DNA from: Cystobacter fuscus
GTDB taxonomy: Bacteria > Myxococcota > Myxococcia > Myxococcales > Myxococcaceae
Direction of reading: 5' to 3'
Assembly: GCF_002305875.1 (NCBI RefSeq)
Contig: NZ_CP022098.1
Span: forward strand, 8,122,001-8,186,000
Length of the DNA stretch: 64,000 nt
Within the stretch, counting starts at the first letter, position 1; each line of letters opens with the position of its first letter. The notes under the pieces were generated by a model. That model worked only from the letters and a program-made list of their open reading frames with translations, did not search any database and was not told where the DNA came from. Positions 1 to 64,000 of this stretch are shown here, piece by piece. The position numbers and the translations under genes are program-made.

Positions 1-538
1 CGCGCAGGCGCGCCACGCCGAAGTCCCCCAGCTTGATGTCGCCCAGGCGGGAGATGAACAGGTTGGAGGGCGACACGTCGCAGTGGAAGAGCCCGCGGGG
101 CTCGCCGTTGGGCCCCGGAAGCGAGTGGGCGTAGGCGAGCGCGTCGAGCAGCACCCGGCACAGGTAGAGGGCGAAATCCAGGGGCAGGTAGATGCCGCGC
201 TGCTTGCAGCGGCGCAGGATGTGGCCCAGGTCGCGCCCGTCCACCAGCTCCATCACCATGAAGTGCTGATCGGCCACCGAGCCCACGTCCAGCACCTGGA
301 CGATGTTGGGGTGGTTGAGCAGCTGGGTGAGGCGCGCCTCGGCGTCGAAGAGCGCGAGCGAGGCGGGATCCTGCACGAGCGCGGGCAACAGCCGCTTGAG
401 GGCCACGACCCAGCCCTGGCGAGGTCCGGACAGGACCCGGGCGCGGAAGACCTCGGCCATTCCTCCTTTGCCCAGGGCGGACAGGATTTCGTAGTGGCCG
501 AGGATGCGAGGCACCCTCGAAGAAGCAGAGGAACTCAC
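1..538 (-). CDS. Serine/threonine protein kinase, N-terminal part (runs off window start)
   Basis: About 179 residues of a Hanks-type kinase are present and the rest lies beyond base 1. Visible are the glycine loop GKGGMAEVF, the ATP-anchoring lysine in VALKRL, the catalytic loop HCDVSPSN (normally HRD, here HCD) and the DFG motif in LGDFGVARL. The likely start is GTG at 538, four bases after the stop of the secreted TPR gene, so the two probably form one operon; an in-frame GTG about 24 bases downstream is an alternative. The HxDVSP loop is common among myxobacterial kinases. Having Cys in place of Arg before the catalytic Asp suggests it may not need activation-loop phosphorylation (inference). 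The substrate is unknown. Confidence 0.9.
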   Translation of the reverse strand, partial: MSSSASSRVPRILGHYEILSALGKGGMAEVFRARVLSGPRQGWVVALKRLLPALVQDPASLALFDAEARLTQLLNHPNIVQVLDVGSVADQHFMVMELVDGRDLGHILRRCKQRGIYLPLDFALYLCRVLLDALAYAHSLPGPNGEPRGLFHCDVSPSNLFISRLGDIKLGDFGVARLR

Positions 539-542
539 GCGC

Positions 543-1481
543 TCACGGTCCCTGGGCTTGCCGCCTTCTGGCGGGGGCCTCGGCGTTCTTGAAGGCCTCC
601 TGGATGTTCTCCGTGTACCGCGCGATGGAGCCGGGATCCGACAGCAGGAGCTTCTCCAGCCCGAGATCCTGCGTGCCCGCCTTGAGCGCGTAGCCCGACT
701 TCACCGCCTGCTCCAACAACAGCAGCGCCTGCTCCTTCTTTCCCAGCCGGCTGTAGGCACACGCGAGGGTGTAGGCGATGCTCGGCTCGCGCTTGTTGAG
801 CTTCTGGGCCCGGCTCAGCATCTCGACGGCCTCGGTGATCTGGTTGCGCATCAACTGGGCGGTGCCCAGCCCGAAGAAGGCCACCCAGCTCTGCTCACCC
901 AGGGCGATGCTGCGCTCGAACTCGGTGACCGAGCCGCCCCACTTCTTCTCCCGCAGCAACTGCTCACCCCGCTCCAGCGCCGCCTTGGCGGCCTCGGGGT
1001 TGCGCCGGCTCGCCCCCCGCCCGGACATCAGGCTGGCGCGCGCCGCGGCGGCGGCGTCCTGGGCCGCGCTCACCGCCCTGGGCGAGCGCAGGACCACCAG
1101 CCCCTCCTGACCCAACACCGGCGACAGGCACCCCTGCTGGATGCGCACGTAGGCCGTCAGCGAGCCCTCCTCGGGGCTGTGGAAGCCGAGCACCGGCAGC
1201 GCCTGCCGCTCCGGGCACCCTTCGCCCTGCAGACACAGCTCGAACTGCCCCACGAGCACCCGGCCCTGCAGGACGCCGTCGAGCACCGGCGTCCCGGGCT
1301 CGAGCCCACACGGGTTGCCCCTGCTCGCCCGGCCCACCAGGCGTTCACCCTCGGTGCTCAACTCCACGGTGCCCCAGATGTCCGCCTGGTAGCTGCCCTG
1401 GAGGGGGAGCTCCGCCCCCCGCGCGCCAGGAACAGCGGCGATGAACGCCACCAGGCTGATTGTTCTCGAAACGGACACCAT
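543..1481 (-). CDS. Secreted TPR-repeat protein of unknown function
   Basis: The 312-residue protein starts with a signal peptide (about residues 1-22, ending ...GARG/AE), so it should act in the periplasm or outside the cell. The next ~110 residues form a beta-rich, cysteine-containing domain that I do not recognise. Residues ~165-280 look like TPR helices: a leading 'AALERGEQLLREKKW' helix pair, then GLGTAQLMRN and YTLACAYSRLGKKEQAL units. The tail is basic (ARRRQAQ). It lies just upstream of, and is probably co-transcribed with, a Ser/Thr kinase. TPRs bind protein partners, but nothing in the sequence names one. Confidence 0.75.
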   Translation of the reverse strand: MVSVSRTISLVAFIAAVPGARGAELPLQGSYQADIWGTVELSTEGERLVGRASRGNPCGLEPGTPVLDGVLQGRVLVGQFELCLQGEGCPERQALPVLGFHSPEEGSLTAYVRIQQGCLSPVLGQEGLVVLRSPRAVSAAQDAAAAARASLMSGRGASRRNPEAAKAALERGEQLLREKKWGGSVTEFERSIALGEQSWVAFFGLGTAQLMRNQITEAVEMLSRAQKLNKREPSIAYTLACAYSRLGKKEQALLLLEQAVKSGYALKAGTQDLGLEKLLLSDPGSIARYTENIQEAFKNAEAPARRRQAQGP

Positions 1482-1539
1482 GGATGGAGCGCCGCATCAT
1501 ATGAGGGCCCCGACCGCCTTGTAAACGCGCGGCGATGGC

Positions 1540-1568
1540 TTGACCCATCCCACCCACGTCCTTATCAT
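1540..1568 (+). promoter_or_regulatory. Sigma70-type promoter candidate for 6S RNA
   Basis: TTGACC at 1540-1545 and TATCAT at 1563-1568 are separated by exactly 17 bases, an optimal vegetative promoter layout that is rare in this GC-rich sequence. Transcription would start near 1575, about 65 bases before the predicted mature 5' end of the 6S RNA, which would fit a processed precursor. Just after it, at about 1578-1600, is a 7-bp hairpin. This is a pattern call only. Confidence 0.5.
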
Positions 1569-1639
1569 TCCCGTAGATGCTTCTGGGGGGTTTCCAGGAG
1601 TTTCCCGATGTCGAAGTTTCGTTGGATTTGATTGAAGGT

Positions 1640-1836
1640 CTTGTCCCCTGCGGGGCGCGTGATGCCCAGCAGAAATTCGAACCGATACGTCCATCACGGG
1701 GTCCGTTTCAGGTTCCATGAGCAAGCCCTCCCCTCCGGGGAAGAGGGAAGCCTACGGTTCCATGACTTCGAACCCCACCTGGCTTTTTAGGGTTCAATGG
1801 ACGCTAGGCACACGGCCATTTCGCGGGGGGCTTTTT
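1640..1836 (+). ncRNA. ssrS: Probable 6S RNA (ssrS)
   Basis: 6S RNA is a ~180-200 nt hairpin that mimics an open promoter and sequesters sigma70 RNA polymerase. The evidence is structure and position. GUCCCCUGC (1643-1651) pairs end to end with GCGGGGGGC (1823-1831, two G-U pairs) and closes a ~190-nt rod. The apical part GAGCAAGCCCUCCCCUCCGG followed by GAAGAGGGAAGCCU resembles the apical GAGCAUGCUCGGUCCG...GAAGCCU of the E. coli RNA. A T-rich run follows the closing stem. The downstream gene is 5-formyltetrahydrofolate cyclo-ligase, the gene that follows ssrS in many proteobacteria. The boundaries are estimates. Confidence 0.72.
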
Positions 1837-1862
1837 CTTTCTCTTGGCGGGGAGTGGGGCAG

Positions 1863-2486
1863 GTGAGCGAGACGGTGGCGCAAGAGGGAGTGGGTCGGAA
1901 GGTGACGCTGCGTGAAGAGCTGACGGCTCGTCGCAAGGCGATGACACCCGACATCATCGACGAGCGGGGATTGAAGGTTCAGTCGCGCTTCCTGGCGACC
2001 CCCTACTACAACAAGGCGCGGACGGTGGCGCTCTACGCCCCCATCCGAGGTGAAGTGCCCACCCGGGACATCCTGATCGCGGCCCTGCAGGACGAGAAGA
2101 TCGTCTGCTATCCGCTGTCGCATGTGCACGGGCGCATCCTGGCCTTCCGCGCCATCAAGTCCGAGGCGGAGCTGGAGCCGGGACGCCTGGGGGTGCGCGA
2201 GCCCACCAACTCGTCGGAGCTCATCGCGGTGGATCAGATCGATCTCTTCGTGGTGCCCGGCCTGGGCTTCACGCGCGATGGCAAGCGCCTGGGACGAGGG
2301 GGCGGCTACTACGACGCCACCCTCAAGGCGGCTTCCGCACGCAGCCGGCGCGTGGGACTTGCCTTCGGCGACCAGATCGTCGACACCCTGCCCACGACGA
2401 ATGACGACGTGGACATGGACCTCGTCGTCACCGAGTCGCAGACGATGCGCGGGCTCTACCGCGACTGGGATTTCCTCGACACGTGA
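1863..2486 (+). CDS. ygfA: 5-formyltetrahydrofolate cyclo-ligase
   Basis: The enzyme converts 5-formyl-THF to 5,10-methenyl-THF using ATP and so returns storage folate to one-carbon metabolism in the cytoplasm. The ~207-residue product matches the family: RREELTARRKAM-type N-terminus, ALYAPIRGEVPT, the LFVVPGLGFTRDGKRLGRGGGYYD signature that binds ATP and folate, and a final GLAFGDQIVDTLP strand. The frame is open back to 1797, but that upstream part overlaps the 3' arm of the predicted 6S RNA. GTG at 1863, preceded by GGGGAGTGGGG, is therefore the preferred start. The stop overlaps the next gene's GTG by four bases, so the two are translationally coupled. Confidence 0.93.
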   Translation: MSETVAQEGVGRKVTLREELTARRKAMTPDIIDERGLKVQSRFLATPYYNKARTVALYAPIRGEVPTRDILIAALQDEKIVCYPLSHVHGRILAFRAIKSEAELEPGRLGVREPTNSSELIAVDQIDLFVVPGLGFTRDGKRLGRGGGYYDATLKAASARSRRVGLAFGDQIVDTLPTTNDDVDMDLVVTESQTMRGLYRDWDFLDT

Positions 2487-3274
2487 TAGTCCTGTTCATG
2501 GGTGATGTGGTGGGCAAGCCAGGGCTGCTGGCCGTGCGCACCCTCCTGCCCAAGTTGATCGCGCGGCACTCGGTGGACCTGGTCATCGCCAACGCTGAAA
2601 ACAGCGAGGGCGGTGCCGGCATCTCCCCCGAGTCCGCCGAGGCGCTGCTCGACAGTGAGGTCAACCTCCTGACGAGCGGCAATCATTTCTGGACCAAGAA
2701 GGTCATTCTTCCCTGGGTGGAGGAGCATCCGCACCTGCTCTTGCGGCCGGCCAACTACCCCAAGGGGGCGCCGGGACGCGGGCACACCGTCATCCAGACG
2801 CCGGACGGGCGCAAGCTCGGGGTGCTCAACCTCGAGGGGCGCGTGTTCATGAAGCCCCTGGACAACCCGTTCGCGGTGGCGCCGGAGCTCGTGGCGGAGC
2901 TGCGCAAGCAAACGCCCTGCATCCTCGTGGACATGCACTGCGAGGCCACCAGCGAGAAGAACGCCATGGGCGCGCACCTGGACGGCAAGGTGTCCGCCGT
3001 GGTGGGCACGCACACCCACGTGCAGACGGCCGACGAGCGCATCCTCCCGGGCGGCACCGCCTTCATCACCGACGTGGGCATGTGCGGCCCGCTCGACTCC
3101 GTCATCGGCGTGCGCAAGGAGCTGTCCATCGAGCGCTTCGTCACCCTGCGCCACAACCAGTACGAGGTCGCCAAGAACCTCGTCTACCTCCAGGGCGTGG
3201 TCATCGAGCTGGATGACAAGACGGGCAAGGCGCGCTCCATCCAGCGCATCCGCGAGCACCTGCCGGGCACCTAG
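2483..3274 (+). CDS. YmdB-type metallophosphoesterase (TIGR00282 family)
   Basis: The 263-residue protein is a full-length member of the TIGR00282/YmdB calcineurin-like family. The Bacillus subtilis member is a 2',3'-cyclic-AMP phosphodiesterase that affects biofilm and motility decisions. Metal-ligand segments are all visible: MGDVVGKPG near the N-terminus, ANAENSEGG, TSGNHFW, DMHCEATSEK and GTHTHVQTAD. It starts with GTG inside the cyclo-ligase stop (GTGA overlap), so it is in the same operon. The pairing with a folate gene looks like operon packing rather than shared chemistry (inference). The substrate here is unproven. Confidence 0.9.
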   Translation: MIVLFMGDVVGKPGLLAVRTLLPKLIARHSVDLVIANAENSEGGAGISPESAEALLDSEVNLLTSGNHFWTKKVILPWVEEHPHLLLRPANYPKGAPGRGHTVIQTPDGRKLGVLNLEGRVFMKPLDNPFAVAPELVAELRKQTPCILVDMHCEATSEKNAMGAHLDGKVSAVVGTHTHVQTADERILPGGTAFITDVGMCGPLDSVIGVRKELSIERFVTLRHNQYEVAKNLVYLQGVVIELDDKTGKARSIQRIREHLPGT

Positions 3275-3323
3275 TACTATCTGCCGGAAAGTGGGGCCCT
3301 GGGCGAAGCCGCACCAGCGCCCC

Positions 3324-4106
3324 TCACTCATTCCGGAACCACTCCGCCGGGATGCCCAGCGCCGCGAGAATTCGCTCGGGCGAGTTCTCTCCCTTGATGT
3401 CACGGACAGCCGGCACAAAGGAATCGTCACGAGGCGGCAGCGCAAAGTGGCCGATGCATTCTCCTCCGCGCAGGACGTTGACAAAGAACATGTCCAGGTT
3501 CGGTGAGGCAATTACGCCATATGCCATCACATCTGGAAGCCGCTCCGAGAGCGTGATGTCGGCGAAGCCGACGTCGCCTGTTTCGCTGGAAACCCGGAGC
3601 CCTTGCGGTGTGTCCTCGAACCGGTAGTGTCCCGGAGGAAATGGGTCCCCGGCATCCTCCAGCGCGCGAGATGCCTCTTGCGCCCGAATACCCTCCACCA
3701 ATGCGACTTTGCGCAGCGGTCTCTTTGAGCTTGAGTCCGAGGGCAACTCACGGCCTGGCAGCAGACAGCCGAGAGACTCCGCCAGCGATTCTGGGTCCAC
3801 CTCCAAGACCTCCAACACACCCTTTCGCCACGACGTGACGGCCCACGGATCGTTGCCGCGATCGATCGCGTACACGGGCTCATCGACTTCGCGTGACAAA
3901 TCCTTGGCGATTTGGAACTCAGCCCCCACGTCGCTGGAGTCCGCACCCACGATGGCATGGTAACGGCCACGGCCCGGGATGACCTCGAAGGATGGCCCTT
4001 TCCCGTGCTCCTCGTCCCCCTCCAACATCAGCGCGGCACGAACGCGGCGCTCAAGCCGCGCTGGCTCGCCTGGAGTCAGGACTGCCCATAGAGGCCACCG
4101 GTTCAT
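3324..4106 (-). CDS. Putative immunity protein for the REase-fold toxin
   Basis: The 260-residue soluble, acidic protein has no signal peptide. Its ATG lies inside the stop codon of the large upstream toxin gene (ATGA overlap), the usual arrangement of a polymorphic toxin followed by its immunity gene. Codon use is less GC-biased than in neighbouring housekeeping genes. Several Asp/Glu clusters (MLEGDEEHG, DSSDVGAEF, LEDAGDPF) are typical of proteins that plug basic nuclease surfaces. I do not recognise the family; the immunity role is inferred from position and charge. It converges on the phosphoesterase gene across about 50 bases with no clear terminator. Confidence 0.6.
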   Translation of the reverse strand: MNRWPLWAVLTPGEPARLERRVRAALMLEGDEEHGKGPSFEVIPGRGRYHAIVGADSSDVGAEFQIAKDLSREVDEPVYAIDRGNDPWAVTSWRKGVLEVLEVDPESLAESLGCLLPGRELPSDSSSKRPLRKVALVEGIRAQEASRALEDAGDPFPPGHYRFEDTPQGLRVSSETGDVGFADITLSERLPDVMAYGVIASPNLDMFFVNVLRGGECIGHFALPPRDDSFVPAVRDIKGENSPERILAALGIPAEWFRNE

Positions 4107-7100
4107 GGCACACCTCCTGACAAGTTCTCCGGCAGATTCAGTGCCGCACGTAGCTGCTTCGTCTTGTCCAGGATGCGAGCCTCCTCTAGTTGAATGAGCT
4201 TTATTCCCGGCGACTGCTTGAGTAGGAAGTCCAAAAGCTTGGCTCTGGTCGGGCCGCTCAGGTTGTCTGTACTGACGAGAAACGGTTGTCCGTTAGGTGC
4301 CTTGGCTGCGTCCGCGAGTTGGTCGAGCAGGTGCTGGAGTTGCTTTACAAGCGCCTCCTGCTGTTCGTTGAGCTTGCTGCCGGCCCTGCGGGCCAGCCAT
4401 GAGTCAAGTGCCCTGCGCCAGCGGTTGTCGTTCCAGCCTTTGACCTCTACTCCATGTTGAAGCTTCGACCCCGTCATCGCCGTCAGCAGGTTGTCGATGA
4501 CGTGCCCTGCTTTCATTTTCACTTGCCGCCCGGTAAGTCGGAAGCCCGGGAAAAGTTTCTGTGCGTTGTCTTCGGTCAGCATTTCGGCCGCGACGCCTCG
4601 GAGTTGTTCGCGGACTCGCCGTTGAAGCTTCAGGTTCCACGGTTCTGCTGCTGCCTGCTGGAAGTCCTTCCACGGCGTCATCTTGTTCCTGCCCATGAAG
4701 TTGAGGTCCTTCATGAGCAGCCCTGTCGAGTGCAACCAGCCCAGGTCCACGCGGCTCCTGCCTGCTTTCCTCGCCAGCTCAGCCACGGCCTCCGCTTCCA
4801 AGTCTGGGTGGCTGACGAGCCACGCGGCCTCCTTCAGGAAGGCAAGCGGGTCCTTCAAGCTCGGAGCTCCCGAGCGCCTCAGTAATTCCGCGAGCGCCGG
4901 CTTCGCCGCACTGCGGGTGGCCGCACGCATGTTTTCCACCGCAGCGAGGTAGGCCTGGGCCTTGTCGGCCGGCAGGGCCGCCGCACGCCGCGCCACCGCG
5001 CTGTAGGCGCTCGCCATCTCTTGGCTTTCCGCCGCCAACTGCTTCAGCGCTCCCAGCGTCTTCTCGGCTTCCTCGGCCACGAGCCCCGCGCCGCGAATGC
5101 CCCCGAGGGCCCGTGCAGCGGCCATTTCCCCTCGTATGGCGAAGAAGACCTGCTTGAAGGCTTCGGCTCCGCCAGGAAGGGAGAAGCGCAGCCCGTCCGG
5201 TGTCGCAACCGCCCTACCCTCGGCGAGCATGCGCTCCAGCGTTTTCACCAGGGCCTGGACGGACTCCACCGACGCACGCAGTCCGGACGAGACCCGGGCG
5301 CCAGCCGCGCTCAACACCAGCCCTCCCCGGTGTACCAGCTCGCGTCCTATGCCCGAGGTGGCGAGCTTGTAGATATCCCGGCCAGCCAGCACCACCATGG
5401 CCACGTCATGTACCGCAAGAAAGTCCCGTCCCTCTGACGTCTGCGACAGCTCCTCCCGGTACGTGTCCACCACCGCGAGAGTCGCTACCAGCGAGACGCG
5501 GCCCACGAAGAGGCGCACCGCCGCTCCGCGTGCCGTCTCCAGCGTGCCGCCTTGCGCGGCTGTGGCTGGCACTCTTGTCCACAGCGGTGCCTTCGTCAGG
5601 GCGGAAACGGCGCCGTACACCATGTGCATCTCGCTGATGCGGCTCACTGAAGACCACACAAGTGCCTTGTCTGGCGTGGAAGCGAGCAGGGCCAACTCCA
5701 TGGCCGTCATCAGGTGCGAGCGCGGCTGTGGCCCATGCACTTCCACCCGCACCCATTCCAGTGGGTGCAGAGCCCGGCTGCGCGACGCCTCGTCCACCGA
5801 GGACAGGTAGCGGGCCTGGAACTCCTGCCGCACCGGCTGGAAGTACAGGGCCATGCGCCTGGAGGGCCCCACGGCTTCTCCGGGCAGAGCGGGTTCGGCT
5901 CCGAGGCGCACTCCCTGCTGCTCCTCCCACGCTTCCGGCGCCACCAACATCGTGGACACCAGCCCAGAGGGGACGTTGAGCAGGTATGTCCTCTCACCCT
6001 CACGCCCCAGGTGGATGGTGGGCAGGGACTCGAGGAGGTCCAGCACGAGGGGAAACGAGGCGAGTGCCTTCTGGGTGAAGGCCTGTCCCAGCAACACCTT
6101 GCTGTCCGGCGCGTTGCTGCCGAGCAGCTTCTCCAGCACCCCACTCGAAGTCAGCTTGCGCTCCAGGGGTGGAAACTCCCGGTCAGGCGTGGACACCACC
6201 ACACGCGCTAGCAGGTGCACGGCCTCCTCCTTCATGTCGGAGGTAAGCGCAGGACCTGTGAGGATGGTGTTGAAGACACCCAGTCGCTCGTCCGGGGTGA
6301 GGAGGGCGAGCACGTCGTGATCGAGGGAGACAAGGGGCTGGGGCGCATGCGGTGTCGCCGTGGCGAGGGCTGTCTGGAGCAGCTCTCGTCGCAAGGTCGC
6401 CAACTCGCCCGTGCCGGCTCCCAACCCCGGCCGCCAGTCCCCCGGTCGAATGAGGAGCGTGCCTGGGTAGTACCAGTAGGCATTGCCCTCGGGGTGCTCG
6501 AGTGGCTCGGGAGCGCCGGCAACAGTATTGAATTCGGCGCTGTAGCCCCGCCAGCGCCCGTCCTTCCCGGGGATGATGACGCGCGGGCTTCCACGGGAAG
6601 CGTTGCGCACGCGCAGCTCCGCACGCTCCAGGGATGTCTCCTCGGTGAGCAGCGGCAAGGTACGCACCTGGATGCTGGAGCCGTCGGCGAAATAGAAGCG
6701 GCCCACCACGCTGCCCGGGGCGAGGACGGGCGAGCCATCCGTGACGCTGTAGCTCGCCGTGAATCGTTTGGAGTGCAGAACGATGGCCTTCCGCAGGGGC
6801 TCCGCGGCCTCGCCGAGGATGTGCCCGCGCTGCGACTCGTCCCTCAAGGGCTCAAGCGCCTGGAGATACCGGTCGAAGGAGCTCTGTCCGGCCCCGTCCA
6901 GAATGTCCGAGCGTTGAGCCCAGCGCAGGCCTCGCTCCACCAGTGCGGCGGCCCCGGCCCTGTTCAGGGAAGCCCCCGAAAGTTGGGAGCGGCTCCAAGC
7001 GACATCCGCCGCCAGATGTGCATCCAGGGCATGGCGCATGGTGGCGAGCAACTCCGGCACGAGCGCTGGCGGGTGGCGCACGCGCACACAGACTTGGAGG

Positions 7101-7642
7101 CCCTCCACAGCGCTGGAGGGAGGCGCTCGGGGCTCGATGTCGAAAGCGCCCGACGCCGCGGCATCCCCGAAGAGCCGCGAGGCTATTTCCTCGCGCGAGG
7201 CATACCCGGGAACCCAGAGCAGCTCGGGCCGAGCCGGGTCCACCTGAACGGGGATTGGAGCCAGTTCGGACGAGAGGACGGCCTGCGCGCCGGCCTCATC
7301 CTCGAGCGTGTCCTCCTGCTCGGGCTCGGATGGCTCGTCCTCCAGCCACTCCGGCGGGATGTCCTCCGTGAGGGGGAGGCGCCAGGTACGCTCCAGGGTG
7401 GGCGCTCCCGTGTGCTTCCAGTCCCACTCATAAGTGAGGGTGAGATGCTCTCCAGCGCCCACTCCCTCCGGGACGTCTACCTCCACCTCTTCCCGTCCGC
7501 GCGCACGGTTGACGAGACAGCTCGCGAGCAGGAGGACCTGGAAACCTCTAGTCCAATCCCGGTGCGCCAGGGCCACCAGGACGTTGCCGAGGCTGTCCCC
7601 GTCAGGGCGCTTCCGGACGACGATTGCGTAATCCTTCGCCAT
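4103..7642 (-). CDS. Large polymorphic-toxin-like protein with C-terminal PD-(D/E)xK nuclease-like domain
   Basis: This 1179-residue protein has no signal peptide. ATG at 7642 is preferred because AAGGAG lies 9 bases upstream; the frame is open 8 codons further. The first ~700 residues are beta-rich and unrecognised, with an acidic Glu/Pro patch near residues 105-130. A hydrophobic section follows (LFVGRVSLVATLAVVDTY, VAMVVLAGRDIY), then Ala-rich helices. The last ~140 residues look like a restriction-endonuclease-fold tip: Asp1050 in HVIDNLL, then Glu1066-x-Lys1068 in HGVEVKGW, the spacing of a PD-(D/E)xK active site. The overlapping downstream gene is the likely immunity partner. The export route is not visible. 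The nuclease call rests on one motif and context. Confidence 0.62.
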   Translation of the reverse strand: MAKDYAIVVRKRPDGDSLGNVLVALAHRDWTRGFQVLLLASCLVNRARGREEVEVDVPEGVGAGEHLTLTYEWDWKHTGAPTLERTWRLPLTEDIPPEWLEDEPSEPEQEDTLEDEAGAQAVLSSELAPIPVQVDPARPELLWVPGYASREEIASRLFGDAAASGAFDIEPRAPPSSAVEGLQVCVRVRHPPALVPELLATMRHALDAHLAADVAWSRSQLSGASLNRAGAAALVERGLRWAQRSDILDGAGQSSFDRYLQALEPLRDESQRGHILGEAAEPLRKAIVLHSKRFTASYSVTDGSPVLAPGSVVGRFYFADGSSIQVRTLPLLTEETSLERAELRVRNASRGSPRVIIPGKDGRWRGYSAEFNTVAGAPEPLEHPEGNAYWYYPGTLLIRPGDWRPGLGAGTGELATLRRELLQTALATATPHAPQPLVSLDHDVLALLTPDERLGVFNTILTGPALTSDMKEEAVHLLARVVVSTPDREFPPLERKLTSSGVLEKLLGSNAPDSKVLLGQAFTQKALASFPLVLDLLESLPTIHLGREGERTYLLNVPSGLVSTMLVAPEAWEEQQGVRLGAEPALPGEAVGPSRRMALYFQPVRQEFQARYLSSVDEASRSRALHPLEWVRVEVHGPQPRSHLMTAMELALLASTPDKALVWSSVSRISEMHMVYGAVSALTKAPLWTRVPATAAQGGTLETARGAAVRLFVGRVSLVATLAVVDTYREELSQTSEGRDFLAVHDVAMVVLAGRDIYKLATSGIGRELVHRGGLVLSAAGARVSSGLRASVESVQALVKTLERMLAEGRAVATPDGLRFSLPGGAEAFKQVFFAIRGEMAAARALGGIRGAGLVAEEAEKTLGALKQLAAESQEMASAYSAVARRAAALPADKAQAYLAAVENMRAATRSAAKPALAELLRRSGAPSLKDPLAFLKEAAWLVSHPDLEAEAVAELARKAGRSRVDLGWLHSTGLLMKDLNFMGRNKMTPWKDFQQAAAEPWNLKLQRRVREQLRGVAAEMLTEDNAQKLFPGFRLTGRQVKMKAGHVIDNLLTAMTGSKLQHGVEVKGWNDNRWRRALDSWLARRAGSKLNEQQEALVKQLQHLLDQLADAAKAPNGQPFLVSTDNLSGPTRAKLLDFLLKQSPGIKLIQLEEARILDKTKQLRAALNLPENLSGGVP

Positions 7643-7717
7643 GCGGGGTGCTCCTTGAAACGACAACTGCCCAAGAAGATAACCCCTGCAGCACAGGCGG
7701 ACATGGCCTGACCGCTC

Positions 7718-10700
7718 CTAACTGGGCGGCACGGGCGCGAGGGGCAGCAGCAGCGTCGCGGTGGCGCCCATGCCGGGCCCGCCGCTGTCCAGCGACAAGT
7801 GGGCGTGCATGAGCCGCGCGGCCAGGGCGCTCGAGTGCAGGCCGATGCCATGGCCTCCCTCGCGCGTGGTGAAGCCCTGGGTGAAGAGCCGCGGGCGCAC
7901 CTCCGAGGCGATGCCCTTGCCGGTGTCCACCACCTGCAGGCTCACCCAGCCCCCTTCCGCCGACAGGCGGATGACGAGGCGACGCGGCTGCTCGGGCGCC
8001 TGGGACTCCATGGCCTGACGGGCATTGCTCAACAGGTTGAGCAGGATCTTCAACACCTGGTGCTTGTCGGCCCTCACCGGCGGCAGGGGGCGCAGCTCCC
8101 GTGACACGGTGATGCCGGCCTGACGCAAGGCGCCCACCTGCAGCCGCAGGGCCTCCTCCACCAGCGCGGGCAGATCGCACTCCTCCAGCAGCAGGGTGGA
8201 GGAGACGTGGGCCTGCTGGTTCTGGACGATGGCGCGCACGCGCGAGACGTTGCCGTCCAGCGCCTCCAGGCTCCGGCTCAGGGAGGAGTGCTCCTCGGCG
8301 AGCGCGTCGGAGAGCGCGCGCAGGTAGTCCACCAGGTGGCGGCCGCGCGTGTCCCGGGTGAAGAAGTCCGCGAGCACCGGGCGCTTGTCCTCCAGCAGGG
8401 AGGCGACCTGCTGGAGCCGCCTCATGCGCGAGCTGGACACCGCGCCGCGCATGAGCTGGGTGTCCACGACGATGCTGTTGAGGACATTGCCCACGTCGTG
8501 CAGGACGCTGGAGGCGACTTCCGCCATGCCCACCATGCGGGCGGTCTCCACGAGCTGGGCCTGGGCCTGTTTCAGCTCCTGGGTGCGCTCGCGCACACGC
8601 GCCTCCAGCTCCTCGTTGGCCTCGCGCAGCGCGGCCCCGGCCTTGCGGACCTCGGCGTAGAGGCGGGCGTTCTCGATGGAGATGGACGCCTGGGACGCCA
8701 GGTGCTCCAGGAGCGCGATGCGCTCATGGGAGAAGGCCTGGGTGGTGAGCGCGTTCTCCAGGTACAGCAACCCGTAGAAGGTCTCCTGGCGGCGCAGGGG
8801 CAGACAGAGCAGGGAGCGCGCGTCGCTGGTGGCGAAGTAGGGGTCGGCGGAGAAGGGATGGGGTTGGGCGAGGTCATCCAGCAGGACGTAGTCGCCGGTG
8901 CGGCGCGCATAGGCCACGAGCGACAGCGGCAGCAGCTCCGCGGAGGGTGGCGCCCCGGCCTGCGCGGTGGACAGCGGGGGCACCCCGGCGACGAACTGGA
9001 GCGTGTCGTCCTGGAGCAGCAGCAGGGCGCCGCGCTGGGCTCCGGAGCTCTCCACCGCCACGCGCATGAGCGTGTCCACCAGCCGCTCCAGGACGATCTC
9101 ACTGGAGATCGCCTGTTGGGCCCGGATGACGGCCAGGGCATCCACGCCGTGGGTGCTCGTGTCCTGGGTGGTGGTGCCCGGGGACACCGGCGCGGAGGTG
9201 AGGAGGATGGGCCACTGCTCGTCCAACTGGCGCACCTTGCCCATCGCGCCCCAGTGGAAGTAGGCCTCGCGCGCCTGGCGGATGAAGGCCGTGACGAGGG
9301 TGTGCAGGCCCTGCTCCTCGCAGAAGTGCGCGGCCAGCTCGCTGGCGAGCCCCACGTTCGGCGGGGAGTCATGCACGCGCGCGGCATGGATGGCGTCCTC
9401 ATAGGCGCGCAGGGCCTCTTGTGGCCGCTCCTCCAGACGCGCCAGCTCCGCGGCCACCATGCGCTCGGGCGCGAGGAAGTTCGCGGGGCAATGCTCGGCC
9501 CACTCCGCGAGCAGCCGCTGGTGCTTCCTCATCTCCTCCACCACCGCGGGCCTCCCGGGCTCGGGCGTACTGCGCCAGGCCGAGGCCAGGGCCAGCGCCC
9601 CATACAGGTTGAAGGGAATGCGCGAGACCTCGAGCGGCGTGTGCACCAGGAGGGGCTCGACCTGGGCACGCAGCCGGAGCGCGCGCTCGTGGTCCCCCGA
9701 CAGGTAGGCGGTTTGCATCCGGATGATGGACGACCAGACGGAGTAGAAGTGGCCCTCCCCTCCACTCGAGATCCGGGCCATGAGCGCCTCTTCCTCGAGG
9801 CCATCGCCGCTCGGGGATTGGAACGTCCGCGACAACCCTCGCAGCTGCTGCACGATGCGCTGCAGATAGAGAATGGTGTCGTGCACGGCGGCGTACTTGC
9901 TCGTGAACGGCAGGAAGGACTCCGACTCCCGATAGACCTCGCCCAGCTCCCGCCCGCTGATGATGCCATTCAAGACGAGGGTGAAGCAGGCATAACAGGC
10001 CACCGGGTAGCCACCCGTCCTCTGGGCATGATGGTAGGTCTTCAGCATGATCTTCCGCGTGTCGGAGAGCGGGCGGAGCCAGCTGTTGATGGTGGAGAAC
10101 ACGGTGAGGATCATGGCCAGGGAAGCCGACAGGCCCAGGCGCTCGGCGAGATCGACCGCGAGCCGTCCAAAGGCATACGCCTCACGGTATCTTCCGCGGG
10201 TTCCGCCATACCAGAGCGCGAACGAGACATACCCGACCGCGGACCCCTCCGCGTTGCCATGACGGAGGCTCAAGGCCACGATCCGACCCGAGACCAGGGC
10301 GGCGAAACCGGTGCCGATGGGAAAGGCCATGGGCGCCAGGGACGACAGCACGCTCATGAGCACCTTCATGTCCGGGTCCGTCATGGCGGGCAGCTCGAGG
10401 AGGCTCTCGATGGGGTGGCGAGCCAATAGCGCCCACACCTCCGCTTCCATCTCGACGAGCTCCTGTGGGGAAGGTGTGAGCGGCAGCGTCATGCCCAGCT
10501 TCGCCAGACACTCCAGGAGGCACTCCACGGAGACCATCGCGCTGCCGGTGGTCCGCAACAGATCGCTCTTGAGGATATAGGCACTGGCCATGTCCGCGTG
10601 GGTGCGCGCCCGCGGCAAGGTCTCCGTCACCAACACGAACGACTCGGAAGGGTTGCCGCGCATCAGCTCGCTGCTCGCCTGGGCCAGACGCACCTTGAAC

Positions 10701-13018
10701 GCGAAGTCGGGGTCCGTCTCCCAGGGATCTCCAGGCAGCAGGGAGAATGCCATGGCGAAGTAGCCACTGGCGGATTGATAGGCGGTGGAGGACCTGGCGC
10801 GCGAGCCCGCCTCGGCGTTGAGGTGTGCCAGCCGCAGGCGCTCCGCGGCATCGTCCATTCCCGCCACGCCCGCGTTGAGATGACCCACCACCTCGAAGAG
10901 CCGCTCCGCGAGTTCCTCGGCGGAGAGGCTGTCGAGCAACAAGCGGCCCACGCGCAGGTGGAGGGCGTCCCGCTCGCTGGCGGGGATGAGCTCATGGGCG
11001 GCCTGTTGGATGCGATCGTGCGGGAAGCGCAGATGCTGGGGCCCCGAGCGCACCACCAGCCCCTCCACCAGGGCCGGCTCCAGCCCGCTCTCCACCTCCG
11101 CCACGTCCCGCTCGGACAGGAGCCCGAGCAGGGACAGGGACATCACGCCACCTCCATACGAGGCCAGTTGCAGCAGGCGACGCGTGTCCTCGGGCAACTG
11201 CCGCAGCCGCCCCGCCATGAAGTCCACCACGTTGTCCGAATAGCCGCGCGCCCTCACGCCCTCCTCGTCCCAGCGCCAGCCTCCGCCGGGCGCCCGGAAC
11301 ACCAACCGCTCCTGGTGGAGCGTCTGTAACAACTGGAGCAGGAAGAAGAGGTTGCCCGCGGTCTTCTCCTGCACCAGGACCGAGAGGGGCTCCACCATCC
11401 GCGCGTCGGCGCCGGGCAGCGTGTCCGCCACCAACTGCCGCGTCTGTTCGAGCGACAGGGGCTGGAGCTGGATGTCCTCCAGCCTCACCCCCGACGCGCG
11501 CGCTTCCTCCAACAACGCCGCCAGGGGGTGCTCGGCCGTCACCTCGTTGTCCCGGTAGGCGCCAATCAACAACAGCCAGGGCAGCTCGCGCCGCGACGTC
11601 AGATGTTCCAACAGCTTGAGGCTGGCGAGGTCCGCCCACTGCAGGTCATCGAGGAAGAGCACCAGCGGGTGCTCGCGCGTGGCGAGCACGCCCAGCAGCC
11701 GCAGGAAGAGCTGGTGGAAGCGGTTCTGGGTCTCCATCGGGGGCAGCTCGGCGACAGCGGGCTGCTCGCCCAGGAGCAGCGCCAGCTGGGGCACCAGCGC
11801 CACCATCACCTGGCCCTGGCCCTCCAGCGCCTCCAGCAGCCGCTGACGCCAGGCAGCCACCTCCGCGTCGCTGCCCGCCAGCACCTGCTGGACGAGCCCC
11901 CGCAGGGCATGCACCAGCGTGGCGTATGGCACGTCCCGTTGGAACTGGTCGAACTTGCCCTGGAGGAAGAAGCCCCGGCGGCGCAGCACGGGCTGTTGCA
12001 GCTCATTCACCACGGAGGACTTGCCGATGCCCGAGTAGCCTCGGACCAGCACCCACTCCGGCCCGCCGCCCGCCGCCACCCGCTCGAACGCCGAGCGCAG
12101 CGCGGCCACCTCGGCCTCCCGGCCATACAGGCGTTGGGGCAGTTGGAAGCGCGCGGGCACGTCCTTGAGACCCAGCGGGAAGTCCTCCAGCGCGCCCGCC
12201 TCCCAGGCCCGCTGGCACCGCTCCAGATCCCACCGCAACCCCTCCGCCCCCTGGTAGCGCTCCTCGGCCACCTTGGACAAAAGCTTCATCACCAGCGCCG
12301 AGAGGATGGGCGGGACGGTGGGCTCCACCCGATGGGGCGGCACGGGCGACCGGGCCAGGTGCGCATGGAACCACTCGAGCATGTCCCGGCCCTGCAACGG
12401 CAGCCTGCCGGTGAGCAGCTGGTAGAAGGTGACGCCCAGGGAATAGAAGTCCGTGCGGTAGTCCAGCGTCCGGTTCATCCGCCCGGTCTGCTCCGGGGAC
12501 ATGTAGGCCAGCGTCCCCTCCACGAGCTGGGGGGGCGAGGCCTCCACGTGCTCGGCCTGCTGGAGCGTCGCGATGCCGAAGTCGATGAGCCACGGCTGGC
12601 CCCCGGGCGACAACAGGATGTTGGTGGGTTTGATGTCCTTGTGGATGACGCCGCGGCGGTGCACCTCGGCCAGCGTCGTGCACAGGGCGAGCGCCAGGGG
12701 CAGGAAGCGCTCGAGCCCGAAGGGCCGATCCAACGCCTCCGACAGGGCCCGGCCCCCCACGTCCTCGAGGACGAGCACCGGCCGCTCCAGGAGCACCTCG
12801 AGGGCGTGGGCCTGGAGCACGCCAGGAGCCCCCTCCAGGCGCCGGAGCAGGGAGTACTCGCGCCGCAGGCGGGCGTGCTCCCGGGCGCCGGGATGTTCGG
12901 AGCGCGGGGTCTTGAGGATGACGGGCTGGCGATCCGCCTCGCGTACGGCTCGGTAGAGGAGGCTGGAGGAGCTGGACTGCAGGAGGCCGAGAAGCGAATA
13001 GCCAGGAAGCTGGAGCAT
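7718..13018 (-). CDS. Giant multi-kinase: Ser/Thr kinase - AAA ATPase - TPR-like - GAF - histidine kinase
   Basis: The 1766-residue signalling protein contains, in order: Ser/Thr kinase (residues ~5-270; Lys36, HKD 126-128, DFG 146-148, no clear glycine loop); AAA/PknK-type ATPase (~300-560) with Walker A GYSGIGKS and Walker [12 protein letters not shown]; a long helical region (~600-1250); GAF (~1280-1430); a coiled coil; a HisKA-like helix with His1507 in [11 protein letters not shown]; and HATPase_c ([25 protein letters not shown]). The start is ATG at 13018; the open frame beyond it runs into the tyrS promoter and is ignored. No response regulator is adjacent. A paralog of the same build is at 32346-37745. 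Both phosphorylation activities are predicted from motifs; the input signal is unknown. Confidence 0.92.
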
Positions 13019-13130
13019 GGCGCCCGATCGAGGAGAGTCCAAAGGGGGGGCAAGGTATATAGACCGGCGCGCGGACACCGGCTTCAGGACATGCCAAACG
13101 CGGCCGCTTCGGCTAGGGTGCCGCGCCGTC

Positions 13131-14393
13131 ATGTCCGAAAACCCCCTGCGCAAGGCGACCCCCCAGGAGCAGTTCGAGGAAGTCACCCGCGGCACCGTGG
13201 ATCTCCAGGTGGCCGAGGAGCTCAAGAAGAAGCTCGAGCGCTCGTATGAGACGGGCAAGCCGCTCGTCATCAAGGCGGGCTTCGATCCAAGCCGGCCCGA
13301 CCTGCACCTGGGCCACTCGCTGCTGCTCACGCGCATGCGGCGCTTCCAGGAGTTCGGCCACCAGGTGGTGTTCCTCATCGGCGACTTCACCGCGCTCATC
13401 GGAGACCCCTCGGGCAAGAACACCACGCGCCCCGCGCTCACGCGCGACGAGGTCAAGGCCAACGCCCAGACGTACCAGGAGCAGGTCTTCAAGGTGCTCG
13501 ACGAGGCGCGCACCCAGGTGCGCTTCAACTCCGAGTGGTTGGACAAGCTGGGCACCGAGGGGATGATCCGCCTGGCGGCGCGCTACTCGGTGCAGCGCAT
13601 GCTCGAGCGCGATGACTTCAAGAAGCGCTTCCGTGACAACCGCTCCATCGCCATCCACGAGTTCCTCTATCCGCTCCTGCAGGGCTACGACTCGGTGGCG
13701 CTCAAGGCGGACGTGGAGCTGGGCGCGACGGATCAGCTCTTCAACCTGCTGGTGGGCCGCCAGCTCATGAAGGAAGAGGGCATGGAGGCCCAGGTCATCA
13801 TGACGGGCCCCATCCTCGAGGGGCTGGATGCCCGGCTGGTCGACGGGAAGATCACCGGCGACAAGATGTCCAAGAGCCTGGACAATTACGTGGGCCTGAG
13901 CGAGTCGCCGGATCAGATCTACGGCAAGCTCATGAGCATCACGGATGACTTGATGTGGCGCTACTACGAGCTGCTCTCCTCGCGCACGCTCAAGGAGCTC
14001 GCCACGCTCAAGGAGCAGGTGACCAGCGGCGCCGTGCACCCCAAGGCGGCCAAGTCGGGCTTCGCGCAGGAGATCGCCGCTCGCTTCCACACCCCCGAGG
14101 CCGCGGAGCAGGCGATGCAGGCCTGGGAGCAGCGCTACTCGCAGAAGAAGCTCGTCGCCGAGGAGCAGCCGCTGGTGGAGGTGCCGCTCGGGGGCGCGCC
14201 GACGATCGCGCTCGCCAAGGCGCTGGCGGAGGCGAAGCTCGTGGCGTCCGGCACCGAGGGCCGCAAGCTCATGGGCCAGGGCGGCGTCCGGGTCAATGGC
14301 GAGAAGGTCATGGACCCCAAGCACGAGCTGCCCGCGGGCGAGTACCTGGTGCAGGTGGGCAAGCACAAATCGGCGCGGCTCAAGCTCGCCTAG
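13131..14393 (+). CDS. tyrS: Tyrosyl-tRNA synthetase
   Basis: The enzyme charges tRNA-Tyr with tyrosine in the cytoplasm and is essential. The 420-residue class I synthetase shows the HIGH-type motif HLGH starting at His59, KMSKS at 245-249, the tyrosine/ATP pocket segments [12 protein letters not shown] and [21 protein letters not shown], and a C-terminal S4 RNA-binding domain ([19 protein letters not shown]). ATG at 13131 fits the family N-terminus; the frame is open upstream only because of GC bias. It is divergent from the giant multi-kinase, and the 112-base gap must carry both promoters. No T-box leader is visible. Confidence 0.97.
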
Positions 14394-14452
14394 GCACCGG
14401 GCCACCGTCGTCCGCCCGACCTTCGGGCCGGAGGGGGTATCCTCCCGCGGCC

Positions 14453-15493
14453 ATGCGATCCGCCCGCCTCTCCGCCCTCCTCGTTGTCCTGAGCCTGCTG
14501 TGTCTCGCCCCCGCGCGCGCCCTCGCCGCGGGAGCCTTCGTGTCCGGCGAGGCCCTGCGAGCGGTGAAGGAGCCCGAGTCCTCCGCGGTCGTCTTCACCG
14601 TGGAGCCGGGCGTCGCCTACCCGGTGCTCAAGAAGGGAGGACCCGGACGCGAGTGGTGCAAGCTGAAGAGTGCGGCGGGCGAGGGTTGGGTGAAGTGCGA
14701 CGGCACGGCGGATCTGCCCGAGAAGCCCCGCCTGAGTGGAGAGTTCCTGGCCTCGCGGGACCGGGCTCCCCAGGCGGCGCCCCTGCCCGCCCAGGCGCCC
14801 GTGGCCACGGGCTGTGAGACCCGGTGCACCCGCCCTCCCCTGCTGAGCCAGGCGCCCGCGCTCACGCCGGTGGATCGCGAGGTGCTCGGCATGTGCCCGG
14901 CGCGGCCCGACGCCGCGGTGAGCGCGGGTGACGTGCGGCGCTTCATGGCCACGCACTACGAGGATCCCCGCCTCCAACGGGCCCTGTCATCGGCGGGCCG
15001 GACGGGCACGCGCCAGACCCAGGTCGACTGGCTCACCGGCCTCTGGGTGAGCACCGGCCCGCGCAACGCCTTCACCCACGTCTTCTGTGGCGATGACTGG
15101 ACCACGCGCACCATCGGCGGGCTGCACTACCTGCCGCGCTACGCCCAGCTCGAGTCCGAGGGCAAGCTGTGCTTCGACGGGCCGGCACGAAGTGGCCAGG
15201 CGCTGCGCGAGGGCCAGTACGTCATCCGCTACCGGGGCGTGGCGCCCTGGTCCTGTGCCGAGAAGAAGCTCGGCGGCTTCACCCAGCAGGCGGATCCCGT
15301 GGCGATGGTGGCCATTGGAACTCGCGCCTTCGCCCGCTGCTGCACCCGGGACGGGGGCCGCAAGGAGGGCGGCGTGTACGCGGCGGCGGACCTGGGTCCC
15401 ACCGCGTGGCGGATCTGGTGCGGCACGCGCAACGGCACCTATGGCATCGCCTCGCTCTACCCCACCGACGAGCGGCCGACCTGCGGCGAGTGA
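14453..15493 (+). CDS. Secreted SH3-like / EndoU-type endoribonuclease domain protein
   Basis: The 346-residue protein has a signal peptide (residues 1-26, ...PARALAAG). Residues ~30-95 resemble a bacterial SH3 domain (VEPGVAYPVLKKGGPGREWCKLK...GEGWVKC). A Pro/Ala linker follows, then a ~160-residue C-terminal domain that fits eukaryote-type EndoU: His209 in FTHVFCGDD, His225 in GGLHYLPRY and Lys271/272 in CAEKKLGG. The His-His spacing is 16 and His-Lys 46, the same as His162/His178/Lys224 of frog XendoU. EndoU enzymes cut RNA at U. Eight or more cysteines suggest disulphides outside the cytoplasm. No immunity gene is adjacent. The catalytic reading is by motif only. Confidence 0.7.
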   Translation: MRSARLSALLVVLSLLCLAPARALAAGAFVSGEALRAVKEPESSAVVFTVEPGVAYPVLKKGGPGREWCKLKSAAGEGWVKCDGTADLPEKPRLSGEFLASRDRAPQAAPLPAQAPVATGCETRCTRPPLLSQAPALTPVDREVLGMCPARPDAAVSAGDVRRFMATHYEDPRLQRALSSAGRTGTRQTQVDWLTGLWVSTGPRNAFTHVFCGDDWTTRTIGGLHYLPRYAQLESEGKLCFDGPARSGQALREGQYVIRYRGVAPWSCAEKKLGGFTQQADPVAMVAIGTRAFARCCTRDGGRKEGGVYAAADLGPTAWRIWCGTRNGTYGIASLYPTDERPTCGE

Positions 15494-15535
15494 GCGGCCC
15501 GTGCACGCCCTCCCGCTCCCGGGCATACTGCGCGC

Positions 15536-16225
15536 ATGTGTGGCCGCGTCACCATCCAGACCCCCGCCCTGGCGATCGCCCGTGAGCTGGGCCTCGCCGG
15601 CGTCCGCTCCGCCCTCGAGCGCCCCCGCTACAACCTCGCCCCCACCCAGCTGATGCCCGTGGTCCTCAACGACGGGGAGCGGATGCTGGACACGGTGCGC
15701 TGGGGCCTCATCCCCTCCTGGGCCAAGGACGCCTCCATCGGCAACAAGCTCATCAACGCCCGGGGCGAGACGGTGGCGGAGAAGCCCAGCTTCCGCTCCG
15801 CCCTCAAGCGCCGGCGCTGCCTGGTGCTCGTGGATGGCTGGTTCGAGTGGAAGCAGTCCACGAAGCCCAAGACGCCCTACCTCTTCAAGCGAGAGGACGG
15901 ACGGCCGATCGCCTTCGCCGGCCTGTGGGAGGAGTGGACCGCACCGGACACCGGCGAGGTGCTGCGCACCTGCGCCGTCATCACCACGGGCCCCAACCGG
16001 CTCATGGCGCCCATCCACGATCGCATGCCCGTCATCCTGCGCCCGGAAGCACAAGCGGTGTGGCTGCGCCCCGAGCCCCAGGACGCCGCGGAGCTCCAGC
16101 CCCTGCTGGTGCCCAACGAGGACGAGCCCCTGGTGGCCTGGGAGGTGGGCCGGGTGGTGAACTCTCCGACCAACGACGTGGTGGCGTGCGTGGAGCGCGT
16201 GGCCAGCCAGCCCGCCCTCCTCTGA
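15536..16225 (+). CDS. SRAP domain protein (YedK/HMCES type)
   Basis: SRAP proteins form a thiazolidine crosslink with abasic sites in single-stranded DNA and shield them. The 229-residue product has the family features: Cys2 exposed after Met removal (MCGRVT), PRYNLAPTQ, WGLIPSWAKD, NARGETVAEKPSFR with the catalytic Glu, CLVLVDGWFEWK, and HDRMPVIL with the catalytic His. The start is fixed by the invariant Met-Cys-Gly. In E. coli the gene is SOS-associated, but I see no LexA-like box here. It stands alone between the SH3-EndoU gene and a convergent operon. Confidence 0.95.
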   Translation: MCGRVTIQTPALAIARELGLAGVRSALERPRYNLAPTQLMPVVLNDGERMLDTVRWGLIPSWAKDASIGNKLINARGETVAEKPSFRSALKRRRCLVLVDGWFEWKQSTKPKTPYLFKREDGRPIAFAGLWEEWTAPDTGEVLRTCAVITTGPNRLMAPIHDRMPVILRPEAQAVWLRPEPQDAAELQPLLVPNEDEPLVAWEVGRVVNSPTNDVVACVERVASQPALL

Positions 16226-16261
16226 AGGCCCCGAGGGAGCCAGCACGGGCTCCAACGGGGC

Positions 16262-16996
16262 TCAAGCCGAGGCGCGGCCCTGCAGGACGCCGTTGGACAC
16301 CAGCAGGTCCACCAGCTCCTGGGTGGCGAGCACCCAGTTGTCGCGCACCGGCATCCAGCGCACGAGCGCCCTGGCGCGGCCCAGCTCCTGGTTGATGTGC
16401 TCCACGAGCGGCTCGAAGAGCCGGGCGGGCTCCTCCCAGTCCGGCTCGCCGCCGACGATGACATGGGAGCCGGGCTCGACGCGGAACCGGGCGACCCCGG
16501 GCACCGGCAGCACGGAGAAGCCCGGCAGGTGCTCCGCCGTGGCCTGTTCCACCCGGTCGAGCAGCCGCTCGTCCTCGAAGGGATGGGCCACGTCCCAGGC
16601 GAAGAAGAGCCGCAACTGGGGCTGGAGCGCCTCCAGGAGCGGACTGCCGGGACCCTCGCGCCACTGGTGGTCCGCGAGCGACTCGGGGGCCACGGCGACG
16701 CGCAGGCCCCGGGCCTCGAGCTGCCGTGACAGCTCCTCCATCCGCCGCACCAGGGCCTCCGGCGGGGCGGCGCGCGACACCCACTGCACCTGGGACACCG
16801 TCTGTCCCCGGCGCACGCCCCTCACCCGGTCTCCCAGTTGCAGCCGCAGGGGGCTGAGTTCCCCATCGCCCTGCTCGGGAAAGAGCCCACAGTGCAAGAG
16901 GCCCGAGCCGCCGTCCACGCGCAGGCGCGCGAAGCCGTGGGCCTCGTTGATGTCCTCGACGACGAAGGTCTCCGTGGGCCGCATGTGGCCATCCAC
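16262..16996 (-). CDS. Conserved hypothetical protein with OB/cold-shock-like N-terminus
   Basis: The ~244-residue cytoplasmic protein is of unknown function. The first ~70 residues (TFVVEDINEAHGFARLRVDGGSGLLHC...LGDRVRGVRRG) read like a small beta-barrel of the cold-shock type. The middle is helical (PEALVRRMEELSRQLEARGLRV) and the C-terminal half is mixed alpha/beta. The start is GTG at 16996 or ATG at 16984; neither has a strong ribosome site. It is the last gene of the rlmE - small protein - this gene series on the minus strand and converges on the SRAP gene. Confidence 0.6.
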   Translation of the reverse strand: MDGHMRPTETFVVEDINEAHGFARLRVDGGSGLLHCGLFPEQGDGELSPLRLQLGDRVRGVRRGQTVSQVQWVSRAAPPEALVRRMEELSRQLEARGLRVAVAPESLADHQWREGPGSPLLEALQPQLRLFFAWDVAHPFEDERLLDRVEQATAEHLPGFSVLPVPGVARFRVEPGSHVIVGGEPDWEEPARLFEPLVEHINQELGRARALVRWMPVRDNWVLATQELVDLLVSNGVLQGRASA

Positions 16997-17044
16997 CCCG
17001 GGTCCCCACCGGCACGAGGCGGAGGCCCGGCCGCCGGGGAAGGA

Positions 17045-17257
17045 CTACTCGCCGAAGATCCGGCGGAAGAAGCGCACCACCGAGCTCGTCGCCGCCGTGT
17101 CCTCCGGGCGGCCCCGGGTATCCCCTCCCTTGCCGAGGTCGACCGGATCCCGGTAGGCCTCTGGCTCCACGGAAAAGACGCTGAACTCGTCGTTGCCATC
17201 GAGGGCGGTGATCGCCTTGCGCGAGCGGTTGCCTCGCGTGGGTTTCTGGTTGGACAT
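17045..17257 (-). CDS. Small hypothetical protein in the rlmE operon
   Basis: The 70-residue hydrophilic protein has a basic N-terminus (NQKPTRGNRSRKA), a Gly/Asp-rich middle and an amphipathic basic C-terminal helix (SSVVRFFRRIFGE) that could touch membrane or RNA. It starts with ATG nine bases after the rlmE stop, so it is probably co-transcribed. I do not recognise a family. Confidence 0.55.
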   Translation of the reverse strand: MSNQKPTRGNRSRKAITALDGNDEFSVFSVEPEAYRDPVDLGKGGDTRGRPEDTAATSSVVRFFRRIFGE

Positions 17258-17266
17258 GGTTCCAGT

Positions 17267-17884
17267 CTATTCTGATTTCGGCCCGCTGGTCACGCGGACC
17301 AATCCGATAACGTACACTTCCATACTCGCCCCTCGAGTGGCCTCCGGGCGGACGAGCTTCACCTCCTGGAAATGGGCACGCACCTCCTGCCGGAATTCCT
17401 CGAACTCGCCGCCCATGAAGAGCTTGGCCACGAAGGCCGAGCCCGGGCGGCCCCGGGTGACGGACACCTCGAGCGCCTTGCGGGCCAGCCGCAGGCTGCG
17501 CGCCTCGTCGGTGGTGCGGATGCCGCTCGTCTTGGGGGCCATGTCGGAGATGACGGCGTCGAAGGGCCCGTCGTACAGCTCGCGCAGCTTCGCGTCGAAG
17601 TCGTCGGCCAGCACATCCAGCACCGCCGTCTTCACGAAGGGCTGGGTGAAGGGCCGGATGGGCACGATGTCCACGCCGATCACCCGTCCCCCCGGCCCCA
17701 CCGTGTCGGCGAGGATCTGCAGGAACCCCCCGGGGGCCGCCCCCAGATCGAGCACCGTCGCCCCCTTCTTCAAGAAGGGGTAGCGTTTGAGGATCTCGTC
17801 CACCTTGAAGGCGGAACGGGCGCGGAGACCCTCTTGCTTGGCTTTCTTGAAATAATGGTCTTTAGGACGGTAGGGCTTGCCCAT
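17267..17884 (-). CDS. rlmE: 23S rRNA 2'-O-methyltransferase (FtsJ/RlmE)
   Basis: RlmE methylates the 2'-O of U2552 in the 23S A-loop late in 50S assembly, using SAM. The protein is ~205 residues. The N-terminal RSAFKVDEI carries the first catalytic Lys (Lys27), VLDLGAAPGGFLQ is the SAM site, VISDMAPKTSG carries the catalytic Asp, SAFVAKLFMG the second Lys, and RPEATRGASMEVY the Glu, completing the K-D-K-E tetrad. ATG at 17884 (MGKPYRPKDHYFKK) matches the usual start; seven more codons are open upstream. It leads a three-gene minus-strand operon and diverges from the gene at 17980. Confidence 0.95.
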   Translation of the reverse strand: MGKPYRPKDHYFKKAKQEGLRARSAFKVDEILKRYPFLKKGATVLDLGAAPGGFLQILADTVGPGGRVIGVDIVPIRPFTQPFVKTAVLDVLADDFDAKLRELYDGPFDAVISDMAPKTSGIRTTDEARSLRLARKALEVSVTRGRPGSAFVAKLFMGGEFEEFRQEVRAHFQEVKLVRPEATRGASMEVYVIGLVRVTSGPKSE

Positions 17885-17979
17885 GGCGGACGGGCTCCCT
17901 ACCATCGGCTACTGTCTTCGCAAAGCCGGAGCAGTGAGGGGTTGTCTTCCAACCTCGGATTCCTTGGGCTGGAGGGGAC

Positions 17980-18393
17980 ATGCGACTGTTCAGCGTGACG
18001 ACCGCGGTGTGCGTGTGCTTGCTGTCCGCGGCGGGGGCCGGTGCGTCCTGGTACCGCGCGGAGCAGTTGCGCTCGGAGGCGGCCTGGCTGCTGGAGCGGA
18101 GCAAGGCCCAGGCCAGCGAGTACGCCGAGAGCTTCAACGACACGCTGGCCACCCAGCAGTTGGAGACGTTCGCCAAGAGACGGGCGGTGCTGGAGCAGGC
18201 GTACCTGTGGCAGCGCGGTCAGACGCTGGGCATCCTGTTCGCGGCGGCGGCGGCGGCGGCGGCCTGGGTGCTGAGGCTGCTGCGCAAGCTCAACGGCGAG
18301 CTGGAGGAAGTCAGCGAGGACGTGCAGGTGGCCCAGGCCAGCGAGCCGGTGCCCGTGCCCCTGCATGCGCGCGTCCAGCGCTCGCGCACCTGA
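17980..18393 (+). CDS. Small two-TM membrane protein of unknown function
   Basis: The 137-residue protein has an N-terminal hydrophobic segment (residues ~3-25), a charged helix of ~50 residues with coiled-coil character (AEQLRSEAAWLLERSKAQASEY), a second hydrophobic segment unusually rich in alanine (LGILFAAAAAAAAWVL) and a short polar tail. The GGAGGGG ribosome site fixes ATG at 17980. The layout resembles a small membrane sensor or scaffold whose middle faces the periplasm (inference). No family is recognised. Confidence 0.65.
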   Translation: MRLFSVTTAVCVCLLSAAGAGASWYRAEQLRSEAAWLLERSKAQASEYAESFNDTLATQQLETFAKRRAVLEQAYLWQRGQTLGILFAAAAAAAAWVLRLLRKLNGELEEVSEDVQVAQASEPVPVPLHARVQRSRT

Positions 18394-18428
18394 GTAGACT
18401 GAGGGCCTCTCCAATCGGGAGGTGAGGC

Positions 18429-18716
18429 ATGCCAGGGTGTGCGCGGTGTGGAGGCCGGCTGGACATCGTGGGCACACAGGTGGGGCGGCGCGAGACGTGC
18501 CCCCACTGTGGCGCGGCGCTGCGCAACTGCCGCAACTGCCGCCACTTCGACGAGGCGGCGGCCAAGCAGTGCAAGGAGCCCTTCGCCGAGGTGCCCTCGG
18601 ACAAGGACATCATCAACTTCTGCGATCTCTTCCAGATGGGCGAGGGCGGACGGCCCGACGCGGACCGGAGGGAAGCGCTCCTGAGCGCCGCGGAGGCGCT
18701 CTTCAAGAAGCGCTGA
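18429..18716 (+). CDS. Small zinc-ribbon protein
   Basis: The 95-residue protein has three CxxC-type pairs: CARCGGR near the N-terminus, CPHCGA, and CRNCRHFDEAAAKQCKEP. They should bind one or two zinc ions. The remainder, PSDKDIINFCDLFQMGEG, is a pattern often seen at the end of small bacterial zinc-ribbon proteins of unknown role. GAGGTGAGGC precedes ATG at 18429. It follows the small membrane protein by 35 bases on the same strand and may share its transcript. Confidence 0.75.
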   Translation: MPGCARCGGRLDIVGTQVGRRETCPHCGAALRNCRNCRHFDEAAAKQCKEPFAEVPSDKDIINFCDLFQMGEGGRPDADRREALLSAAEALFKKR

Positions 18717-18719
18717 GGC

Positions 18720-19490
18720 TCACTTCCGGGGGGACGCGCTCCGGCGCACCTGGATGAGTTCCGCCACGATGGAGACGGCGATCTCCGCGGGAGTCAGCGC
18801 GCCGATGGGCAGGCCCATGGGCGAGCGGAGGCGCTCCAGTGCCGCCGCCTCCACGCCGGCTGCCTCCAGCCGCATCCGGAAGCGCTCCGCCTTGCGCCGG
18901 CTCCCGATGACGCCCACGTAGGCCGAGGGCTTGGGCAGCAGGGCCTCCAGCACCGCCTGGTCCAGGGGGTGATCGTGCGTGGTGACGCAGAAGCAGTCCC
19001 GGGCGTCGGAGCTCAGGGCGCGCGCGTGGTCGGCGGGATCCTTCAGGAGCACCTCGCACCCCGGGAAGCGCTCGGACGAGGCCCACTCGGGCCGGGCGTC
19101 CACCACGGTGACGCGGAAGTCCACGTGGAGGGCGAGCGCCGCCACCTCCCGAGCCACGTGCCCGGCCCCGAAAAGGGTGAGGCGCATGGGGGCCTCGTGC
19201 TTCTCGAGGAACACCTTCATCCGGCCGCCACAGCACATGCCCAGCTCGTGGGTGAGGTGGGTCTCGAGAGTGCGGGTGCGCTCGGGGGCCGAGAAGAGCT
19301 GGCGAGCGGCCTCGATGATTTGGAACTCGATGGCGCCGCCGCCCACGGTGCCGCGCAGCGAACCATCCTCGAGCACCACCATCTTCGAGCCCGGCTTCTG
19401 GGGCGTACTGCCGGCGCTCTCGATGACCGTGGCGAGCACGAAGGCGCGGCCTTCGGCGATGAGGGTGGCGATCTCCGCGTAGAGGGTCAT
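18720..19490 (-). CDS. XdhC/CoxI family protein
   Basis: XdhC proteins bind sulfurated molybdenum cofactor and help load it into xanthine-dehydrogenase-type enzymes. The 256-residue product has the N-terminal XdhC_CoxI domain (ATVIESAGSTPQKPGSKMVV, GTVGGGAIE, the Cys-Cys-Gly-Gly in GMCCGGRMKVFLE) and the C-terminal Rossmann half (TLFGAGHVAREVA, VVDARPEW, YVGVIGSRRKA, SPMGLPIGA). No molybdenum hydroxylase gene is in the window, so its client is elsewhere. It converges on the zinc-ribbon gene with almost no gap. Confidence 0.93.
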   Translation of the reverse strand: MTLYAEIATLIAEGRAFVLATVIESAGSTPQKPGSKMVVLEDGSLRGTVGGGAIEFQIIEAARQLFSAPERTRTLETHLTHELGMCCGGRMKVFLEKHEAPMRLTLFGAGHVAREVAALALHVDFRVTVVDARPEWASSERFPGCEVLLKDPADHARALSSDARDCFCVTTHDHPLDQAVLEALLPKPSAYVGVIGSRRKAERFRMRLEAAGVEAAALERLRSPMGLPIGALTPAEIAVSIVAELIQVRRSASPRK

Positions 19491-19610
19491 CCGAGGGTCC
19501 GCAATCTACCTCACCCCCCGGGCCCGGACACGCCCCGCGGTACGCCAGGGTGACGAGGAAGAAAGCCGCACGACATCTCCCCGTAAGAAGAGGGGTCTAG
19601 GGTAGTGGCC

Positions 19611-20618
19611 ATGTTCACGACCTCGCTTCTGCTGACCACGTTCCTGGGCGCCGCGCCCGCGACCACCACCCCTGCCCCGCCCCCGCCAGCGACCCGGAAG
19701 GTCGTGACGTTCGAGGGCACGTGTGACGCATCCGGCGCGGTGGAGCTCAAGGGAGGCCTGTTCCTCGTGGGGGACGACGAGAACAACGTGCTGCGCGTCT
19801 ACGACGGCAACACCGGAGGCCCTCCGGTGCAGACCTTCGACCTGTCCCCCGCGCTGGGGCTTCCCGCGGGGAAGAAGCAGGCGCCCGAGACGGACATCGA
19901 GGCGGCGACGCCCCTGCCGCCCCTCTCCTTCTGGATGACGTCCCATGGGCGCAAGAGTTCCGGGAAGCTGGACACCAACCGCTTCCGCTTCTTCGCCACC
20001 CGCACCTCCGAGGACGGCAAGGACGTACGGCTCGAGGGCAAGCCGTACACGCGCCTGCTGGACGAGCTGCTCGCCGCGCCCCAGCTCGCGCCGTTCGGCC
20101 TCGTTCCGGCGTCCCAGAAAGCACCCAAGGAGGAAGGAGGGCTCAACATCGAGGGCCTGACGGTGATGGAGGATGGGAAGTCCTTCCTGATCGGCTTCCG
20201 CAATCCCCGGCCCCAGGGCAAGGCGCTCGCCGTCACGCTGCTCAACCCGCTGGAATTGCTCCAGGGCAAGCCCGCGCGGCTGGGCCCCGCGCTGTTGCTG
20301 GACCTGGGAGGACAAGGCATCCGCTCCATGTCGCGGTGGAGGGGCCGCTACCTCATCATCGGAGGCTCCGCGTCCGGCAGCGAGGGCTCGCGTCTGTTCG
20401 TCTGGGACGGGAAGGCGGAGCGGCCCACGGTCGTCACCGGCGCCGACTTCACCGGCCTCAACCCCGAGGCCTTCGTCTCGTACGAGGACAAGGACGAGAT
20501 CCTCGTGCTCAGTGATGACGGGACACACTTGATCGACGGCGTGGAGTGCAAGAGATTGAAGGATCCCGCTCCCAAGCGGTTCCGGGGAGTCTGGATCTCG
20601 CCCACTGCCACTCCGTGA
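19611..20618 (+). CDS. Secreted DUF3616 domain protein
   Basis: The ~335-residue protein has a short signal peptide (FTTSLLLTTFLGAAPA) and a Pro/Ala linker, followed by the DUF3616 start pattern FEGTCDASGAVEL...LFLVGDDENNVLRVY and later NIEGLTV, FLIGFRNPRP and LNPEAFVSYEDKDEILVLSDDG. The repeated short Asp-rich strands suggest a beta-propeller that may bind calcium (inference). ATG at 19611 is chosen (TAGGG 8 bases upstream); GTG at 19605 is possible. Enzymatic function is unknown. Confidence 0.75.
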   Translation: MFTTSLLLTTFLGAAPATTTPAPPPPATRKVVTFEGTCDASGAVELKGGLFLVGDDENNVLRVYDGNTGGPPVQTFDLSPALGLPAGKKQAPETDIEAATPLPPLSFWMTSHGRKSSGKLDTNRFRFFATRTSEDGKDVRLEGKPYTRLLDELLAAPQLAPFGLVPASQKAPKEEGGLNIEGLTVMEDGKSFLIGFRNPRPQGKALAVTLLNPLELLQGKPARLGPALLLDLGGQGIRSMSRWRGRYLIIGGSASGSEGSRLFVWDGKAERPTVVTGADFTGLNPEAFVSYEDKDEILVLSDDGTHLIDGVECKRLKDPAPKRFRGVWISPTATP

Positions 20619-20846
20619 CAGGCTTTGCTTCCTGCCCGTCCGGTGTCACATGCCCGCGGCGTGGGCCTTGACAAGCACGACGGTGTGAGCGCTGAAGCCC
20701 GCGAGCCGCGCCGGAGCAGGAAGCTTGGAGGTGCTTGGAACACGCTGGGGGTTGACCCATGATGCACCACGATCATGGCGGGCTCAGGCCGTCAGGCGGT
20801 CGTTCAGCCCCGAGAAGAACCCCTTCCCGCTCAACGGAGACCTGAA

Positions 20847-21602
20847 ATGCTCTGGCTCGTTTTGAACCTGACGCTGGCACAAACCGTCGTACTACCCGAG
20901 GCGAAATCCACCGCCCTGCGACTGCCCAGGAAAGTGGTGGCGCAGGCCACCCGACATGCGGCCCAGGTGAAACAGTTCGCGCGCCACCCCACGGACGAAG
21001 CGCTGTGTCAGGTGTTGCAGCAGTCGGAAGCGCTGGAGCAGGCCCTGCTGCCTCCGCTGGCCGCGAGCATGGAAAAGACCGCCAGCGCTCCGGCCAGATG
21101 GGACAAGGATGCCGCCGCGCTGAACCGAGCACTCCCCGGAATCTTCTTCGAGCGAGGAATGGACGTCCTGGTGCACGGAGTGGACGCCGCGGCCCTCGCC
21201 GCCAAGGCGCCGGTTGGCATGCCGACGGCGGAGGCACTCCGCCTCACGGGGAAGCTGCTGCCACCAGGTCTACCCGCCTACTTCGAACCCCAATCGGACC
21301 TCACGGGCTGTACCAACCCAGCCCAGCTTCTTGCTCCCCTCCAGGAACTGGACAAGGTGTGGAGCCAGACGGCCCCGTGCATGAAGACCGCTCTGACGCC
21401 CCGGCTGAAGAAAGCCGTGCAGGACGTCACCGGGACCACCTGCTTCTGTGGGAGCCAGCAGGAGACCCAGACGGCGGTGGAGGAGCTGTCCAAACGGCTC
21501 GCGGGTTGGGACGAACTGGATGGACCCGCCGCCGCGGAGCGCCTGCGGGCGACACTCCAGCAGGGCAAGGGGCGCTTCTCCTGCACGACGCAGGATTACT
21601 GA
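20847..21602 (+). CDS. Secreted hypothetical protein, convergent with the LysM-peptidase gene
   Basis: The 251-residue protein has a short signal peptide (MLWLVLNLTLAQT). It is mostly helical with about seven cysteines (SDLTGCTNP, TAPCMKTA, TTCFCGSQQ, FSCTTQD) likely to form disulphides. ATG at 20847 has GGAG seven bases upstream. Its stop overlaps the 3' end of the opposite-strand LysM/M15 gene by seven bases. A periplasmic protein next to a wall-degrading effector could be its immunity partner, but opposite strands argue against a simple pair. No family is recognised. Confidence 0.55.
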   Translation: MLWLVLNLTLAQTVVLPEAKSTALRLPRKVVAQATRHAAQVKQFARHPTDEALCQVLQQSEALEQALLPPLAASMEKTASAPARWDKDAAALNRALPGIFFERGMDVLVHGVDAAALAAKAPVGMPTAEALRLTGKLLPPGLPAYFEPQSDLTGCTNPAQLLAPLQELDKVWSQTAPCMKTALTPRLKKAVQDVTGTTCFCGSQQETQTAVEELSKRLAGWDELDGPAAAERLRATLQQGKGRFSCTTQDY

Positions 21603-24139
21603 CCCGCCGGGTTGTTCGCCACGGGCTCGGGCAGAGTGATGTCTCCGAGGATGATCTCCTCTCCCGCGTATGTGAAGGTCACGGACTGAGCGGGCGCCTC
21701 CAGATCCTGCGCCGCCACTTCGGGGGGAGGTTGATAGGGGTACTGAGGGTTGTAGGAAGCACGAACCGTGTAGCTGCCCGTCACCTGGCCTTGCCGGACA
21801 CGAAGGGAGAAACGACCTTCCAGGTCGGTATACGTCGTGGCGAGGATCTGATCCCCCTGATGCAACCGGACCCGTGTGCCCAGACGCGCAGACCCCTGTT
21901 GAAGCACCCGTCCGCGAAGGATCAGGTTCGCATCCCACCGAGGCCCTCGCGCGTCCTCGTCGGTGAGGACGAACTCCTCTTTGGCCATGGGAATGTCACC
22001 CGTATCCATGTGGATCCAGGTGGTGGTGCCCGCCGCGCTGGAGGCGTTGACCTTGCGCGGTTCGAGCCACAGCCGCCCATCGGCATGGGTGCTCCGGACG
22101 GCACCAAAGAGCTTGAGGGCATCGGTATCCCGCTGGACAGCCTCCACGACATGCCCGGGATGGCGCATGCAATAGTCCAATGCCCGACCCGTGGTGTGCC
22201 GACTGTAATCCGGTGCCCAGTAGTCACCCGACCCGCCCACGTAGGTTCCTCGTGGCTCGCGATACCGGACGGTGGCCGCGGTCACGGAGGCACCCGCCAC
22301 GTGAGCGGTGTTGTTCGCGCCCATCACACCTCCCACCTGGGTCGTGAAGCCAGACTGCTCGAACGTGGCGACGGGAGCCGAGTTGGCCAGACGCCAATGC
22401 AACCGGTTGAGGCCAAGGTAGACGCGCCGGTTGTGGGCCACGGTGCGGAAGGAGCTGTGGACATGGATGTTTCGTTCGGGAGCGATGCGCCGACGGCTGA
22501 TCTCCGCCGCATAGAAGAGCAGACGGCTGTAGCCCTGATCCGTGAGGAGGGCCGTTCCCTGCTGAAGCGGGTCATCGGAGTCGGCAACACTGTCGAGATT
22601 GAGTGAGGGAAGCTCCGAGTCCAACATGGCATAGGTCTCATCGTCGACGAGCGCGGTGATGGTGCTTCTGGCGTAGTCGGAGCCGTTCTGGGCGTTCAGG
22701 AGCTTCCGTCGGAAGAGCTGGCGATTCGCCTTGAAGCGAATGAGCGCGTCGCGCAGGGCCTGGTCGAAGCGGTCGTTGCGAAGATCCACCCATTGGGTGT
22801 CGCTGCCCCACAGAATCAGACGAATCTTCAGCTCGCGAATGTCGCGCCCCTCCAGGAGGGGGGCAGTCATCCGCAGCGCGTACCTCCCGTAGGTGTCCTT
22901 CGTCTTGGAAGCCAGGCCATAAAGAGGGTTGTCTCCCAGGAAGATGCCCTGCGACCCCAGGGGGACGAACCGGCCACGACTCCTGGTAGTAGCCTCGGCG
23001 GTGGCGAAGGACCAGTAGGCGTGATCATAAGCCGCGGAGCGCCTGACGGTGTTTTCCTGACCGCTGAGCAGCAGCGTCCGCTTGAGCAGGTCATTGCCCG
23101 CATCAGCCCCCGAAGGAGCGCTCGCCGCACCTTCGATGGGCCAACGATGAAGCGCGTCCATGTCGAGCACGGGAGTCCGCCGCAGCAACGCCTGCACCTG
23201 CGCAGGCTGGACGTTGAAGGCCCTGCGCAGGGATTCGGTACAGGCCTCCCATTGGCTGCTGTTGCTCCTGATGGCCAGGGGGAGGACGCAGAAGCGATAG
23301 GGCGTCGTTCGAACGATGTCCGCCGCGGTTTGCCCACTCGCGAGCAATCGCTCGACCGCGAAAGCGCCTCCACCAGCGGAGGTGAAGGTGACCTGCTGCG
23401 CGGTGACGGTCATCAACAAGTGTAGCCGGTGGCGCCCCTCCAGGTTCTGGAGTGCGTCGACCTGAACGCCATTGTGTCGGCTCTGGGGCGGGGAAGGGAG
23501 CACACCTCCCTGGAAGTCGTTCTGGATGAACGAGAAGCGGCCCTTCAGGGAAAGGACATAGTCGCCCGGCTCCAGGTTGAACTGGAATCGTCCCGCCCCA
23601 TCCGAAAAAGAAGAAACAAGAGGAACCTGCCCACTCAGCGTGGCATGGTCGTCGAGGTCTCCCCCCGCGCCCGCCCGGAACACATCCACCTGGATGTGAG
23701 GCAGGGGATCCCCCGCGTGCAGCACGTCATGGGAATAGGAGGCCTCGGTGAAACGCTCGGCCTGACTCCAATTCGGCGGCGAGACATTCAGGTTGAGAAC
23801 ACCTGGAACGTAGTGCCAGTGATCTACCAGGGTTCCCGTCTGGCTGATTTGCGCGGCAGGTGTCTCCGGCTGAGGGAAACGCCAGGATGGCCAGAGCAAG
23901 ACACCGACGAAGTTGGGGTTGTTCAACGGGCAGAGCGACACCCCCGTCTGGGAGTCCACTTGAGTGCTGAAGGTAGGGGGAGGAATCGCCAGGGTCTGAC
24001 CCGGACTGGCCGACGGAGTCGCGCCGGACTGCGGACACAGATCCGGGTTGGCTGCCACCAACTGGCCAAGCGTCAGATTGTTCCGCTGGGCGATCTCCGG
24101 AAGGGTCTCTCCCTGTGCGACGGTATGGGTTCCGCTCAT
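21596..24139 (-). CDS. LysM protein with M15-like zinc peptidase domain (probable cell-wall effector)
   Basis: The 847-residue protein lacks a signal peptide. Residues ~4-52 form a LysM domain (HTVAQGETLPEIAQRNNLTL...VAANP). A carboxypeptidase-regulatory-like Ig fold follows (SDGAGRFQFNLEPGDYVLSLKG), then a long helical region. The M15-like core has the zinc motif SRHTTGRALD (His648, Asp655) and WIHMD (His710), the SxHxxGxAxD...WxH pattern of D-Ala-D-Ala and L,D-peptidases. A second Ig-like domain (TYTDLEGRFSLRVRQG) ends the protein. The start overlaps the upstream small gene (ATGA). The lack of a signal peptide plus the T6SS-type partner suggest contact-dependent delivery (inference). Confidence 0.68.
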   Translation of the reverse strand: MSGTHTVAQGETLPEIAQRNNLTLGQLVAANPDLCPQSGATPSASPGQTLAIPPPTFSTQVDSQTGVSLCPLNNPNFVGVLLWPSWRFPQPETPAAQISQTGTLVDHWHYVPGVLNLNVSPPNWSQAERFTEASYSHDVLHAGDPLPHIQVDVFRAGAGGDLDDHATLSGQVPLVSSFSDGAGRFQFNLEPGDYVLSLKGRFSFIQNDFQGGVLPSPPQSRHNGVQVDALQNLEGRHRLHLLMTVTAQQVTFTSAGGGAFAVERLLASGQTAADIVRTTPYRFCVLPLAIRSNSSQWEACTESLRRAFNVQPAQVQALLRRTPVLDMDALHRWPIEGAASAPSGADAGNDLLKRTLLLSGQENTVRRSAAYDHAYWSFATAEATTRSRGRFVPLGSQGIFLGDNPLYGLASKTKDTYGRYALRMTAPLLEGRDIRELKIRLILWGSDTQWVDLRNDRFDQALRDALIRFKANRQLFRRKLLNAQNGSDYARSTITALVDDETYAMLDSELPSLNLDSVADSDDPLQQGTALLTDQGYSRLLFYAAEISRRRIAPERNIHVHSSFRTVAHNRRVYLGLNRLHWRLANSAPVATFEQSGFTTQVGGVMGANNTAHVAGASVTAATVRYREPRGTYVGGSGDYWAPDYSRHTTGRALDYCMRHPGHVVEAVQRDTDALKLFGAVRSTHADGRLWLEPRKVNASSAAGTTTWIHMDTGDIPMAKEEFVLTDEDARGPRWDANLILRGRVLQQGSARLGTRVRLHQGDQILATTYTDLEGRFSLRVRQGQVTGSYTVRASYNPQYPYQPPPEVAAQDLEAPAQSVTFTYAGEEIILGDITLPEPVANNPAGQ

Positions 24140-24462
24140 GCCCAGGATCCTCGCACCCGCACGCCCCGGGATAGGGCGAGGTCTCCCAACCGTCTCGTCT
24201 TCTCACCATTGTCCAGCGTGGAATCCTCCAGGAGCTCTCGCGCGGGACTGGCATCAAGCTCCAACCCGAAAACCATCACATACTCCATGAGCGAGGCGAC
24301 CTCCTGCTCCGTGCGAAATCCTCGCGCGTGCAATCGTTGGAGCACCTTCGAAGCAATGTCCCGAGCCTCGGGAGGCGGAATGGAGTTCATCCTGTATGGA
24401 AACGTGTCATAGAGATGCTGCACGACGCGTTGAACGAAACCCGACTTGTAGTCGAAGACCAC
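24136..24462 (-). CDS. Small T6SS-effector-associated protein
   Basis: The ~108-residue helical protein has the pattern FVQRVVQHLYDTFP...GFRTEQEVASLMEYVMVFG, which resembles the small 'RxFPxxx...GIxSExDVxxYxxLMFxxG' proteins found beside T6SS effectors in proteobacteria (recollection, not a search). GTG at 24462 is the nearest standard start, but the frame continues to a CTG at 24492 behind GGAGGGG, giving a better N-terminus (KISRTQFEKVV). It overlaps the LysM/M15 gene by four bases and is probably translated with it, perhaps as an adaptor. Confidence 0.55.
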   Translation of the reverse strand: MVFDYKSGFVQRVVQHLYDTFPYRMNSIPPPEARDIASKVLQRLHARGFRTEQEVASLMEYVMVFGLELDASPARELLEDSTLDNGEKTRRLGDLALSRGVRVRGSWA

Positions 24463-24624
24463 CTTTTCGAACTGCGTCCTGGAGATTTTCAGCTTCCCCT
24501 CCGAGCATGGCCCCGCTTCACGTTACTACCGGCTCACGGTCCACGTCATCCGAGCCACGTCCGTTGTGGTGCCCTTCATGATGCGTGTGACCCGAAATCA
24601 GGGGAAAGAGCCTCTATCTGGTTC

Positions 24625-26154
24625 ATGACCAATTCCAGCCTTCGTCCGACCAAGACCCGTTCCAGACTCCCTGACAACCGCTCCAGGTGGCTCCTGGGTG
24701 CCACGAGCGCGACGCTGCTCCTCACGAGCGCATGCACCCCGGCGAGCGGTTCGCCCGACGGGCAGGACGACACCACCGAGGCCGCCTCCAGCGCGCTGCG
24801 CACCTCCGGAGTGAGCTTCAAGACGGTGCTCGGCAACCGCTACGTGGGCGCCCAGAACAACGGCGGTGGCGCGGTCATCGCGACGGCGACGAGCGCCCAG
24901 GCGTGGGAGCAGTTCACCCTCGATGACATCAATGGTGGCTCGCTCGAGAGCGGAGACACGGTCTTCATCCTCGCGGGCACCGGGCAGTACTTCCAGGCCG
25001 CCAACGGCGGCGGCTCCTCGCTCAACGCCGCCAGCGCGAATGCCCTCGGGTGGGAGACGTTCCGCATCGTCAAGCAGAGTGGAAGCGGAGTGATCGCCAA
25101 CGGCGACATCGTCGGCCTGCAGACGGTGACGACGGGCCACTGGGTGTCCGCGGAGAATGGCGGCGGCGGCACGGTGTTCGCGTACGGCGGCGCGTTCGGC
25201 CCGTGGGAGCAGTTGGCGATCTCCGGCCTGCCCTCGGGCCCGACGACGCCGCCGCCGACGACGACGCGGACGCGCGTCGTGGGCTATCTGCCCAACTGGT
25301 ACGGCTCCTACGCGAGCTGGGTCGGCCGGGTGGACTTCGACAAGCTCACCCATGTGAACCTCGCCTTCGCCCTGGGTGACGCGAACGGGCACCTCGAGCT
25401 GGCGCCGAGCAGCGACCTCGCGACGTTCGTGAACGCCGCGCATGCCAAGGGCGTGAAGGTGTTCCCCTCGCTCTGTGGTGGCGGTGGAGACGGCCGGATC
25501 ACCCCCTTCTACCAGCCCAGCAAGGTCGATGCCTTCGTGGACCACATCATCGACTTCGTGGTGTCGAACAACATGGACGGCATCGACGTGGACGTGGAGG
25601 CGCCGGATCGCATGGGTGCCGCGTATGACACGTTCATCGCGAAGTTGATCGCCAAGGCGCGTCCTCGCGGTCTTCCCGTGACGGCCGCCGTCTCGCAGTG
25701 GATGCAGTACGGCATGTCGGACACCACGCTGCGGTCCTTCGACTTCATCACCGTCATGTCCTACGACAACGCGGGCACCTGGACGGGCGCGGGCGAGCAC
25801 TCGAGCTATGCGCAGGCCCAGACCGCGCTCGCCTTCTATACGAACAAGGGGGTGTCGAAGGACAAGATCGTGCTCGGAGTGCCCTTCTACGGCTACTGCT
25901 GGGGCAACTGTGGCGGCCAGAGCAGCACGTACGTGCTCTACAAGGACATCCTCGCGAAGTACCCGAACGCCTGGAACGCGGATTGGATCAGCGCCGACGG
26001 CGCCCAGTACTCGTACAACGGACTCGCGACCATGCGCGCGAAGACGACCCTGGGCAAGCAGTACGGCGGAATCATGATCTGGGAGCTGGCCGGAGACCAG
26101 AGCACCTCGAGCGAGCAGTCCCTGCTTCGCGCCATCCACGGCGCGCTGCAGTAG
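24625..26154 (+). CDS. GH18 chitinase lipoprotein with beta-trefoil module
   Basis: The 509-residue enzyme should cut beta-1,4-GlcNAc chains (chitin or related). Its N-terminus is basic, then hydrophobic, ending in the lipobox LLTSAC, so it is a lipoprotein, perhaps surface-exposed. Residues ~55-200 are three repeats of a fascin-like beta-trefoil (GNRYVGAQNNGGGAV...WEQFTL, TGQYFQAANGGGSS...WETFRI, TGHWVSAENGGGGTV...WEQLAI). A Pro/Thr linker leads to GH18, with the catalytic DGIDVDVE ending at Glu325, plus FDFITVMSYD and GVPFYGY. The same trefoil module occurs in the gene at 43846. It probably serves prey or fungal wall degradation (inference). Confidence 0.92.
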   Translation: MTNSSLRPTKTRSRLPDNRSRWLLGATSATLLLTSACTPASGSPDGQDDTTEAASSALRTSGVSFKTVLGNRYVGAQNNGGGAVIATATSAQAWEQFTLDDINGGSLESGDTVFILAGTGQYFQAANGGGSSLNAASANALGWETFRIVKQSGSGVIANGDIVGLQTVTTGHWVSAENGGGGTVFAYGGAFGPWEQLAISGLPSGPTTPPPTTTRTRVVGYLPNWYGSYASWVGRVDFDKLTHVNLAFALGDANGHLELAPSSDLATFVNAAHAKGVKVFPSLCGGGGDGRITPFYQPSKVDAFVDHIIDFVVSNNMDGIDVDVEAPDRMGAAYDTFIAKLIAKARPRGLPVTAAVSQWMQYGMSDTTLRSFDFITVMSYDNAGTWTGAGEHSSYAQAQTALAFYTNKGVSKDKIVLGVPFYGYCWGNCGGQSSTYVLYKDILAKYPNAWNADWISADGAQYSYNGLATMRAKTTLGKQYGGIMIWELAGDQSTSSEQSLLRAIHGALQ

Positions 26155-26191
26155 GACGTCCCCCGCCCTCCCCGGCTCCCGGATGACAACG

Positions 26192-26207
26192 AACTAAGAT
26201 CTTAGTT
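26192..26207. promoter_or_regulatory. BlaI-type operator 1
   Basis: AACTAAGATCTTAGTT is a perfect 16-bp palindrome, 49 bases before the BlaI-family repressor gene and AT-rich in a GC-rich setting. A second copy follows 23 bp further on (centre to centre). BlaI/MecI repressors bind dyads in their own promoter as dimers. The core here, ACTAAG-N2-CTTAGT, differs from the staphylococcal TACA/TGTA type. Confidence 0.75.
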
Positions 26208-26214
26208 GCCAATC

Positions 26215-26230
26215 AACTAAGGTCTTAGTA
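26215..26230. promoter_or_regulatory. BlaI-type operator 2
   Basis: AACTAAGGTCTTAGTA repeats operator 1 with the same ACTAAG...CTTAGT arms and one changed centre base. Two dyads spaced about two helical turns apart suggest cooperative repressor binding over the promoter. Its end is 25 bases from the repressor's ATG. Confidence 0.75.
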
Positions 26231-26255
26231 GTTTACGGTCCTGGAGGTCGGGACC

Positions 26256-26654
26256 ATGTCCAAGTCATCGCAGAACGAAGCTCCCAGGCCGCTCACGCCC
26301 GTGGAGCTGGAGCTGATGCAGCTCGTCTGGCGCAAGGACGAGGTGAGCGTGGCGGACGTGCTCGAGGCACTGCCTCCGGAGAGGAAGCTGGCCTACACCT
26401 CGGTGTCCACGGTGCTGCGCATCCTCGAGCAGAAGGGGGTGCTGCGCAGCCGGAAGGTGGGCCGGGGACACCTGTACTCGGCGGTGCTGCCGCGCGAGGC
26501 CTACGAGCTTCAGAGCGTGCGCCACCTGGTGGAGACGGTGTTCGACGGCACGCCCTCCGCGCTGGTGGAGCGCCTGGTCGAGGCCGTCCCGCTCTCCCCC
26601 GAGGAGGTGGAGCAGATCCGCAAGCTGCTCGCCAAGAAGGACCCGCGATCATGA
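26256..26654 (+). CDS. BlaI/MecI/CopY-family repressor
   Basis: The 132-residue winged-helix DNA-binding protein has PVELELMQLVWRKDEVSVADVLEAL, the recognition region LAYTSVSTVLRILEQKGVLRSRKVGRGHLYSAVL, and a C-terminal dimer part (HLVETVFDGTPSALVERLVE). In BlaI/MecI systems an M56 membrane protease, once triggered, causes repressor cleavage and derepression. Its stop overlaps the start of such an M56 gene (ATGA), and two matching palindromes precede it, so autoregulation is very likely. Confidence 0.93.
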   Translation: MSKSSQNEAPRPLTPVELELMQLVWRKDEVSVADVLEALPPERKLAYTSVSTVLRILEQKGVLRSRKVGRGHLYSAVLPREAYELQSVRHLVETVFDGTPSALVERLVEAVPLSPEEVEQIRKLLAKKDPRS

Positions 26655-28264
26655 GCGCCCTCGCGAGCACGTGGACCACGGGCTATGTGAGCGTGGCGCT
26701 GCTGCTCACCCTGGGCTACGCGCTGCTGCGCGCCGCCCTCGCGAGCCTGGGGCGGCTGGGCCTCCACCTGTCGGCACGGCAGACGTTGTGGGCCGGGCGC
26801 GTGACGCTGGCGCTGGCGCTCCTGCTGCCCCCCGCGTGCATGAGCGTGCGCGGGCTGGTGCCCACCGGGCCGCTCTTCACCTTCGATCGCTCCGTGGTGC
26901 GGCTCACCACGCGATTGCCAGAGCCGGCCTGGAACGCGCCTCCACGCACCACCGCGTCCCCCCCCGCCGAGGCGCCCGCGTCCTTCCCGGTGGGGCTGGC
27001 CGTGGTGCTGCTGCTCGGGACGGCCACGGGGGTGCACTGCGCGCGGGAGCTCCGTCAGCACCTGCGGCTGCTCCGCCAGCTCGAAGCGCTGCCCCGCGTG
27101 CGCCAGGTGGGCCGTGTGGCCGTGGTCCTCCTCGACACCGGGGCCACCGCCTTCTCCACCTGGTTCCCGCGTCCGGCGCCCCACCCCAGCGCCTGGGTGG
27201 CGGTGCCCGCCCATCTCCTGGAGGACCCACCGGGCCTGCGGATGACGGTCCTGCACGAGCTCCAACACCACCGCCAACGCGACACGGTGCTCGCCTACGT
27301 GCGCCTGCTCCTGGACGGGCTCTTCTTCTGGAACCCCGCGGTGCGCGCCTTCGGGCGCTGGCTCGCCACCCGCCAGGAGTTCGCCTGCGACGAGGCGCTC
27401 GTCTCCGGAGGCAAGGCCCGTCCGCACGACTACGCACGCTGCCTGCTCGACGCGGCCCTGCGCGCCTCGGGTTCACCCCCGCTTCCCGTCAGTGTCACGG
27501 GCATGGCCCACCCCACCACCAGGAGGATCGAAATGCTGTTCCAATCCCGTCCCAGCCGAAACCACCGCGCCCTCGGGCTCGTCGCCACCATCGCCCTGAC
27601 GCTCGTCCCCCTCACCCTGTGGGCACAGAGCGCCACCCGTGGCCGCGCGGTGACGCTCACCGAGGCCCAGGCCCTCGCGCGCTCCTCGCAACCCGAGGGC
27701 GACCTTCCCGTGGTGGTGGATGAGCTGGTGATGGAGAAACTCAACCAGCTGGTGACCACGCCCAAGGGCCGCGCCTTCATGAAGAAGGCCCTGGGGAACC
27801 TGGCCACCCACCGCGAGGCGCTCACGCGCACGCTGCGCGCCCGGGGGCTGCCGGAGGGGCTGCTGGCCGTGGCGATGGTGGAGTCGGCGGTGACCAACAT
27901 GCCGGAGACGTCGACGAATCCCTCGCTGGCTCCCGGCATGAGAGGCGCGGGAGTGTGGATGTTCATCCCCTCGACGGCGCGCCAGTATGGACTCCAGGTC
28001 GACGCGGAGCGTGACGAGCGGCTCGACGTGGCGCGAGAGACGGAGGCCGCCGCGGCCCTCTTCTCCGATCTGCACGGCCGCTATGGCGACTGGCGACTGG
28101 CGCTCGCGGCCTACAACCAGGGCGACAAGAAGGTGGACGAGGTGCTGAGCGCGACGGGCCAGCGCGATGCCAGCGCGCTCGCCCGCGCCGGCCACATCAA
28201 TGACTACGTGAGCACCGTGCAGGCCGGACTCCTCGTCCTGCGCAACCCCCACCTGCTCGACTGA
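26651..28264 (+). CDS. M56 (BlaR1/MecR1-like) membrane metallopeptidase fused to a lytic transglycosylase domain
   Basis: In the 537-residue protein, the N-terminal half is a BlaR1-type M56 protease with TM segments near residues 10-32, 47-63, 112-130 and 304-325, the zinc site HELQH (His202, Glu203, His206) and Glu243/CDEA at 246-249. BlaR1 normally ends in a penicillin-binding sensor; here residues ~355-537 are an SLT/MltD-like transglycosylase: catalytic Glu411 in AMVESAV, GAGVWMFIPSTARQYG, and LALAAYNQG. It would cut or sense glycan strands in the periplasm. It is coupled to the BlaI gene by an ATGA overlap. The prediction is a repressor-protease circuit sensing peptidoglycan itself. Confidence 0.85.
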   Translation: MSALASTWTTGYVSVALLLTLGYALLRAALASLGRLGLHLSARQTLWAGRVTLALALLLPPACMSVRGLVPTGPLFTFDRSVVRLTTRLPEPAWNAPPRTTASPPAEAPASFPVGLAVVLLLGTATGVHCARELRQHLRLLRQLEALPRVRQVGRVAVVLLDTGATAFSTWFPRPAPHPSAWVAVPAHLLEDPPGLRMTVLHELQHHRQRDTVLAYVRLLLDGLFFWNPAVRAFGRWLATRQEFACDEALVSGGKARPHDYARCLLDAALRASGSPPLPVSVTGMAHPTTRRIEMLFQSRPSRNHRALGLVATIALTLVPLTLWAQSATRGRAVTLTEAQALARSSQPEGDLPVVVDELVMEKLNQLVTTPKGRAFMKKALGNLATHREALTRTLRARGLPEGLLAVAMVESAVTNMPETSTNPSLAPGMRGAGVWMFIPSTARQYGLQVDAERDERLDVARETEAAAALFSDLHGRYGDWRLALAAYNQGDKKVDEVLSATGQRDASALARAGHINDYVSTVQAGLLVLRNPHLLD

Positions 28265-28369
28265 AAGCCTTCGCCTCCGCGAGTCGAAGGCACCCTCGCC
28301 GCGCCCAGGTGCTGGCCGTGGAGGCCCCGTTCGTTGAATGCTCCGGGCCTCTCACGGAGGTGTACCGAC

Positions 28370-28864
28370 ATGAAGGCTCAGGATCTCCAATACACGCTGG
28401 ATTGGATCGCCATCCGGGAACTGGTGGCCGAGTACGGACAGGCCATCGACTTCGGCAAGGACACGGGAGACTGGAGCCGCTGGGTGAACGTCTTCACGCC
28501 CCAGGTCACCGCGGACTACAGCCGGCTCTTCGAGGGCGAGCCCGTCACCATGGCGCGGGAGCAGATGGCCCAGGTGGGCGGCAACGCCCTGGCCACCTTC
28601 AACAGGGTCCAGCACGCCACGGCCAACACCGTGCGGACCCACTTCAAGAGCGACACGGAGGCCCAGGTGATGGCCTATGCGGACGTCGGCCACTTCTTCT
28701 CCGTGGGCGGCGTCACCCAGGAGTGGACCGTCGTCATCCGCTATACCCATGACCTGGAGAAGACCCCCGAGGGCTGGAGGATCCGCCGGGTGATGCTGGA
28801 TCCCATCCACTTCCGCGGCAACCCGCTGGGGCTCGACCTGGTCAAGGGCAAGCGGCTCGTCTGA
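28370..28864 (+). CDS. SnoaL-like / NTF2-fold protein
   Basis: The 164-residue protein fits the SnoaL-like_4 pattern: helical start DWIAIRELVAEYGQAIDFG, DWSRWVNVFTPQVTADYS, a middle NTVRTHFKSDTEAQVMAYADVGHFF, and a closing strand TPEGWRIRRVML. Such cone-shaped folds act as dehydratases, isomerases or ligand binders, and the sequence does not say which. ACGGAGG nine bases upstream fixes ATG at 28370. There is no partner gene on this strand. Confidence 0.8.
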   Translation: MKAQDLQYTLDWIAIRELVAEYGQAIDFGKDTGDWSRWVNVFTPQVTADYSRLFEGEPVTMAREQMAQVGGNALATFNRVQHATANTVRTHFKSDTEAQVMAYADVGHFFSVGGVTQEWTVVIRYTHDLEKTPEGWRIRRVMLDPIHFRGNPLGLDLVKGKRLV

Positions 28865-28870
28865 CTCCAT

Positions 28871-28896
28871 GGGAGCCGGCCATCAGCCGGGCTCCC
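28871..28896. terminator. Hairpin between convergent genes, possible terminator
   Basis: GGGAGCCGGC and GCCGGGCTCCC form a strong GC stem (one bulge) around a CATCA loop, directly between the SnoaL-like gene and the convergent 56-residue ORF. It has no T-tract, so intrinsic termination is uncertain. Confidence 0.4.
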
Positions 28897-28903
28897 CTCC
28901 CGC

Positions 28904-29074
28904 TCACGCGTTCGTCTTGGAGCCCTGGGCGTTCCCGCCGGAATCCATCGTCTTCTCCGGCGGCTTCTCCTCCTTGAGCGTCCCCAGGCTCGTGCTCCAC
29001 CACTCCGGACACAACAGGAGGAAAAGACCACCGAACGCCAACATGCCCACCAACGAGACCAGTACGATTTCCAT
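28904..29074 (-). CDS. Small single-TM membrane protein (56 residues)
   Basis: ATG at 29074 follows GAGAGGA at good spacing. The product opens MEIVLVSLVGMLAFGGLFLL, one transmembrane helix, then CPEWWSTSLGTLKEEKPPEK and a polar tail ending at TGA (28904-28906). N-out or N-in topology cannot be settled. Good codon bias and the ribosome site support it as real. I do not recognise a family. Confidence 0.55.
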   Translation of the reverse strand: MEIVLVSLVGMLAFGGLFLLLCPEWWSTSLGTLKEEKPPEKTMDSGGNAQGSKTNA

Positions 29075-29249
29075 GGGTTCCTCTCAGTCCTTCTCGACGC
29101 CATCAAAGGGAATGACTGGGCGGAGCGCGAAAGCACGCCCGGCCCCTCAGAGCTTTTCGACTCCCGTTCGGCACGGCGCGCGGGGACTCGGGCCTCCTCT
29201 CGTCAGGGCGAAAGGAAGTCCAGAACCCCGGGGCGCGCACCGGGAGGGA

Positions 29250-29645
29250 TCAGATGAGGAGCGAGCGGATGCGGAGGAAGACGGGGGGCCCCTGGGCGGG
29301 GGGCGTATCCCAGAGGGTGAGCGACAGGCGACCGCTGTCCTCGGGAGCCTGGAGGGTAGACCACACCGGCGGTGGGGACTGGGGAAGCCCGAGCGGGGAG
29401 GCGTGGCTGGAAACATCCACGAGGGCCGGCGCGGGAATGTGCCGGTCCAACGCGTCGCAGCAATCCTTCCGCAACGCCGTCTCGTCGTGAGAGGCCTTCT
29501 GCGCCTTCCTCTCCGCGTGAGGGCAGTCGCAGGCGGAGAGCGTCGCGGCTTGCTTCGGGCAGAAGTGCGCGAGCCCCACACCGCTGGCGACAGCCTGCCA
29601 GCCGAGCAGAAGCACGAGCGTGAAGAGACGAAGAGCCAGCGACAC
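29250..29645 (-). CDS. Secreted Cys/His-rich small protein
   Basis: The ~131-residue protein starts at GTG 29645 (AGGGAGGGG just upstream). The signal peptide is SLALRLFTLVLLLGWQAVASG. The mature part has a cluster HFCPKQAATLSACDCPH...HDETALRKDCCDALDRHIP with five Cys and four His that could bind a metal, followed by a Pro-rich beta tail (PPVWSTLQAPEDSG). The layout recalls small periplasmic metal-handling proteins, but no family match can be claimed and no metal-efflux genes are nearby. Confidence 0.5.
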   Translation of the reverse strand: MSLALRLFTLVLLLGWQAVASGVGLAHFCPKQAATLSACDCPHAERKAQKASHDETALRKDCCDALDRHIPAPALVDVSSHASPLGLPQSPPPVWSTLQAPEDSGRLSLTLWDTPPAQGPPVFLRIRSLLI

Positions 29646-29732
29646 GGTGCCCCTCCCTATAAGGGGATCGAGTGCCGGCCGCAACCCAGGTGTCTGGCCC
29701 GAAGCTGGGGGTCACCAGGGCCAGCGCCTGGC

Positions 29733-30305
29733 TCAGGGCTCTTCCCGAACGGGCGCCTCCGCCTCCTGAACGGGCTCCTCCTGGACAGGCCCCTCCTGAA
29801 CGGGCTCCTCCGCCTCGGTCCGCAACGTGCTGGCCACCAGGACCTCCTCGGAGCTGAGCACCTTGTCGAGATCCATCAACAACACGAACTTCTTCTCCCC
29901 CGCGGGCAGCCCCATCCCCAGCAGGTAGTCCACATGCACCGGCGCGCCGAACGACGGCGGCGGCACCACCTCCGCGGGCTGGAGCTCCAGCGCCTGCCCG
30001 ATGGCATCCACCAGCAGGCCCAGCACGAGCTGCTCCCCACCCAGATTCACCTCCACCACCACGATGCAGCTCCACTTCGTCACCGTGGCCGGTGGCAGTC
30101 CCAGCTTCACCGCCAGGTCCACCACGGGCACCACGCTGCCTCTCAGGTTGAAGACCCCTCTCACCCACATGGGCGCGCCGGGGATGCGCGTCACCGTGTC
30201 GTACTCGATGATCTCCTTCACCTGCAGGATGCCGAGCGCGAACTCCTCCCCGGCCAGGAGGAAGCTGAGGTACTGCGTGGAGATCTCGGGAGCCTGTTCG
30301 CTCAT
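29733..30305 (-). CDS. cheW: CheW-like chemotaxis coupling protein
   Basis: CheW links chemoreceptors to the CheA kinase. The 190-residue product has the fold markers QYLSFLLAGEEFALGILQVKEIIEYDTVTRIPGAP, VRGVFNLRGSVVPVVDLAVKLGL, CIVVVEVNLGGEQLVLGLLVDAIGQALEL, and VLLMDLDKVLS. It is longer than usual by an acidic repeat tail (PVQEGPVQEEPVQE). AGGAGA precedes ATG at 30305. It follows the MCP gene by nine bases and is surely co-transcribed. No cheA is in the window, so the pair must feed a kinase encoded elsewhere. Confidence 0.95.
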   Translation of the reverse strand: MSEQAPEISTQYLSFLLAGEEFALGILQVKEIIEYDTVTRIPGAPMWVRGVFNLRGSVVPVVDLAVKLGLPPATVTKWSCIVVVEVNLGGEQLVLGLLVDAIGQALELQPAEVVPPPSFGAPVHVDYLLGMGLPAGEKKFVLLMDLDKVLSSEEVLVASTLRTEAEEPVQEGPVQEEPVQEAEAPVREEP

Positions 30306-30314
30306 GGCCGTCTC

Positions 30315-31985
30315 CTAGAAGCGCTTGAACTCGCGATCCTCGTCCAGGAGCGCCGTGGAGGGCGGCTGCCGCGCTGACGGAGCCGCGGACCCGAGCCCCT
30401 GCGCCGTGGCCTTCAATCCATGCGAGACGGAAGCCCTCGGCACCACGGGGCGCGGCCTCGGCCGTGAGCCGCGCTCCCCTTCGGTCACTCGGAAGAAGGA
30501 CACCAACTGGCTGAGCGCCTCCGCCTGGGAGGAGAGCTCCTCCGCCGTGGACGCCAGTTCCTCCGAGGCCGACGCGTTGCGCTGCGTCACCTGGTCCACG
30601 TGCGCCATCGCCTTGCTCATCTGCCCCACCCCGGTGGCCTGCTCCACCGAGGCCGCCACCACCTCCTGCACCAGGTCCGTCGTCTTGCGGATGGAGGGCA
30701 CCAGCTCCGACAACAGCTCTCCCGAGCGCGTCGCCACCTTCACGCTGCCCGAGGCCAGCCCCGAGATCTCCCGTGCCGCCACCCGGCTGCGCTCCGCCAG
30801 CTTGCGCACCTCCGTGGCCACCACCGCGAAGCCCTTGCCGTGCACGCCCGCCCGCGCCGCCTCGATGGCCGCGTTGAGCGCCAGCAGGTTCGTCTGGTAG
30901 GCGATCTCCTCGATGATGGAGATCTTCTCCGCGATGGAGCCCATGGCCGCCACCGTCTCCTTCACCGCCTGGCCACTCTCCTCGGCGTCCCGGGCCCCCT
31001 GCAGGGCCATCTGCGCCATCTGCCGGCTGTGATCCCGGTTCTGGCTGATGCTGGCCGACATCTGCTCCAGGCTGGAGGTGGTCTCCTCCACGCTGCCGGC
31101 CTGCTCGCTGGTGCCCTGCGCCAGACTCTGCGAGGAGGAGGACACCTGCGCGGAGGCCGAGGCGAGCGCATCGGAGCCCTCGCGCACCTCACCGATGACC
31201 TCGGCCAGCTTGAGCACCATGCGCCGCATGGCCGCCAACAACCGGCCCGTCTCGTCCTCCGTCGCCACGTCGATGCGCACGGTGAGGTCTCCCTCGGCGA
31301 TGCGGTCCGCCACCGTCACCGCGCCGAGCAGCGGCCGCGAGATGGCCCGGGCGAGGAAATAGCAGAGCAGGAGGCCCACGAGGATGGCACCCCCCATCGC
31401 CCAGAGGATCCACTGCTGCGCCATCTCATGAGTCTTGTCCGCGGCATCCGAGGCCCGCTCGCCCGCCTTCAGGTTGATCTCCGCCAGTTGCGACAGCCTG
31501 GCGCTGGCGGCGTCGAAGGACTGCTGGGAGCGGCCGCGGAGCAGAGCGCGGGCGTCCTGGTTCTTGTTGCTCCTCGAGAACGCGATGACCTTGTCATGAT
31601 CCTCGAGGTACTCCTTCCAGAGCACCATGAACTCGTCGAACACGCGGCGCTCCTCCTCCAGGGAGATGAGCGCCTCGTACCGGTCGAGGTTGCGATCGAG
31701 CTTGTCGAGCTGCTCGCGCATCTGCCGCTCGTAGCCGGACATCTCCTCGGAGTTGAGGGACAGGACGTGCTGCAGCTCGGCGATGCGGAAGTCCGAGGTG
31801 TTGGTGTTCGCGTCCGAGACGTAGAGGGTGCTCGGCATCCAGTTGTCGGTGACCTCGTCGGACGCACGGCGCATCTGGCGCATCTGCTCGAGCGCGAAGA
31901 CGCCCAGGAGGCCCGTCAGGGCGAGCAGGATGAGGAAGGAAACGAGCAGCTTCGTGGCGATCTTCAGATTCTGGAACCAGATCAT
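30315..31985 (-). CDS. Methyl-accepting chemotaxis protein
   Basis: The 556-residue receptor starts at ATG 31985 ([14 protein letters not shown]); the open frame above it is ignored. TM1 is at residues ~10-30, a 4-helix-bundle sensor with conserved [11 protein letters not shown] and [10 protein letters not shown] at ~31-190, TM2 ([18 protein letters not shown]) around 195, HAMP, and the signalling hairpin with [20 protein letters not shown] at its tip. Methylation-type Gln/Glu pairs are present ([25 protein letters not shown]). There is no CheB/CheR-binding pentapeptide at the end. Its ligand is unknown; it is paired with the following cheW. Confidence 0.95.
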
Positions 31986-32345
31986 GGGAGGGAGCGGCGA
32001 AGAGGAAGGTTTCAGGCCGCGGCGGGTTGCGCCACCTTCGAGGGCCACGGGGAGAATGCGGCCATGTCGAGGAGGGCGGCCACCCAGCCGTCATCTGGCA
32101 CGGAGGAGCCGGCCCGGGGAGTCCCTGGCGCAGGGGGCCCGAGGGCGCGAGCACCTGCCGACGCATGAGCGGCTTCTCCGTCCTCCCGAGGAAGACAGCA
32201 TGGACCTTCTCCCACCCGGGCGACATCCACCCGAGTCAAGAGCAAGCCTAAGCCTCGTGTTGACTGATCGACAACTTCCTGGACTCAAGCACAGGGGCCC
32301 CTCCCACGGCAGCCGGAGTCCGAGGCGGCCGAGCAAAACCCGAGG
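31986..32345. other. Intergenic region upstream of the MCP-cheW operon
   Basis: These 360 bases separate the second giant multi-kinase (ending at 32346) from the MCP start. Open frames here lack ribosome sites and cover all frames, as expected from GC bias. The stretch 32235-32290 is less GC-rich and is where the MCP promoter is most likely to be, but I cannot define -35/-10 boxes. Confidence 0.4.
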
Positions 32346-35300
32346 TCAGCCCCTGGCCGGACGTCGCGCGAGTTCACCGGGGAGCACCACGGTGAACTCC
32401 GCGTAGAGCCCCTCCTCGGACTCCACCCGCATCTTGCCGCCGAGCGCGCCGACGATGATCTCATGACTGAGGGACAGGCCCAGCCCGGTTCCCTCGCCCG
32501 CCGGCTTCGTGGTGAAGAAAGGCGTGAAGAGCTTGTCACGCACCGTGGCGGGGACACCGCCGCCGTTGTCGTGGACCCGGATCTCCACCTCGGAGCCTGT
32601 CCAGCAGGTGGACACCTTCAACCGAGGGGGCTCCACCCGGTTGCGCTGGGCCTTCTGGTGGGCCGAGTAACAGGCGTTGTCCACCAGGTTGAGGATGACG
32701 CGGCTCAGGTCCTCGGGCACCAGGTGACACTGGGGCAGGGTGTCGTCGAAGAAGGTGTCGATGCGCACGTCGCGCGGAGGACGCATGGCCCGAAGCCCGT
32801 GGTGGACGAGCCGGACCGCCTCCTCCACGATCTGGTTGATGGAGATGGGCTGCGGCTCACTCCGGTTGTTGCGCGCGTGCCGCAGCATCCCATTGATGAT
32901 GCCGCTGGCCCGCTGCTCGTGCGTACACACCTTGGAGATGTTCTGCTCCAACTCCTCCAGCAAGGGGCCGGACTCCTCCCGCTTGCCCTCCGCCTCGCGC
33001 AGCTCCCGCACCAGCTCCAGGGAGAGCTCGGAGAAGTTCTTCACGAAGTTCAGGGGATTCTTCAGCTCGTGGGCGATCCCCGCGGTGAGCGAACCGAGGA
33101 AGGCGAACTTCTCCTGGGTGATGATCTGCGCCTGCATCGTCTTGAGGCTTTGCAAGGCGTGCTGCAGCTCGGCGTTCTTGGAGTGCAGCTGCTCCGTGCG
33201 CTCCTGGACTCGCTGTTCGAGCGTCCGGTTGGACTCCGCGAGCTTCCGGTAGAGCCCGGCGTTCTCGATGGAGATGGCGGCCTGGGCCAACAGCATGCCA
33301 GCCACCCTGAGACGGTTGGTGTTGAAGGCGCCCGCGGTGAGGTTGTTCTCCAGGTAGACGAGGCCGAGCAATTGCTTGCGGTGGAGGATGGGGACGCAGA
33401 GCACCGAGCGGACGCCGTGGCGGGTGATATAGGGCTCGCCCCGGAAGGGCTCTTGGGCGGAGGCATCGTCGAGGAGCAGGTGCGTGCCGGTGTGGAGCAC
33501 CAGCTCGGCGATGCTCGGGCAGAGCACGTCGCTGTGGGCCATGCGTTGCACGGGCCGCAGTGGCGCGCTGCCGTTGCCCACCTCGCCCGAGGCCTCGACG
33601 AAGAAGTCATCCTCCCTTTGGAGCACGAGCACACAGCGCTGGGCGCCCGTGCTCTCCATGAGGATGTCGATGAGTTTGGCGGCGAGCTGCGGGAAGTGCA
33701 GCTCCCGGGAGATGGCCTGGGAGGCCTTCATCACCGAGGACACGTCGAGCACCTCGGTGAAGGAATCCGTGCTGGACAGGTCGGCGGTGGAAGCGAGCAC
33801 CGGGAACTCGCCGCTCGGGGGACGCGCCCTCGGCAGTCCGTCATGCTGGAGCTTGTGATCCCAGCCCCGGAGGGTGCCGCTGTAGAAATGCAGGAGGTGC
33901 GACTGCTCGGCGGCGAGATGCAGGACCTTGCCCGCGGCGCCCCACCGCTCATACGTGTTGAGGGCTTCCATCAGGTAGGCGGCGGCCAGGGGAGGACGGT
34001 TCAGCTCCGCCTGGAAGCGACAGGCCTGTTCACAGGCGATGGCCTCCACGCTGGTGAATCCGCTGGCGCGCGCCGCGGCGATGGCTTCCTCGTAACGGGT
34101 GTGCGCCTCGGCGTGCCGCCCCCGCACACGGGCGAGCTCCGCGCGGACCAGCAGGAGATAGGGTGAGAAGTTCTCCGGCGCGCGGTGGGCGCATTTCTCC
34201 AGGTACGCACACCGCTGCTCCATGAGCGCGAGCAGCTCCTGTTTCCGGTGTTCGCTGGCCGCCGGGTACACCGCGGCCGCGCTCAGTGCGTAATAGAAAG
34301 CATGTGTGGTCTGCAGGAACAACCCGGGAACCGAGCGCATCGTCTCGGCGCTCTCCTCCGCCACCTCCATTGCCTGCTCGAGCTGTCGGAACAGATAGTG
34401 CTGCTCGAGCAACACCCGTCCGGCGTGAGCCTTGTTCGCGGGCCACCGGAAGCAAGAGAGTTGGACGATCTGCCCTGGCATCTCCTGGGCGCCGGTCAGC
34501 AACGACAACGTCTGCCGGAACAGGCTGTGCAAATATTGGTTGTCGGGATCCTTCTGGGTCCCCAACAGGTCGGTGAATTTCTGGCTCTCCGCCAGGAGAT
34601 CCTGGAGTGGCTCTCCCAGGGACAGGCGCAACCAGCACTGCAAGATGAAGCAAACTTCCGCATACGGCCAGTCCCCACTCTCCAGGAGGATCTTGCAGGC
34701 CTCGGCGATCTGGGGAATGTCGGCGCGTGCGCTCTGCGTCCAGGGCTCGATGAACCCCGCATGACAGTAGAGGGCACGAGCGTATTGCCTCGGCTCCTGG
34801 AGGCGTGTGGCGAGCTCGATGGCGAGCAGGCCGAAACGCCGGCCGGTGACGGGGTCGTCGAGAAGCGTCGAGACGACGAAGCCATGAGCGGAGTAACCAT
34901 GGGGCGAGAAGCGGCAGTTGCCATGCTCCAGGCTCAGCCGGACCTGCCGGAACGCCATGAGGACGAGGAGCTTCTGGGCGGCCATGTAGGCGGCGACCGT
35001 GATGGCATTGAGCAACTCGGAGGCGAGCTCCGCGTTGGGATCGCTCATCCGCGGCAGGTCGAGCAACTCCCGGGTATCCCGGCCCGCCAGCAAGGCCTCC
35101 ACCTCCCGCAGCTCCGCGGCGAGGGTGGCCTCGTCGGGTGCGGAGGGAAGGTCGATTCCGAGCAGGCGCAGTCCCTCGAGGCCGAGTTCCACCGCCTCGC
35201 CGTGCCGATTGCCGAGGGAGCTCAAGATGGCCTGCAGGCAGAGGACACTGGCTCGCTGGGCCGGGGTGCGCGCCTGGGTGAGCAGGGTGGAGAACCCGGT

Positions 35301-37745
35301 GGCCGCCACCTCGAACTCTCCGGCCAGATAGAGGCACTCCATGAGTTCCTTCTGGAGCGCGAACGTCCGCTCGTGCTCGCGCGCACGGGCCGAGGGAGGG
35401 ATGAGCCTGCCACCCGTGCGGAAGAACTCACTCGCGGCGCGGTAGGCGCCCGAGGCCTTCGCCCGCTGTCCCGCCACCAGGTGGAGGTCGGCCAGCTCCA
35501 GCCTCAGTGCGTCTGGGCCGATGCGCTCCGGCGCGTGGCCCAGGTGCGGAAGGATGGCGAACACCCGCTCGTCGAGCGTCTTCGTGGCGCGGGCATGCTC
35601 GTACAGGCGCAGGCCCACCTCCAGATGCCGCCCGGCGCGCTCCTCCTCGGGAATGAGCGAATAGGTGGCTTGCCGGACCCGGTCGTGCACGAAGCGGAAG
35701 GACACATCGAGGTCCGTGAGGTCCACCGCGCCGCTCTGTGGATCGAGCAGGACGTAGTCCTTGCCGAGCGGGAACACGAGTCGCTGCTCGATGGCGGTCC
35801 AGAGGGCGCGTGCCGTCTCCCCGGCCGTGGCGCCATGGGCCAGCGTGAGGTCGCGGAAGCCAAACGCCACGCCCAGGCACGCCGCGAGTTGGAGCAGGAC
35901 TCGGGTCTCCTCCGGCAACCGGAGGCTCTCGGCCACCAACTGCACGGCGACGTCCTCCGGGAGTCCCTGGGTCTCGATGCGGGCGAGGTCCCACTGCCAC
36001 CGACGGTTTCGTGGGTCGAAGTGGAGCAGCCCTTGCTCGTACAGGAAGCGCAAGAACACCTTGACGGAGAAGGGATTGCCACCCGTCCTGGAATGGATGA
36101 GACGGGCGAGCTCCAGCGCGCGCCCGGCTTCCGCGGCGGTGGTCTCCCGCACCATCCGGGCAACATCCTCGAGGCCCAGGGGCGTCAGCGAGAGTTGCTC
36201 CCAGGGCGTGCCGGCGGCGCGCAGCTCTTCGAGCGCGAGGGTGAGTGGGTGCGTCGTGGAGACCTCGGTATCGCGGTAGGCACCGACGAGCAGCAGGTGC
36301 TGGGTGGACGAGTCCCGCGCGAGCGCCCGCAGCAGGGAGAGCGTGGCGCTGTCGGTCCACTGCAGATCATCCAGGAAGACGGCGAGCGGGCGCTCGGGGG
36401 TCGCGAACGCCTGGAGCGTGCGCGCGAGCACGAGGGTGAGACGGTTCCTGGACTCGGAGGCGGACAGCGGTGGGGAAGCCGGTTGCTCGCCCACCAGCGC
36501 GCGGGTGTCCGGGACGGCCTCGATGAGGACGGAGGTGTTCGCCCCGAGCACCCGCTGGAGGCGCTCACGCATGACGGCCGTCTCCGCCTCCCCTTCCCCG
36601 AGCGTCTGCCGCACCAGGTGTTGCAGCACCTGGTGGACGGCATCGAAGGGCTCGCTGCGCAGGAGCTGGTCACACTTGCCGATGGCGACACGCCCCCGGC
36701 TGGCGGCCGTCACCCGGTACAGCTCGTTGACGAGCGAGGACTTGCCGATGCCCGCGGGTCCGGACACGAACAGGAGTTCGCCACGGCCGGCTGTGGCGCG
36801 CGCATACGTCCCGGTCAGCACGGCGACGTCCGTATCGCGTCCATACAACCCCTGGGGCGGGTGGTACTGGTGGGGCCGGTCCGAGAGGCCCAGGAACAAG
36901 GGAGGGAGCCAGCCCCCTTCGCGGAGCTGGTGCTGACACGACTCGAGGTCGGCGATGAGCCCCCAGGTGCTCTGGTATCGGTCCTCCGGAGCCTTGGCCA
37001 GCAGCTTGAGCACGATGGCCGCGAGGAACTCCGGCACCTCGGGGTTGAAGTCCTGCGGCGAGGCAGGCACCTGGGCGACGTGCGCGTGGAGCAGCTCCAG
37101 CGGTGCCATCGTGGAGAAGACGCGTCGGCCGGTGAGCAGCTCGAAGAAAGTAGCGCCCAGGGCGTAGAAGTCCGCACGGCAGTCCACGCCCCGGTTCATG
37201 CGTCCGGTCTGCTCGGGCGCCATGTAGGCCAGTGTTCCCGTCAGATGAGTGGGAAGCTCGGGCGGGACGGTCTCCAGCGAGAGCGCCACCGCGAGGGAGA
37301 AGTCGGCGATCTTCACCACCCCGGTGGCCGGATTGACGATGATGTTGTGCGGCTTGATGTCCTTGTGGATGACGCCGTGCTGGTGGATGTGCCCCAGGGC
37401 CGCGCTGATGCGCACGGCGTAGTCGAGGAAGGTGGGCACCTCCAGGGGTCCACGCTCGTCCAGCAGATGGCGCAGGGAGGCACCCCCGAAGTCCTCCAGG
37501 ACGAGCGCCGCCCGGTCGGGGAACTGCTCCAGACCCAGGACCTGGACGATGCCGTCCCCCGCGACGCGGTGGGCGATGGCGTACTCGCGGCGCAGCTCCA
37601 GGGTGCGGCGCCGGTCGAGATAGTCGCTGCTGGTCAGCTTGAGGATGACCGGGCACTGATCCCTGAGCCGGGTGGCCCGGAAGATCGTCGAGCGGTGGCT
37701 GGAATGAAGCTGCTCGTGAAGGGAGTACCCTGCCCGGTGTGCCAC
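32346..37745 (-). CDS. Giant multi-kinase paralog: Ser/Thr kinase - AAA ATPase - TPR-like - GAF - histidine kinase
   Basis: The 1799 residues have the same architecture as the protein at 7718-13018. The kinase (~5-270) has Lys36 and HKD 127-129, but the DFG triad reads DFS (148-150), which may affect Mg binding. Then come Walker A GPAGIGKS, Walker B AVFLDDLQWTD, a long helical TPR-like region, GAF (~1350-1490), a coiled coil (EQRVQERTEQLHSKNAEL), HisKA with His1559 in GIAHELKNPLNF, and HATPase_c with NLVDNACYSA, VHDNGGGVP and GTGLGLSLS. The HisKA H-box is canonical here, unlike in its paralog. The start is GTG 37745. A CRP-like palindrome lies ~80 bases upstream. No response regulator is adjacent. 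Confidence 0.93.
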   Translation of the reverse strand: MAHRAGYSLHEQLHSSHRSTIFRATRLRDQCPVILKLTSSDYLDRRRTLELRREYAIAHRVAGDGIVQVLGLEQFPDRAALVLEDFGGASLRHLLDERGPLEVPTFLDYAVRISAALGHIHQHGVIHKDIKPHNIIVNPATGVVKIADFSLAVALSLETVPPELPTHLTGTLAYMAPEQTGRMNRGVDCRADFYALGATFFELLTGRRVFSTMAPLELLHAHVAQVPASPQDFNPEVPEFLAAIVLKLLAKAPEDRYQSTWGLIADLESCQHQLREGGWLPPLFLGLSDRPHQYHPPQGLYGRDTDVAVLTGTYARATAGRGELLFVSGPAGIGKSSLVNELYRVTAASRGRVAIGKCDQLLRSEPFDAVHQVLQHLVRQTLGEGEAETAVMRERLQRVLGANTSVLIEAVPDTRALVGEQPASPPLSASESRNRLTLVLARTLQAFATPERPLAVFLDDLQWTDSATLSLLRALARDSSTQHLLLVGAYRDTEVSTTHPLTLALEELRAAGTPWEQLSLTPLGLEDVARMVRETTAAEAGRALELARLIHSRTGGNPFSVKVFLRFLYEQGLLHFDPRNRRWQWDLARIETQGLPEDVAVQLVAESLRLPEETRVLLQLAACLGVAFGFRDLTLAHGATAGETARALWTAIEQRLVFPLGKDYVLLDPQSGAVDLTDLDVSFRFVHDRVRQATYSLIPEEERAGRHLEVGLRLYEHARATKTLDERVFAILPHLGHAPERIGPDALRLELADLHLVAGQRAKASGAYRAASEFFRTGGRLIPPSARAREHERTFALQKELMECLYLAGEFEVAATGFSTLLTQARTPAQRASVLCLQAILSSLGNRHGEAVELGLEGLRLLGIDLPSAPDEATLAAELREVEALLAGRDTRELLDLPRMSDPNAELASELLNAITVAAYMAAQKLLVLMAFRQVRLSLEHGNCRFSPHGYSAHGFVVSTLLDDPVTGRRFGLLAIELATRLQEPRQYARALYCHAGFIEPWTQSARADIPQIAEACKILLESGDWPYAEVCFILQCWLRLSLGEPLQDLLAESQKFTDLLGTQKDPDNQYLHSLFRQTLSLLTGAQEMPGQIVQLSCFRWPANKAHAGRVLLEQHYLFRQLEQAMEVAEESAETMRSVPGLFLQTTHAFYYALSAAAVYPAASEHRKQELLALMEQRCAYLEKCAHRAPENFSPYLLLVRAELARVRGRHAEAHTRYEEAIAAARASGFTSVEAIACEQACRFQAELNRPPLAAAYLMEALNTYERWGAAGKVLHLAAEQSHLLHFYSGTLRGWDHKLQHDGLPRARPPSGEFPVLASTADLSSTDSFTEVLDVSSVMKASQAISRELHFPQLAAKLIDILMESTGAQRCVLVLQREDDFFVEASGEVGNGSAPLRPVQRMAHSDVLCPSIAELVLHTGTHLLLDDASAQEPFRGEPYITRHGVRSVLCVPILHRKQLLGLVYLENNLTAGAFNTNRLRVAGMLLAQAAISIENAGLYRKLAESNRTLEQRVQERTEQLHSKNAELQHALQSLKTMQAQIITQEKFAFLGSLTAGIAHELKNPLNFVKNFSELSLELVRELREAEGKREESGPLLEELEQNISKVCTHEQRASGIINGMLRHARNNRSEPQPISINQIVEEAVRLVHHGLRAMRPPRDVRIDTFFDDTLPQCHLVPEDLSRVILNLVDNACYSAHQKAQRNRVEPPRLKVSTCWTGSEVEIRVHDNGGGVPATVRDKLFTPFFTTKPAGEGTGLGLSLSHEIIVGALGGKMRVESEEGLYAEFTVVLPGELARRPARG

Positions 37746-37820
37746 GGCGTCTCCTTCGGAGGCCAGCGCCTGTTCATTCTCGGTGAGACCCCACCCACTC
37801 TATTCTGGCGGATGGCCTCC

Positions 37821-37844
37821 GCGCTGTGACCTGGCTCACAGCGC
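37821..37844. promoter_or_regulatory. CRP/FNR-type palindrome upstream of the multi-kinase
   Basis: GCGCTGTGA-CCTGGC-TCACAGCGC is a perfect 9-bp inverted repeat whose core TGTGA-N6-TCACA equals the E. coli CRP consensus. It lies between the S9 peptidase stop and the multi-kinase start, centred ~87 bases before the GTG. It could be a regulator site for the kinase gene or a hairpin ending the peptidase transcript; there is no T-tract. Confidence 0.45.
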
Positions 37845-37878
37845 GGCACAGCGACATCGCTGCCGCCCCGTGGCCTGG

Positions 37879-39969
37879 TCACCTCGCGAGCCTGGGCGGT
37901 GCGACGTCGAGCGCCCAGCAGTAGAAGCTGAGCTCGTCGACGTCTTGTTCGACGAGTGCCGTCAGCGTGGTGCCTCCGCCGTGTCCCGAGTCCCGGAGCG
38001 GCAGCAGGAAATAGGGTCCGCCCCGCGTGCCTTCCGCCTGGAGCCTGGCGACCATCTTGAGCGGATCGTACGGAGGCGCGACCCGGTCGTTCAACGCCGA
38101 CACGAAGGTCATCACGGGATAGCGGCGATCGGCTCGGACGTTGTGATAGGGCGAATACCCGGCGAGATACGCGCCCTCGACGGGATCCTCGGGCGAGCCG
38201 TATTCGACCGTCGCCGAGCTCAGGTGGCCGAAGCTCGGAAAGCGCAGCATGTCGAGGGTGGGCGCGCGGCAGTAGACGGCGCCGAAGGCCTCGGGCGCCT
38301 GCATGGCGGTGACGGCGACGAGCAGACCGCCGTTGCTGTTGCCGCGCGAGGCGAGCCTGGAGGGCGTCGTATAACCCGCCGAGACGAGCCAACGCGCCGC
38401 CGCGATGTAGTCGTCGAAGGCGTTCTGCCGCCGCGTCTTGCATGCCGCCTCGTGCCAGGCGCGGCCGTATTCACCGCCGCCTCGCACGTTGGCGAAGGCG
38501 AGGACGCCGCCCAGCTTCAGCCAGGCGGCGTTGAGCGCCGAGAAGCGCGGCTCCACCGAGATGTTGAAGCCCCCGTAGCCACTCAGACGCACGGGCTGGC
38601 GCCCATCACGAGGCAGGTCCGCGCGGTGGATGATGAACATCGACACCCGCGTGCCATCGAGCGACTCGTACCAGACCTGGTCCGTCACGTACTCGGAGGC
38701 GTCGAGCCCGACGTCGGGGACGTGGTACGGCGACAGGCGATCCGCCGCGTAGTCATACCGATAGACCGAAGGGGCCTGCACGTACGACATGAAGCTCACC
38801 CACACCTCGTCGCCGCTCCAGGAGCCGCTGATGCCGCTGACGATGCCTTCCCCCTCATTGCGGTTCACGGAGCCGAGTGCTGGCAGCACCAGGTCGCGGA
38901 GGGAGGTGCCGTCCTGGGCGTGGATGCGCACACGATGCGACGCCGCATGCGAGTAGACGGCGTAGAGCCGGCCCCCGACACCGGCGACCGTCTGCAGCGT
39001 GTCCGGGCCTTCGGGGATGAGCGTCCGCCACTCCGTCGGCGCCGCCAGTGATGCGATGCAGAGACGACCGCGCGGCGCATCCAGGTCGGTCTGGACGAGC
39101 AGCGAGTCACCGATCACCTGCACCTGGTTGAGAGAGCGCATGACGGGCGCCACTGGCACGAGCGCGTCATCGGCGAGGCGCAGGAGATAGACGACGTTGG
39201 CGTGCACATAGTCCCACTTGTAGAGCACGGCGAAACGGCGGCACTCGCTGACCTTGACGGAGCACCAGTACTCTTTCTCCTGGTCGTCGCCGAAGATCCG
39301 GCGGGCCGGCTCACCCGACCCGAGCCGGTGTTCGTAGATGGCGTTCCAGTGCGACTCGTCGCCCGCGGGCACCTCGCCCGGTTCGGGACACGCCGCATAG
39401 AAGAACCCGGAGGAGTCGGGTCGCCAGGCCACCGACGTGTGGCTCGTCCCTCGGGGGCGGTCGGGAAGCAGCCGCCCTGTCTCCACGTCGAGCACGTGGA
39501 TCACCGCGGCATGCGTCGCGCCAACGGCCTTGCCGAACGCGACCCGCGCACCATCGGGAGACGGCACGGCGAAAACCAGGGCCTCGGTGCTCGCCCACGT
39601 GTTGGGGTCGAGCACCGTCTCGAGCGGCGCGCCCGTGCCGCGCCGGAGCATGAACTTGAGCTTGTCGTCGCTGGCGTCCGCCTGCCAGAGGAACTCGCGT
39701 CCATGCGGCCCGGCGGAAATGGGCGGTGAGAGCCGCGCATGGCGGGAGGAGCGAGCGACCGCGGCCCGCAGCTCCTCGCGTCCCGGCACCGCGCGCAGCA
39801 CGGCGTGGGTGACGGCTTCCTGCGCCGCGATCCAGGCCTGGGTCTCCGCGGCGTCGAGCCGCTCCAGCCAGGCGTAGGGATCGTCGAAGCGCCTGCCGTG
39901 CAGTGTGTAGCCGCTCTCCGGATCGCGTCGCGTCGTGGGAAGGTCCAGGGTCCGGTTCAGGTCCTTCAT
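37879..39969 (-). CDS. Prolyl oligopeptidase family serine peptidase (S9A)
   Basis: The 696-residue peptidase should cut short peptides, often after proline. The N-terminal part has DPYAWLERLDAAETQAW, then a beta-propeller (residues ~70-400). The catalytic domain shows GYGGFNISVEP, ANVRGGGEYGRAWH, the nucleophile Ser545 in GNSNGG, Asp in SALNDRVAP and His in DSGHGGG. ATG at 39969 is chosen because GGAGG precedes it; 22 more codons are open upstream. No signal peptide, so cytoplasmic unless released. It diverges from the HMG-CoA reductase gene over a 145-base promoter gap. Confidence 0.94.
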   Translation of the reverse strand: MKDLNRTLDLPTTRRDPESGYTLHGRRFDDPYAWLERLDAAETQAWIAAQEAVTHAVLRAVPGREELRAAVARSSRHARLSPPISAGPHGREFLWQADASDDKLKFMLRRGTGAPLETVLDPNTWASTEALVFAVPSPDGARVAFGKAVGATHAAVIHVLDVETGRLLPDRPRGTSHTSVAWRPDSSGFFYAACPEPGEVPAGDESHWNAIYEHRLGSGEPARRIFGDDQEKEYWCSVKVSECRRFAVLYKWDYVHANVVYLLRLADDALVPVAPVMRSLNQVQVIGDSLLVQTDLDAPRGRLCIASLAAPTEWRTLIPEGPDTLQTVAGVGGRLYAVYSHAASHRVRIHAQDGTSLRDLVLPALGSVNRNEGEGIVSGISGSWSGDEVWVSFMSYVQAPSVYRYDYAADRLSPYHVPDVGLDASEYVTDQVWYESLDGTRVSMFIIHRADLPRDGRQPVRLSGYGGFNISVEPRFSALNAAWLKLGGVLAFANVRGGGEYGRAWHEAACKTRRQNAFDDYIAAARWLVSAGYTTPSRLASRGNSNGGLLVAVTAMQAPEAFGAVYCRAPTLDMLRFPSFGHLSSATVEYGSPEDPVEGAYLAGYSPYHNVRADRRYPVMTFVSALNDRVAPPYDPLKMVARLQAEGTRGGPYFLLPLRDSGHGGGTTLTALVEQDVDELSFYCWALDVAPPRLAR

Positions 39970-40114
39970 CGGGAAATCCTCCACTATCCTCATGGCGGGC
40001 ACCTCGGCCCGAAGACGCACTACCCAACGATGCACGGAGCACGAGGGGATGGGGAAACACTTCGTGCTCTAGCATCACCGGATTCTCCCTTGTTCCCAAC
40101 AGGACGGAGCGCCA

Positions 40115-41308
40115 ATGAGTGATGCCGATGCGAAGAACCCCCGCGTGCCCATCCCGCGAGATCGCGACAACGACTACACCGAGAGCGCCGCGGCCATGCG
40201 CCGCGCCTTCATCCAGGAGCGCACGGGGGCGTCGCTCGAGCACGTGGGCCGCTACTCGCTCGAGCCCGGCACCCTGCCCGGCAACATCGAGAACTTCATG
40301 GGCGTGGCCCAGGTGCCGATCGGCATCGCGGGCCCGGTGCGCATCCGCGGAGAGCACGCCCAGGGCGACTTCTACATTCCGCTCGCCACCAGCGAGGGCA
40401 CGCTCGTCGCCAGCTACAACCGGGGCATGCGTCTGCTGACCGAGTGCGGCGGCGTCAAGGCCACGGTGATCGAGCAGGCCATGCAGCGCGCCCCCGTGTT
40501 CCTCTTCGAGGACGCACGAGCGGCGCGCGAGTTCGGCGAATGGCTCACCGAGCACCACGAGCAGATCAAGCAGGCCGCCGAGAGCACGACCCGCGTGGGC
40601 AAGCTGCTCCACATCGCCCGCTATCCGCTCGCCTGCAATCTCTACCTGCGCTTCAACTATTCGACCGGGGATGCCGCGGGACAGAACATGAGCGGCAAGG
40701 CCACCCACGCGGCCTGTGAGTGGATCATCGCCCACTACCCGAAGAAGATCCGCTACATCCTCTCGGGCGCGATCGACACGGACAAGAAGCACTCGCAGCT
40801 CAATGTGTTGCAGACGCGGGGCCGGCGCGTGGTGGCCGAGGCGGTGCTCTCGCGCGAGGTACTGGAGCGGCTCGCCCACGTCACGCCCGAACAGCTCTTC
40901 GAGTACCGGCAGCTCACCCAGGCGGGCGGCTTCATGGCGGGCAGTGCCTACAGTGGAGCGCACGCGGCCAATGCCCTCGCCGCGCTGTTCATCGCCACCG
41001 GCCAGGACGTCGCCAACGTCTCCGAGTCCCATGCCGGCATCACCTACGCACAGCTCCTGCCCAACGGGGACTACTACTGGTCCGTCACACTGCCGGCGCT
41101 GATCGTGGCCACCTATGGCGGCGGCACCGCGCTGGCCACCCAGCGCGAGTGCCTCGAGATGCTCGGCTGCGTGGGCCAGGGCAAGGCCGACAAACTGGCG
41201 GAGATCTGCGCCGCCGTCGTGCTCGCGGGCGATATCTCGCTCACCTCCGCCATCCTGGCCGGCGATTGGGTGAGCAGCCACGACAGATATGGCCGCAACC
41301 GCAAGTAG
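40115..41308 (+). CDS. Hydroxymethylglutaryl-CoA reductase (class I)
   Basis: HMG-CoA reductase makes mevalonate from HMG-CoA with two NADPH, the committed step of the mevalonate route to isoprenoids, which myxobacteria use. The 397-residue catalytic domain without membrane anchor has all four catalytic residues: Glu94 (ATSEGTLVAS), Lys224 (DTDKKHSQLN), Asp298 (ATGQDVANVSES) and His389 (SSHDRYGRN), plus FMGVAQVPIGIAGP and GTALATQRECLEMLG. GGACGGAGC precedes ATG 40115. No other mevalonate genes are nearby. Confidence 0.95.
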   Translation: MSDADAKNPRVPIPRDRDNDYTESAAAMRRAFIQERTGASLEHVGRYSLEPGTLPGNIENFMGVAQVPIGIAGPVRIRGEHAQGDFYIPLATSEGTLVASYNRGMRLLTECGGVKATVIEQAMQRAPVFLFEDARAAREFGEWLTEHHEQIKQAAESTTRVGKLLHIARYPLACNLYLRFNYSTGDAAGQNMSGKATHAACEWIIAHYPKKIRYILSGAIDTDKKHSQLNVLQTRGRRVVAEAVLSREVLERLAHVTPEQLFEYRQLTQAGGFMAGSAYSGAHAANALAALFIATGQDVANVSESHAGITYAQLLPNGDYYWSVTLPALIVATYGGGTALATQRECLEMLGCVGQGKADKLAEICAAVVLAGDISLTSAILAGDWVSSHDRYGRNRK

Positions 41309-41488
41309 GTCACGCCACCTCCATGGAGGGCACTGGCGGCGATGAGGAGGAGGATGACCCTGCATCCGCGTTCCGAATAAGCTGCCGCGGCATGCGGTAC
41401 CCGCCCGGAACCGTCCCACTCCTCCCGGCCCTTTCCAACGGACCCTCCCCGCGGCGTTCGTGGCCGTGGCGGCACGAGGTGGCATGAC

Positions 41489-42670
41489 ATGTGGCTCGAG
41501 CTCGCACTCCTCCTCCTCATCGTCGCGCTCTCTGGGCTCGTCGCGTGGCGGCTCCGCCCGAAGCCGGCCCTCTGCCAACCCCAGCAATACGACGCCGCGC
41601 CGCGACCGGGGACGTTCGCGGTGCGGCCGCTCGAGGCGATGCCGTCGATCGCTCGCGAGACGCCCGTCCTCGAAGCCCAATCCGCCGCCTGGCGCGAAGC
41701 GATGACGCAGGCGGGCCTCCGGCTGCGCCGCGCCGGGGTGCGCCATGTCGTCTTCGTGCACGGCACCTTCGTTGGCCACGATCCCATCCAGTTGCTCTCC
41801 GCGCTCCAGGGGCCCCTCTCGGCGCTGGGCCCGGGGTTCATGCCGTCCCTGCAACGCCTCTCCAAGCTCCCGAGTGATCGCCTCCTGCGCGATCTCGGCA
41901 ATTACACCCCCGAGTACGTCTCCCTCTTCCAGAAGGCGCTGGGCGGCGACATCCCCACCACGCGCTTCGTCTGGTCTTCGGCGAACAACCATGTCGCCCG
42001 CCTGCGCGCGGCCGTGGAGCTGCTGCGGCTGCTGGCCACCTCGGAGCTCGGGCGCAAGCGGGCGCTGCTCCTCGGGCACAGCCACGGCGGCCAGGTGCTC
42101 GCCCTGCTCACGCAGCTCGTCTATCCGGCACGGACCGCGGAGGCGCTCTGGCAGGCCGTGCGCGACGCGGGCGAGCCCACCGAGGTCCTCCAGGACATGG
42201 CGCGCACGGTCGCCCGCGCGCGGCTCGACATCGCCACCTTCGGCATGCCGCCGCGCTATGGCTGGGCAACGGGCCGGCAGTGCCGCCTCCTCCACGTCAT
42301 CAATCACCGGGGAGCGGAGCCGCGTGGGAACTCCCTCGCCGGTGTCCTCCACACGGAGAATGGCGACTACGTGCACCAGTGGGGCATCTCTGGCTCGGAC
42401 ATTCCGCCGGGCAGCGCGAAGGAGCGGGAGTTGGCCGCGCGGCTCGATGCCATCCTCGGCGAGGGCCACGACGTGCAGGCGTGGCTGCGGCACGTGCGCC
42501 ACGGCGCGCGCGTACCGCGGGACGGGTTCAGCTTCCTCGTCGACTACGGCGACCGGGGCTCGAGCGCCCTGCCCAATTGCCTGGCCACGTGCTTCGGGCA
42601 CGGCGTCTACACGAGCTACGACGCCATGCTCTTCAACGCCCGCCTCCTCGCGGACCACTTCTACCGGTAG
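41489..42670 (+). CDS. Membrane-anchored alpha/beta-hydrolase-like protein
   Basis: In the 393-residue protein, residues ~3-20 (LELALLLLIVALSGLVAW) are an uncleaved anchor. The hydrolase core shows HVVFVHGTFVGHD (oxyanion region), LLLGHSHGG (nucleophile Ser in GHSHGG) and a late His in FGHGVYT or DYVHQWG. The insert between strand and nucleophile is long. The fold suggests a lipase or esterase facing the periplasm, but the substrate is unknown. ATG at 41489 follows GAGGTGGC. It lies on the same strand as HMG-CoA reductase, 180 bases on; no functional link is evident. Confidence 0.72.
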   Translation: MWLELALLLLIVALSGLVAWRLRPKPALCQPQQYDAAPRPGTFAVRPLEAMPSIARETPVLEAQSAAWREAMTQAGLRLRRAGVRHVVFVHGTFVGHDPIQLLSALQGPLSALGPGFMPSLQRLSKLPSDRLLRDLGNYTPEYVSLFQKALGGDIPTTRFVWSSANNHVARLRAAVELLRLLATSELGRKRALLLGHSHGGQVLALLTQLVYPARTAEALWQAVRDAGEPTEVLQDMARTVARARLDIATFGMPPRYGWATGRQCRLLHVINHRGAEPRGNSLAGVLHTENGDYVHQWGISGSDIPPGSAKERELAARLDAILGEGHDVQAWLRHVRHGARVPRDGFSFLVDYGDRGSSALPNCLATCFGHGVYTSYDAMLFNARLLADHFYR

Positions 42671-42766
42671 CACCGTCCTTGCCAAGGAGATGTCACTGCC
42701 TGGCCTTCCCTCCTGACGATCGCCTTCTCGCATTACCCCCTTGGACGGAGTCATTCCAGAGCCCGT

Positions 42767-43690
42767 ATGGTGAGCAAACGATATCCAAAGCTCAGGCAAG
42801 CCTTGCCTGATGGTCGATTGGTACTGCGCGAAGGACTCATCCTCTGTTTCTTCATGCGGCGCCCGCACGACGACATATCTCAGGCCGTCACGCGCGCGCT
42901 GGACCTCTATCTCGACGCAGTGGGACACGAAAAGCTGGGCTGGTACGTGGACATGGGAGGCGACATCGCTCCCGAAGAGTACAAAGGATGGGCGGGGGAC
43001 GTGCGGCCCCTGGATGGCGGACTCTGGGCGAAGGTTCGCGATGAACTAAGCTCTCGCGATAGCTGCATCCTGCGGTTGGAAGAGTACGAAAACCAGGTAG
43101 GTGGTTTTCATTTCGAGTACCACGGCAGGCCGAGAGAAGACCTCGACCTGCCAGGTTTCGTGAGCGCGGTGTCCTTCTGGATGCCCACCGAGTACCTGGA
43201 GACCCGTGGACCCGAGCACGTCAAGGCCCTGGCTGTGGCGCTCGCACGAGAACTCCCCCTCACCTCCGGCTATGCCGGCCTTGCGTTCAACCATCTCCTG
43301 GAGAGCAAGCCGGTCATGCAGTTCATCCGCGAGCAATGCTTCCGCTACCCAGGGATGGACGTACATCGGCTCGACACCACATCCATGAACCTGGGAGAGA
43401 GCGTGCTGGGCGCCTACTGGCTGAACTTCTACGGGCAGCCATTGTTCGATCAACTCGGCGGCGTGGCAGGTCTTCGAGCGCGGCTGGCTCTTCCGGAGGT
43501 GTCCATCGAAGAAACAGGCGCGGAGAAGGCGCTGGTTTCTCTGGGGACATGGCCTGAAGCGGGCGACGTGGAGCAAAAGGAAGAGATGAAACCCTACCGC
43601 GCCCTGGCTGGGGTGTTGGAACCCTACCTGCACGCGGAGCCCGGTTCCCAAGAGGCCGCACGACGCTGGCAGCGCCGCTTCCTCGACTGA
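42767..43690 (+). CDS. DUF3396-type T6SS immunity family protein (orphan)
   Basis: The 307-residue soluble protein resembles the DUF3396 'type VI immunity' family: LREGLILCFFMRRPHDDISQAV, AGDVRPLDGGLWAKV, FHFEYHGRPRE, the hallmark VSFWMPTEYLETRGPEHV, GYAGLAFNH and the late LGAYWLNFYGQPLFDQLGG. Base composition is lower in GC than its neighbours, as often seen for immunity genes moved between genomes. No toxin gene adjoins it on either side, so it may protect against an effector made by kin. Confidence 0.6.
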   Translation: MVSKRYPKLRQALPDGRLVLREGLILCFFMRRPHDDISQAVTRALDLYLDAVGHEKLGWYVDMGGDIAPEEYKGWAGDVRPLDGGLWAKVRDELSSRDSCILRLEEYENQVGGFHFEYHGRPREDLDLPGFVSAVSFWMPTEYLETRGPEHVKALAVALARELPLTSGYAGLAFNHLLESKPVMQFIREQCFRYPGMDVHRLDTTSMNLGESVLGAYWLNFYGQPLFDQLGGVAGLRARLALPEVSIEETGAEKALVSLGTWPEAGDVEQKEEMKPYRALAGVLEPYLHAEPGSQEAARRWQRRFLD

Positions 43691-43759
43691 CCGCCGCCTG
43701 CCAGGCGGAGATGGCCCCGGAAGCCCACTTCCAGCCGTGGCGAGCCCTCCGACTGAAAA

Positions 43760-43780
43760 ACAAGAACAATCTGTTCTTGT
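43760..43780. promoter_or_regulatory. Perfect inverted repeat upstream of the secreted beta-helix gene
   Basis: ACAAGAACA-ATC-TGTTCTTGT is a perfect 9-bp inverted repeat in an AT-rich island between the immunity gene stop (43690) and the ATG at 43846. It could be a regulator operator for the secreted enzyme, or a terminator hairpin flanked by A and T runs for the gene before. Confidence 0.45.
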
Positions 43781-43845
43781 AGTTTACATCGAATTTACTT
43801 AAAGCGGGTGCAACCCCAAGTCCACGAGTCCACGTGGAGGACGCG

Positions 43846-46119
43846 ATGCGCCGAGCCAAGCCCGATGAGTCGTTTCCCGCCGTTCACCCCCGCCGGTGGC
43901 GAGTCATGAGACTCGCCACCTGGAGCCTGCTGGCGGTCAGCGCGAGCTGCGCGCCGGCCTCCGGCCCCGAGCAGGACGAGACCACGGCCAGTACCGCCCA
44001 GCCCCTGGAGAGCAACCAGTACACCGTCAACCTCAAGACCTGGTCGGGCCACTACCTCGTGGCCGACAAGGGCGGGGGTGCGGACCTGATGGCCTACAGC
44101 ACCCAGGCGCTGGAGTGGGAGACGTTCACCCTCACCGACCTCAACGGCGGCTCGCTCGTCAACGGTGACACGGTGACGCTGCAGAGCATCAGCAACCAGT
44201 ACGGCTCGGCGATCAATGGCGGCGGGAGCACCGTCCGCTTCACCGCCACCGCGCCCCAGTCCTGGGAGCAGTTCACCCTGCAGAAGCTCAACGGCACCGG
44301 CACCGTCGTCAGCGGCGACTCCATCGCCCTCAAGACGGTGGTGACGGGCCAGTACATCTCCGCCGCCAACGCGGGTGGCTCCACGGTCTCGGCCGCCGGT
44401 GCCTCGGCCCGCGAGTGGGAGACGCTCACCCTGGGCATCACCGCCTCGGGGGGTGGTGGTGGTACGGGGGGCCCGGACTTCGGCCCCAACGTCTTCGTCT
44501 TCGATCCCTCCATGTCGGCGGCGAGCATCCAGAGCCGGCTCGATCAGATCTTCCAGCAGCAGGAGACCAACCAGTTCGGCAGCCAGCGCTACGCGTACTT
44601 CTTCAAGCCGGGCCAGTACAACGTCGACGTGCGCGTGGGCTTCTACATGAGCGTCTTCGGGCTCGGACAGTCGCCCGACAACGTGACCATCAACGGCGCG
44701 GTGCGGGCCAAGGCGGACTGGTTCAACGGCAACGCCACCCAGAACTTCTGGCGCGGCGCCGAGAACCTCTCCATCGTGCCCACCAAGGATTCGAACACGG
44801 CGGTGTGGGCGGTGTCCCAGGCGACCACCATGCGCCGCATCCACGTCAAGGGCTCCATCAACCTCTGGGACAATGCCTACCAGAACGCCTGGTCGAGCGG
44901 CGGGTTCATCGCGGACTCGAAGATCGACAACGTCATCAACTCCGGCACCCAGCAGCAATTCCTCACGCGCAACACGAGCCTGAACAACTGGCAGGGCCAG
45001 AACTGGAACATGGTCTTCGTGGGCGACGAGCAGGCCCCGTCGGGCACCTGGCCCAACCAGGTGTACACCGTCGTCGACACGACGCCCGTCATCCGTGAGA
45101 AGCCCTACCTCTTCATCGACGCCAACGGCGCCTACGCCGTGCACGTCCCCTCGCTGCGCACCAACAGCAAGGGCACCACGTGGAGCGCCGGGACCACCGC
45201 GGGCACCACCCTCTCCATCGACAAGTTCCACATCGCCCGCTCGGACCGGGACACGGCCGACACGCTCAACGCCGCGCTCAGCGCGGGCAAGCACCTGCTG
45301 CTCACCCCGGGCATCTACCACCTGAGCCGTGCCCTGCAGGTGTCCAACCCCAACACCATCATCCTCGGCCTGGGGCTCGCCACGCTCATTCCGGATTCCG
45401 GCACCGCCGCGATGAACGTCGCGGACGTGGACGGCGTAACGGTGGCCGGAGTGCTCTTCGACGCGGGCATCAACAACTCCGCCGTGCTGCTCTCGGTGGG
45501 CAACGCGACGAGCACCGTGAGCCACGCGGCCAACCCCACGGCGCTCTTCGACGTGTCCTGCCGCGTGGGCGGAGCGCAGGCCGGCAACGCCACGGTGTGC
45601 GTCACCATCAACAGCAACGACGTGCTCATCGACAACATCTGGCTGTGGCGCGCCGACCACGGCAATGGCGTGGGCTGGGACACCAACAAGGGCATCAATG
45701 GCATCATCGTCAACGGCAACAACGTGTCGGCCTACGGTCTGTTCTGCGAGCACTTCGAGGGCTACCAGACCCTGTGGAACGGCAACAACGGCCGCGTCTA
45801 CTTCTACCAGTCCGAGATCCCCTACGACGTGCCCAACCAGAGCCGGTGGACGCACGACGGGGTGAAGGGCTACGCGTCGTACAAGGTCGCCAACTCGGTG
45901 ACGAACCATGACGCCCGGGGCCTGGGCATCTACTCCGTGTTCTACAACCCCGTCATCCTGGAGAACGCCATCGAGACGCCCACCACCCCCGGGGTGAAGT
46001 TCCAGCACATGATCACGGTGTTCCTCGGCTCCACCTCGGGCGCCGCGATCAACCACATCATCAACGGCACGGGCGCCGCCGTCACCAACCAGAACATGGT
46101 GGCGAAGTCGTCCTACTGA
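43846..46119 (+). CDS. Secreted lipoprotein: beta-trefoil module plus pectate-lyase-like beta-helix
   Basis: In this 757-residue protein, ATG 43846 has GGAGG five bases upstream. The N-terminus ends in the lipobox-like VSASC. Residues ~50-190 are three fascin-like trefoil repeats (SGHYLVADKGGG...WETFTL, NQYGSAINGGGSTV...WEQFTL, GQYISAANAGGSTV...WETLTL), the same module as in the chitinase at 24625. After a Gly-rich linker comes a right-handed beta-helix of the secreted family seen in Streptomyces (FVFDPSM...IQSRLDQIF, RYAYFFKPGQYNVDV, NFWRGAENLSI, WAVSQATTMRRIHV), sometimes labelled adenylyl cyclase; polysaccharide cleavage is more plausible. The substrate is unknown. Confidence 0.75.
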   Translation: MRRAKPDESFPAVHPRRWRVMRLATWSLLAVSASCAPASGPEQDETTASTAQPLESNQYTVNLKTWSGHYLVADKGGGADLMAYSTQALEWETFTLTDLNGGSLVNGDTVTLQSISNQYGSAINGGGSTVRFTATAPQSWEQFTLQKLNGTGTVVSGDSIALKTVVTGQYISAANAGGSTVSAAGASAREWETLTLGITASGGGGGTGGPDFGPNVFVFDPSMSAASIQSRLDQIFQQQETNQFGSQRYAYFFKPGQYNVDVRVGFYMSVFGLGQSPDNVTINGAVRAKADWFNGNATQNFWRGAENLSIVPTKDSNTAVWAVSQATTMRRIHVKGSINLWDNAYQNAWSSGGFIADSKIDNVINSGTQQQFLTRNTSLNNWQGQNWNMVFVGDEQAPSGTWPNQVYTVVDTTPVIREKPYLFIDANGAYAVHVPSLRTNSKGTTWSAGTTAGTTLSIDKFHIARSDRDTADTLNAALSAGKHLLLTPGIYHLSRALQVSNPNTIILGLGLATLIPDSGTAAMNVADVDGVTVAGVLFDAGINNSAVLLSVGNATSTVSHAANPTALFDVSCRVGGAQAGNATVCVTINSNDVLIDNIWLWRADHGNGVGWDTNKGINGIIVNGNNVSAYGLFCEHFEGYQTLWNGNNGRVYFYQSEIPYDVPNQSRWTHDGVKGYASYKVANSVTNHDARGLGIYSVFYNPVILENAIETPTTPGVKFQHMITVFLGSTSGAAINHIINGTGAAVTNQNMVAKSSY

Positions 46120-46293
46120 TCAGCCACCGTCCCGGCGGCGGAACGCGCCGCCGCCGGGGGTCCGCGAAGGGCCGATGTCGCGAGACTTGCTCGAACGGAT
46201 GTGATTTGTGTGCGCCCCCTCTCTCCCCCGGGAGAGGACAGGGGTGGAGCCGTTCCGCCCCCGGTACGAACCGAGGAGCACACTGTTTTGTTA

Positions 46294-48468
46294 ATGAGGG
46301 AAAAGCGCCGTGGTCTGGGTTGGCTCGGCCTGTGGGTGGTTGTGTCCGCTGTTCCCGCTCTCGCGCAGTCCTCCGACGAGAGCCCCCCCTCGCCTCCCGA
46401 GCAGCTCGCTCCCGCGGAACCCGAGCCGACCGCTCCCGCGGAACCCAAGCCAGAGGCCCCCGCGGCCATGCAGACCACGGTGACCGCGCGAAGGCCCTTC
46501 ACCGCGGCCTCGTCGTCCACGGTTCGGGATCGGGACTTCCTGCTGCGCCCCCACCCGCGCCCGGCGGACATCCTCCAGGTGGTGCCCGGCCTCTACACCG
46601 TGCAGCACGCGGGTGGCGGTAAGGCCAACCAGTACTTCCTGCGCGGCTTCGACGCGGACCACGGCACGGATGTGGCGCTCTTCGTGGACGGCGTCCCCGT
46701 CAACATGGTCAGCCACGGGCACGGCCAGGGCTACGCGGACCTCAACTGGGTCATCCCCGAACTCATCGAACGCGTGGAGGTACGCAAGGGCCCGTACTTC
46801 GCGCAGGACGGGGACTTCGCCACCGCGGGCGCGGTGAACCTGGTCACGCGCCGCAACTTCGAGTCCAGCCAGCTCACGTTGGGCGGAGGCTCGTTCGACA
46901 CCTGGCGCGGAATGTTCGTCGCCGCCCCGGACGTGGAGGGATGGAGCCCCGTGGTGGCCGGGCAGGTGTATGGCACCAACGGGCCCTTCCTCAACCCCGA
47001 GAAGCTGGAGCGCTACAGCCTCTTCACCAAGGTGACGCGCGACCTGTCGGAGCGCTCCTCGCTGTCACTGGCGATCACCTCGTATGGCAGCGGCTGGAAC
47101 GCGAGTGGCCAGATTCCCCTGCGAGCGGTGAACGCCGGCCTGCTGGACCGCTTCGGTACCGTGAACGACGCCGAGGGCGGCAACTCGCAACGCCATAGCG
47201 CCTACGCCACCTGGCGCACCCTCACCCGCGACGACGGCGAGGTGAACATCATGGTGTACGGCATCCAATACCAGCTCAGCCTCTACTCCGACTTCACCTT
47301 CTTCAGCCGGGATCCGGTGAACGGAGACATGGTCGAGCAGAACGATCGGCGCACGGTGCTCGGCTTCAACGCCAGCTACCGCTTCCGGCGCCAGTGGGGC
47401 GGCATCACCTTCGACACCACGGTCGGCACGCAGTTGCGCAGTGACGGCATCGAGAACGGCCTGAGCTACGACAAGGCGCGCGAGCGGCTGGAGACCCTGG
47501 TGGACGCGAGCGTCCGCGAGAGCAGCATCGGGGTGTACGCGCAGGAGGACATCGTCTTCACCCCCTGGCTTCGGGCGCTGCTCGGCCTGCGCGCGGACTC
47601 CTTCGGCTTCGACGTGAACGACCACCGGGAGGACCTGGCCACTCCCGACACGAAGACCTCGGGCGTGCGGCAGGCCTCACGCCTCTCGCCCAAGGCGAGC
47701 CTCGTCCTCAGCCCACTCCCCAGCACCGAGCTGTACGTCAACTTCGGCGATGGCTTCCACTCCAACGACGCACGCGGCGTGGTGCGCCAGCCGGAGCCCG
47801 TGACGCCCCTCACCCGGGCCCGAGGTTACGAAGTCGGCGCGCGCACGCGGCTGTTCGACCGGTTGGATCTCGCGGGCTCGGTGTTCCGGCTCGACCTGGA
47901 CAGCGAGCTCGTCTGGGTGGGCGACGACGGCACCACCGAGGCCCGCGGCGCCACCCGCCGCCAGGGTCTGGAGGCAGAGGCCCGGTTGAAGGTGCTCCCG
48001 TGGCTCTTCGCCGACGCGGACGCCACCGTCACCCGCGCCACCTATGTGCAGAACGCTGGCAATGGTGACGCGGTGGCGCTCGCCCCCACGCTCATCCTGT
48101 CCGGCGGCGTATCCGCGCGTCATCCGATCGGCGTCTATGGCCGGCTCGGCGTGCTGCACCTGGGCGACCGCCCGGCCACCGAGGACGGCTTCCTCATCGC
48201 CGAAGGCTACACCCGCGTGGACGCGACGCTGGGCTACCGGGGCTCCTTCTACGAGGTGAACCTGGGCGTGCAGAACCTGCTCGGCACCGTCTGGCGAGAG
48301 GCCCAATTCGCCAACGTCTCGCGGCTGCCCTCCGAGACGGGCCCGGCGAGCTGTCCCGTGGGCACCCGCCCGGTGGGCGAGGCCGACGCCTTCGAGGGAT
48401 GTGAAGACCTCCAGTTCACCCCTGGAGCACCCTTCAACGCCCAGCTCAGCGTGAGCTTCTACTTCTGA
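46294..48468 (+). CDS. TonB-dependent outer-membrane receptor
   Basis: TonB-dependent receptors import bound nutrients across the outer membrane using TonB energy. The ~724-residue protein has a signal peptide (LGLWVVVSAVPALAQ), a Pro/Glu-rich linker, a TonB-box-like TTVTARRPF, and a plug domain with ADILQVVPGLYTVQHAGGGKANQYFLRGF, GTDVALFVDGVPVN and IERVEVRKGPYFA, then a 22-strand-type barrel ending in aromatic FNAQLSVSFYF. The start is ATG 46294; TTG 46288 is better spaced from GGAG. No siderophore or metal genes adjoin. The His/Gly motif SHGHGQGYADLNW in the plug is typical of one TonB subfamily; the ligand is unknown. Confidence 0.93.
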   Translation: MREKRRGLGWLGLWVVVSAVPALAQSSDESPPSPPEQLAPAEPEPTAPAEPKPEAPAAMQTTVTARRPFTAASSSTVRDRDFLLRPHPRPADILQVVPGLYTVQHAGGGKANQYFLRGFDADHGTDVALFVDGVPVNMVSHGHGQGYADLNWVIPELIERVEVRKGPYFAQDGDFATAGAVNLVTRRNFESSQLTLGGGSFDTWRGMFVAAPDVEGWSPVVAGQVYGTNGPFLNPEKLERYSLFTKVTRDLSERSSLSLAITSYGSGWNASGQIPLRAVNAGLLDRFGTVNDAEGGNSQRHSAYATWRTLTRDDGEVNIMVYGIQYQLSLYSDFTFFSRDPVNGDMVEQNDRRTVLGFNASYRFRRQWGGITFDTTVGTQLRSDGIENGLSYDKARERLETLVDASVRESSIGVYAQEDIVFTPWLRALLGLRADSFGFDVNDHREDLATPDTKTSGVRQASRLSPKASLVLSPLPSTELYVNFGDGFHSNDARGVVRQPEPVTPLTRARGYEVGARTRLFDRLDLAGSVFRLDLDSELVWVGDDGTTEARGATRRQGLEAEARLKVLPWLFADADATVTRATYVQNAGNGDAVALAPTLILSGGVSARHPIGVYGRLGVLHLGDRPATEDGFLIAEGYTRVDATLGYRGSFYEVNLGVQNLLGTVWREAQFANVSRLPSETGPASCPVGTRPVGEADAFEGCEDLQFTPGAPFNAQLSVSFYF

Positions 48469-48491
48469 CGACAACGGTCCCCTGCCCCCAG

Positions 48492-48519
48492 GAGATCGCA
48501 ACGGTCCCGTTGCGATCTC
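48492..48519. terminator. Perfect palindromic hairpin after the TonB receptor gene
   Basis: GAGATCGCAACGG and CCGTTGCGATCTC are exact reverse complements separated by two bases, 24 bases after the receptor's stop. It makes a very stable hairpin and probably ends that transcript, though no T-tract follows. A protein-binding dyad is the alternative. Confidence 0.5.
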
Positions 48520-48539
48520 TCCGGGAGCCCATTACATGG

Positions 48540-48566
48540 GGAAAGTAACGGTAACGTTTACTTTCC
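48540..48566. promoter_or_regulatory. Operator-like dyad upstream of the VOC gene
   Basis: The arms GGAAAGTAAC (48540-48549) and GTTTACTTTCC (48556-48566) form an inverted repeat, ending immediately before the AGGAGG ribosome site. The core carries a second nested GTAACG repeat. The placement over the start region suggests a repressor (TetR or ArsR size). No regulator gene adjoins. Confidence 0.5.
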
Positions 48567-48580
48567 AGGAGGTACACCCC

Positions 48581-49147
48581 ATGTCGTCACCCATGAAGCT
48601 TGCCCATGTCGTGCTGCGAACCGGTCGTTTCCAGCAGATGCGTGATTGGTACCTCGAGGTCCTCGAAGCGACCGTGTCCTTCGACAATGGCCAGGTGTGT
48701 TTCCTCGCCTACGACGACGAGCACCACCGCATCGGCATCGTGAACACGGGAGCAACCGAGCAGCCCGGGCCGAAGACGCGCGGTCTGGAGCACTTCGCCT
48801 TCACCTACGCGGACATCACCGGGCTGCTGCACACGTACGAGCGCCTCGAGCAGGCCGGCATCACTCCGTTCTGGAGTGTCAACCACGGCCCGACGACGTC
48901 GTTCTACTACCGCGATCCGGATGGCAATCACATCGAGCTGCAAGTCGACAACTTCGCCCGTCATGAAGACGCGACGAGCTTCATGCGATCGGAGGTCTAC
49001 GGCAGCAACCCCATCGGTGTCGACATCGAGCCTCGCGAGTTGCTCCGCCGCCTGCGCGCGGGTGAGCAGCCCGCGGAACTCGCGAAGGCCCACTCGAACG
49101 CGAAGCCGCGCGGATTCGAGACCGTGCCCGCGGAGTTCTTCCGCTGA
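48581..49147 (+). CDS. VOC-family (extradiol dioxygenase-like) protein
   Basis: The 188-residue vicinal-oxygen-chelate protein starts at ATG 48581 after AGGAGG. It is built of paired beta-alpha-beta-beta-beta units, with metal-ligand candidates in MKLAHVVLRT (His), GLEHFAFTYAD (His) and NHIELQVDN (Glu), the H-H-E triad of 2,3-dihydroxybiphenyl dioxygenase and fosfomycin/glyoxalase relatives. YYRDPDGNHIEL is the classic closing motif. The enzymatic role is unknown. It is probably repressed through the dyad upstream, and converges on an FMN reductase gene, hinting at redox or aromatic stress (inference). Confidence 0.88.
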   Translation: MSSPMKLAHVVLRTGRFQQMRDWYLEVLEATVSFDNGQVCFLAYDDEHHRIGIVNTGATEQPGPKTRGLEHFAFTYADITGLLHTYERLEQAGITPFWSVNHGPTTSFYYRDPDGNHIELQVDNFARHEDATSFMRSEVYGSNPIGVDIEPRELLRRLRAGEQPAELAKAHSNAKPRGFETVPAEFFR

Positions 49148-49168
49148 AGGGTCCATGCCTTCTATACG

Positions 49169-49729
49169 TCACTTCTTCCGCAGCGGCTTCAACGCCCCAC
49201 CCCAGGCGATGACCTGCTCGAGCAGGGTGTGGACCGACTTCTCATGGTGGGGCGCCGGCGCGAAGGTACTGTAGTTCTCGAAGTCGGTGCGAAGCGAGAG
49301 CATCACCTGGGCGCGCACGTCGGCGACCTGCAGCTCGCCCATGACCAGACGCAGTTGCTCCACCGCGCGTGTTCCACCGGCGCTGCCGTAGCTGACGAAC
49401 CCGGCCGCTTTGTTGTTCCACTCCCGGTACAGGTAGTCGATCGCGTTCTTGAGCGCGCCGGACATCGCGTGGTTGTACTCGGGCGTCACGAAGACGTAGG
49501 CGTCGAAGGAGTCGATCTTCGCGGCCCAGGTCTTGGTGTGCGGTTGTGTGTACTGCCCCATGGACGGTGGCACCGGCTCGTCGAGGAGCGGCAGGTTGAA
49601 GTCCTGGATGTCCACGAGCTCGAACTCGGCGTCATCGCGCTTCTTCGCGAGTTCGTGGACCCAGCGAGCCACGGCCTCGGCCTTGCGGCCCGGACGCGTG
49701 CTTCCGATGATGATGGCCACCTTGAGCAT
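49169..49729 (-). CDS. NADPH-dependent FMN reductase family protein
   Basis: The 186-residue flavodoxin-like protein has the FMN phosphate loop IIGSTRPGRKAEAVARW, VDIQDFNLPLLDEP, the active-site segment FVTPEYNHAMSGALKNAIDYL and FVSYGSAGGTRAVEQLR. Family members reduce FMN, quinones, azo dyes or chromate with NAD(P)H in the cytoplasm. It starts with ATG 49729, behind AGGAGA about 10 bases upstream. It is convergent with the VOC gene with only ~20 bases between stops. Confidence 0.92.
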   Translation of the reverse strand: MLKVAIIIGSTRPGRKAEAVARWVHELAKKRDDAEFELVDIQDFNLPLLDEPVPPSMGQYTQPHTKTWAAKIDSFDAYVFVTPEYNHAMSGALKNAIDYLYREWNNKAAGFVSYGSAGGTRAVEQLRLVMGELQVADVRAQVMLSLRTDFENYSTFAPAPHHEKSVHTLLEQVIAWGGALKPLRKK

Positions 49730-49834
49730 GGTTCGCTGTTCTCCTGGAGAAGGTTGGGTTCAGCGCATCCTCGGGTGCATAGCACCCCCCGGGCTCGGCT
49801 GACGGAGCGGCACGCCCTCACCGTTGTCCACAGA

Positions 49835-50857
49835 CTACTTGCCCTTGGTGTAGTCCCGGCTGGCGATGACGCCCTGCACCTCGGCCAGCGCGCGAGCCCC
49901 CGAGGCCGACTCCAGCGCCTTCTCGGCGATGGCCTGCACCTGACGCTTGGCCTCGGCCAGCTCCGTCTGCAGCGAGAGGATGGCCTGCGTCTGCTTCGCG
50001 TTGGTCTCCTTCAGGGAGGTGATCTCCATGCTGGCCACGCGCTGTGCCGTCTCGGCGTCCTTCTGCGCCAGCGTGAACTTCATCTCCCAGTCGGACTTCA
50101 CCTGGTTGCTCGCGATGGCCGCCGCCGCGCCCGTCTCCTTCTTCAGCACCGACGGGAAGTCCGCCACCTGCTTGCGCAGGTCCTCCAGCTCCTTCTCGCG
50201 CAGCTTCAGCGCCTCCTCGCGCACCGACCACTCCTTCTCCAGCTTCTCCTTGCGGTCCCGCTCGGCGGCGGACTGCACCCGCATCTGCTCGGCGAAGGCG
50301 TCCTGCTCCTTCTTGCGCGAGAGCTGCTGGGCGTAGGTGTACTCCTCCTCCGCGCGCTTGCGTGCCACCTCCACCGCGTCCCGCTCCGCCGCCAGGTCCT
50401 GGGAGAACTTCGTGCGCGTGTCGGCGATCTCCTTCTGCAGCCGCTCCATCTCAGCCTGCAGCTCCTCCTTCTTCCGGTCGTACTCGGCCACCAGCACGTC
50501 GATGGCGCTGGCGGCGATGTCCTGGCCGTGCAGGGCCGCGAGCTCCTCCGTCTTGAGCTTGATGGCCTCGTCGAGCTGCTTGAGTTCCTCCACCAGCGCC
50601 ATCACCTGCTCGTTGATGCCAGCCAACGTGCGGTTGATGGTGAGGCCCGCCTCGGTCACCTTCTTCACCGCGGACTCCGCCGTGAGGGTGGAGACATCCG
50701 TCAGCACGCTCTTGGCGTGGGTGGTGCGCGCCTCCTGCTCCTTGGCCGAGACCACGGGCTTGTTGCGGTTCTTCCGGGCCAGCTCCTCGAAGGCGGCCTT
50801 GGTCTGCTCGGTGGTGCGGCTGCGGGAGGCCTTGCGGGCGGCGGTGCGGGTAGCCAT
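49835..50857 (-). CDS. Long coiled-coil protein of unknown function
   Basis: The 340-residue cytoplasmic protein starts at ATG 50857. The N-terminal ~30 residues are basic and Ala/Arg/Thr-rich (ATRTAARKASRSRTT); residues ~65-300 are almost continuous heptad-repeat coiled coil rich in Glu/Lys/Arg (ELKQLDEAIKLKTEELAAL, EMERLQKEIADTRTKF, EKEWSVREEALKLREKEL). The basic head could bind DNA or RNA, and the rod would give a filament or scaffold (inference). It is recognisable as a myxobacterial conserved hypothetical by style only; no family is named. Confidence 0.7.
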   Translation of the reverse strand: MATRTAARKASRSRTTEQTKAAFEELARKNRNKPVVSAKEQEARTTHAKSVLTDVSTLTAESAVKKVTEAGLTINRTLAGINEQVMALVEELKQLDEAIKLKTEELAALHGQDIAASAIDVLVAEYDRKKEELQAEMERLQKEIADTRTKFSQDLAAERDAVEVARKRAEEEYTYAQQLSRKKEQDAFAEQMRVQSAAERDRKEKLEKEWSVREEALKLREKELEDLRKQVADFPSVLKKETGAAAAIASNQVKSDWEMKFTLAQKDAETAQRVASMEITSLKETNAKQTQAILSLQTELAEAKRQVQAIAEKALESASGARALAEVQGVIASRDYTKGK

Positions 50858-50962
50858 GTGTGATGCTCCAGGTTGGATGTGGACCCTCTCAGGTAGGGCC
50901 CAGGTATAGCGTTGGGTGTGCTCGGCCCCCTCTCGGGCGGCCATGCGTAGGAAATACCCAAT

Positions 50963-51036
50963 GGGTCTGACATTCCCCGGGCCCTGGCGTGGCTCCGGAA
51001 GGGGGTTTTTCGCACCAGACCTGGGATGTCAGACCC
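50963..51036. repeat. Inverted-repeat element between divergent genes
   Basis: GGGTCTGACATTCCC (50963-50977) and GGGATGTCAGACCC (51023-51036) are inverted copies, one base different in length, bounding 45 bases. The enclosed sequence also has complementary pieces (CCCGGG, CTGGG), so the RNA could fold into a long hairpin. It has the size and shape of a REP/MITE-like unit; only one copy is in this window. Confidence 0.45.
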
Positions 51037-51105
51037 ACCCCTCCACGCAACCTGGCTGGTACCGTTTGGCTCGGCCTACGCGCGGGTGCGTGGAAGGAGG
51101 CTCGG

Positions 51106-51879
51106 ATGTGGCTGCGGACATGGCTGACGGTGGGCGGAGTGCTGGTGGCGGGCACGGGCGTGGCGCGCTCCCGTTCCGTGCTTCGCGAGGAGGTCCGAGT
51201 GAAGGTGGATGGCGTCACCGAGCGCTGGCGGCTCGAGTGGCGGGCGCCTCCCGAGCTCGCGTGCTTCGAGACGGAGGGCATCTCGTGTCCCTGCGAGGGC
51301 TTCGCCCAGGGAGAGCGTGGCGAGTTGGAGCTCGCGCGCTCGCGTCCGGGCAGGCCCGTGGAGCGGCTCCCGCTCTCGCCGCTGTTCGGCCGCCCCGCGC
51401 CGGGCGAGGCGTCACCCCAGGCGATGTTGCGCGGGTGGGTGCCAGCCAAGGGAGACGAGGCGCTTCCCCTCAACGCACGGCGCCAGGCGCTCCAGCGCCG
51501 CGAGCGCGTGCGGGCGATGGTGCTCGGGGACTACGACCATGACGGGCAGTCGCGCGAGTTCGTGCTGCAGACGGAGTCCTACGGGTGCGGAATGCGCGAG
51601 GCGGTGCTCATCGGCGTCGACCGGCGCGATGGGCGCGTGCGCGCGCTGGGAACAGCAGAGCATCCCGACACGCCCCTCGTGCTGGAGCCGGAGACCTGGG
51701 CGTTGCTGCGGGGCTCGGCGCGAATCGAGTCGGTCGAGACGCCGTGCGGGGACCACGGCAGCGAGCAGGAGCGGGTGCTGCGGGTGCTCGCCGACGAGAA
51801 GGGGCTGCACGCCACGAGCGAGCTCTACGCGTGCACTGAAACGGGGCGCGGTGCCCTCGTCTCGAGCGAGGTACTCTGA
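51106..51879 (+). CDS. Secreted hypothetical protein
   Basis: The 257-residue protein starts at ATG 51106 after GGAAGGAGG. The N-terminus (MWLRTWLTVGGVLVAGTGVA) is a signal peptide. The body is beta-rich with Cys pairs (CFETEGISCPCEG, YGCGMRE, ETPCGDHG, YACTETG). The segment VLGDYDHDGQSREFVLQTESYG resembles an FG-GAP/VCBS-type loop, Asp-rich and likely Ca-binding, so a small propeller-like domain is possible. No family is recognised, and the gene is alone on its strand. Confidence 0.62.
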   Translation: MWLRTWLTVGGVLVAGTGVARSRSVLREEVRVKVDGVTERWRLEWRAPPELACFETEGISCPCEGFAQGERGELELARSRPGRPVERLPLSPLFGRPAPGEASPQAMLRGWVPAKGDEALPLNARRQALQRRERVRAMVLGDYDHDGQSREFVLQTESYGCGMREAVLIGVDRRDGRVRALGTAEHPDTPLVLEPETWALLRGSARIESVETPCGDHGSEQERVLRVLADEKGLHATSELYACTETGRGALVSSEVL

Positions 51880-52400
51880 GCCGGGTACCGCCGCGGCCAG
51901 GACCGGCCAGGTGCGCCGGCCGATGCCGTGCCTACCGGGCCTTCTCGTCTTGGCCGCACCAGCCGTCCGGCTCGAGCACGCGCAGCCGTCCGCTGTCGTT
52001 TGTAGTACCAGGTAATCCTTGGGACCACCCTCGACTTCGCCCCAAAGGGGATGGGTGAAAAACAACGTAAATTCCCTGCATAGGTCGTCCACGTCCCCTT
52101 TCTATGGGGATGAAGGTCACCCTACGAACTGGATGCCACAGCGTTTTCCAGAGAGCCCATTGTGTTTTGACGTCCAAACACGCTCTCTACACAGAGAGTA
52201 TTCCATGAAAATGTATTTGAACTTCAATCATACCGACACCCATTCCTCCTCCTGTACCCACGTTGCGAATTCCACCCTTCGCGGAGAGACGTTCGTCGTG
52301 ACACAGCCAGGCCACTGGGTTTGATCAATAGACATACCATCAAGCAGAGTAGACGCATGGGCTCCGCGCGAACGACATACATCCCATTCAGGGAGACACG
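51880..52400. other. 521-base AT-richer intergenic region before the TPR-CHAT gene
   Basis: From about 52050 the GC content drops well below that of the genes around it, suggesting acquired or regulatory DNA. A small CCCC-TTTCTAT-GGGG hairpin is near 52085. A 39-codon frame at 52204 lacks convincing support (see rejected items). The promoter of the TPR-CHAT gene should be in the last 200 bases, but I cannot define its boxes. Confidence 0.45.
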
Positions 52401-55400
52401 ATGAGTCAGGTTGTCGGATGGATGATGGTAGTGATTCTTTGTGGTGCGATGGACGGCGGGGGCACCGCCGAGGAGACTCCGGAGGCGCGGCAGAAGGAAG
52501 CGCAGACAAACTACGACGCGGCGATGAAGCGAAGGGACGCGGGCGAGTATGCCCTGGCCCGTACACAGGCTGAGCATGCACTCAAGCTCCGGGAGGCTGA
52601 GTTCGGAAGTTCGCGTTCCCAGGTCGCCGACTCCCTGGACCTGCTCGGAGATCTCTACCGGCTTCAAGGAAACCTGGCCCAGGCCGAGCCTCTCTTGCAG
52701 CGTGCACGCGCCCTCCGGGAGCAGCTTCTCGGCAAGAGTCACCCCGACCGAGCCACCTCGCTCCACCACCTCGCCGCCCTCTACCTGGACCAGGGGCTGT
52801 ACGGCCGGGCCGAGCAATTCTTCCTGCGTGCGCTCTCTCTCCGAGAAGCCGCGCTCGGCAAGAACCACCCCGACGTCGCCACCTCGCTCCATGGCCTCGC
52901 CGCCCTCTACAGCGCCCAGGGACGCTACGACCAGGCCGAGCCCCTCTATGAGCGTGCGCTCGAGTTGCGGGAGGCCGCGCTCGACGACAGTCACCCTGAC
53001 CTCGCCACCTCGCTCCACGGCCTCGCCGCCCTCTACAGCGCCCAGGGACGCTACGGCGAGGCCGAACCCCTCTATGAGCGTGCGCTCTTGATCCAGGAGG
53101 CCGTGCTCGGCAAGAGCCACCCCGACGTCGCCACCTCGCTCCATGGCCTCGCCGCCCTCTACAGCGCCCAGGGACGCTACGGCGAGGCCGATCCCCTCGT
53201 GCAGCGCGCGCTCGCCCTGCGGCAGGTCGCCCTTGGCGACAAACACCCCCAGTTCGCCTTCTCGCTCCACCACCTCGCCACCCTCTACCTGGACCAGGGG
53301 CTGTACAGCCAGGCCGAGCCCCTCTTGCAGCGCGCGCTGAAGATCCAGGAGGAAGCGCTCGACAAGAGTCACCCCGACATCGCCACCTCGCGCAACGACC
53401 TCGCCACCATCTACAGCGTCCAGAGAATGTACGACCAGGCCGAGCCTCTCTTGCAGAGCGCGCTCGAGATCCGGAAAGCCGCGCTCGGTGACGACAACCC
53501 CGACGTCGCCACCTCGCTCCACGCCCTCGCCACCCTCTATCTGGGCCAGGGATTGCACGACCGGGCCAAACCCCTCTTCGAACGCGCGCGCAAGCTGCGG
53601 GAGACCGCGCTCGGTGATGACCACCCCGACGTCGCTACCTCGCTCCACGGCCTCGCCACCCTCTATCTGGGCCAGGGATTGTACGACCGGGCCGAGCCCC
53701 TCTTCCTGCGCGCGTTGAAGATCCAGGAGGCCACGCTCGGTGATGGCCACCCCGATGTCGCCGCCTCGCTCCACGGCCTCGCCACCCTCTACGCAAGCCA
53801 GGGGGATTACAACCTGGCCGGACCCCTCTACCAGCGCGTGCTCGAGCTGCGGGAGACCTCGTCGGGCGGCAGCAAGCTCCACGTCGCCACATCGCTCCAC
53901 GCCCTCGCCACCCTCTACGTGAACCAGGGGCTGCATGACCAGGCCGAGCCCCTCTTGCTTCGCGCACTCGAGCTGCGGGAGACCGCGCTCGGTAATAGCC
54001 ACCCCGACACCACCACCACGCTCGAGGATCTCGCCCGGCTCCGCCTGGCCCAGCATCGCCTCGCTGAGGCCCTGCCTCTCTACACCCGCGCGTTCTCCAT
54101 TACAGAGCAACGCCTGCGGAAAGAGGCACTCGACTTCTCCGAATCGCGTCTCGCCCGCTTTCTCCACCAGCTGCGTGCCTCCGAGGAGGCGATCTACGCC
54201 CTGTTGCGCGCACACCCCGAGGACGCCGACGTGCGGCACCTGGCCCTCAGCACCGTGTTGCTGCTCAAGGGCCGCTCCGTCGAGGAGACGGCCCGAATCT
54301 CCCGCACGCTCTACCAGAGCCTGAACCCCGAGGATCGCGACACCCTCGAGAAGCTCAGGGGCCTGCGCGGCCAACTGGTGTCCCGCTCGCTCGCCGGTCC
54401 CGGCTCCCTCTCCTCCCCGGACTACCAACAGCAACTCAAGGACCTGACCGAGAAAGGCGACGCGCTGGAAGCAGAACTCGCCAAGCGCTCCGCGCCCCTG
54501 CGCGCCCTCATCGCGCTGCCCCCCCCTTCCCAGATCGTCGAGCGCGTCGCCGCGTCCCTCCCCAAGGACGGCGCGCTCGTCGAGTTCATCGCCTACGAGG
54601 ACAGTCCCCTGCTCCTCCCTCCCGGCACGCCGCGTGTGAAGCTCACCAGGCAATTACGTTACCTGGCGTTGGTGCTCTTCCCCGATGCATCCACCGGGGC
54701 CGTGGACCTGGGTCCCGCGGCGCCCATCGATACCCAAGCCTGGCGCCTGCGCAAAGCCCTGGCCCAGCGAAACCCTTCCTTTCAGTTCGCCGCCCGTAAG
54801 CTCTACCAGAGTGCTGTCCAACCCCTGCTGCCTCTACTGGGTTCCACCCGCCGCATCCTGTTGTCCCCCGAAGGCCAGCTGGGCCTCGTCCCCTTCGCGG
54901 CCCTCCACGACGGCCAGCACATCCTCCTGGACTCCTTCGACTTCACGTATCTCACCTCGGGCCGCGAGTTGCTGCCGCGTCCCGAGGAGGTCGCTCCCTC
55001 CTCCTTCGTCTTCGTCCTCGCCGATCCCTCCTTCTCGGCGCCCTCCGCTGTCGCGCGTTCCATCTCTCCTCCGTCCCCCCCGCCCTCCAACGCGCTCGAG
55101 AGCTTCTTCTCCTCCTCGCGCTCACTGCTGGGACACGCCTTCCCGGCGCTGCCGGGCACGCGGCTGGAAGCCGAGGGGATTCTGCGCCAGTTGCCCCAGG
55201 CGCAGTTGTTCCTCGGCCCCGAGGCCACCAAGGAGCGGCTGCTGCACCTGCCCACCCCGGGCATCCTCCACCTGGCCACCCATGGATTCTTCCTCAACAG
55301 TGACCTCCCCGACTCGAACTCCCGCGACGTCGTGCCGTCGTTGGCGTCTCCCATGAGCATTCCCCCATCCCAGCAGTCACCGTTGCTCAACTCGGGCATC

Positions 55401-55844
55401 GTCCTGGGCGAACCGCCCACCGAGGATCCGAGCCATGCCGATCCCCGCCCCGAGACCATCCTGGTCACTGCGCTGGAATTGGCCGGGCTCGACCTCTGGG
55501 GCACCCAACTCGTGATCCTCTCCGCCTGTGACACGGGTCGCGGCGAGATCCACCTGGGCCAGGGCATCTACGGCCTGCGCAGCGCCCTGGTGGTGGCCGG
55601 GGCCGAGACGGTGGTCATGAGCTTGTGGAGTGTGAACGACAACGCCACGAGCCTGCTCATGGACGTCTATTACCGCAACCTCCTGGCGGGGCAGGGCCGC
55701 GCCTCCGCGTTGCGCGAGGCCATGCGCTCGTTACGCGCTTCCCATCCCCATCCCTACTACTGGGCCCCCTTCATCGCCCTGGGGAGCGATGCCCCCCTGC
55801 GGGCCATCATTCCCTCCGAGCCGAGCAAGCCAACTCCTCCCTAG
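52401..55844 (+). CDS. Secreted TPR-CHAT protein (caspase-like peptidase)
   Basis: In the 1147-residue protein, ATG 52401 follows GGGAGACACG. The N-terminus VGWMMVVILCGAMDGGG is a likely signal peptide or lipobox. Residues ~70-570 hold about twelve 42-residue kinesin-light-chain-type TPRs (consensus ATSLHxLAxLYxxQGxYxxAEPL, then RALxLREAALGxxHPD). A helical linker follows, then a CHAT domain (~730-1140) with the His-Cys dyad: His961 in LATHGFF and Cys1043 in LSACDTGRGEI, then GLRSALVVAGAETVVMSLW and YYWAPFIALG. CHAT proteins are proteases of the caspase fold. Export of such a protein is unusual. No partner or substrate gene is evident nearby. Confidence 0.93.
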   Translation: MSQVVGWMMVVILCGAMDGGGTAEETPEARQKEAQTNYDAAMKRRDAGEYALARTQAEHALKLREAEFGSSRSQVADSLDLLGDLYRLQGNLAQAEPLLQRARALREQLLGKSHPDRATSLHHLAALYLDQGLYGRAEQFFLRALSLREAALGKNHPDVATSLHGLAALYSAQGRYDQAEPLYERALELREAALDDSHPDLATSLHGLAALYSAQGRYGEAEPLYERALLIQEAVLGKSHPDVATSLHGLAALYSAQGRYGEADPLVQRALALRQVALGDKHPQFAFSLHHLATLYLDQGLYSQAEPLLQRALKIQEEALDKSHPDIATSRNDLATIYSVQRMYDQAEPLLQSALEIRKAALGDDNPDVATSLHALATLYLGQGLHDRAKPLFERARKLRETALGDDHPDVATSLHGLATLYLGQGLYDRAEPLFLRALKIQEATLGDGHPDVAASLHGLATLYASQGDYNLAGPLYQRVLELRETSSGGSKLHVATSLHALATLYVNQGLHDQAEPLLLRALELRETALGNSHPDTTTTLEDLARLRLAQHRLAEALPLYTRAFSITEQRLRKEALDFSESRLARFLHQLRASEEAIYALLRAHPEDADVRHLALSTVLLLKGRSVEETARISRTLYQSLNPEDRDTLEKLRGLRGQLVSRSLAGPGSLSSPDYQQQLKDLTEKGDALEAELAKRSAPLRALIALPPPSQIVERVAASLPKDGALVEFIAYEDSPLLLPPGTPRVKLTRQLRYLALVLFPDASTGAVDLGPAAPIDTQAWRLRKALAQRNPSFQFAARKLYQSAVQPLLPLLGSTRRILLSPEGQLGLVPFAALHDGQHILLDSFDFTYLTSGRELLPRPEEVAPSSFVFVLADPSFSAPSAVARSISPPSPPPSNALESFFSSSRSLLGHAFPALPGTRLEAEGILRQLPQAQLFLGPEATKERLLHLPTPGILHLATHGFFLNSDLPDSNSRDVVPSLASPMSIPPSQQSPLLNSGIVLGEPPTEDPSHADPRPETILVTALELAGLDLWGTQLVILSACDTGRGEIHLGQGIYGLRSALVVAGAETVVMSLWSVNDNATSLLMDVYYRNLLAGQGRASALREAMRSLRASHPHPYYWAPFIALGSDAPLRAIIPSEPSKPTPP
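52617..54110 (+). repeat. 126-bp tandem coding repeats (TPR array)
   Basis: About twelve direct repeats of 126 bases (42 codons), for example CGCTCC at 52885 and again at 53011, several nearly identical over 50 bases or more. Such closeness implies recent duplication or gene conversion and should make copy number unstable. Confidence 0.9.
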
Positions 55845-56165
55845 AGGAAGGATGGAAGGAAGGTGAAAGGCAGCGTGGTGTCGCAGCTCCGCGGCCAGGC
55901 GTGAGCACCTGAGCCGCCTCGGCCTTCAGCGGCCAGGTGGACCTGCCCGTGGACAGCCACCGAGCGGACGGAAGGCGTCCAGCGCCCTCGGAGCGAGCGC
56001 GGCTCCCGGAGCTTGAGACACACGTGACCTCCATGGTAGGGCCAGGGACATGACCACGCCACAGCCCCCAGTGTCCGAGTTCAGGCCCCGCGAGGTGCTC
56101 AAAGACCCGGGGTTCCTTCACGAGCCTGACTGGAACAGGGAGTTGGGACCGGAGTCCCACCGCCC
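55845..56165. other. Intergenic region after the TPR-CHAT gene
   Basis: These 321 bases contain no convincing frame: short ones lack ribosome sites. I see no inverted repeats strong enough to name. GGACCGGAG just before 56166 serves the next gene. Confidence 0.4.
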
Positions 56166-57227
56166 ATGACCCTCGCCATCGCGGGCCTGGCCCGTGTCCC
56201 TCCTGAACTGCTCCTCGTCCTCGTAGCCTGGCTGCTGCTCTGGCCTCCGGTGCATCGGCTCCTGCTGCACCTCACGACCTGGTGCTTCAACCGGGGCGCC
56301 TTCCGCGCGGCACTCGCCCTCACCCGAGTCCTGGAGCACCTTCCCCTCGCGGCCTGGATGAGACCCATTCTGTGGCGGGAGGAGTTCTACGCGCACTCGG
56401 CACTTGGCTACACGGAGAAGGCCGTCTCGGGGGCCCGCAACCTCGCGGTCCATGCCAAGGCGGACGCTTGTCTGCCTTGCGCCAACTGCGCCATCAACCT
56501 CTTCATCAACGCGGGCCTCTATCTGGAGGCACTCGACATCGAACGGGGCTGGCAGGGTCCGTCCCATCCCCCGGAACCGTCCGCGGCGCGCGAGTGGGCC
56601 CTGGTGCGGTTCAACCTCGTCGAGGCCGTCTACAACCTCGGGAGCTGGGAGGCCGCCAATGCGCGTCTGTCCAATCTGGAGGAGACAGCGCGTGGGGATG
56701 CCTTCCTGTGGAACTTCTTCCCCGTCCAACGCGCGTGGATCCTCGCCCACACCGGACGCGGAGAGGACGCGCTCAGCGCCCTCGCCCAGGTGGACTGGCG
56801 ACGCCTGCCCCGGATGTACCGGAGCGAGGCGCACTTCGCCCGTGCCGCCTCGCTGCTGGCGGTGCACCGGTACGAGGAGGCGCGGCGGGAGGCCCGCACG
56901 GGGATGAAGCACGCGCTCCGGGTTTCGAGCACGCGCAACGGGCTGTTCCTGCTCGGGCGCATCAGCCTGGCGGAGGGGCTCCCGGAAGAGGCCTTGCGCT
57001 TCTTCGAGGCCGGCGCCATGCACCCCTACCAGGGTCAGGGAGGAGATGGCCTGCTGGCCTGGGGGGACTGCCTCGCGGAACTCGGCCGTCATGACGAGGC
57101 CCGGGAGGCCTGGCGGCTCGTCCTCACGCGAGACAAGCAGAGCGGTGCGGCCTCGCGGGCGGCCTCGCGGCTCGGGCTCCACGGGCTGGTTTCGGGAAAG
57201 GAGGGAGACGCCGATGCAGGCAAGTGA
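56166..57227 (+). CDS. Membrane-anchored TPR-like protein
   Basis: In the 353-residue protein, residues ~10-40 (ELLLVLVAWLLLWPPVHRLLLHL) form a transmembrane anchor. The remainder is helical repeats of TPR type (NRGAFRAALALTRVLEHLP, ARDALSALA-like pairs, AHFARAASLLAVHRYEEARREAR, FLLGRISLAEGLPEEALRFFEAG, LLAWGDCLAELGRHDEAREAWRLVL). Cysteines in ADACLPCANCAIN could bind metal. It follows the TPR-CHAT gene on the same strand but across 321 bases. The function is unknown; partner binding is likely. Confidence 0.7.
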   Translation: MTLAIAGLARVPPELLLVLVAWLLLWPPVHRLLLHLTTWCFNRGAFRAALALTRVLEHLPLAAWMRPILWREEFYAHSALGYTEKAVSGARNLAVHAKADACLPCANCAINLFINAGLYLEALDIERGWQGPSHPPEPSAAREWALVRFNLVEAVYNLGSWEAANARLSNLEETARGDAFLWNFFPVQRAWILAHTGRGEDALSALAQVDWRRLPRMYRSEAHFARAASLLAVHRYEEARREARTGMKHALRVSSTRNGLFLLGRISLAEGLPEEALRFFEAGAMHPYQGQGGDGLLAWGDCLAELGRHDEAREAWRLVLTRDKQSGAASRAASRLGLHGLVSGKEGDADAGK

Positions 57228-57254
57228 CGTGTGCGTCACAAGCCGTTCGGTGCT

Positions 57255-57713
57255 CTAACGAAGACGAACCTTCAGGTGTTCCACAGCGGCATTGGGCCGC
57301 CCCAGGAAGGCATCGAGCAGACGCTCCTCGACGGAATCTTGTTCCCAGACCGCGGCTCGCTCGAGCCCCACGCATTCCTGGGGCTCGGCGGCTCTTTTGT
57401 TGCCAGCGGTGTCGAAGATGGTGCAGCGACGGAAATCGCCCACATCCTGCCTGAATTGAACGAGCGGCTGAGTCAGGTGCTCCTCGAGCGCTCTCCATCC
57501 GATGAGTTCCCATGCATTCAGAGCCAGCAGGTTGACGGCAATCTTGAAGAGGACGGGCCTTGACGCAATCCCGTCCAAGTCAGAGTCTGGCTCCGTGGTT
57601 CTGTGTTCATAGAAGGCAACATGGGGTGGTTCAAGCAGTCTCCCATACCCGAAGGAACCATCTGCGAGCGCCAGCCTGACAAACGTGCCTGTCTTGTGTT
57701 TCTGCCTGCCCAA
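57255..57713 (-). CDS. Imm26-family-like immunity protein
   Basis: The 152-residue soluble protein has an N-terminus, KTGTFVRLALADGSFGYGRLLEPPHVAFYEHRT, that matches the Imm26 pattern (first strand, then DGxxGYGRxL, then a beta strand with F/Y). Acidic residues cluster in EPDSDLDG and RQDVGDF. It starts three bases after the stop of the 98-residue toxin-like ORF, giving the order toxin then immunity. GC content is lower than in flanking genes. The cognate toxin is inferred from position. Confidence 0.65.
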   Translation of the reverse strand: MGRQKHKTGTFVRLALADGSFGYGRLLEPPHVAFYEHRTTEPDSDLDGIASRPVLFKIAVNLLALNAWELIGWRALEEHLTQPLVQFRQDVGDFRRCTIFDTAGNKRAAEPQECVGLERAAVWEQDSVEERLLDAFLGRPNAAVEHLKVRLR

Positions 57714-57716
57714 TTC

Positions 57717-58013
57717 TCAGTCTCCAGTATAGGGGTAGAGTTGCCCCCAGTGTTTCGTAGCGGCGTCGTGGAACAGCCTGCCCAGCGGATTGTCCTTCGC
57801 CACGCCGCGTTGGACGTTCTCGGTGCGATGCGGTGCTTGATTGTCGGACTGAGCGCCCCCATGGAAATCCATCAACTGCTGCTCTCCCCCACGGATCCAC
57901 CAGTAAGCGACGTCGCCATACCTGTTCGCGTAGTTGACCGCGGTCCCGATATCGAACTCATCACGCACAGCTGGCAGAAACATGGAAAGCAGCAGCACTA
58001 CCCAGTGTGACAT
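57717..58013 (-). CDS. Small toxin-like ORF paired with Imm26
   Basis: The 98-residue ORF is bounded upstream by an in-frame TAG. ATG 58013 has GAGG seven bases before it. The start (SHWVVLLLSMFLPAVRDE) is hydrophobic, like a weak signal peptide. The rest is rich in Trp, Tyr, His, Asp and Gly (NYANRYGDVAYWWIRGGE, MDFHGGAQSDNQAP, DNPLGRLFHDAATKHWG). It resembles the tip of a polymorphic toxin without its delivery domains, either an orphan tip left by recombination or a secreted small toxin. I cannot assign a toxin family. Confidence 0.45.
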   Translation of the reverse strand: MSHWVVLLLSMFLPAVRDEFDIGTAVNYANRYGDVAYWWIRGGEQQLMDFHGGAQSDNQAPHRTENVQRGVAKDNPLGRLFHDAATKHWGQLYPYTGD

Positions 58014-58502
58014 GCGAGCCTCACCCGGCAGGGTAGCATCTTCTCCTCCCTAGCGTGGAGAGCTGAACCCGGGTCGGCCGCCTCCCACCTCTCTCGCCCT
58101 TGCCAGCAGCGTGACGAGGCCCCGGGAAAGGTGTCAAACGACTCGTAGGGCTGAAGCAGCATCGCCACGCCCGAGGGAACACGGAGTTCAACGGAGGCGA
58201 GGGCTACTGGTACGATTCGGGCACCGTCTACTTCAGCTCCAAGCCGGTGAGCAGCACGTGCAGCGCGGGCAGTTTCTCCAGCAGGTACTCGCGGCAGGTA
58301 CTCGCGGCCGGGCGTGGGCAACCCCATGCGCAGGAAGGCGGGCTCGAGGTCGGCGGTACGTCGACGCGGACGGGGCGGGCACAGCTCATGTCGGAGCAGC
58401 TCCGGGGCGCTCCCGTACCACGTCTCCGAGCAAAAAAGATGGGGACTCTATCAAAGGGAACGCGGAGCCAAGTATATTTCGGTTCGCGTCCGGAGAACGT
58501 CC
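58014..58502. other. 489-base region with possible gene remnants
   Basis: No intact gene was found. On the plus strand at ~58180-58290 one frame reads like protein (TEFNGGEGYWYDSGTVYFSS) without start or stop context, as if part of a broken gene. A 12-base direct repeat (AGGTACTCGCGG) lies at 58281-58304. The stretch between two antagonism modules may be a recombination junction (inference). Confidence 0.4.
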
Positions 58503-58982
58503 ATGCCCGCCAAGCCTTCGCGCCGTAGCAATGTCCTTCAACTTCCGGCGGCTCGTGCTCGCCAGGAGACCGCCAGCCCGCGGGTCGCCATGGGCTGGCT
58601 GGCGGCCATCGAGGAAGATGGAACGCTCCAGGTGCGGCTCAAGGGTGGCTCCCGGTCCACCTGCCCCGCTCGAACCACGGTAGCGCTGGAACCCTCTCAT
58701 GTAGGTAGGGAGGTCACGCTTCTCCTCGAAGACGGGGATCTCATGCCAATCATCACCGGCCTCGTTCTGGGTAGGAGCGAGCAGCCATCGAGCGGCTCGC
58801 GTTCGATCAAGCTGGACGGCGAGCGGCTCGTACTCTCGGCCGACCGGGAAATCGTGCTGCGCTGCGGAGAGGCCAGCATCACCTTGACACGTGATGGCAA
58901 GGTCGTCGTGAAAGGCGCGAACCTCGTGCAGACAGCGACCGGACTCAACCGGATCAGGGGTGCATCGGTGCAGATCAACTAG
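58503..58982 (+). CDS. DUF6484 / VgrG-tip-like T6SS cargo protein
   Basis: The 159-residue protein starts at ATG 58503, seven bases after GGAG. The N-terminal half is an OB-like DUF6484 region (ASPRVAMGWLAAIEEDGTLQVRLKG, VGREVTLLLEDGDLMPIITGLV). The C-terminal half is beta-helix-like and echoes VgrG tail repeats (SIKLDGERLVLSADREIVLRCGEASITLTRDGKVVVKG, ending RIRGASVQIN). DUF6484 proteins accompany DUF2169 and PAAR-like effectors in T6SS cargo operons. It leads the operon here and probably forms part of the spike stack. Confidence 0.75.
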   Translation: MPAKPSRRSNVLQLPAARARQETASPRVAMGWLAAIEEDGTLQVRLKGGSRSTCPARTTVALEPSHVGREVTLLLEDGDLMPIITGLVLGRSEQPSSGSRSIKLDGERLVLSADREIVLRCGEASITLTRDGKVVVKGANLVQTATGLNRIRGASVQIN

Positions 58983-58990
58983 CCACGCCC

Positions 58991-59995
58991 ATGGAGCTGC
59001 TCAATCGGACACCGTTCGCTGCCGAGCGATTCGTGTTCCTCCACGAAGGCCTGGAAATGCTTCTGGTGGTGGTGAAGGGTACTTTCACCATCCATGCACA
59101 ACAAGACACCACGCGCGTAGCGGATGAACAGGAACCCGTGGTGACCGTAGATGAGTACGGCGGTGACCCGACCACATCCAGCATCCGCCGTGCGACGGAC
59201 GTGGTACCCGCCAAACCCGCCACGGATGTGCTGCTGCGCGGCCATGCGTACACCACACAACGCTCGCGGACGGAGACACTCGTGGCCATGCAACTTGGCA
59301 CCATCAAGAAGGGCGTGCGCGTGGTTGGCGAGCGGGTCTGGAGCCAGACCTTTGGCTCATCGGTGATGTCCGACCCCCTACCGTTCCACAGGATGGAACT
59401 GCTCTGGGAGCGTGCCTTCGGCGGCACCGATGCCAGCAACCCGGAGAATGTCGGGCGCTGCGAGGAAAATCCCGTCGGTCGCGGTTTCCGTGTCCGGGGC
59501 TCGAAACTGCCGGTGGATGGCGCCATGCTTCCCAATCTGGAGAGTCTGGCCCACCCCATCCAGTCTCCGGGCGATCACCGCCCCCCCTCGGGCTTTGGGC
59601 CCATCGCCCCATCCTGGCGTCCACGTGTCTCCTACGCCGGAACATACGACGACACCTGGCGCAAGGACGTGTATCCATTCCTGCCCAAGGACTTCGATGT
59701 ACGCTTCCACCAATGTGCACCGCCAGATCAAATCCTCCCAGGGCACGTGAAGGGGGGCGAGGCCGTCAACGTGGTGGGTATCTCCGAAACAGGACAGCTG
59801 CGGTTCACCCTCCCCCACATCCGCCCAGCACTGGCGATTCGTGTGGGAAACCACTTCGAGGAGCCACCCCTTCTCTGCGATACAATCATCATCGCTGGCG
59901 AACGGCCCGCAGTCATACTGATCTGGCGAGCCAGCTTGATCGTCCAAGGCCGCGTCCCCAACGTGCGAACCATTGAGGTCAAGTCTCTTGGCTAG
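58991..59995 (+). CDS. DUF2169 T6SS effector-associated chaperone/adaptor
   Basis: The 334-residue protein starts at ATG 58991, eight bases after the previous stop. It has the DUF2169 pattern: LVVVKGTFTI near the N-terminus, DVVPAKPATDVLLRGHAY, MELLWERAFGGTD, NPVGRGF, PNLESLAHPI, PPSGFGPIAPSWRPR and FHQCAPPDQ. DUF2169 proteins act as adaptors that load PAAR-domain effectors onto the T6SS VgrG spike. Its stop overlaps the next gene's TTG start by eight bases. Confidence 0.88.
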   Translation: MELLNRTPFAAERFVFLHEGLEMLLVVVKGTFTIHAQQDTTRVADEQEPVVTVDEYGGDPTTSSIRRATDVVPAKPATDVLLRGHAYTTQRSRTETLVAMQLGTIKKGVRVVGERVWSQTFGSSVMSDPLPFHRMELLWERAFGGTDASNPENVGRCEENPVGRGFRVRGSKLPVDGAMLPNLESLAHPIQSPGDHRPPSGFGPIAPSWRPRVSYAGTYDDTWRKDVYPFLPKDFDVRFHQCAPPDQILPGHVKGGEAVNVVGISETGQLRFTLPHIRPALAIRVGNHFEEPPLLCDTIIIAGERPAVILIWRASLIVQGRVPNVRTIEVKSLG

Positions 59996-61056
59996 GCGCA
60001 ACTCCGGGGTGGTCGTGACGGGGATCGGGATGCGAACCCCCGTGGGGCTCCACGCGGTCCAGTCCGCCAGTTCCGTGCGCGCCGGTATCAATCGCTTCCG
60101 CGAGTGGCCGCACTTCGGCGTGGACCTGGCGGATGATTCAGGGCTCACTGCTTCGTTCATGGAACCGGATCTCGGGGATGTTTCCTGGGTGGAGAAGGCA
60201 CGCGACCTGCTTCCATCACCCATCGCCGAGGCGCTGTGGACGAGCCGCCTCTGGAACCTCGCCGGTTATCGCGGCAGGGTGCGCGCCTTCATCGCCACGC
60301 CCTACCCGGCTCGAGAGGGAATGACCGCCGAGGTGTACCAGGAACTGGCACCTACGCTCGGAGAGGACTGCTTCGACGAAGCCGTGAACATCCCCACCGA
60401 GCTCGTCGCGCTCGATCATGCGGCCGGGGCTACTCGCCATGGCACGCGCCATCGAACAACTCACGGAACACAAGGCGGACCTGTGCGTGGTGGGTGCGGT
60501 GGACTCGCTCCTGGAGAGCACCTTCCTGCACGCGCTCCTGGCAGAGGGCCGGCTCAAAACCGGACAAAGCTCCTCGGGACTCATCCCCGGAGAGGGCGCC
60601 GCGGCACTGGTGCTGGAACGCACGGAGGATGCCTTGCGGCGGCAGGCCTGGCCCCTCGCGGTGGTGGACGCCATCTCATTGGAGCAGGATGCGCCCCATC
60701 AACCGCATGCACCCATCAGGGCCGAGGGCCCCACCCGCGCGCTCCGCACCGTGCTCGAGGTCGCCGGGGCTGGAGGGATCCGCCGGGTGATGAATGATCT
60801 CAACGGCGAGCGCTGGCGCTTCCTCGAGTGGGCACTCGCCGAGACACGTTGCCTCGATGGACTTCCACGCGGGTGGCAGCTCTGGCATCCCGCGGATTGT
60901 CTCGGTGATGTGGGTGCCGCTTTCGGGCTGGTCGCCGTGGCTCTCGCAACACGGGCCTTCGCGCGTGGGTACCACGGCGATGGCAAGGTATTGATCGCCG
61001 CCTGCTCGGAGCGCGGCGAGCGCGCGGCCATGTGTCTCTCCGCTCCGACAAGATAA
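59988..61056 (+). pseudogene. Thiolase-fold (beta-ketoacyl-synthase-like) T6SS-associated protein, frameshifted
   Basis: Two frames together give one protein of the KS-like type found in T6SS cargo operons. The first part (TTG 59988, after GAGG) reads VVVTGIGMRTPVGLHAVQS...VALDHAAG; the second reads LLAMARAIEQLTEHKADLCVVGAVDS...GLIPGEGAAALVLER...HPADCLGDVGAAFG. The break is a GGGG run at 60426-60429: one G fewer restores a continuous 355-residue product. It is either a true frameshift, a phase-variable tract, or a sequencing error. There is no usual active-site Cys context, so a structural or chaperone role is likely. The flanking genes are intact. Confidence 0.75.
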
Positions 61057-61068
61057 GGAGATCGCCTG

Positions 61069-62505
61069 ATGCCCAACACGGTCATCGTCAACAATCTCAC
61101 GGTCGTCCACAAACAGACCAACGGGGTCTCCTTCGCATTCCCAGACGTGTGCAAGACGCCCGCGCCACCTGCCCCACCAGTGCCCATCCCCTACCCCAAC
61201 GTCGCCAGATCCTCCGACGCCGCCGAGTGCGCCCAGACGGTCACCGCCGACGGCAACCCGCTCATGCACAAAGGCTCCTACTTCTCGACGAGTACCGGAG
61301 ACGAGGCGGGAAGCGCCCAGGGCGTGGTGTCGAACAAGATAAAGGGCAAGGCCTACCCGAAGATGTACTCGTTCGATGTGAAGGTGGAAGGACAGAACGT
61401 CTTCCGCTTCTCGGACATCATGCTCCAGAACGGTGGCTCGCCCACCAACACCCCGCCAGCTGCCGAGATGCAGGCCAACATGCTCGCTCTGGGCAATTCC
61501 CAGACGAAGGATCTATCGGAGGCCGAGGTCACGCGGCTCAAATGGAGCAAGACCGAAGCAATCTGTGGGGACAAAGTCCAGCTCTCGCTCCAGACCAGGA
61601 AAGTGGACGGCGAGTTGTCCCTCCCCGTGAGGGTACACCGGGCCGAAGACCTCAAGGCGGTGCTCGCCAACATCCATCCGAAGGTGAAGGGCAACAAGTC
61701 ACAAGAAGACTGGATCGTGGTCCGCGGACCCTACAAGAAGACAGTCCGCGCCCGCGCGCGTCAGTCGCTGCTCAAGGGAAAGGAGATTACGAACCAGACG
61801 CTGGAAATCAAGGCACCTGAAGCTTTCAGGCAGATGGTTGGCCCGTTCCAGCGACTCACTCCACAGTACGTACGGCAGAACATCGGCGGAAGTCTGGTGT
61901 GGACCCCCACGGGTGTGAACTATGGCTGGGAGGTGTGCTACGAGATCGAGCTCAAGGAAGGAGAGCTGGTCATCACCCGGAAGATCGACTTCCAACTCAT
62001 TGGCGGTGCCACGCTGAGCGCCAAGAAAAAACGGAATTGGAAGCGCGAAATCGAGACGGTGTGGAACCGTAAGTTCAAGCTCCACCGGGAGAAGTGCAAG
62101 CGCGGTGACCGATGTACCTGCTCCAGCAAGAATGGGTGCTGTGCCTGGAGCATCCGGATCGTCTGCGAGTTCGGTCCGGGCCAGGGCATGAAAACCGAAC
62201 TCCACAAGGGCACCAACCAGGCAAGCGGCTGGGGAACGGCCCTCTGGTGGTACTCCCACACGTGGTGGGAGGGCGCCTCGGGCGTCCCCACCACCGTCCG
62301 AGCGCACGAGTTCGGCCACCAGATTGGCATGTACGACGAGTATCCCGAAGGCGCGTGTGATCCAGCCCGTCAGTACACCAATGTGCCGAGCAGCATCATG
62401 AACGCCGGCTCCAAGCTCTACCCGCGCCACATGAAGGAGTTTCATGACTGGTTCGACACGAAGGCCAAATCCCTCGTCGGCAAGACAAAGCTGGTTCGGC
62501 TCTAG
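61069..62505 (+). CDS. PAAR-like (DUF4150) effector with C-terminal zinc metalloprotease domain
   Basis: The 478-residue protein starts at ATG 61069 behind AAGGAGA. Residues ~1-130 are a DUF4150 PAAR-like spike tip (FAFPDVCKTPAPPAPPVPIPYPN, ADGNPLMHKGSYFSTSTGDEAG, GKAYPKMYSFDVKVEGQNV). The middle is unknown. The C-terminal part has HEFGHQIGMYDEY, a metzincin-type HExxHxxGxxD site (His413, Glu414, His417, Asp423), then SSIMNAG as a Met-turn. A Cys cluster (CKRGDRCTCSSKNGCC) lies at ~343-358. It should be mounted on the T6SS tip and cleave target-cell proteins (inference). The next gene is the likely immunity partner. Confidence 0.85.
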   Translation: MPNTVIVNNLTVVHKQTNGVSFAFPDVCKTPAPPAPPVPIPYPNVARSSDAAECAQTVTADGNPLMHKGSYFSTSTGDEAGSAQGVVSNKIKGKAYPKMYSFDVKVEGQNVFRFSDIMLQNGGSPTNTPPAAEMQANMLALGNSQTKDLSEAEVTRLKWSKTEAICGDKVQLSLQTRKVDGELSLPVRVHRAEDLKAVLANIHPKVKGNKSQEDWIVVRGPYKKTVRARARQSLLKGKEITNQTLEIKAPEAFRQMVGPFQRLTPQYVRQNIGGSLVWTPTGVNYGWEVCYEIELKEGELVITRKIDFQLIGGATLSAKKKRNWKREIETVWNRKFKLHREKCKRGDRCTCSSKNGCCAWSIRIVCEFGPGQGMKTELHKGTNQASGWGTALWWYSHTWWEGASGVPTTVRAHEFGHQIGMYDEYPEGACDPARQYTNVPSSIMNAGSKLYPRHMKEFHDWFDTKAKSLVGKTKLVRL

Positions 62506-62575
62506 AACCAAACACGCATTGCTGGCGTTCGCGATCGCATCCAGCTTCTGCGCGTATGCCGGAGGACACGAAACG

Positions 62576-63403
62576 ATGGAACCCTCGTATGTCTATTGGA
62601 TCAACCCGACGCCGCAAGGCCCGGTCGTGACTGCTCTCTTCCCCGACAAGGGTTCCGTTGACGTCAGCGGGAATCACGACGGCAGACAGGAGATCGGATA
62701 CTATGAGCATGTATTGCCTCGTAAGGTGTTCGACCACGTCCTTGCACTGCTCGATCAGGCGGGGTTGGAGAATCTGCCGGTCTCTCCCACGCTACCGCCC
62801 GACACCCCCGTGACCTCGGTAGGAAAGAGCTGGGCGCAGCGACAGCCGCCCATGGTGCGTGGTTATGCGCTCTGGCAGGTGCCCAAGGCGCTTCAGCCCA
62901 CGATGGACGAATTCCGGCTGCAAACCACGGAGTTGCTGAAGCACCCGGTCCGGGCCATCCAGGGAGAAGGAGTACCGGTCAAGAGTCAGTTCCTCCTCGA
63001 GGACACGCCGGCCTTCACCATCACGCTCAAGAACGTGGGAACCGAGCCCCTCAAGCTGGACAACCCCTTCCACAAGCGAATGGAGGAGGCCCTCACCCTC
63101 CACCTGCGGGTCCGCAAGGACAAGCCCCCGGACCAGCTCCGCGAGGGAGACACCGTGTGGATCGAATGCAAGCTCGACCATGTACGCTTGGCGGATCCGA
63201 AAGCCGTGACCCCAGCCGGACGGCAGCTCACACTCGCCGCCGGAGCCGAATTGCGCTTCTTCATCCGCAAGAAACTCATGCTTGCGCCCGGGCGTTACAT
63301 TGCGGAGCTCGATTACCGGACCAGCCGCTTCAAGGATGACGTCTCCTCCCTTTCGGGCCGGCTGAACATGCGCTTGGGCTCATTCGAGGTGCTCGACAAA
63401 TGA
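62576..63403 (+). CDS. Putative immunity protein of the PAAR-metalloprotease
   Basis: In the ~275-residue protein, ATG 62576 has GGAGGACACG upstream; the frame is open further up through a hydrophobic stretch (LLAFAIASSFCAYAGG) that could be a signal peptide from a TTG start. The body has an N-terminal domain of ~110 residues (VYWINPTPQGPVVTALFPDKG, RKVFDHVLALLDQAGLENLP) and a C-terminal Ig-like domain (FLLEDTPAFTITLKNVGTEPLKLDNPF...GAELRFFIRKKLMLAPGRY). It directly follows the effector and overlaps the next gene (ATGA). The immunity role is inferred from order; no family is recognised. Confidence 0.55.
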   Translation: MEPSYVYWINPTPQGPVVTALFPDKGSVDVSGNHDGRQEIGYYEHVLPRKVFDHVLALLDQAGLENLPVSPTLPPDTPVTSVGKSWAQRQPPMVRGYALWQVPKALQPTMDEFRLQTTELLKHPVRAIQGEGVPVKSQFLLEDTPAFTITLKNVGTEPLKLDNPFHKRMEEALTLHLRVRKDKPPDQLREGDTVWIECKLDHVRLADPKAVTPAGRQLTLAAGAELRFFIRKKLMLAPGRYIAELDYRTSRFKDDVSSLSGRLNMRLGSFEVLDK

Positions 63404-64000
63404 TCGTCAACGCCGGGGATTGGCTGCGAGACATCCTCGAGGAGCACGTCGAGGAACTCACCGCACTCTGGCCACGACGCCCGCGCGCGTGGCGCACACC
63501 CGGATTCTCTGTCCGAGCGCTCCGGCAACTCGATGAGCGGATTGATGCGCACACCGATGCGCTGGCACTCGCGGGCGAGGATGCCATTCCCCTGGTGGAC
63601 CCACTGCTCGGCTCCGAAGACCCGAACGAAGTACTCACCGCGACCCATGCCATGCTCCGCATGGGTGACAAGGCCATCACCCAACGCGTGAGGGAGGCCT
63701 TCGAGCAGGCTGCCGCAGACGTGCTGCAAAGCTTCGCGTTCGCCCTCGCTCGGGCCCGAGCGGACACGGGCCCGGATGAGGGCCCCACGATCCAGCACTC
63801 CGTGGCCTCGTTGTATGCGCGGGCGCTCCGGGGCAGCCTCGCCAGCCCGGACCCGCTCCTGCGACTGCTAGCGCATGAGGATGCGGCCGTGCGCGAGCGG
63901 GCGTGGCACACCCTGGCGATGTTCGGCCCCAAGCGGCGGCTCGACGTGCGACGCGAGGTGACCGCCACGATGAAGGACGAGCCTTTCGTGCGCCGGGCCG
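63400..64000 (+). CDS. TIGR02270-family T6SS-associated protein (partial, runs off window)
   Basis: Two hundred residues are visible; the frame is open at base 64000. ATG 63400 overlaps the previous stop by four bases. The N-terminus WLRDILEEHVEELTALWPRR...FSVRALRQLDERIDAHTDALALAGEDA matches the TIGR02270 opening (LDEH.EE...LW.RR...L..LDERI.AH.DGL). The rest is HEAT-like helical repeats (LLRLLAHEDAAVRERAWHTLAMFG). Such proteins sit in myxobacterial and other T6SS cargo clusters with DUF2169 and DUF4150 genes; the function is unknown, perhaps effector handling. Confidence 0.8.
   Translation, partial: MIVNAGDWLRDILEEHVEELTALWPRRPRAWRTPGFSVRALRQLDERIDAHTDALALAGEDAIPLVDPLLGSEDPNEVLTATHAMLRMGDKAITQRVREAFEQAAADVLQSFAFALARARADTGPDEGPTIQHSVASLYARALRGSLASPDPLLRLLAHEDAAVRERAWHTLAMFGPKRRLDVRREVTATMKDEPFVRRA

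Follow-up and report, generated by a model that had tools for sequence, protein, structure and literature searches.

We describe a two-gene module, a blaI repressor gene and a gene joining a BlaR1-like M56 protease to an MltD-type lytic transglycosylase (SLT), in a 64,000 nt window of the chromosome of Cystobacter fuscus, a predatory soil bacterium (contig NZ_CP022098.1, positions 8,122,001–8,186,000). Our preferred reading, to which we assign a probability of roughly 60%, is that of a self-regulated cell-wall enzyme: a disturbance of the wall would be perceived by the SLT domain and passed on to the M56 protease, BlaI would be removed, and more of the SLT enzyme would be made. What can be read directly from the sequences is the architecture of the protein, its intact catalytic residues, its predicted topology, the pairing with BlaI, a tandem operator, and the near-absence of further copies of this operator in myxobacterial genomes. 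The features of the module, in window coordinates, are as follows:

26192–26207: operator 1, AACTAAGATCTTAGTT, a perfect 16-bp palindrome in the sequence, with the same box at family loci
26206–26234, + strand: likely sigma-70-type promoter, TTGCCA-N17-TAGTTT; distant relatives also have hexamers at this offset
26215–26230: operator 2, AACTAAGGTCTTAGTA, within the spacer of the likely promoter, its center 23 bp from that of operator 1
26256–26654, + strand: blaI, winged-helix repressor of the Penicillinase_R family, 132 aa (PF03965, E 8.1e-30, 104 bits)
26651–28264, + strand: M56-SLT fusion gene, ATG start, 537 aa, its start overlapping the blaI stop by ATGA
26651–27625, + strand: aa 1–325, four-TM BlaR1-like part with the M56 gluzincin domain (Pfam, hydropathy, fold match and conserved residues)
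27686–28261, + strand: aa 346–537, predicted periplasmic MltD-type lytic transglycosylase domain with catalytic Glu411 (PF01464 and MltD fold)

A BlaR1-Like Protease Carrying a Lytic Transglycosylase

A preliminary description, made from the letters alone, had proposed that an M56 protease and an SLT enzyme are joined here in one polypeptide, that the enzyme replaces the penicillin sensor of BlaR1, and that the protein is coupled to a BlaI repressor; all three proposals held. The fusion gene is a single open frame without internal stops, and its product matches both Peptidase_M56 (PF05569; aa 197–296, E 1.8e-15, 57.3 bits against a curated cut-off of 31) and SLT (PF01464; aa 397–508, E 1.7e-17, also above the curated cut-off). 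The nearest NCBIfam models are those for murein transglycosylase D and for a generic BlaR1, and each scores far under its full-length cut-off, as is expected because each model fits one half of the fusion. The motifs that had been named lie where they were placed: HELQH at aa 202–206, Glu411, and GAGVWMFIP at aa 432–440. A Pfam search of the C-terminus found no penicillin-binding, class D-like sensor domain (PF00905); SLT stands alone there, with an MltD fold. LysM repeats are likewise absent after the SLT domain, since the catalytic domain extends to the last residue of the fusion (aa 537); LysM is present in an MltD-like protein encoded elsewhere in the genome (L127).

Hydropathy and the positive-inside rule, applied over 28 homologues, predict an N-out protein with transmembrane helices at aa 8–26, 52–70, 116–134, and 307–325, with the loop containing HExxH (aa 135–306, net charge +11) inside and the SLT part outside. 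The predicted layout is that of the M56 family, with a cytoplasmic protease between TM3 and TM4 and an extracytoplasmic C-terminal domain. The preliminary description had named a cytoplasmic SLT domain as fatal to its proposal; the prediction rejects such a location. An AxA-like motif after TM4, looked at with signal-peptidase release in mind, is present in part of the M56-SLT family only; release of the sensor by signal peptidase after TM4 has been reported for BlaR1. An AlphaFold2 model built from the 28 homologues has a mean pLDDT of 83, with only the loop at aa 70–112 (EL1) poorly predicted; in BlaR1, EL1 docks in the sensor. Its N-terminal half matches the cryo-EM structure of Staphylococcus aureus BlaR1 (8exs; Z 17.5 over 240 aa), and its C-terminal half matches MltD of Pseudomonas aeruginosa (8rhi; Z 20.0, 2.2 Å over 178 aa).

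The residues known to be key in BlaR1 are the HExxH...E motif, Tyr261, and an active-site Asp and Arg (PMC9834060), and their counterparts in the fusion (H202, H206, E243, D247, Y261, and R292) are invariant or nearly so. Among 66 distinct family sequences, H202, E203, H206, and E243 (HExxH plus the third-ligand Glu) are invariant, E411 and S412 of the transglycosylase are equally unchanged in 66/66, and in the AYN motif Y488 is found in 65 and N489 in 62. Conservation of both catalytic Glu residues extends to members with only about 22–33% identity. That E203 and the pair E411–S412 never vary argues, at the level of sequence, that both the protease and the transglycosylase are kept functional, and the SLT domain is probably an active MltD-like enzyme.

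The fusion thus shares with BlaR1/MecR1 (MEROPS M56) the four transmembrane helices, a gluzincin M56 domain in which the key residues correspond, the extracytoplasmic C-terminal domain after TM4, a partner gene for a winged-helix repressor, and operators in the promoter. It differs in having an MltD-type enzyme in place of the penicillin-binding sensor and in its apparent regulon, which is its own operon, whereas BlaR1/MecR1 act on beta-lactamase or PBP2a. Lytic transglycosylases of family 1 cut glycan non-hydrolytically, with 1,6-anhydroMurNAc as the product. With MltD (family 1, PF01464) the fusion shares the catalytic fold (8rhi/8rhe, Z 20), the catalytic Glu within an ES motif, and an AYN-type motif after it, but it lacks LysM domains and is anchored by a BlaR1-like membrane protease. 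As judged from these sequence features, the protein is a member of M56 and its partner a member of BlaI, and it is not a beta-lactam receptor.

We found no account of M56-SLT proteins in the open-access literature, in agreement with the preliminary description, which knew of none. Automatic annotation may already give such proteins a composite domain name, which would be naming and not description; to our knowledge, no BlaR1-type receptor with a glycan-cutting enzyme as its head has been reported earlier. Two transglycosylases studied in Myxococcus xanthus sporulation were considered as the same protein and rejected by length, LtgA having about 243 aa and LtgB about 710 aa (PMC12265050).

The BlaI Partner and the Gene Neighborhood

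Every fusion gene for which upstream sequence is available is directly preceded by blaI, mostly with the 4-base ATGA overlap or in close abutment, and the pairing with BlaI is in this sense obligate. The features of the BlaI/MecI family are all found in this partner: the Penicillinase_R winged helix, the pairing with an M56 gene, and dyad operators at the likely promoter. A comparison of 30 loci revealed no further neighbor common across lineages beyond genus-level synteny; the other widespread neighbor clusters were mostly antisense frames of blaI and the fusion gene themselves. A SnoaL-like downstream gene was rejected as a conserved operon member, not being common across lineages. Just upstream of the module and on the same strand lies a secreted-looking GH18 chitinase-type gene (24340–26154), which showed no conserved association with the module.

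Two relatives carry copies that look damaged. At one locus (L068; G047:C1:9846500-9854500, 3150–6580), blaI and the tandem operator are kept and the M56-SLT gene ends after about 25 codons, followed by what look by eye like DUF262-like and HipA-like genes; this is an apparent insertion that left the repressor behind. At another (L069, 1280–2870; genome G057), the fusion gene is frameshifted after a QEFACDEALV motif, which may be a sequencing error.

Distribution of the Fusion

The fusion is an old, conserved family present in three bacterial lineages, and not a single oddity. A scan of named genomes retrieved 35 loci, ranging from Archangium, Corallococcus, Pyxidicoccus, and Hyalangium to Bdellovibrionota and some gammaproteobacterial MAGs, two of which (L038 and L039) encode M56 proteins with other heads. 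Among 145 genomes of the order to which the window belongs, the full-length fusion occurs in about 50 Myxococcaceae genomes, with about 60–100% identity; it is also present in about 33 of 291 Bdellovibrionota genomes and in 7 of 36 genomes of one gammaproteobacterial order, which contains one partial match in addition. The preliminary description had called for a survey of this kind, and had named a frameshift or an assembly join as a danger to its proposal; neither applies, since dozens of independent genomes have the gene in the same unbroken frame. In the order of L025, the fusion was found in 1 of 196 genomes, the L025 MAG itself, so this record may be a binning error. Another record (L037, genome G159) is titled as a Lysobacteraceae MAG and is placed in the phylum of the Bdellovibrionota genomes, its title being probably mislabelled. 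Spread of the fusion by plasmids was rejected, as none of 72,556 plasmids gave a full-length match. In a tree of M56 sequences, the backbone of which is left open, the sequences from myxobacteria form a solid clade, which nests with some Bdellovibrionota forms (97/94), and the transpeptidase forms described below cluster together (93/91).

A Tandem Operator Essentially Confined to the Module

The preliminary description had missed a tandem palindromic operator before blaI. A tandem of AACTAA-N4-TTAGTT boxes, spaced by 22 or 23 bp, precedes blaI in 76/76 SLT-type loci; these represent 59 distinct upstream sequences, in all of which the tandem scores 20–24 of 24 positions, against a maximum of 19 of 24 in shuffled controls (n = 2780). 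It was also present at eight loci scanned afterwards, of which three duplicate loci in the earlier count. The operator of staphylococcal BlaI/MecI has a different sequence.

In C. fuscus, the exact core ACTAA-N4-TTAGT has two sites in the whole 12.3-Mb genome, which are operators 1 and 2, and allowing up to one mismatch yields 6 sites versus 30 for a reversed control pattern. Fusion-bearing Myxococcaceae genomes contain the exact core twice each, with the exceptions of G103 (one site) and G104 (three), and the sites are the same 23-bp pair in every genome with listed positions; most Myxococcaceae genomes without the fusion have zero exact core sites. In 17 non-myxobacterial genomes the strict tandem occurred at most once per genome and was found 11 times in all, by comparison of contig positions, 10 times at the M56-SLT module and once at an M56-M23 locus of SAR324. 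The operator is therefore essentially confined to the promoter of the module, which probably controls itself alone, although in AT-rich genomes degenerate or single operators may mark further targets.

The right arm of operator 1 and the next bases form a −35-like box, with a −10-like hexamer 17 bp further on; the promoter spacer is thus taken up by operator 2. Promoter-like hexamers (TTGACA-17-TATAAT) occur at a matching offset at a distant locus (L036), while a generic promoter scan gave zero matches at its threshold at the C. fuscus locus. We treat this promoter as inferred, because part of the hexamer match is dictated by the operator itself.

Related M56 Proteins with Other Heads

In Bdellovibrionota, the M56 proteins nearest to the fusion have, like BlaR1, a full transpeptidase domain (PF00905). 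Their loci (L118–L125) have closely related M56 and BlaI sequences and the same layout of tandem operators; however, the head is a PF00905 sensor and the boxes are mostly TACTAA-N4-TTAGTA, as against AACTAA-N4-TTAGTT for M56-SLT. This type sometimes coexists with the SLT form in one genome, where the shifted outer bases of the operator may insulate the two systems. A third combination, in a SAR324 MAG (L039, 4898–6888), consists of BlaI followed by M56 joined to an M23 endopeptidase and is preceded by tandem boxes of the ACTAA type; it resembles M56-SLT in joining M56 to a peptidoglycan hydrolase behind BlaI, and differs in that the hydrolase is an endopeptidase and not a transglycosylase. Combinations of M23 and M56 have been mentioned, without a reported function, in a review of M23 hydrolases (PMC9662197).

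The C. fuscus genome has three more M56 genes with BlaI-like partners (L001, L002, and L004). A penicillin-binding domain was not found in L001 or L002, and L004, by its length, looks like M56 alone; L002 has a repetitive C-terminal region and boxes of its own (ACGAAGGGCTTCGT and ACGAAGATGTTCGT).

A Putative Self-Regulated Wall Enzyme

Autocleavage and the cutting of BlaI are features of the BlaR1/MecR1 receptors proper; in S. aureus, BlaI is cut between Asn101 and Phe102. BlaR1 cleaves BlaI directly, the signal passing from the sensor to the protease (PMC9834060). By extension, a BlaI dimer would sit on the two operators, one of them inside the promoter spacer, and repress an operon that encodes only BlaI and the M56-SLT protein. 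In the periplasm, the SLT domain would bind, and probably cleave, glycan strands, and disturbed synthesis or integrity of the wall would change its occupancy; this change would be relayed through the transmembrane helices, as acylation is in BlaR1, and would release the cytoplasmic M56 protease for cleavage of BlaI. The derepressed operon would then produce more of the same transglycosylase until BlaI re-accumulates, a positive feedback that resets itself. We infer repression by BlaI, cleavage of BlaI by M56 and transglycosylase activity in this scheme, and the role of the SLT domain as a putative glycan sensor is drawn by analogy. Since BlaI apparently targets its own operon, with the transglycosylase-protease as the sole other product, a self-amplifying and self-resetting module is the simplest reading. 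The wall-integrity switch of the preliminary description survives in part: a BlaR1-like receptor with BlaI is there, and, with the operator at the promoter of the module only, the switch appears to act on the transglycosylase itself and not on a separate wall-stress regulon.

The same restriction lends some weight to a different view, in which the SLT domain is output only, the signal enters through the transmembrane region, the EL1 loop or a partner protein, and M56 serves solely to switch an inducible transglycosylase anchored in the membrane. With the operator at its own operon only, the transglycosylase is the sole evident product of induction, and invariance of Glu411 is what would be expected of an effector. 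However, the SLT domain occupies the exact position of the BlaR1 sensor, and the nearest M56 relatives have a penicillin-binding domain at that position; we consider this view rather unlikely. Some receptors use dead enzymes as sensors, and the SLT domain might by that precedent be catalytically dead or irrelevant, serving solely as a peptidoglycan-binding anchor or sensor; the invariance of Glu411, Ser412, and the surrounding motifs across very divergent members makes this very improbable.

The BlaR1/BlaI precedent would also allow the fusion to report wall damage to a wider BlaI regulon, for instance of genes for beta-lactamase or for sporulation, in the manner of staphylococcal bla/mec control. 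Such a regulon in myxobacteria is rejected by the operator counts, there being no further exact site in C. fuscus, nor in almost any other myxobacterium with the fusion, and fewer one-mismatch sites than in the reversed control (6 vs. 30); we hold it to be distinctly improbable. Finally, the chance that the gene is a frameshift, an assembly join or a chance ORF is practically nil: nothing at this locus suggests it, the frameshifted relative in G057 being the one case in point, and the fusion is found in one frame in Myxococcaceae, Bdellovibrionota, and a gammaproteobacterial order.

Returning to the self-regulated enzyme, we tentatively put forward a more specific and somewhat less probable form of it. 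A single chain would combine a glycan sensor, a repressor-cleaving protease and a wall-cutting enzyme, with its own operon as sole regulon; it would sense through a working transglycosylase active site and answer with more enzyme, and would be one of a set of M56 proteins with exchangeable wall-enzyme heads (transpeptidase, transglycosylase, and M23 endopeptidase). The tandem operator offers a ready reporter for the module, and the M56-SLT family illustrates how new heads can be put on the BlaR1 scaffold. If our reading is true, the protein would unite sensor, transducer, and effector in a single polypeptide, which is rarely seen.
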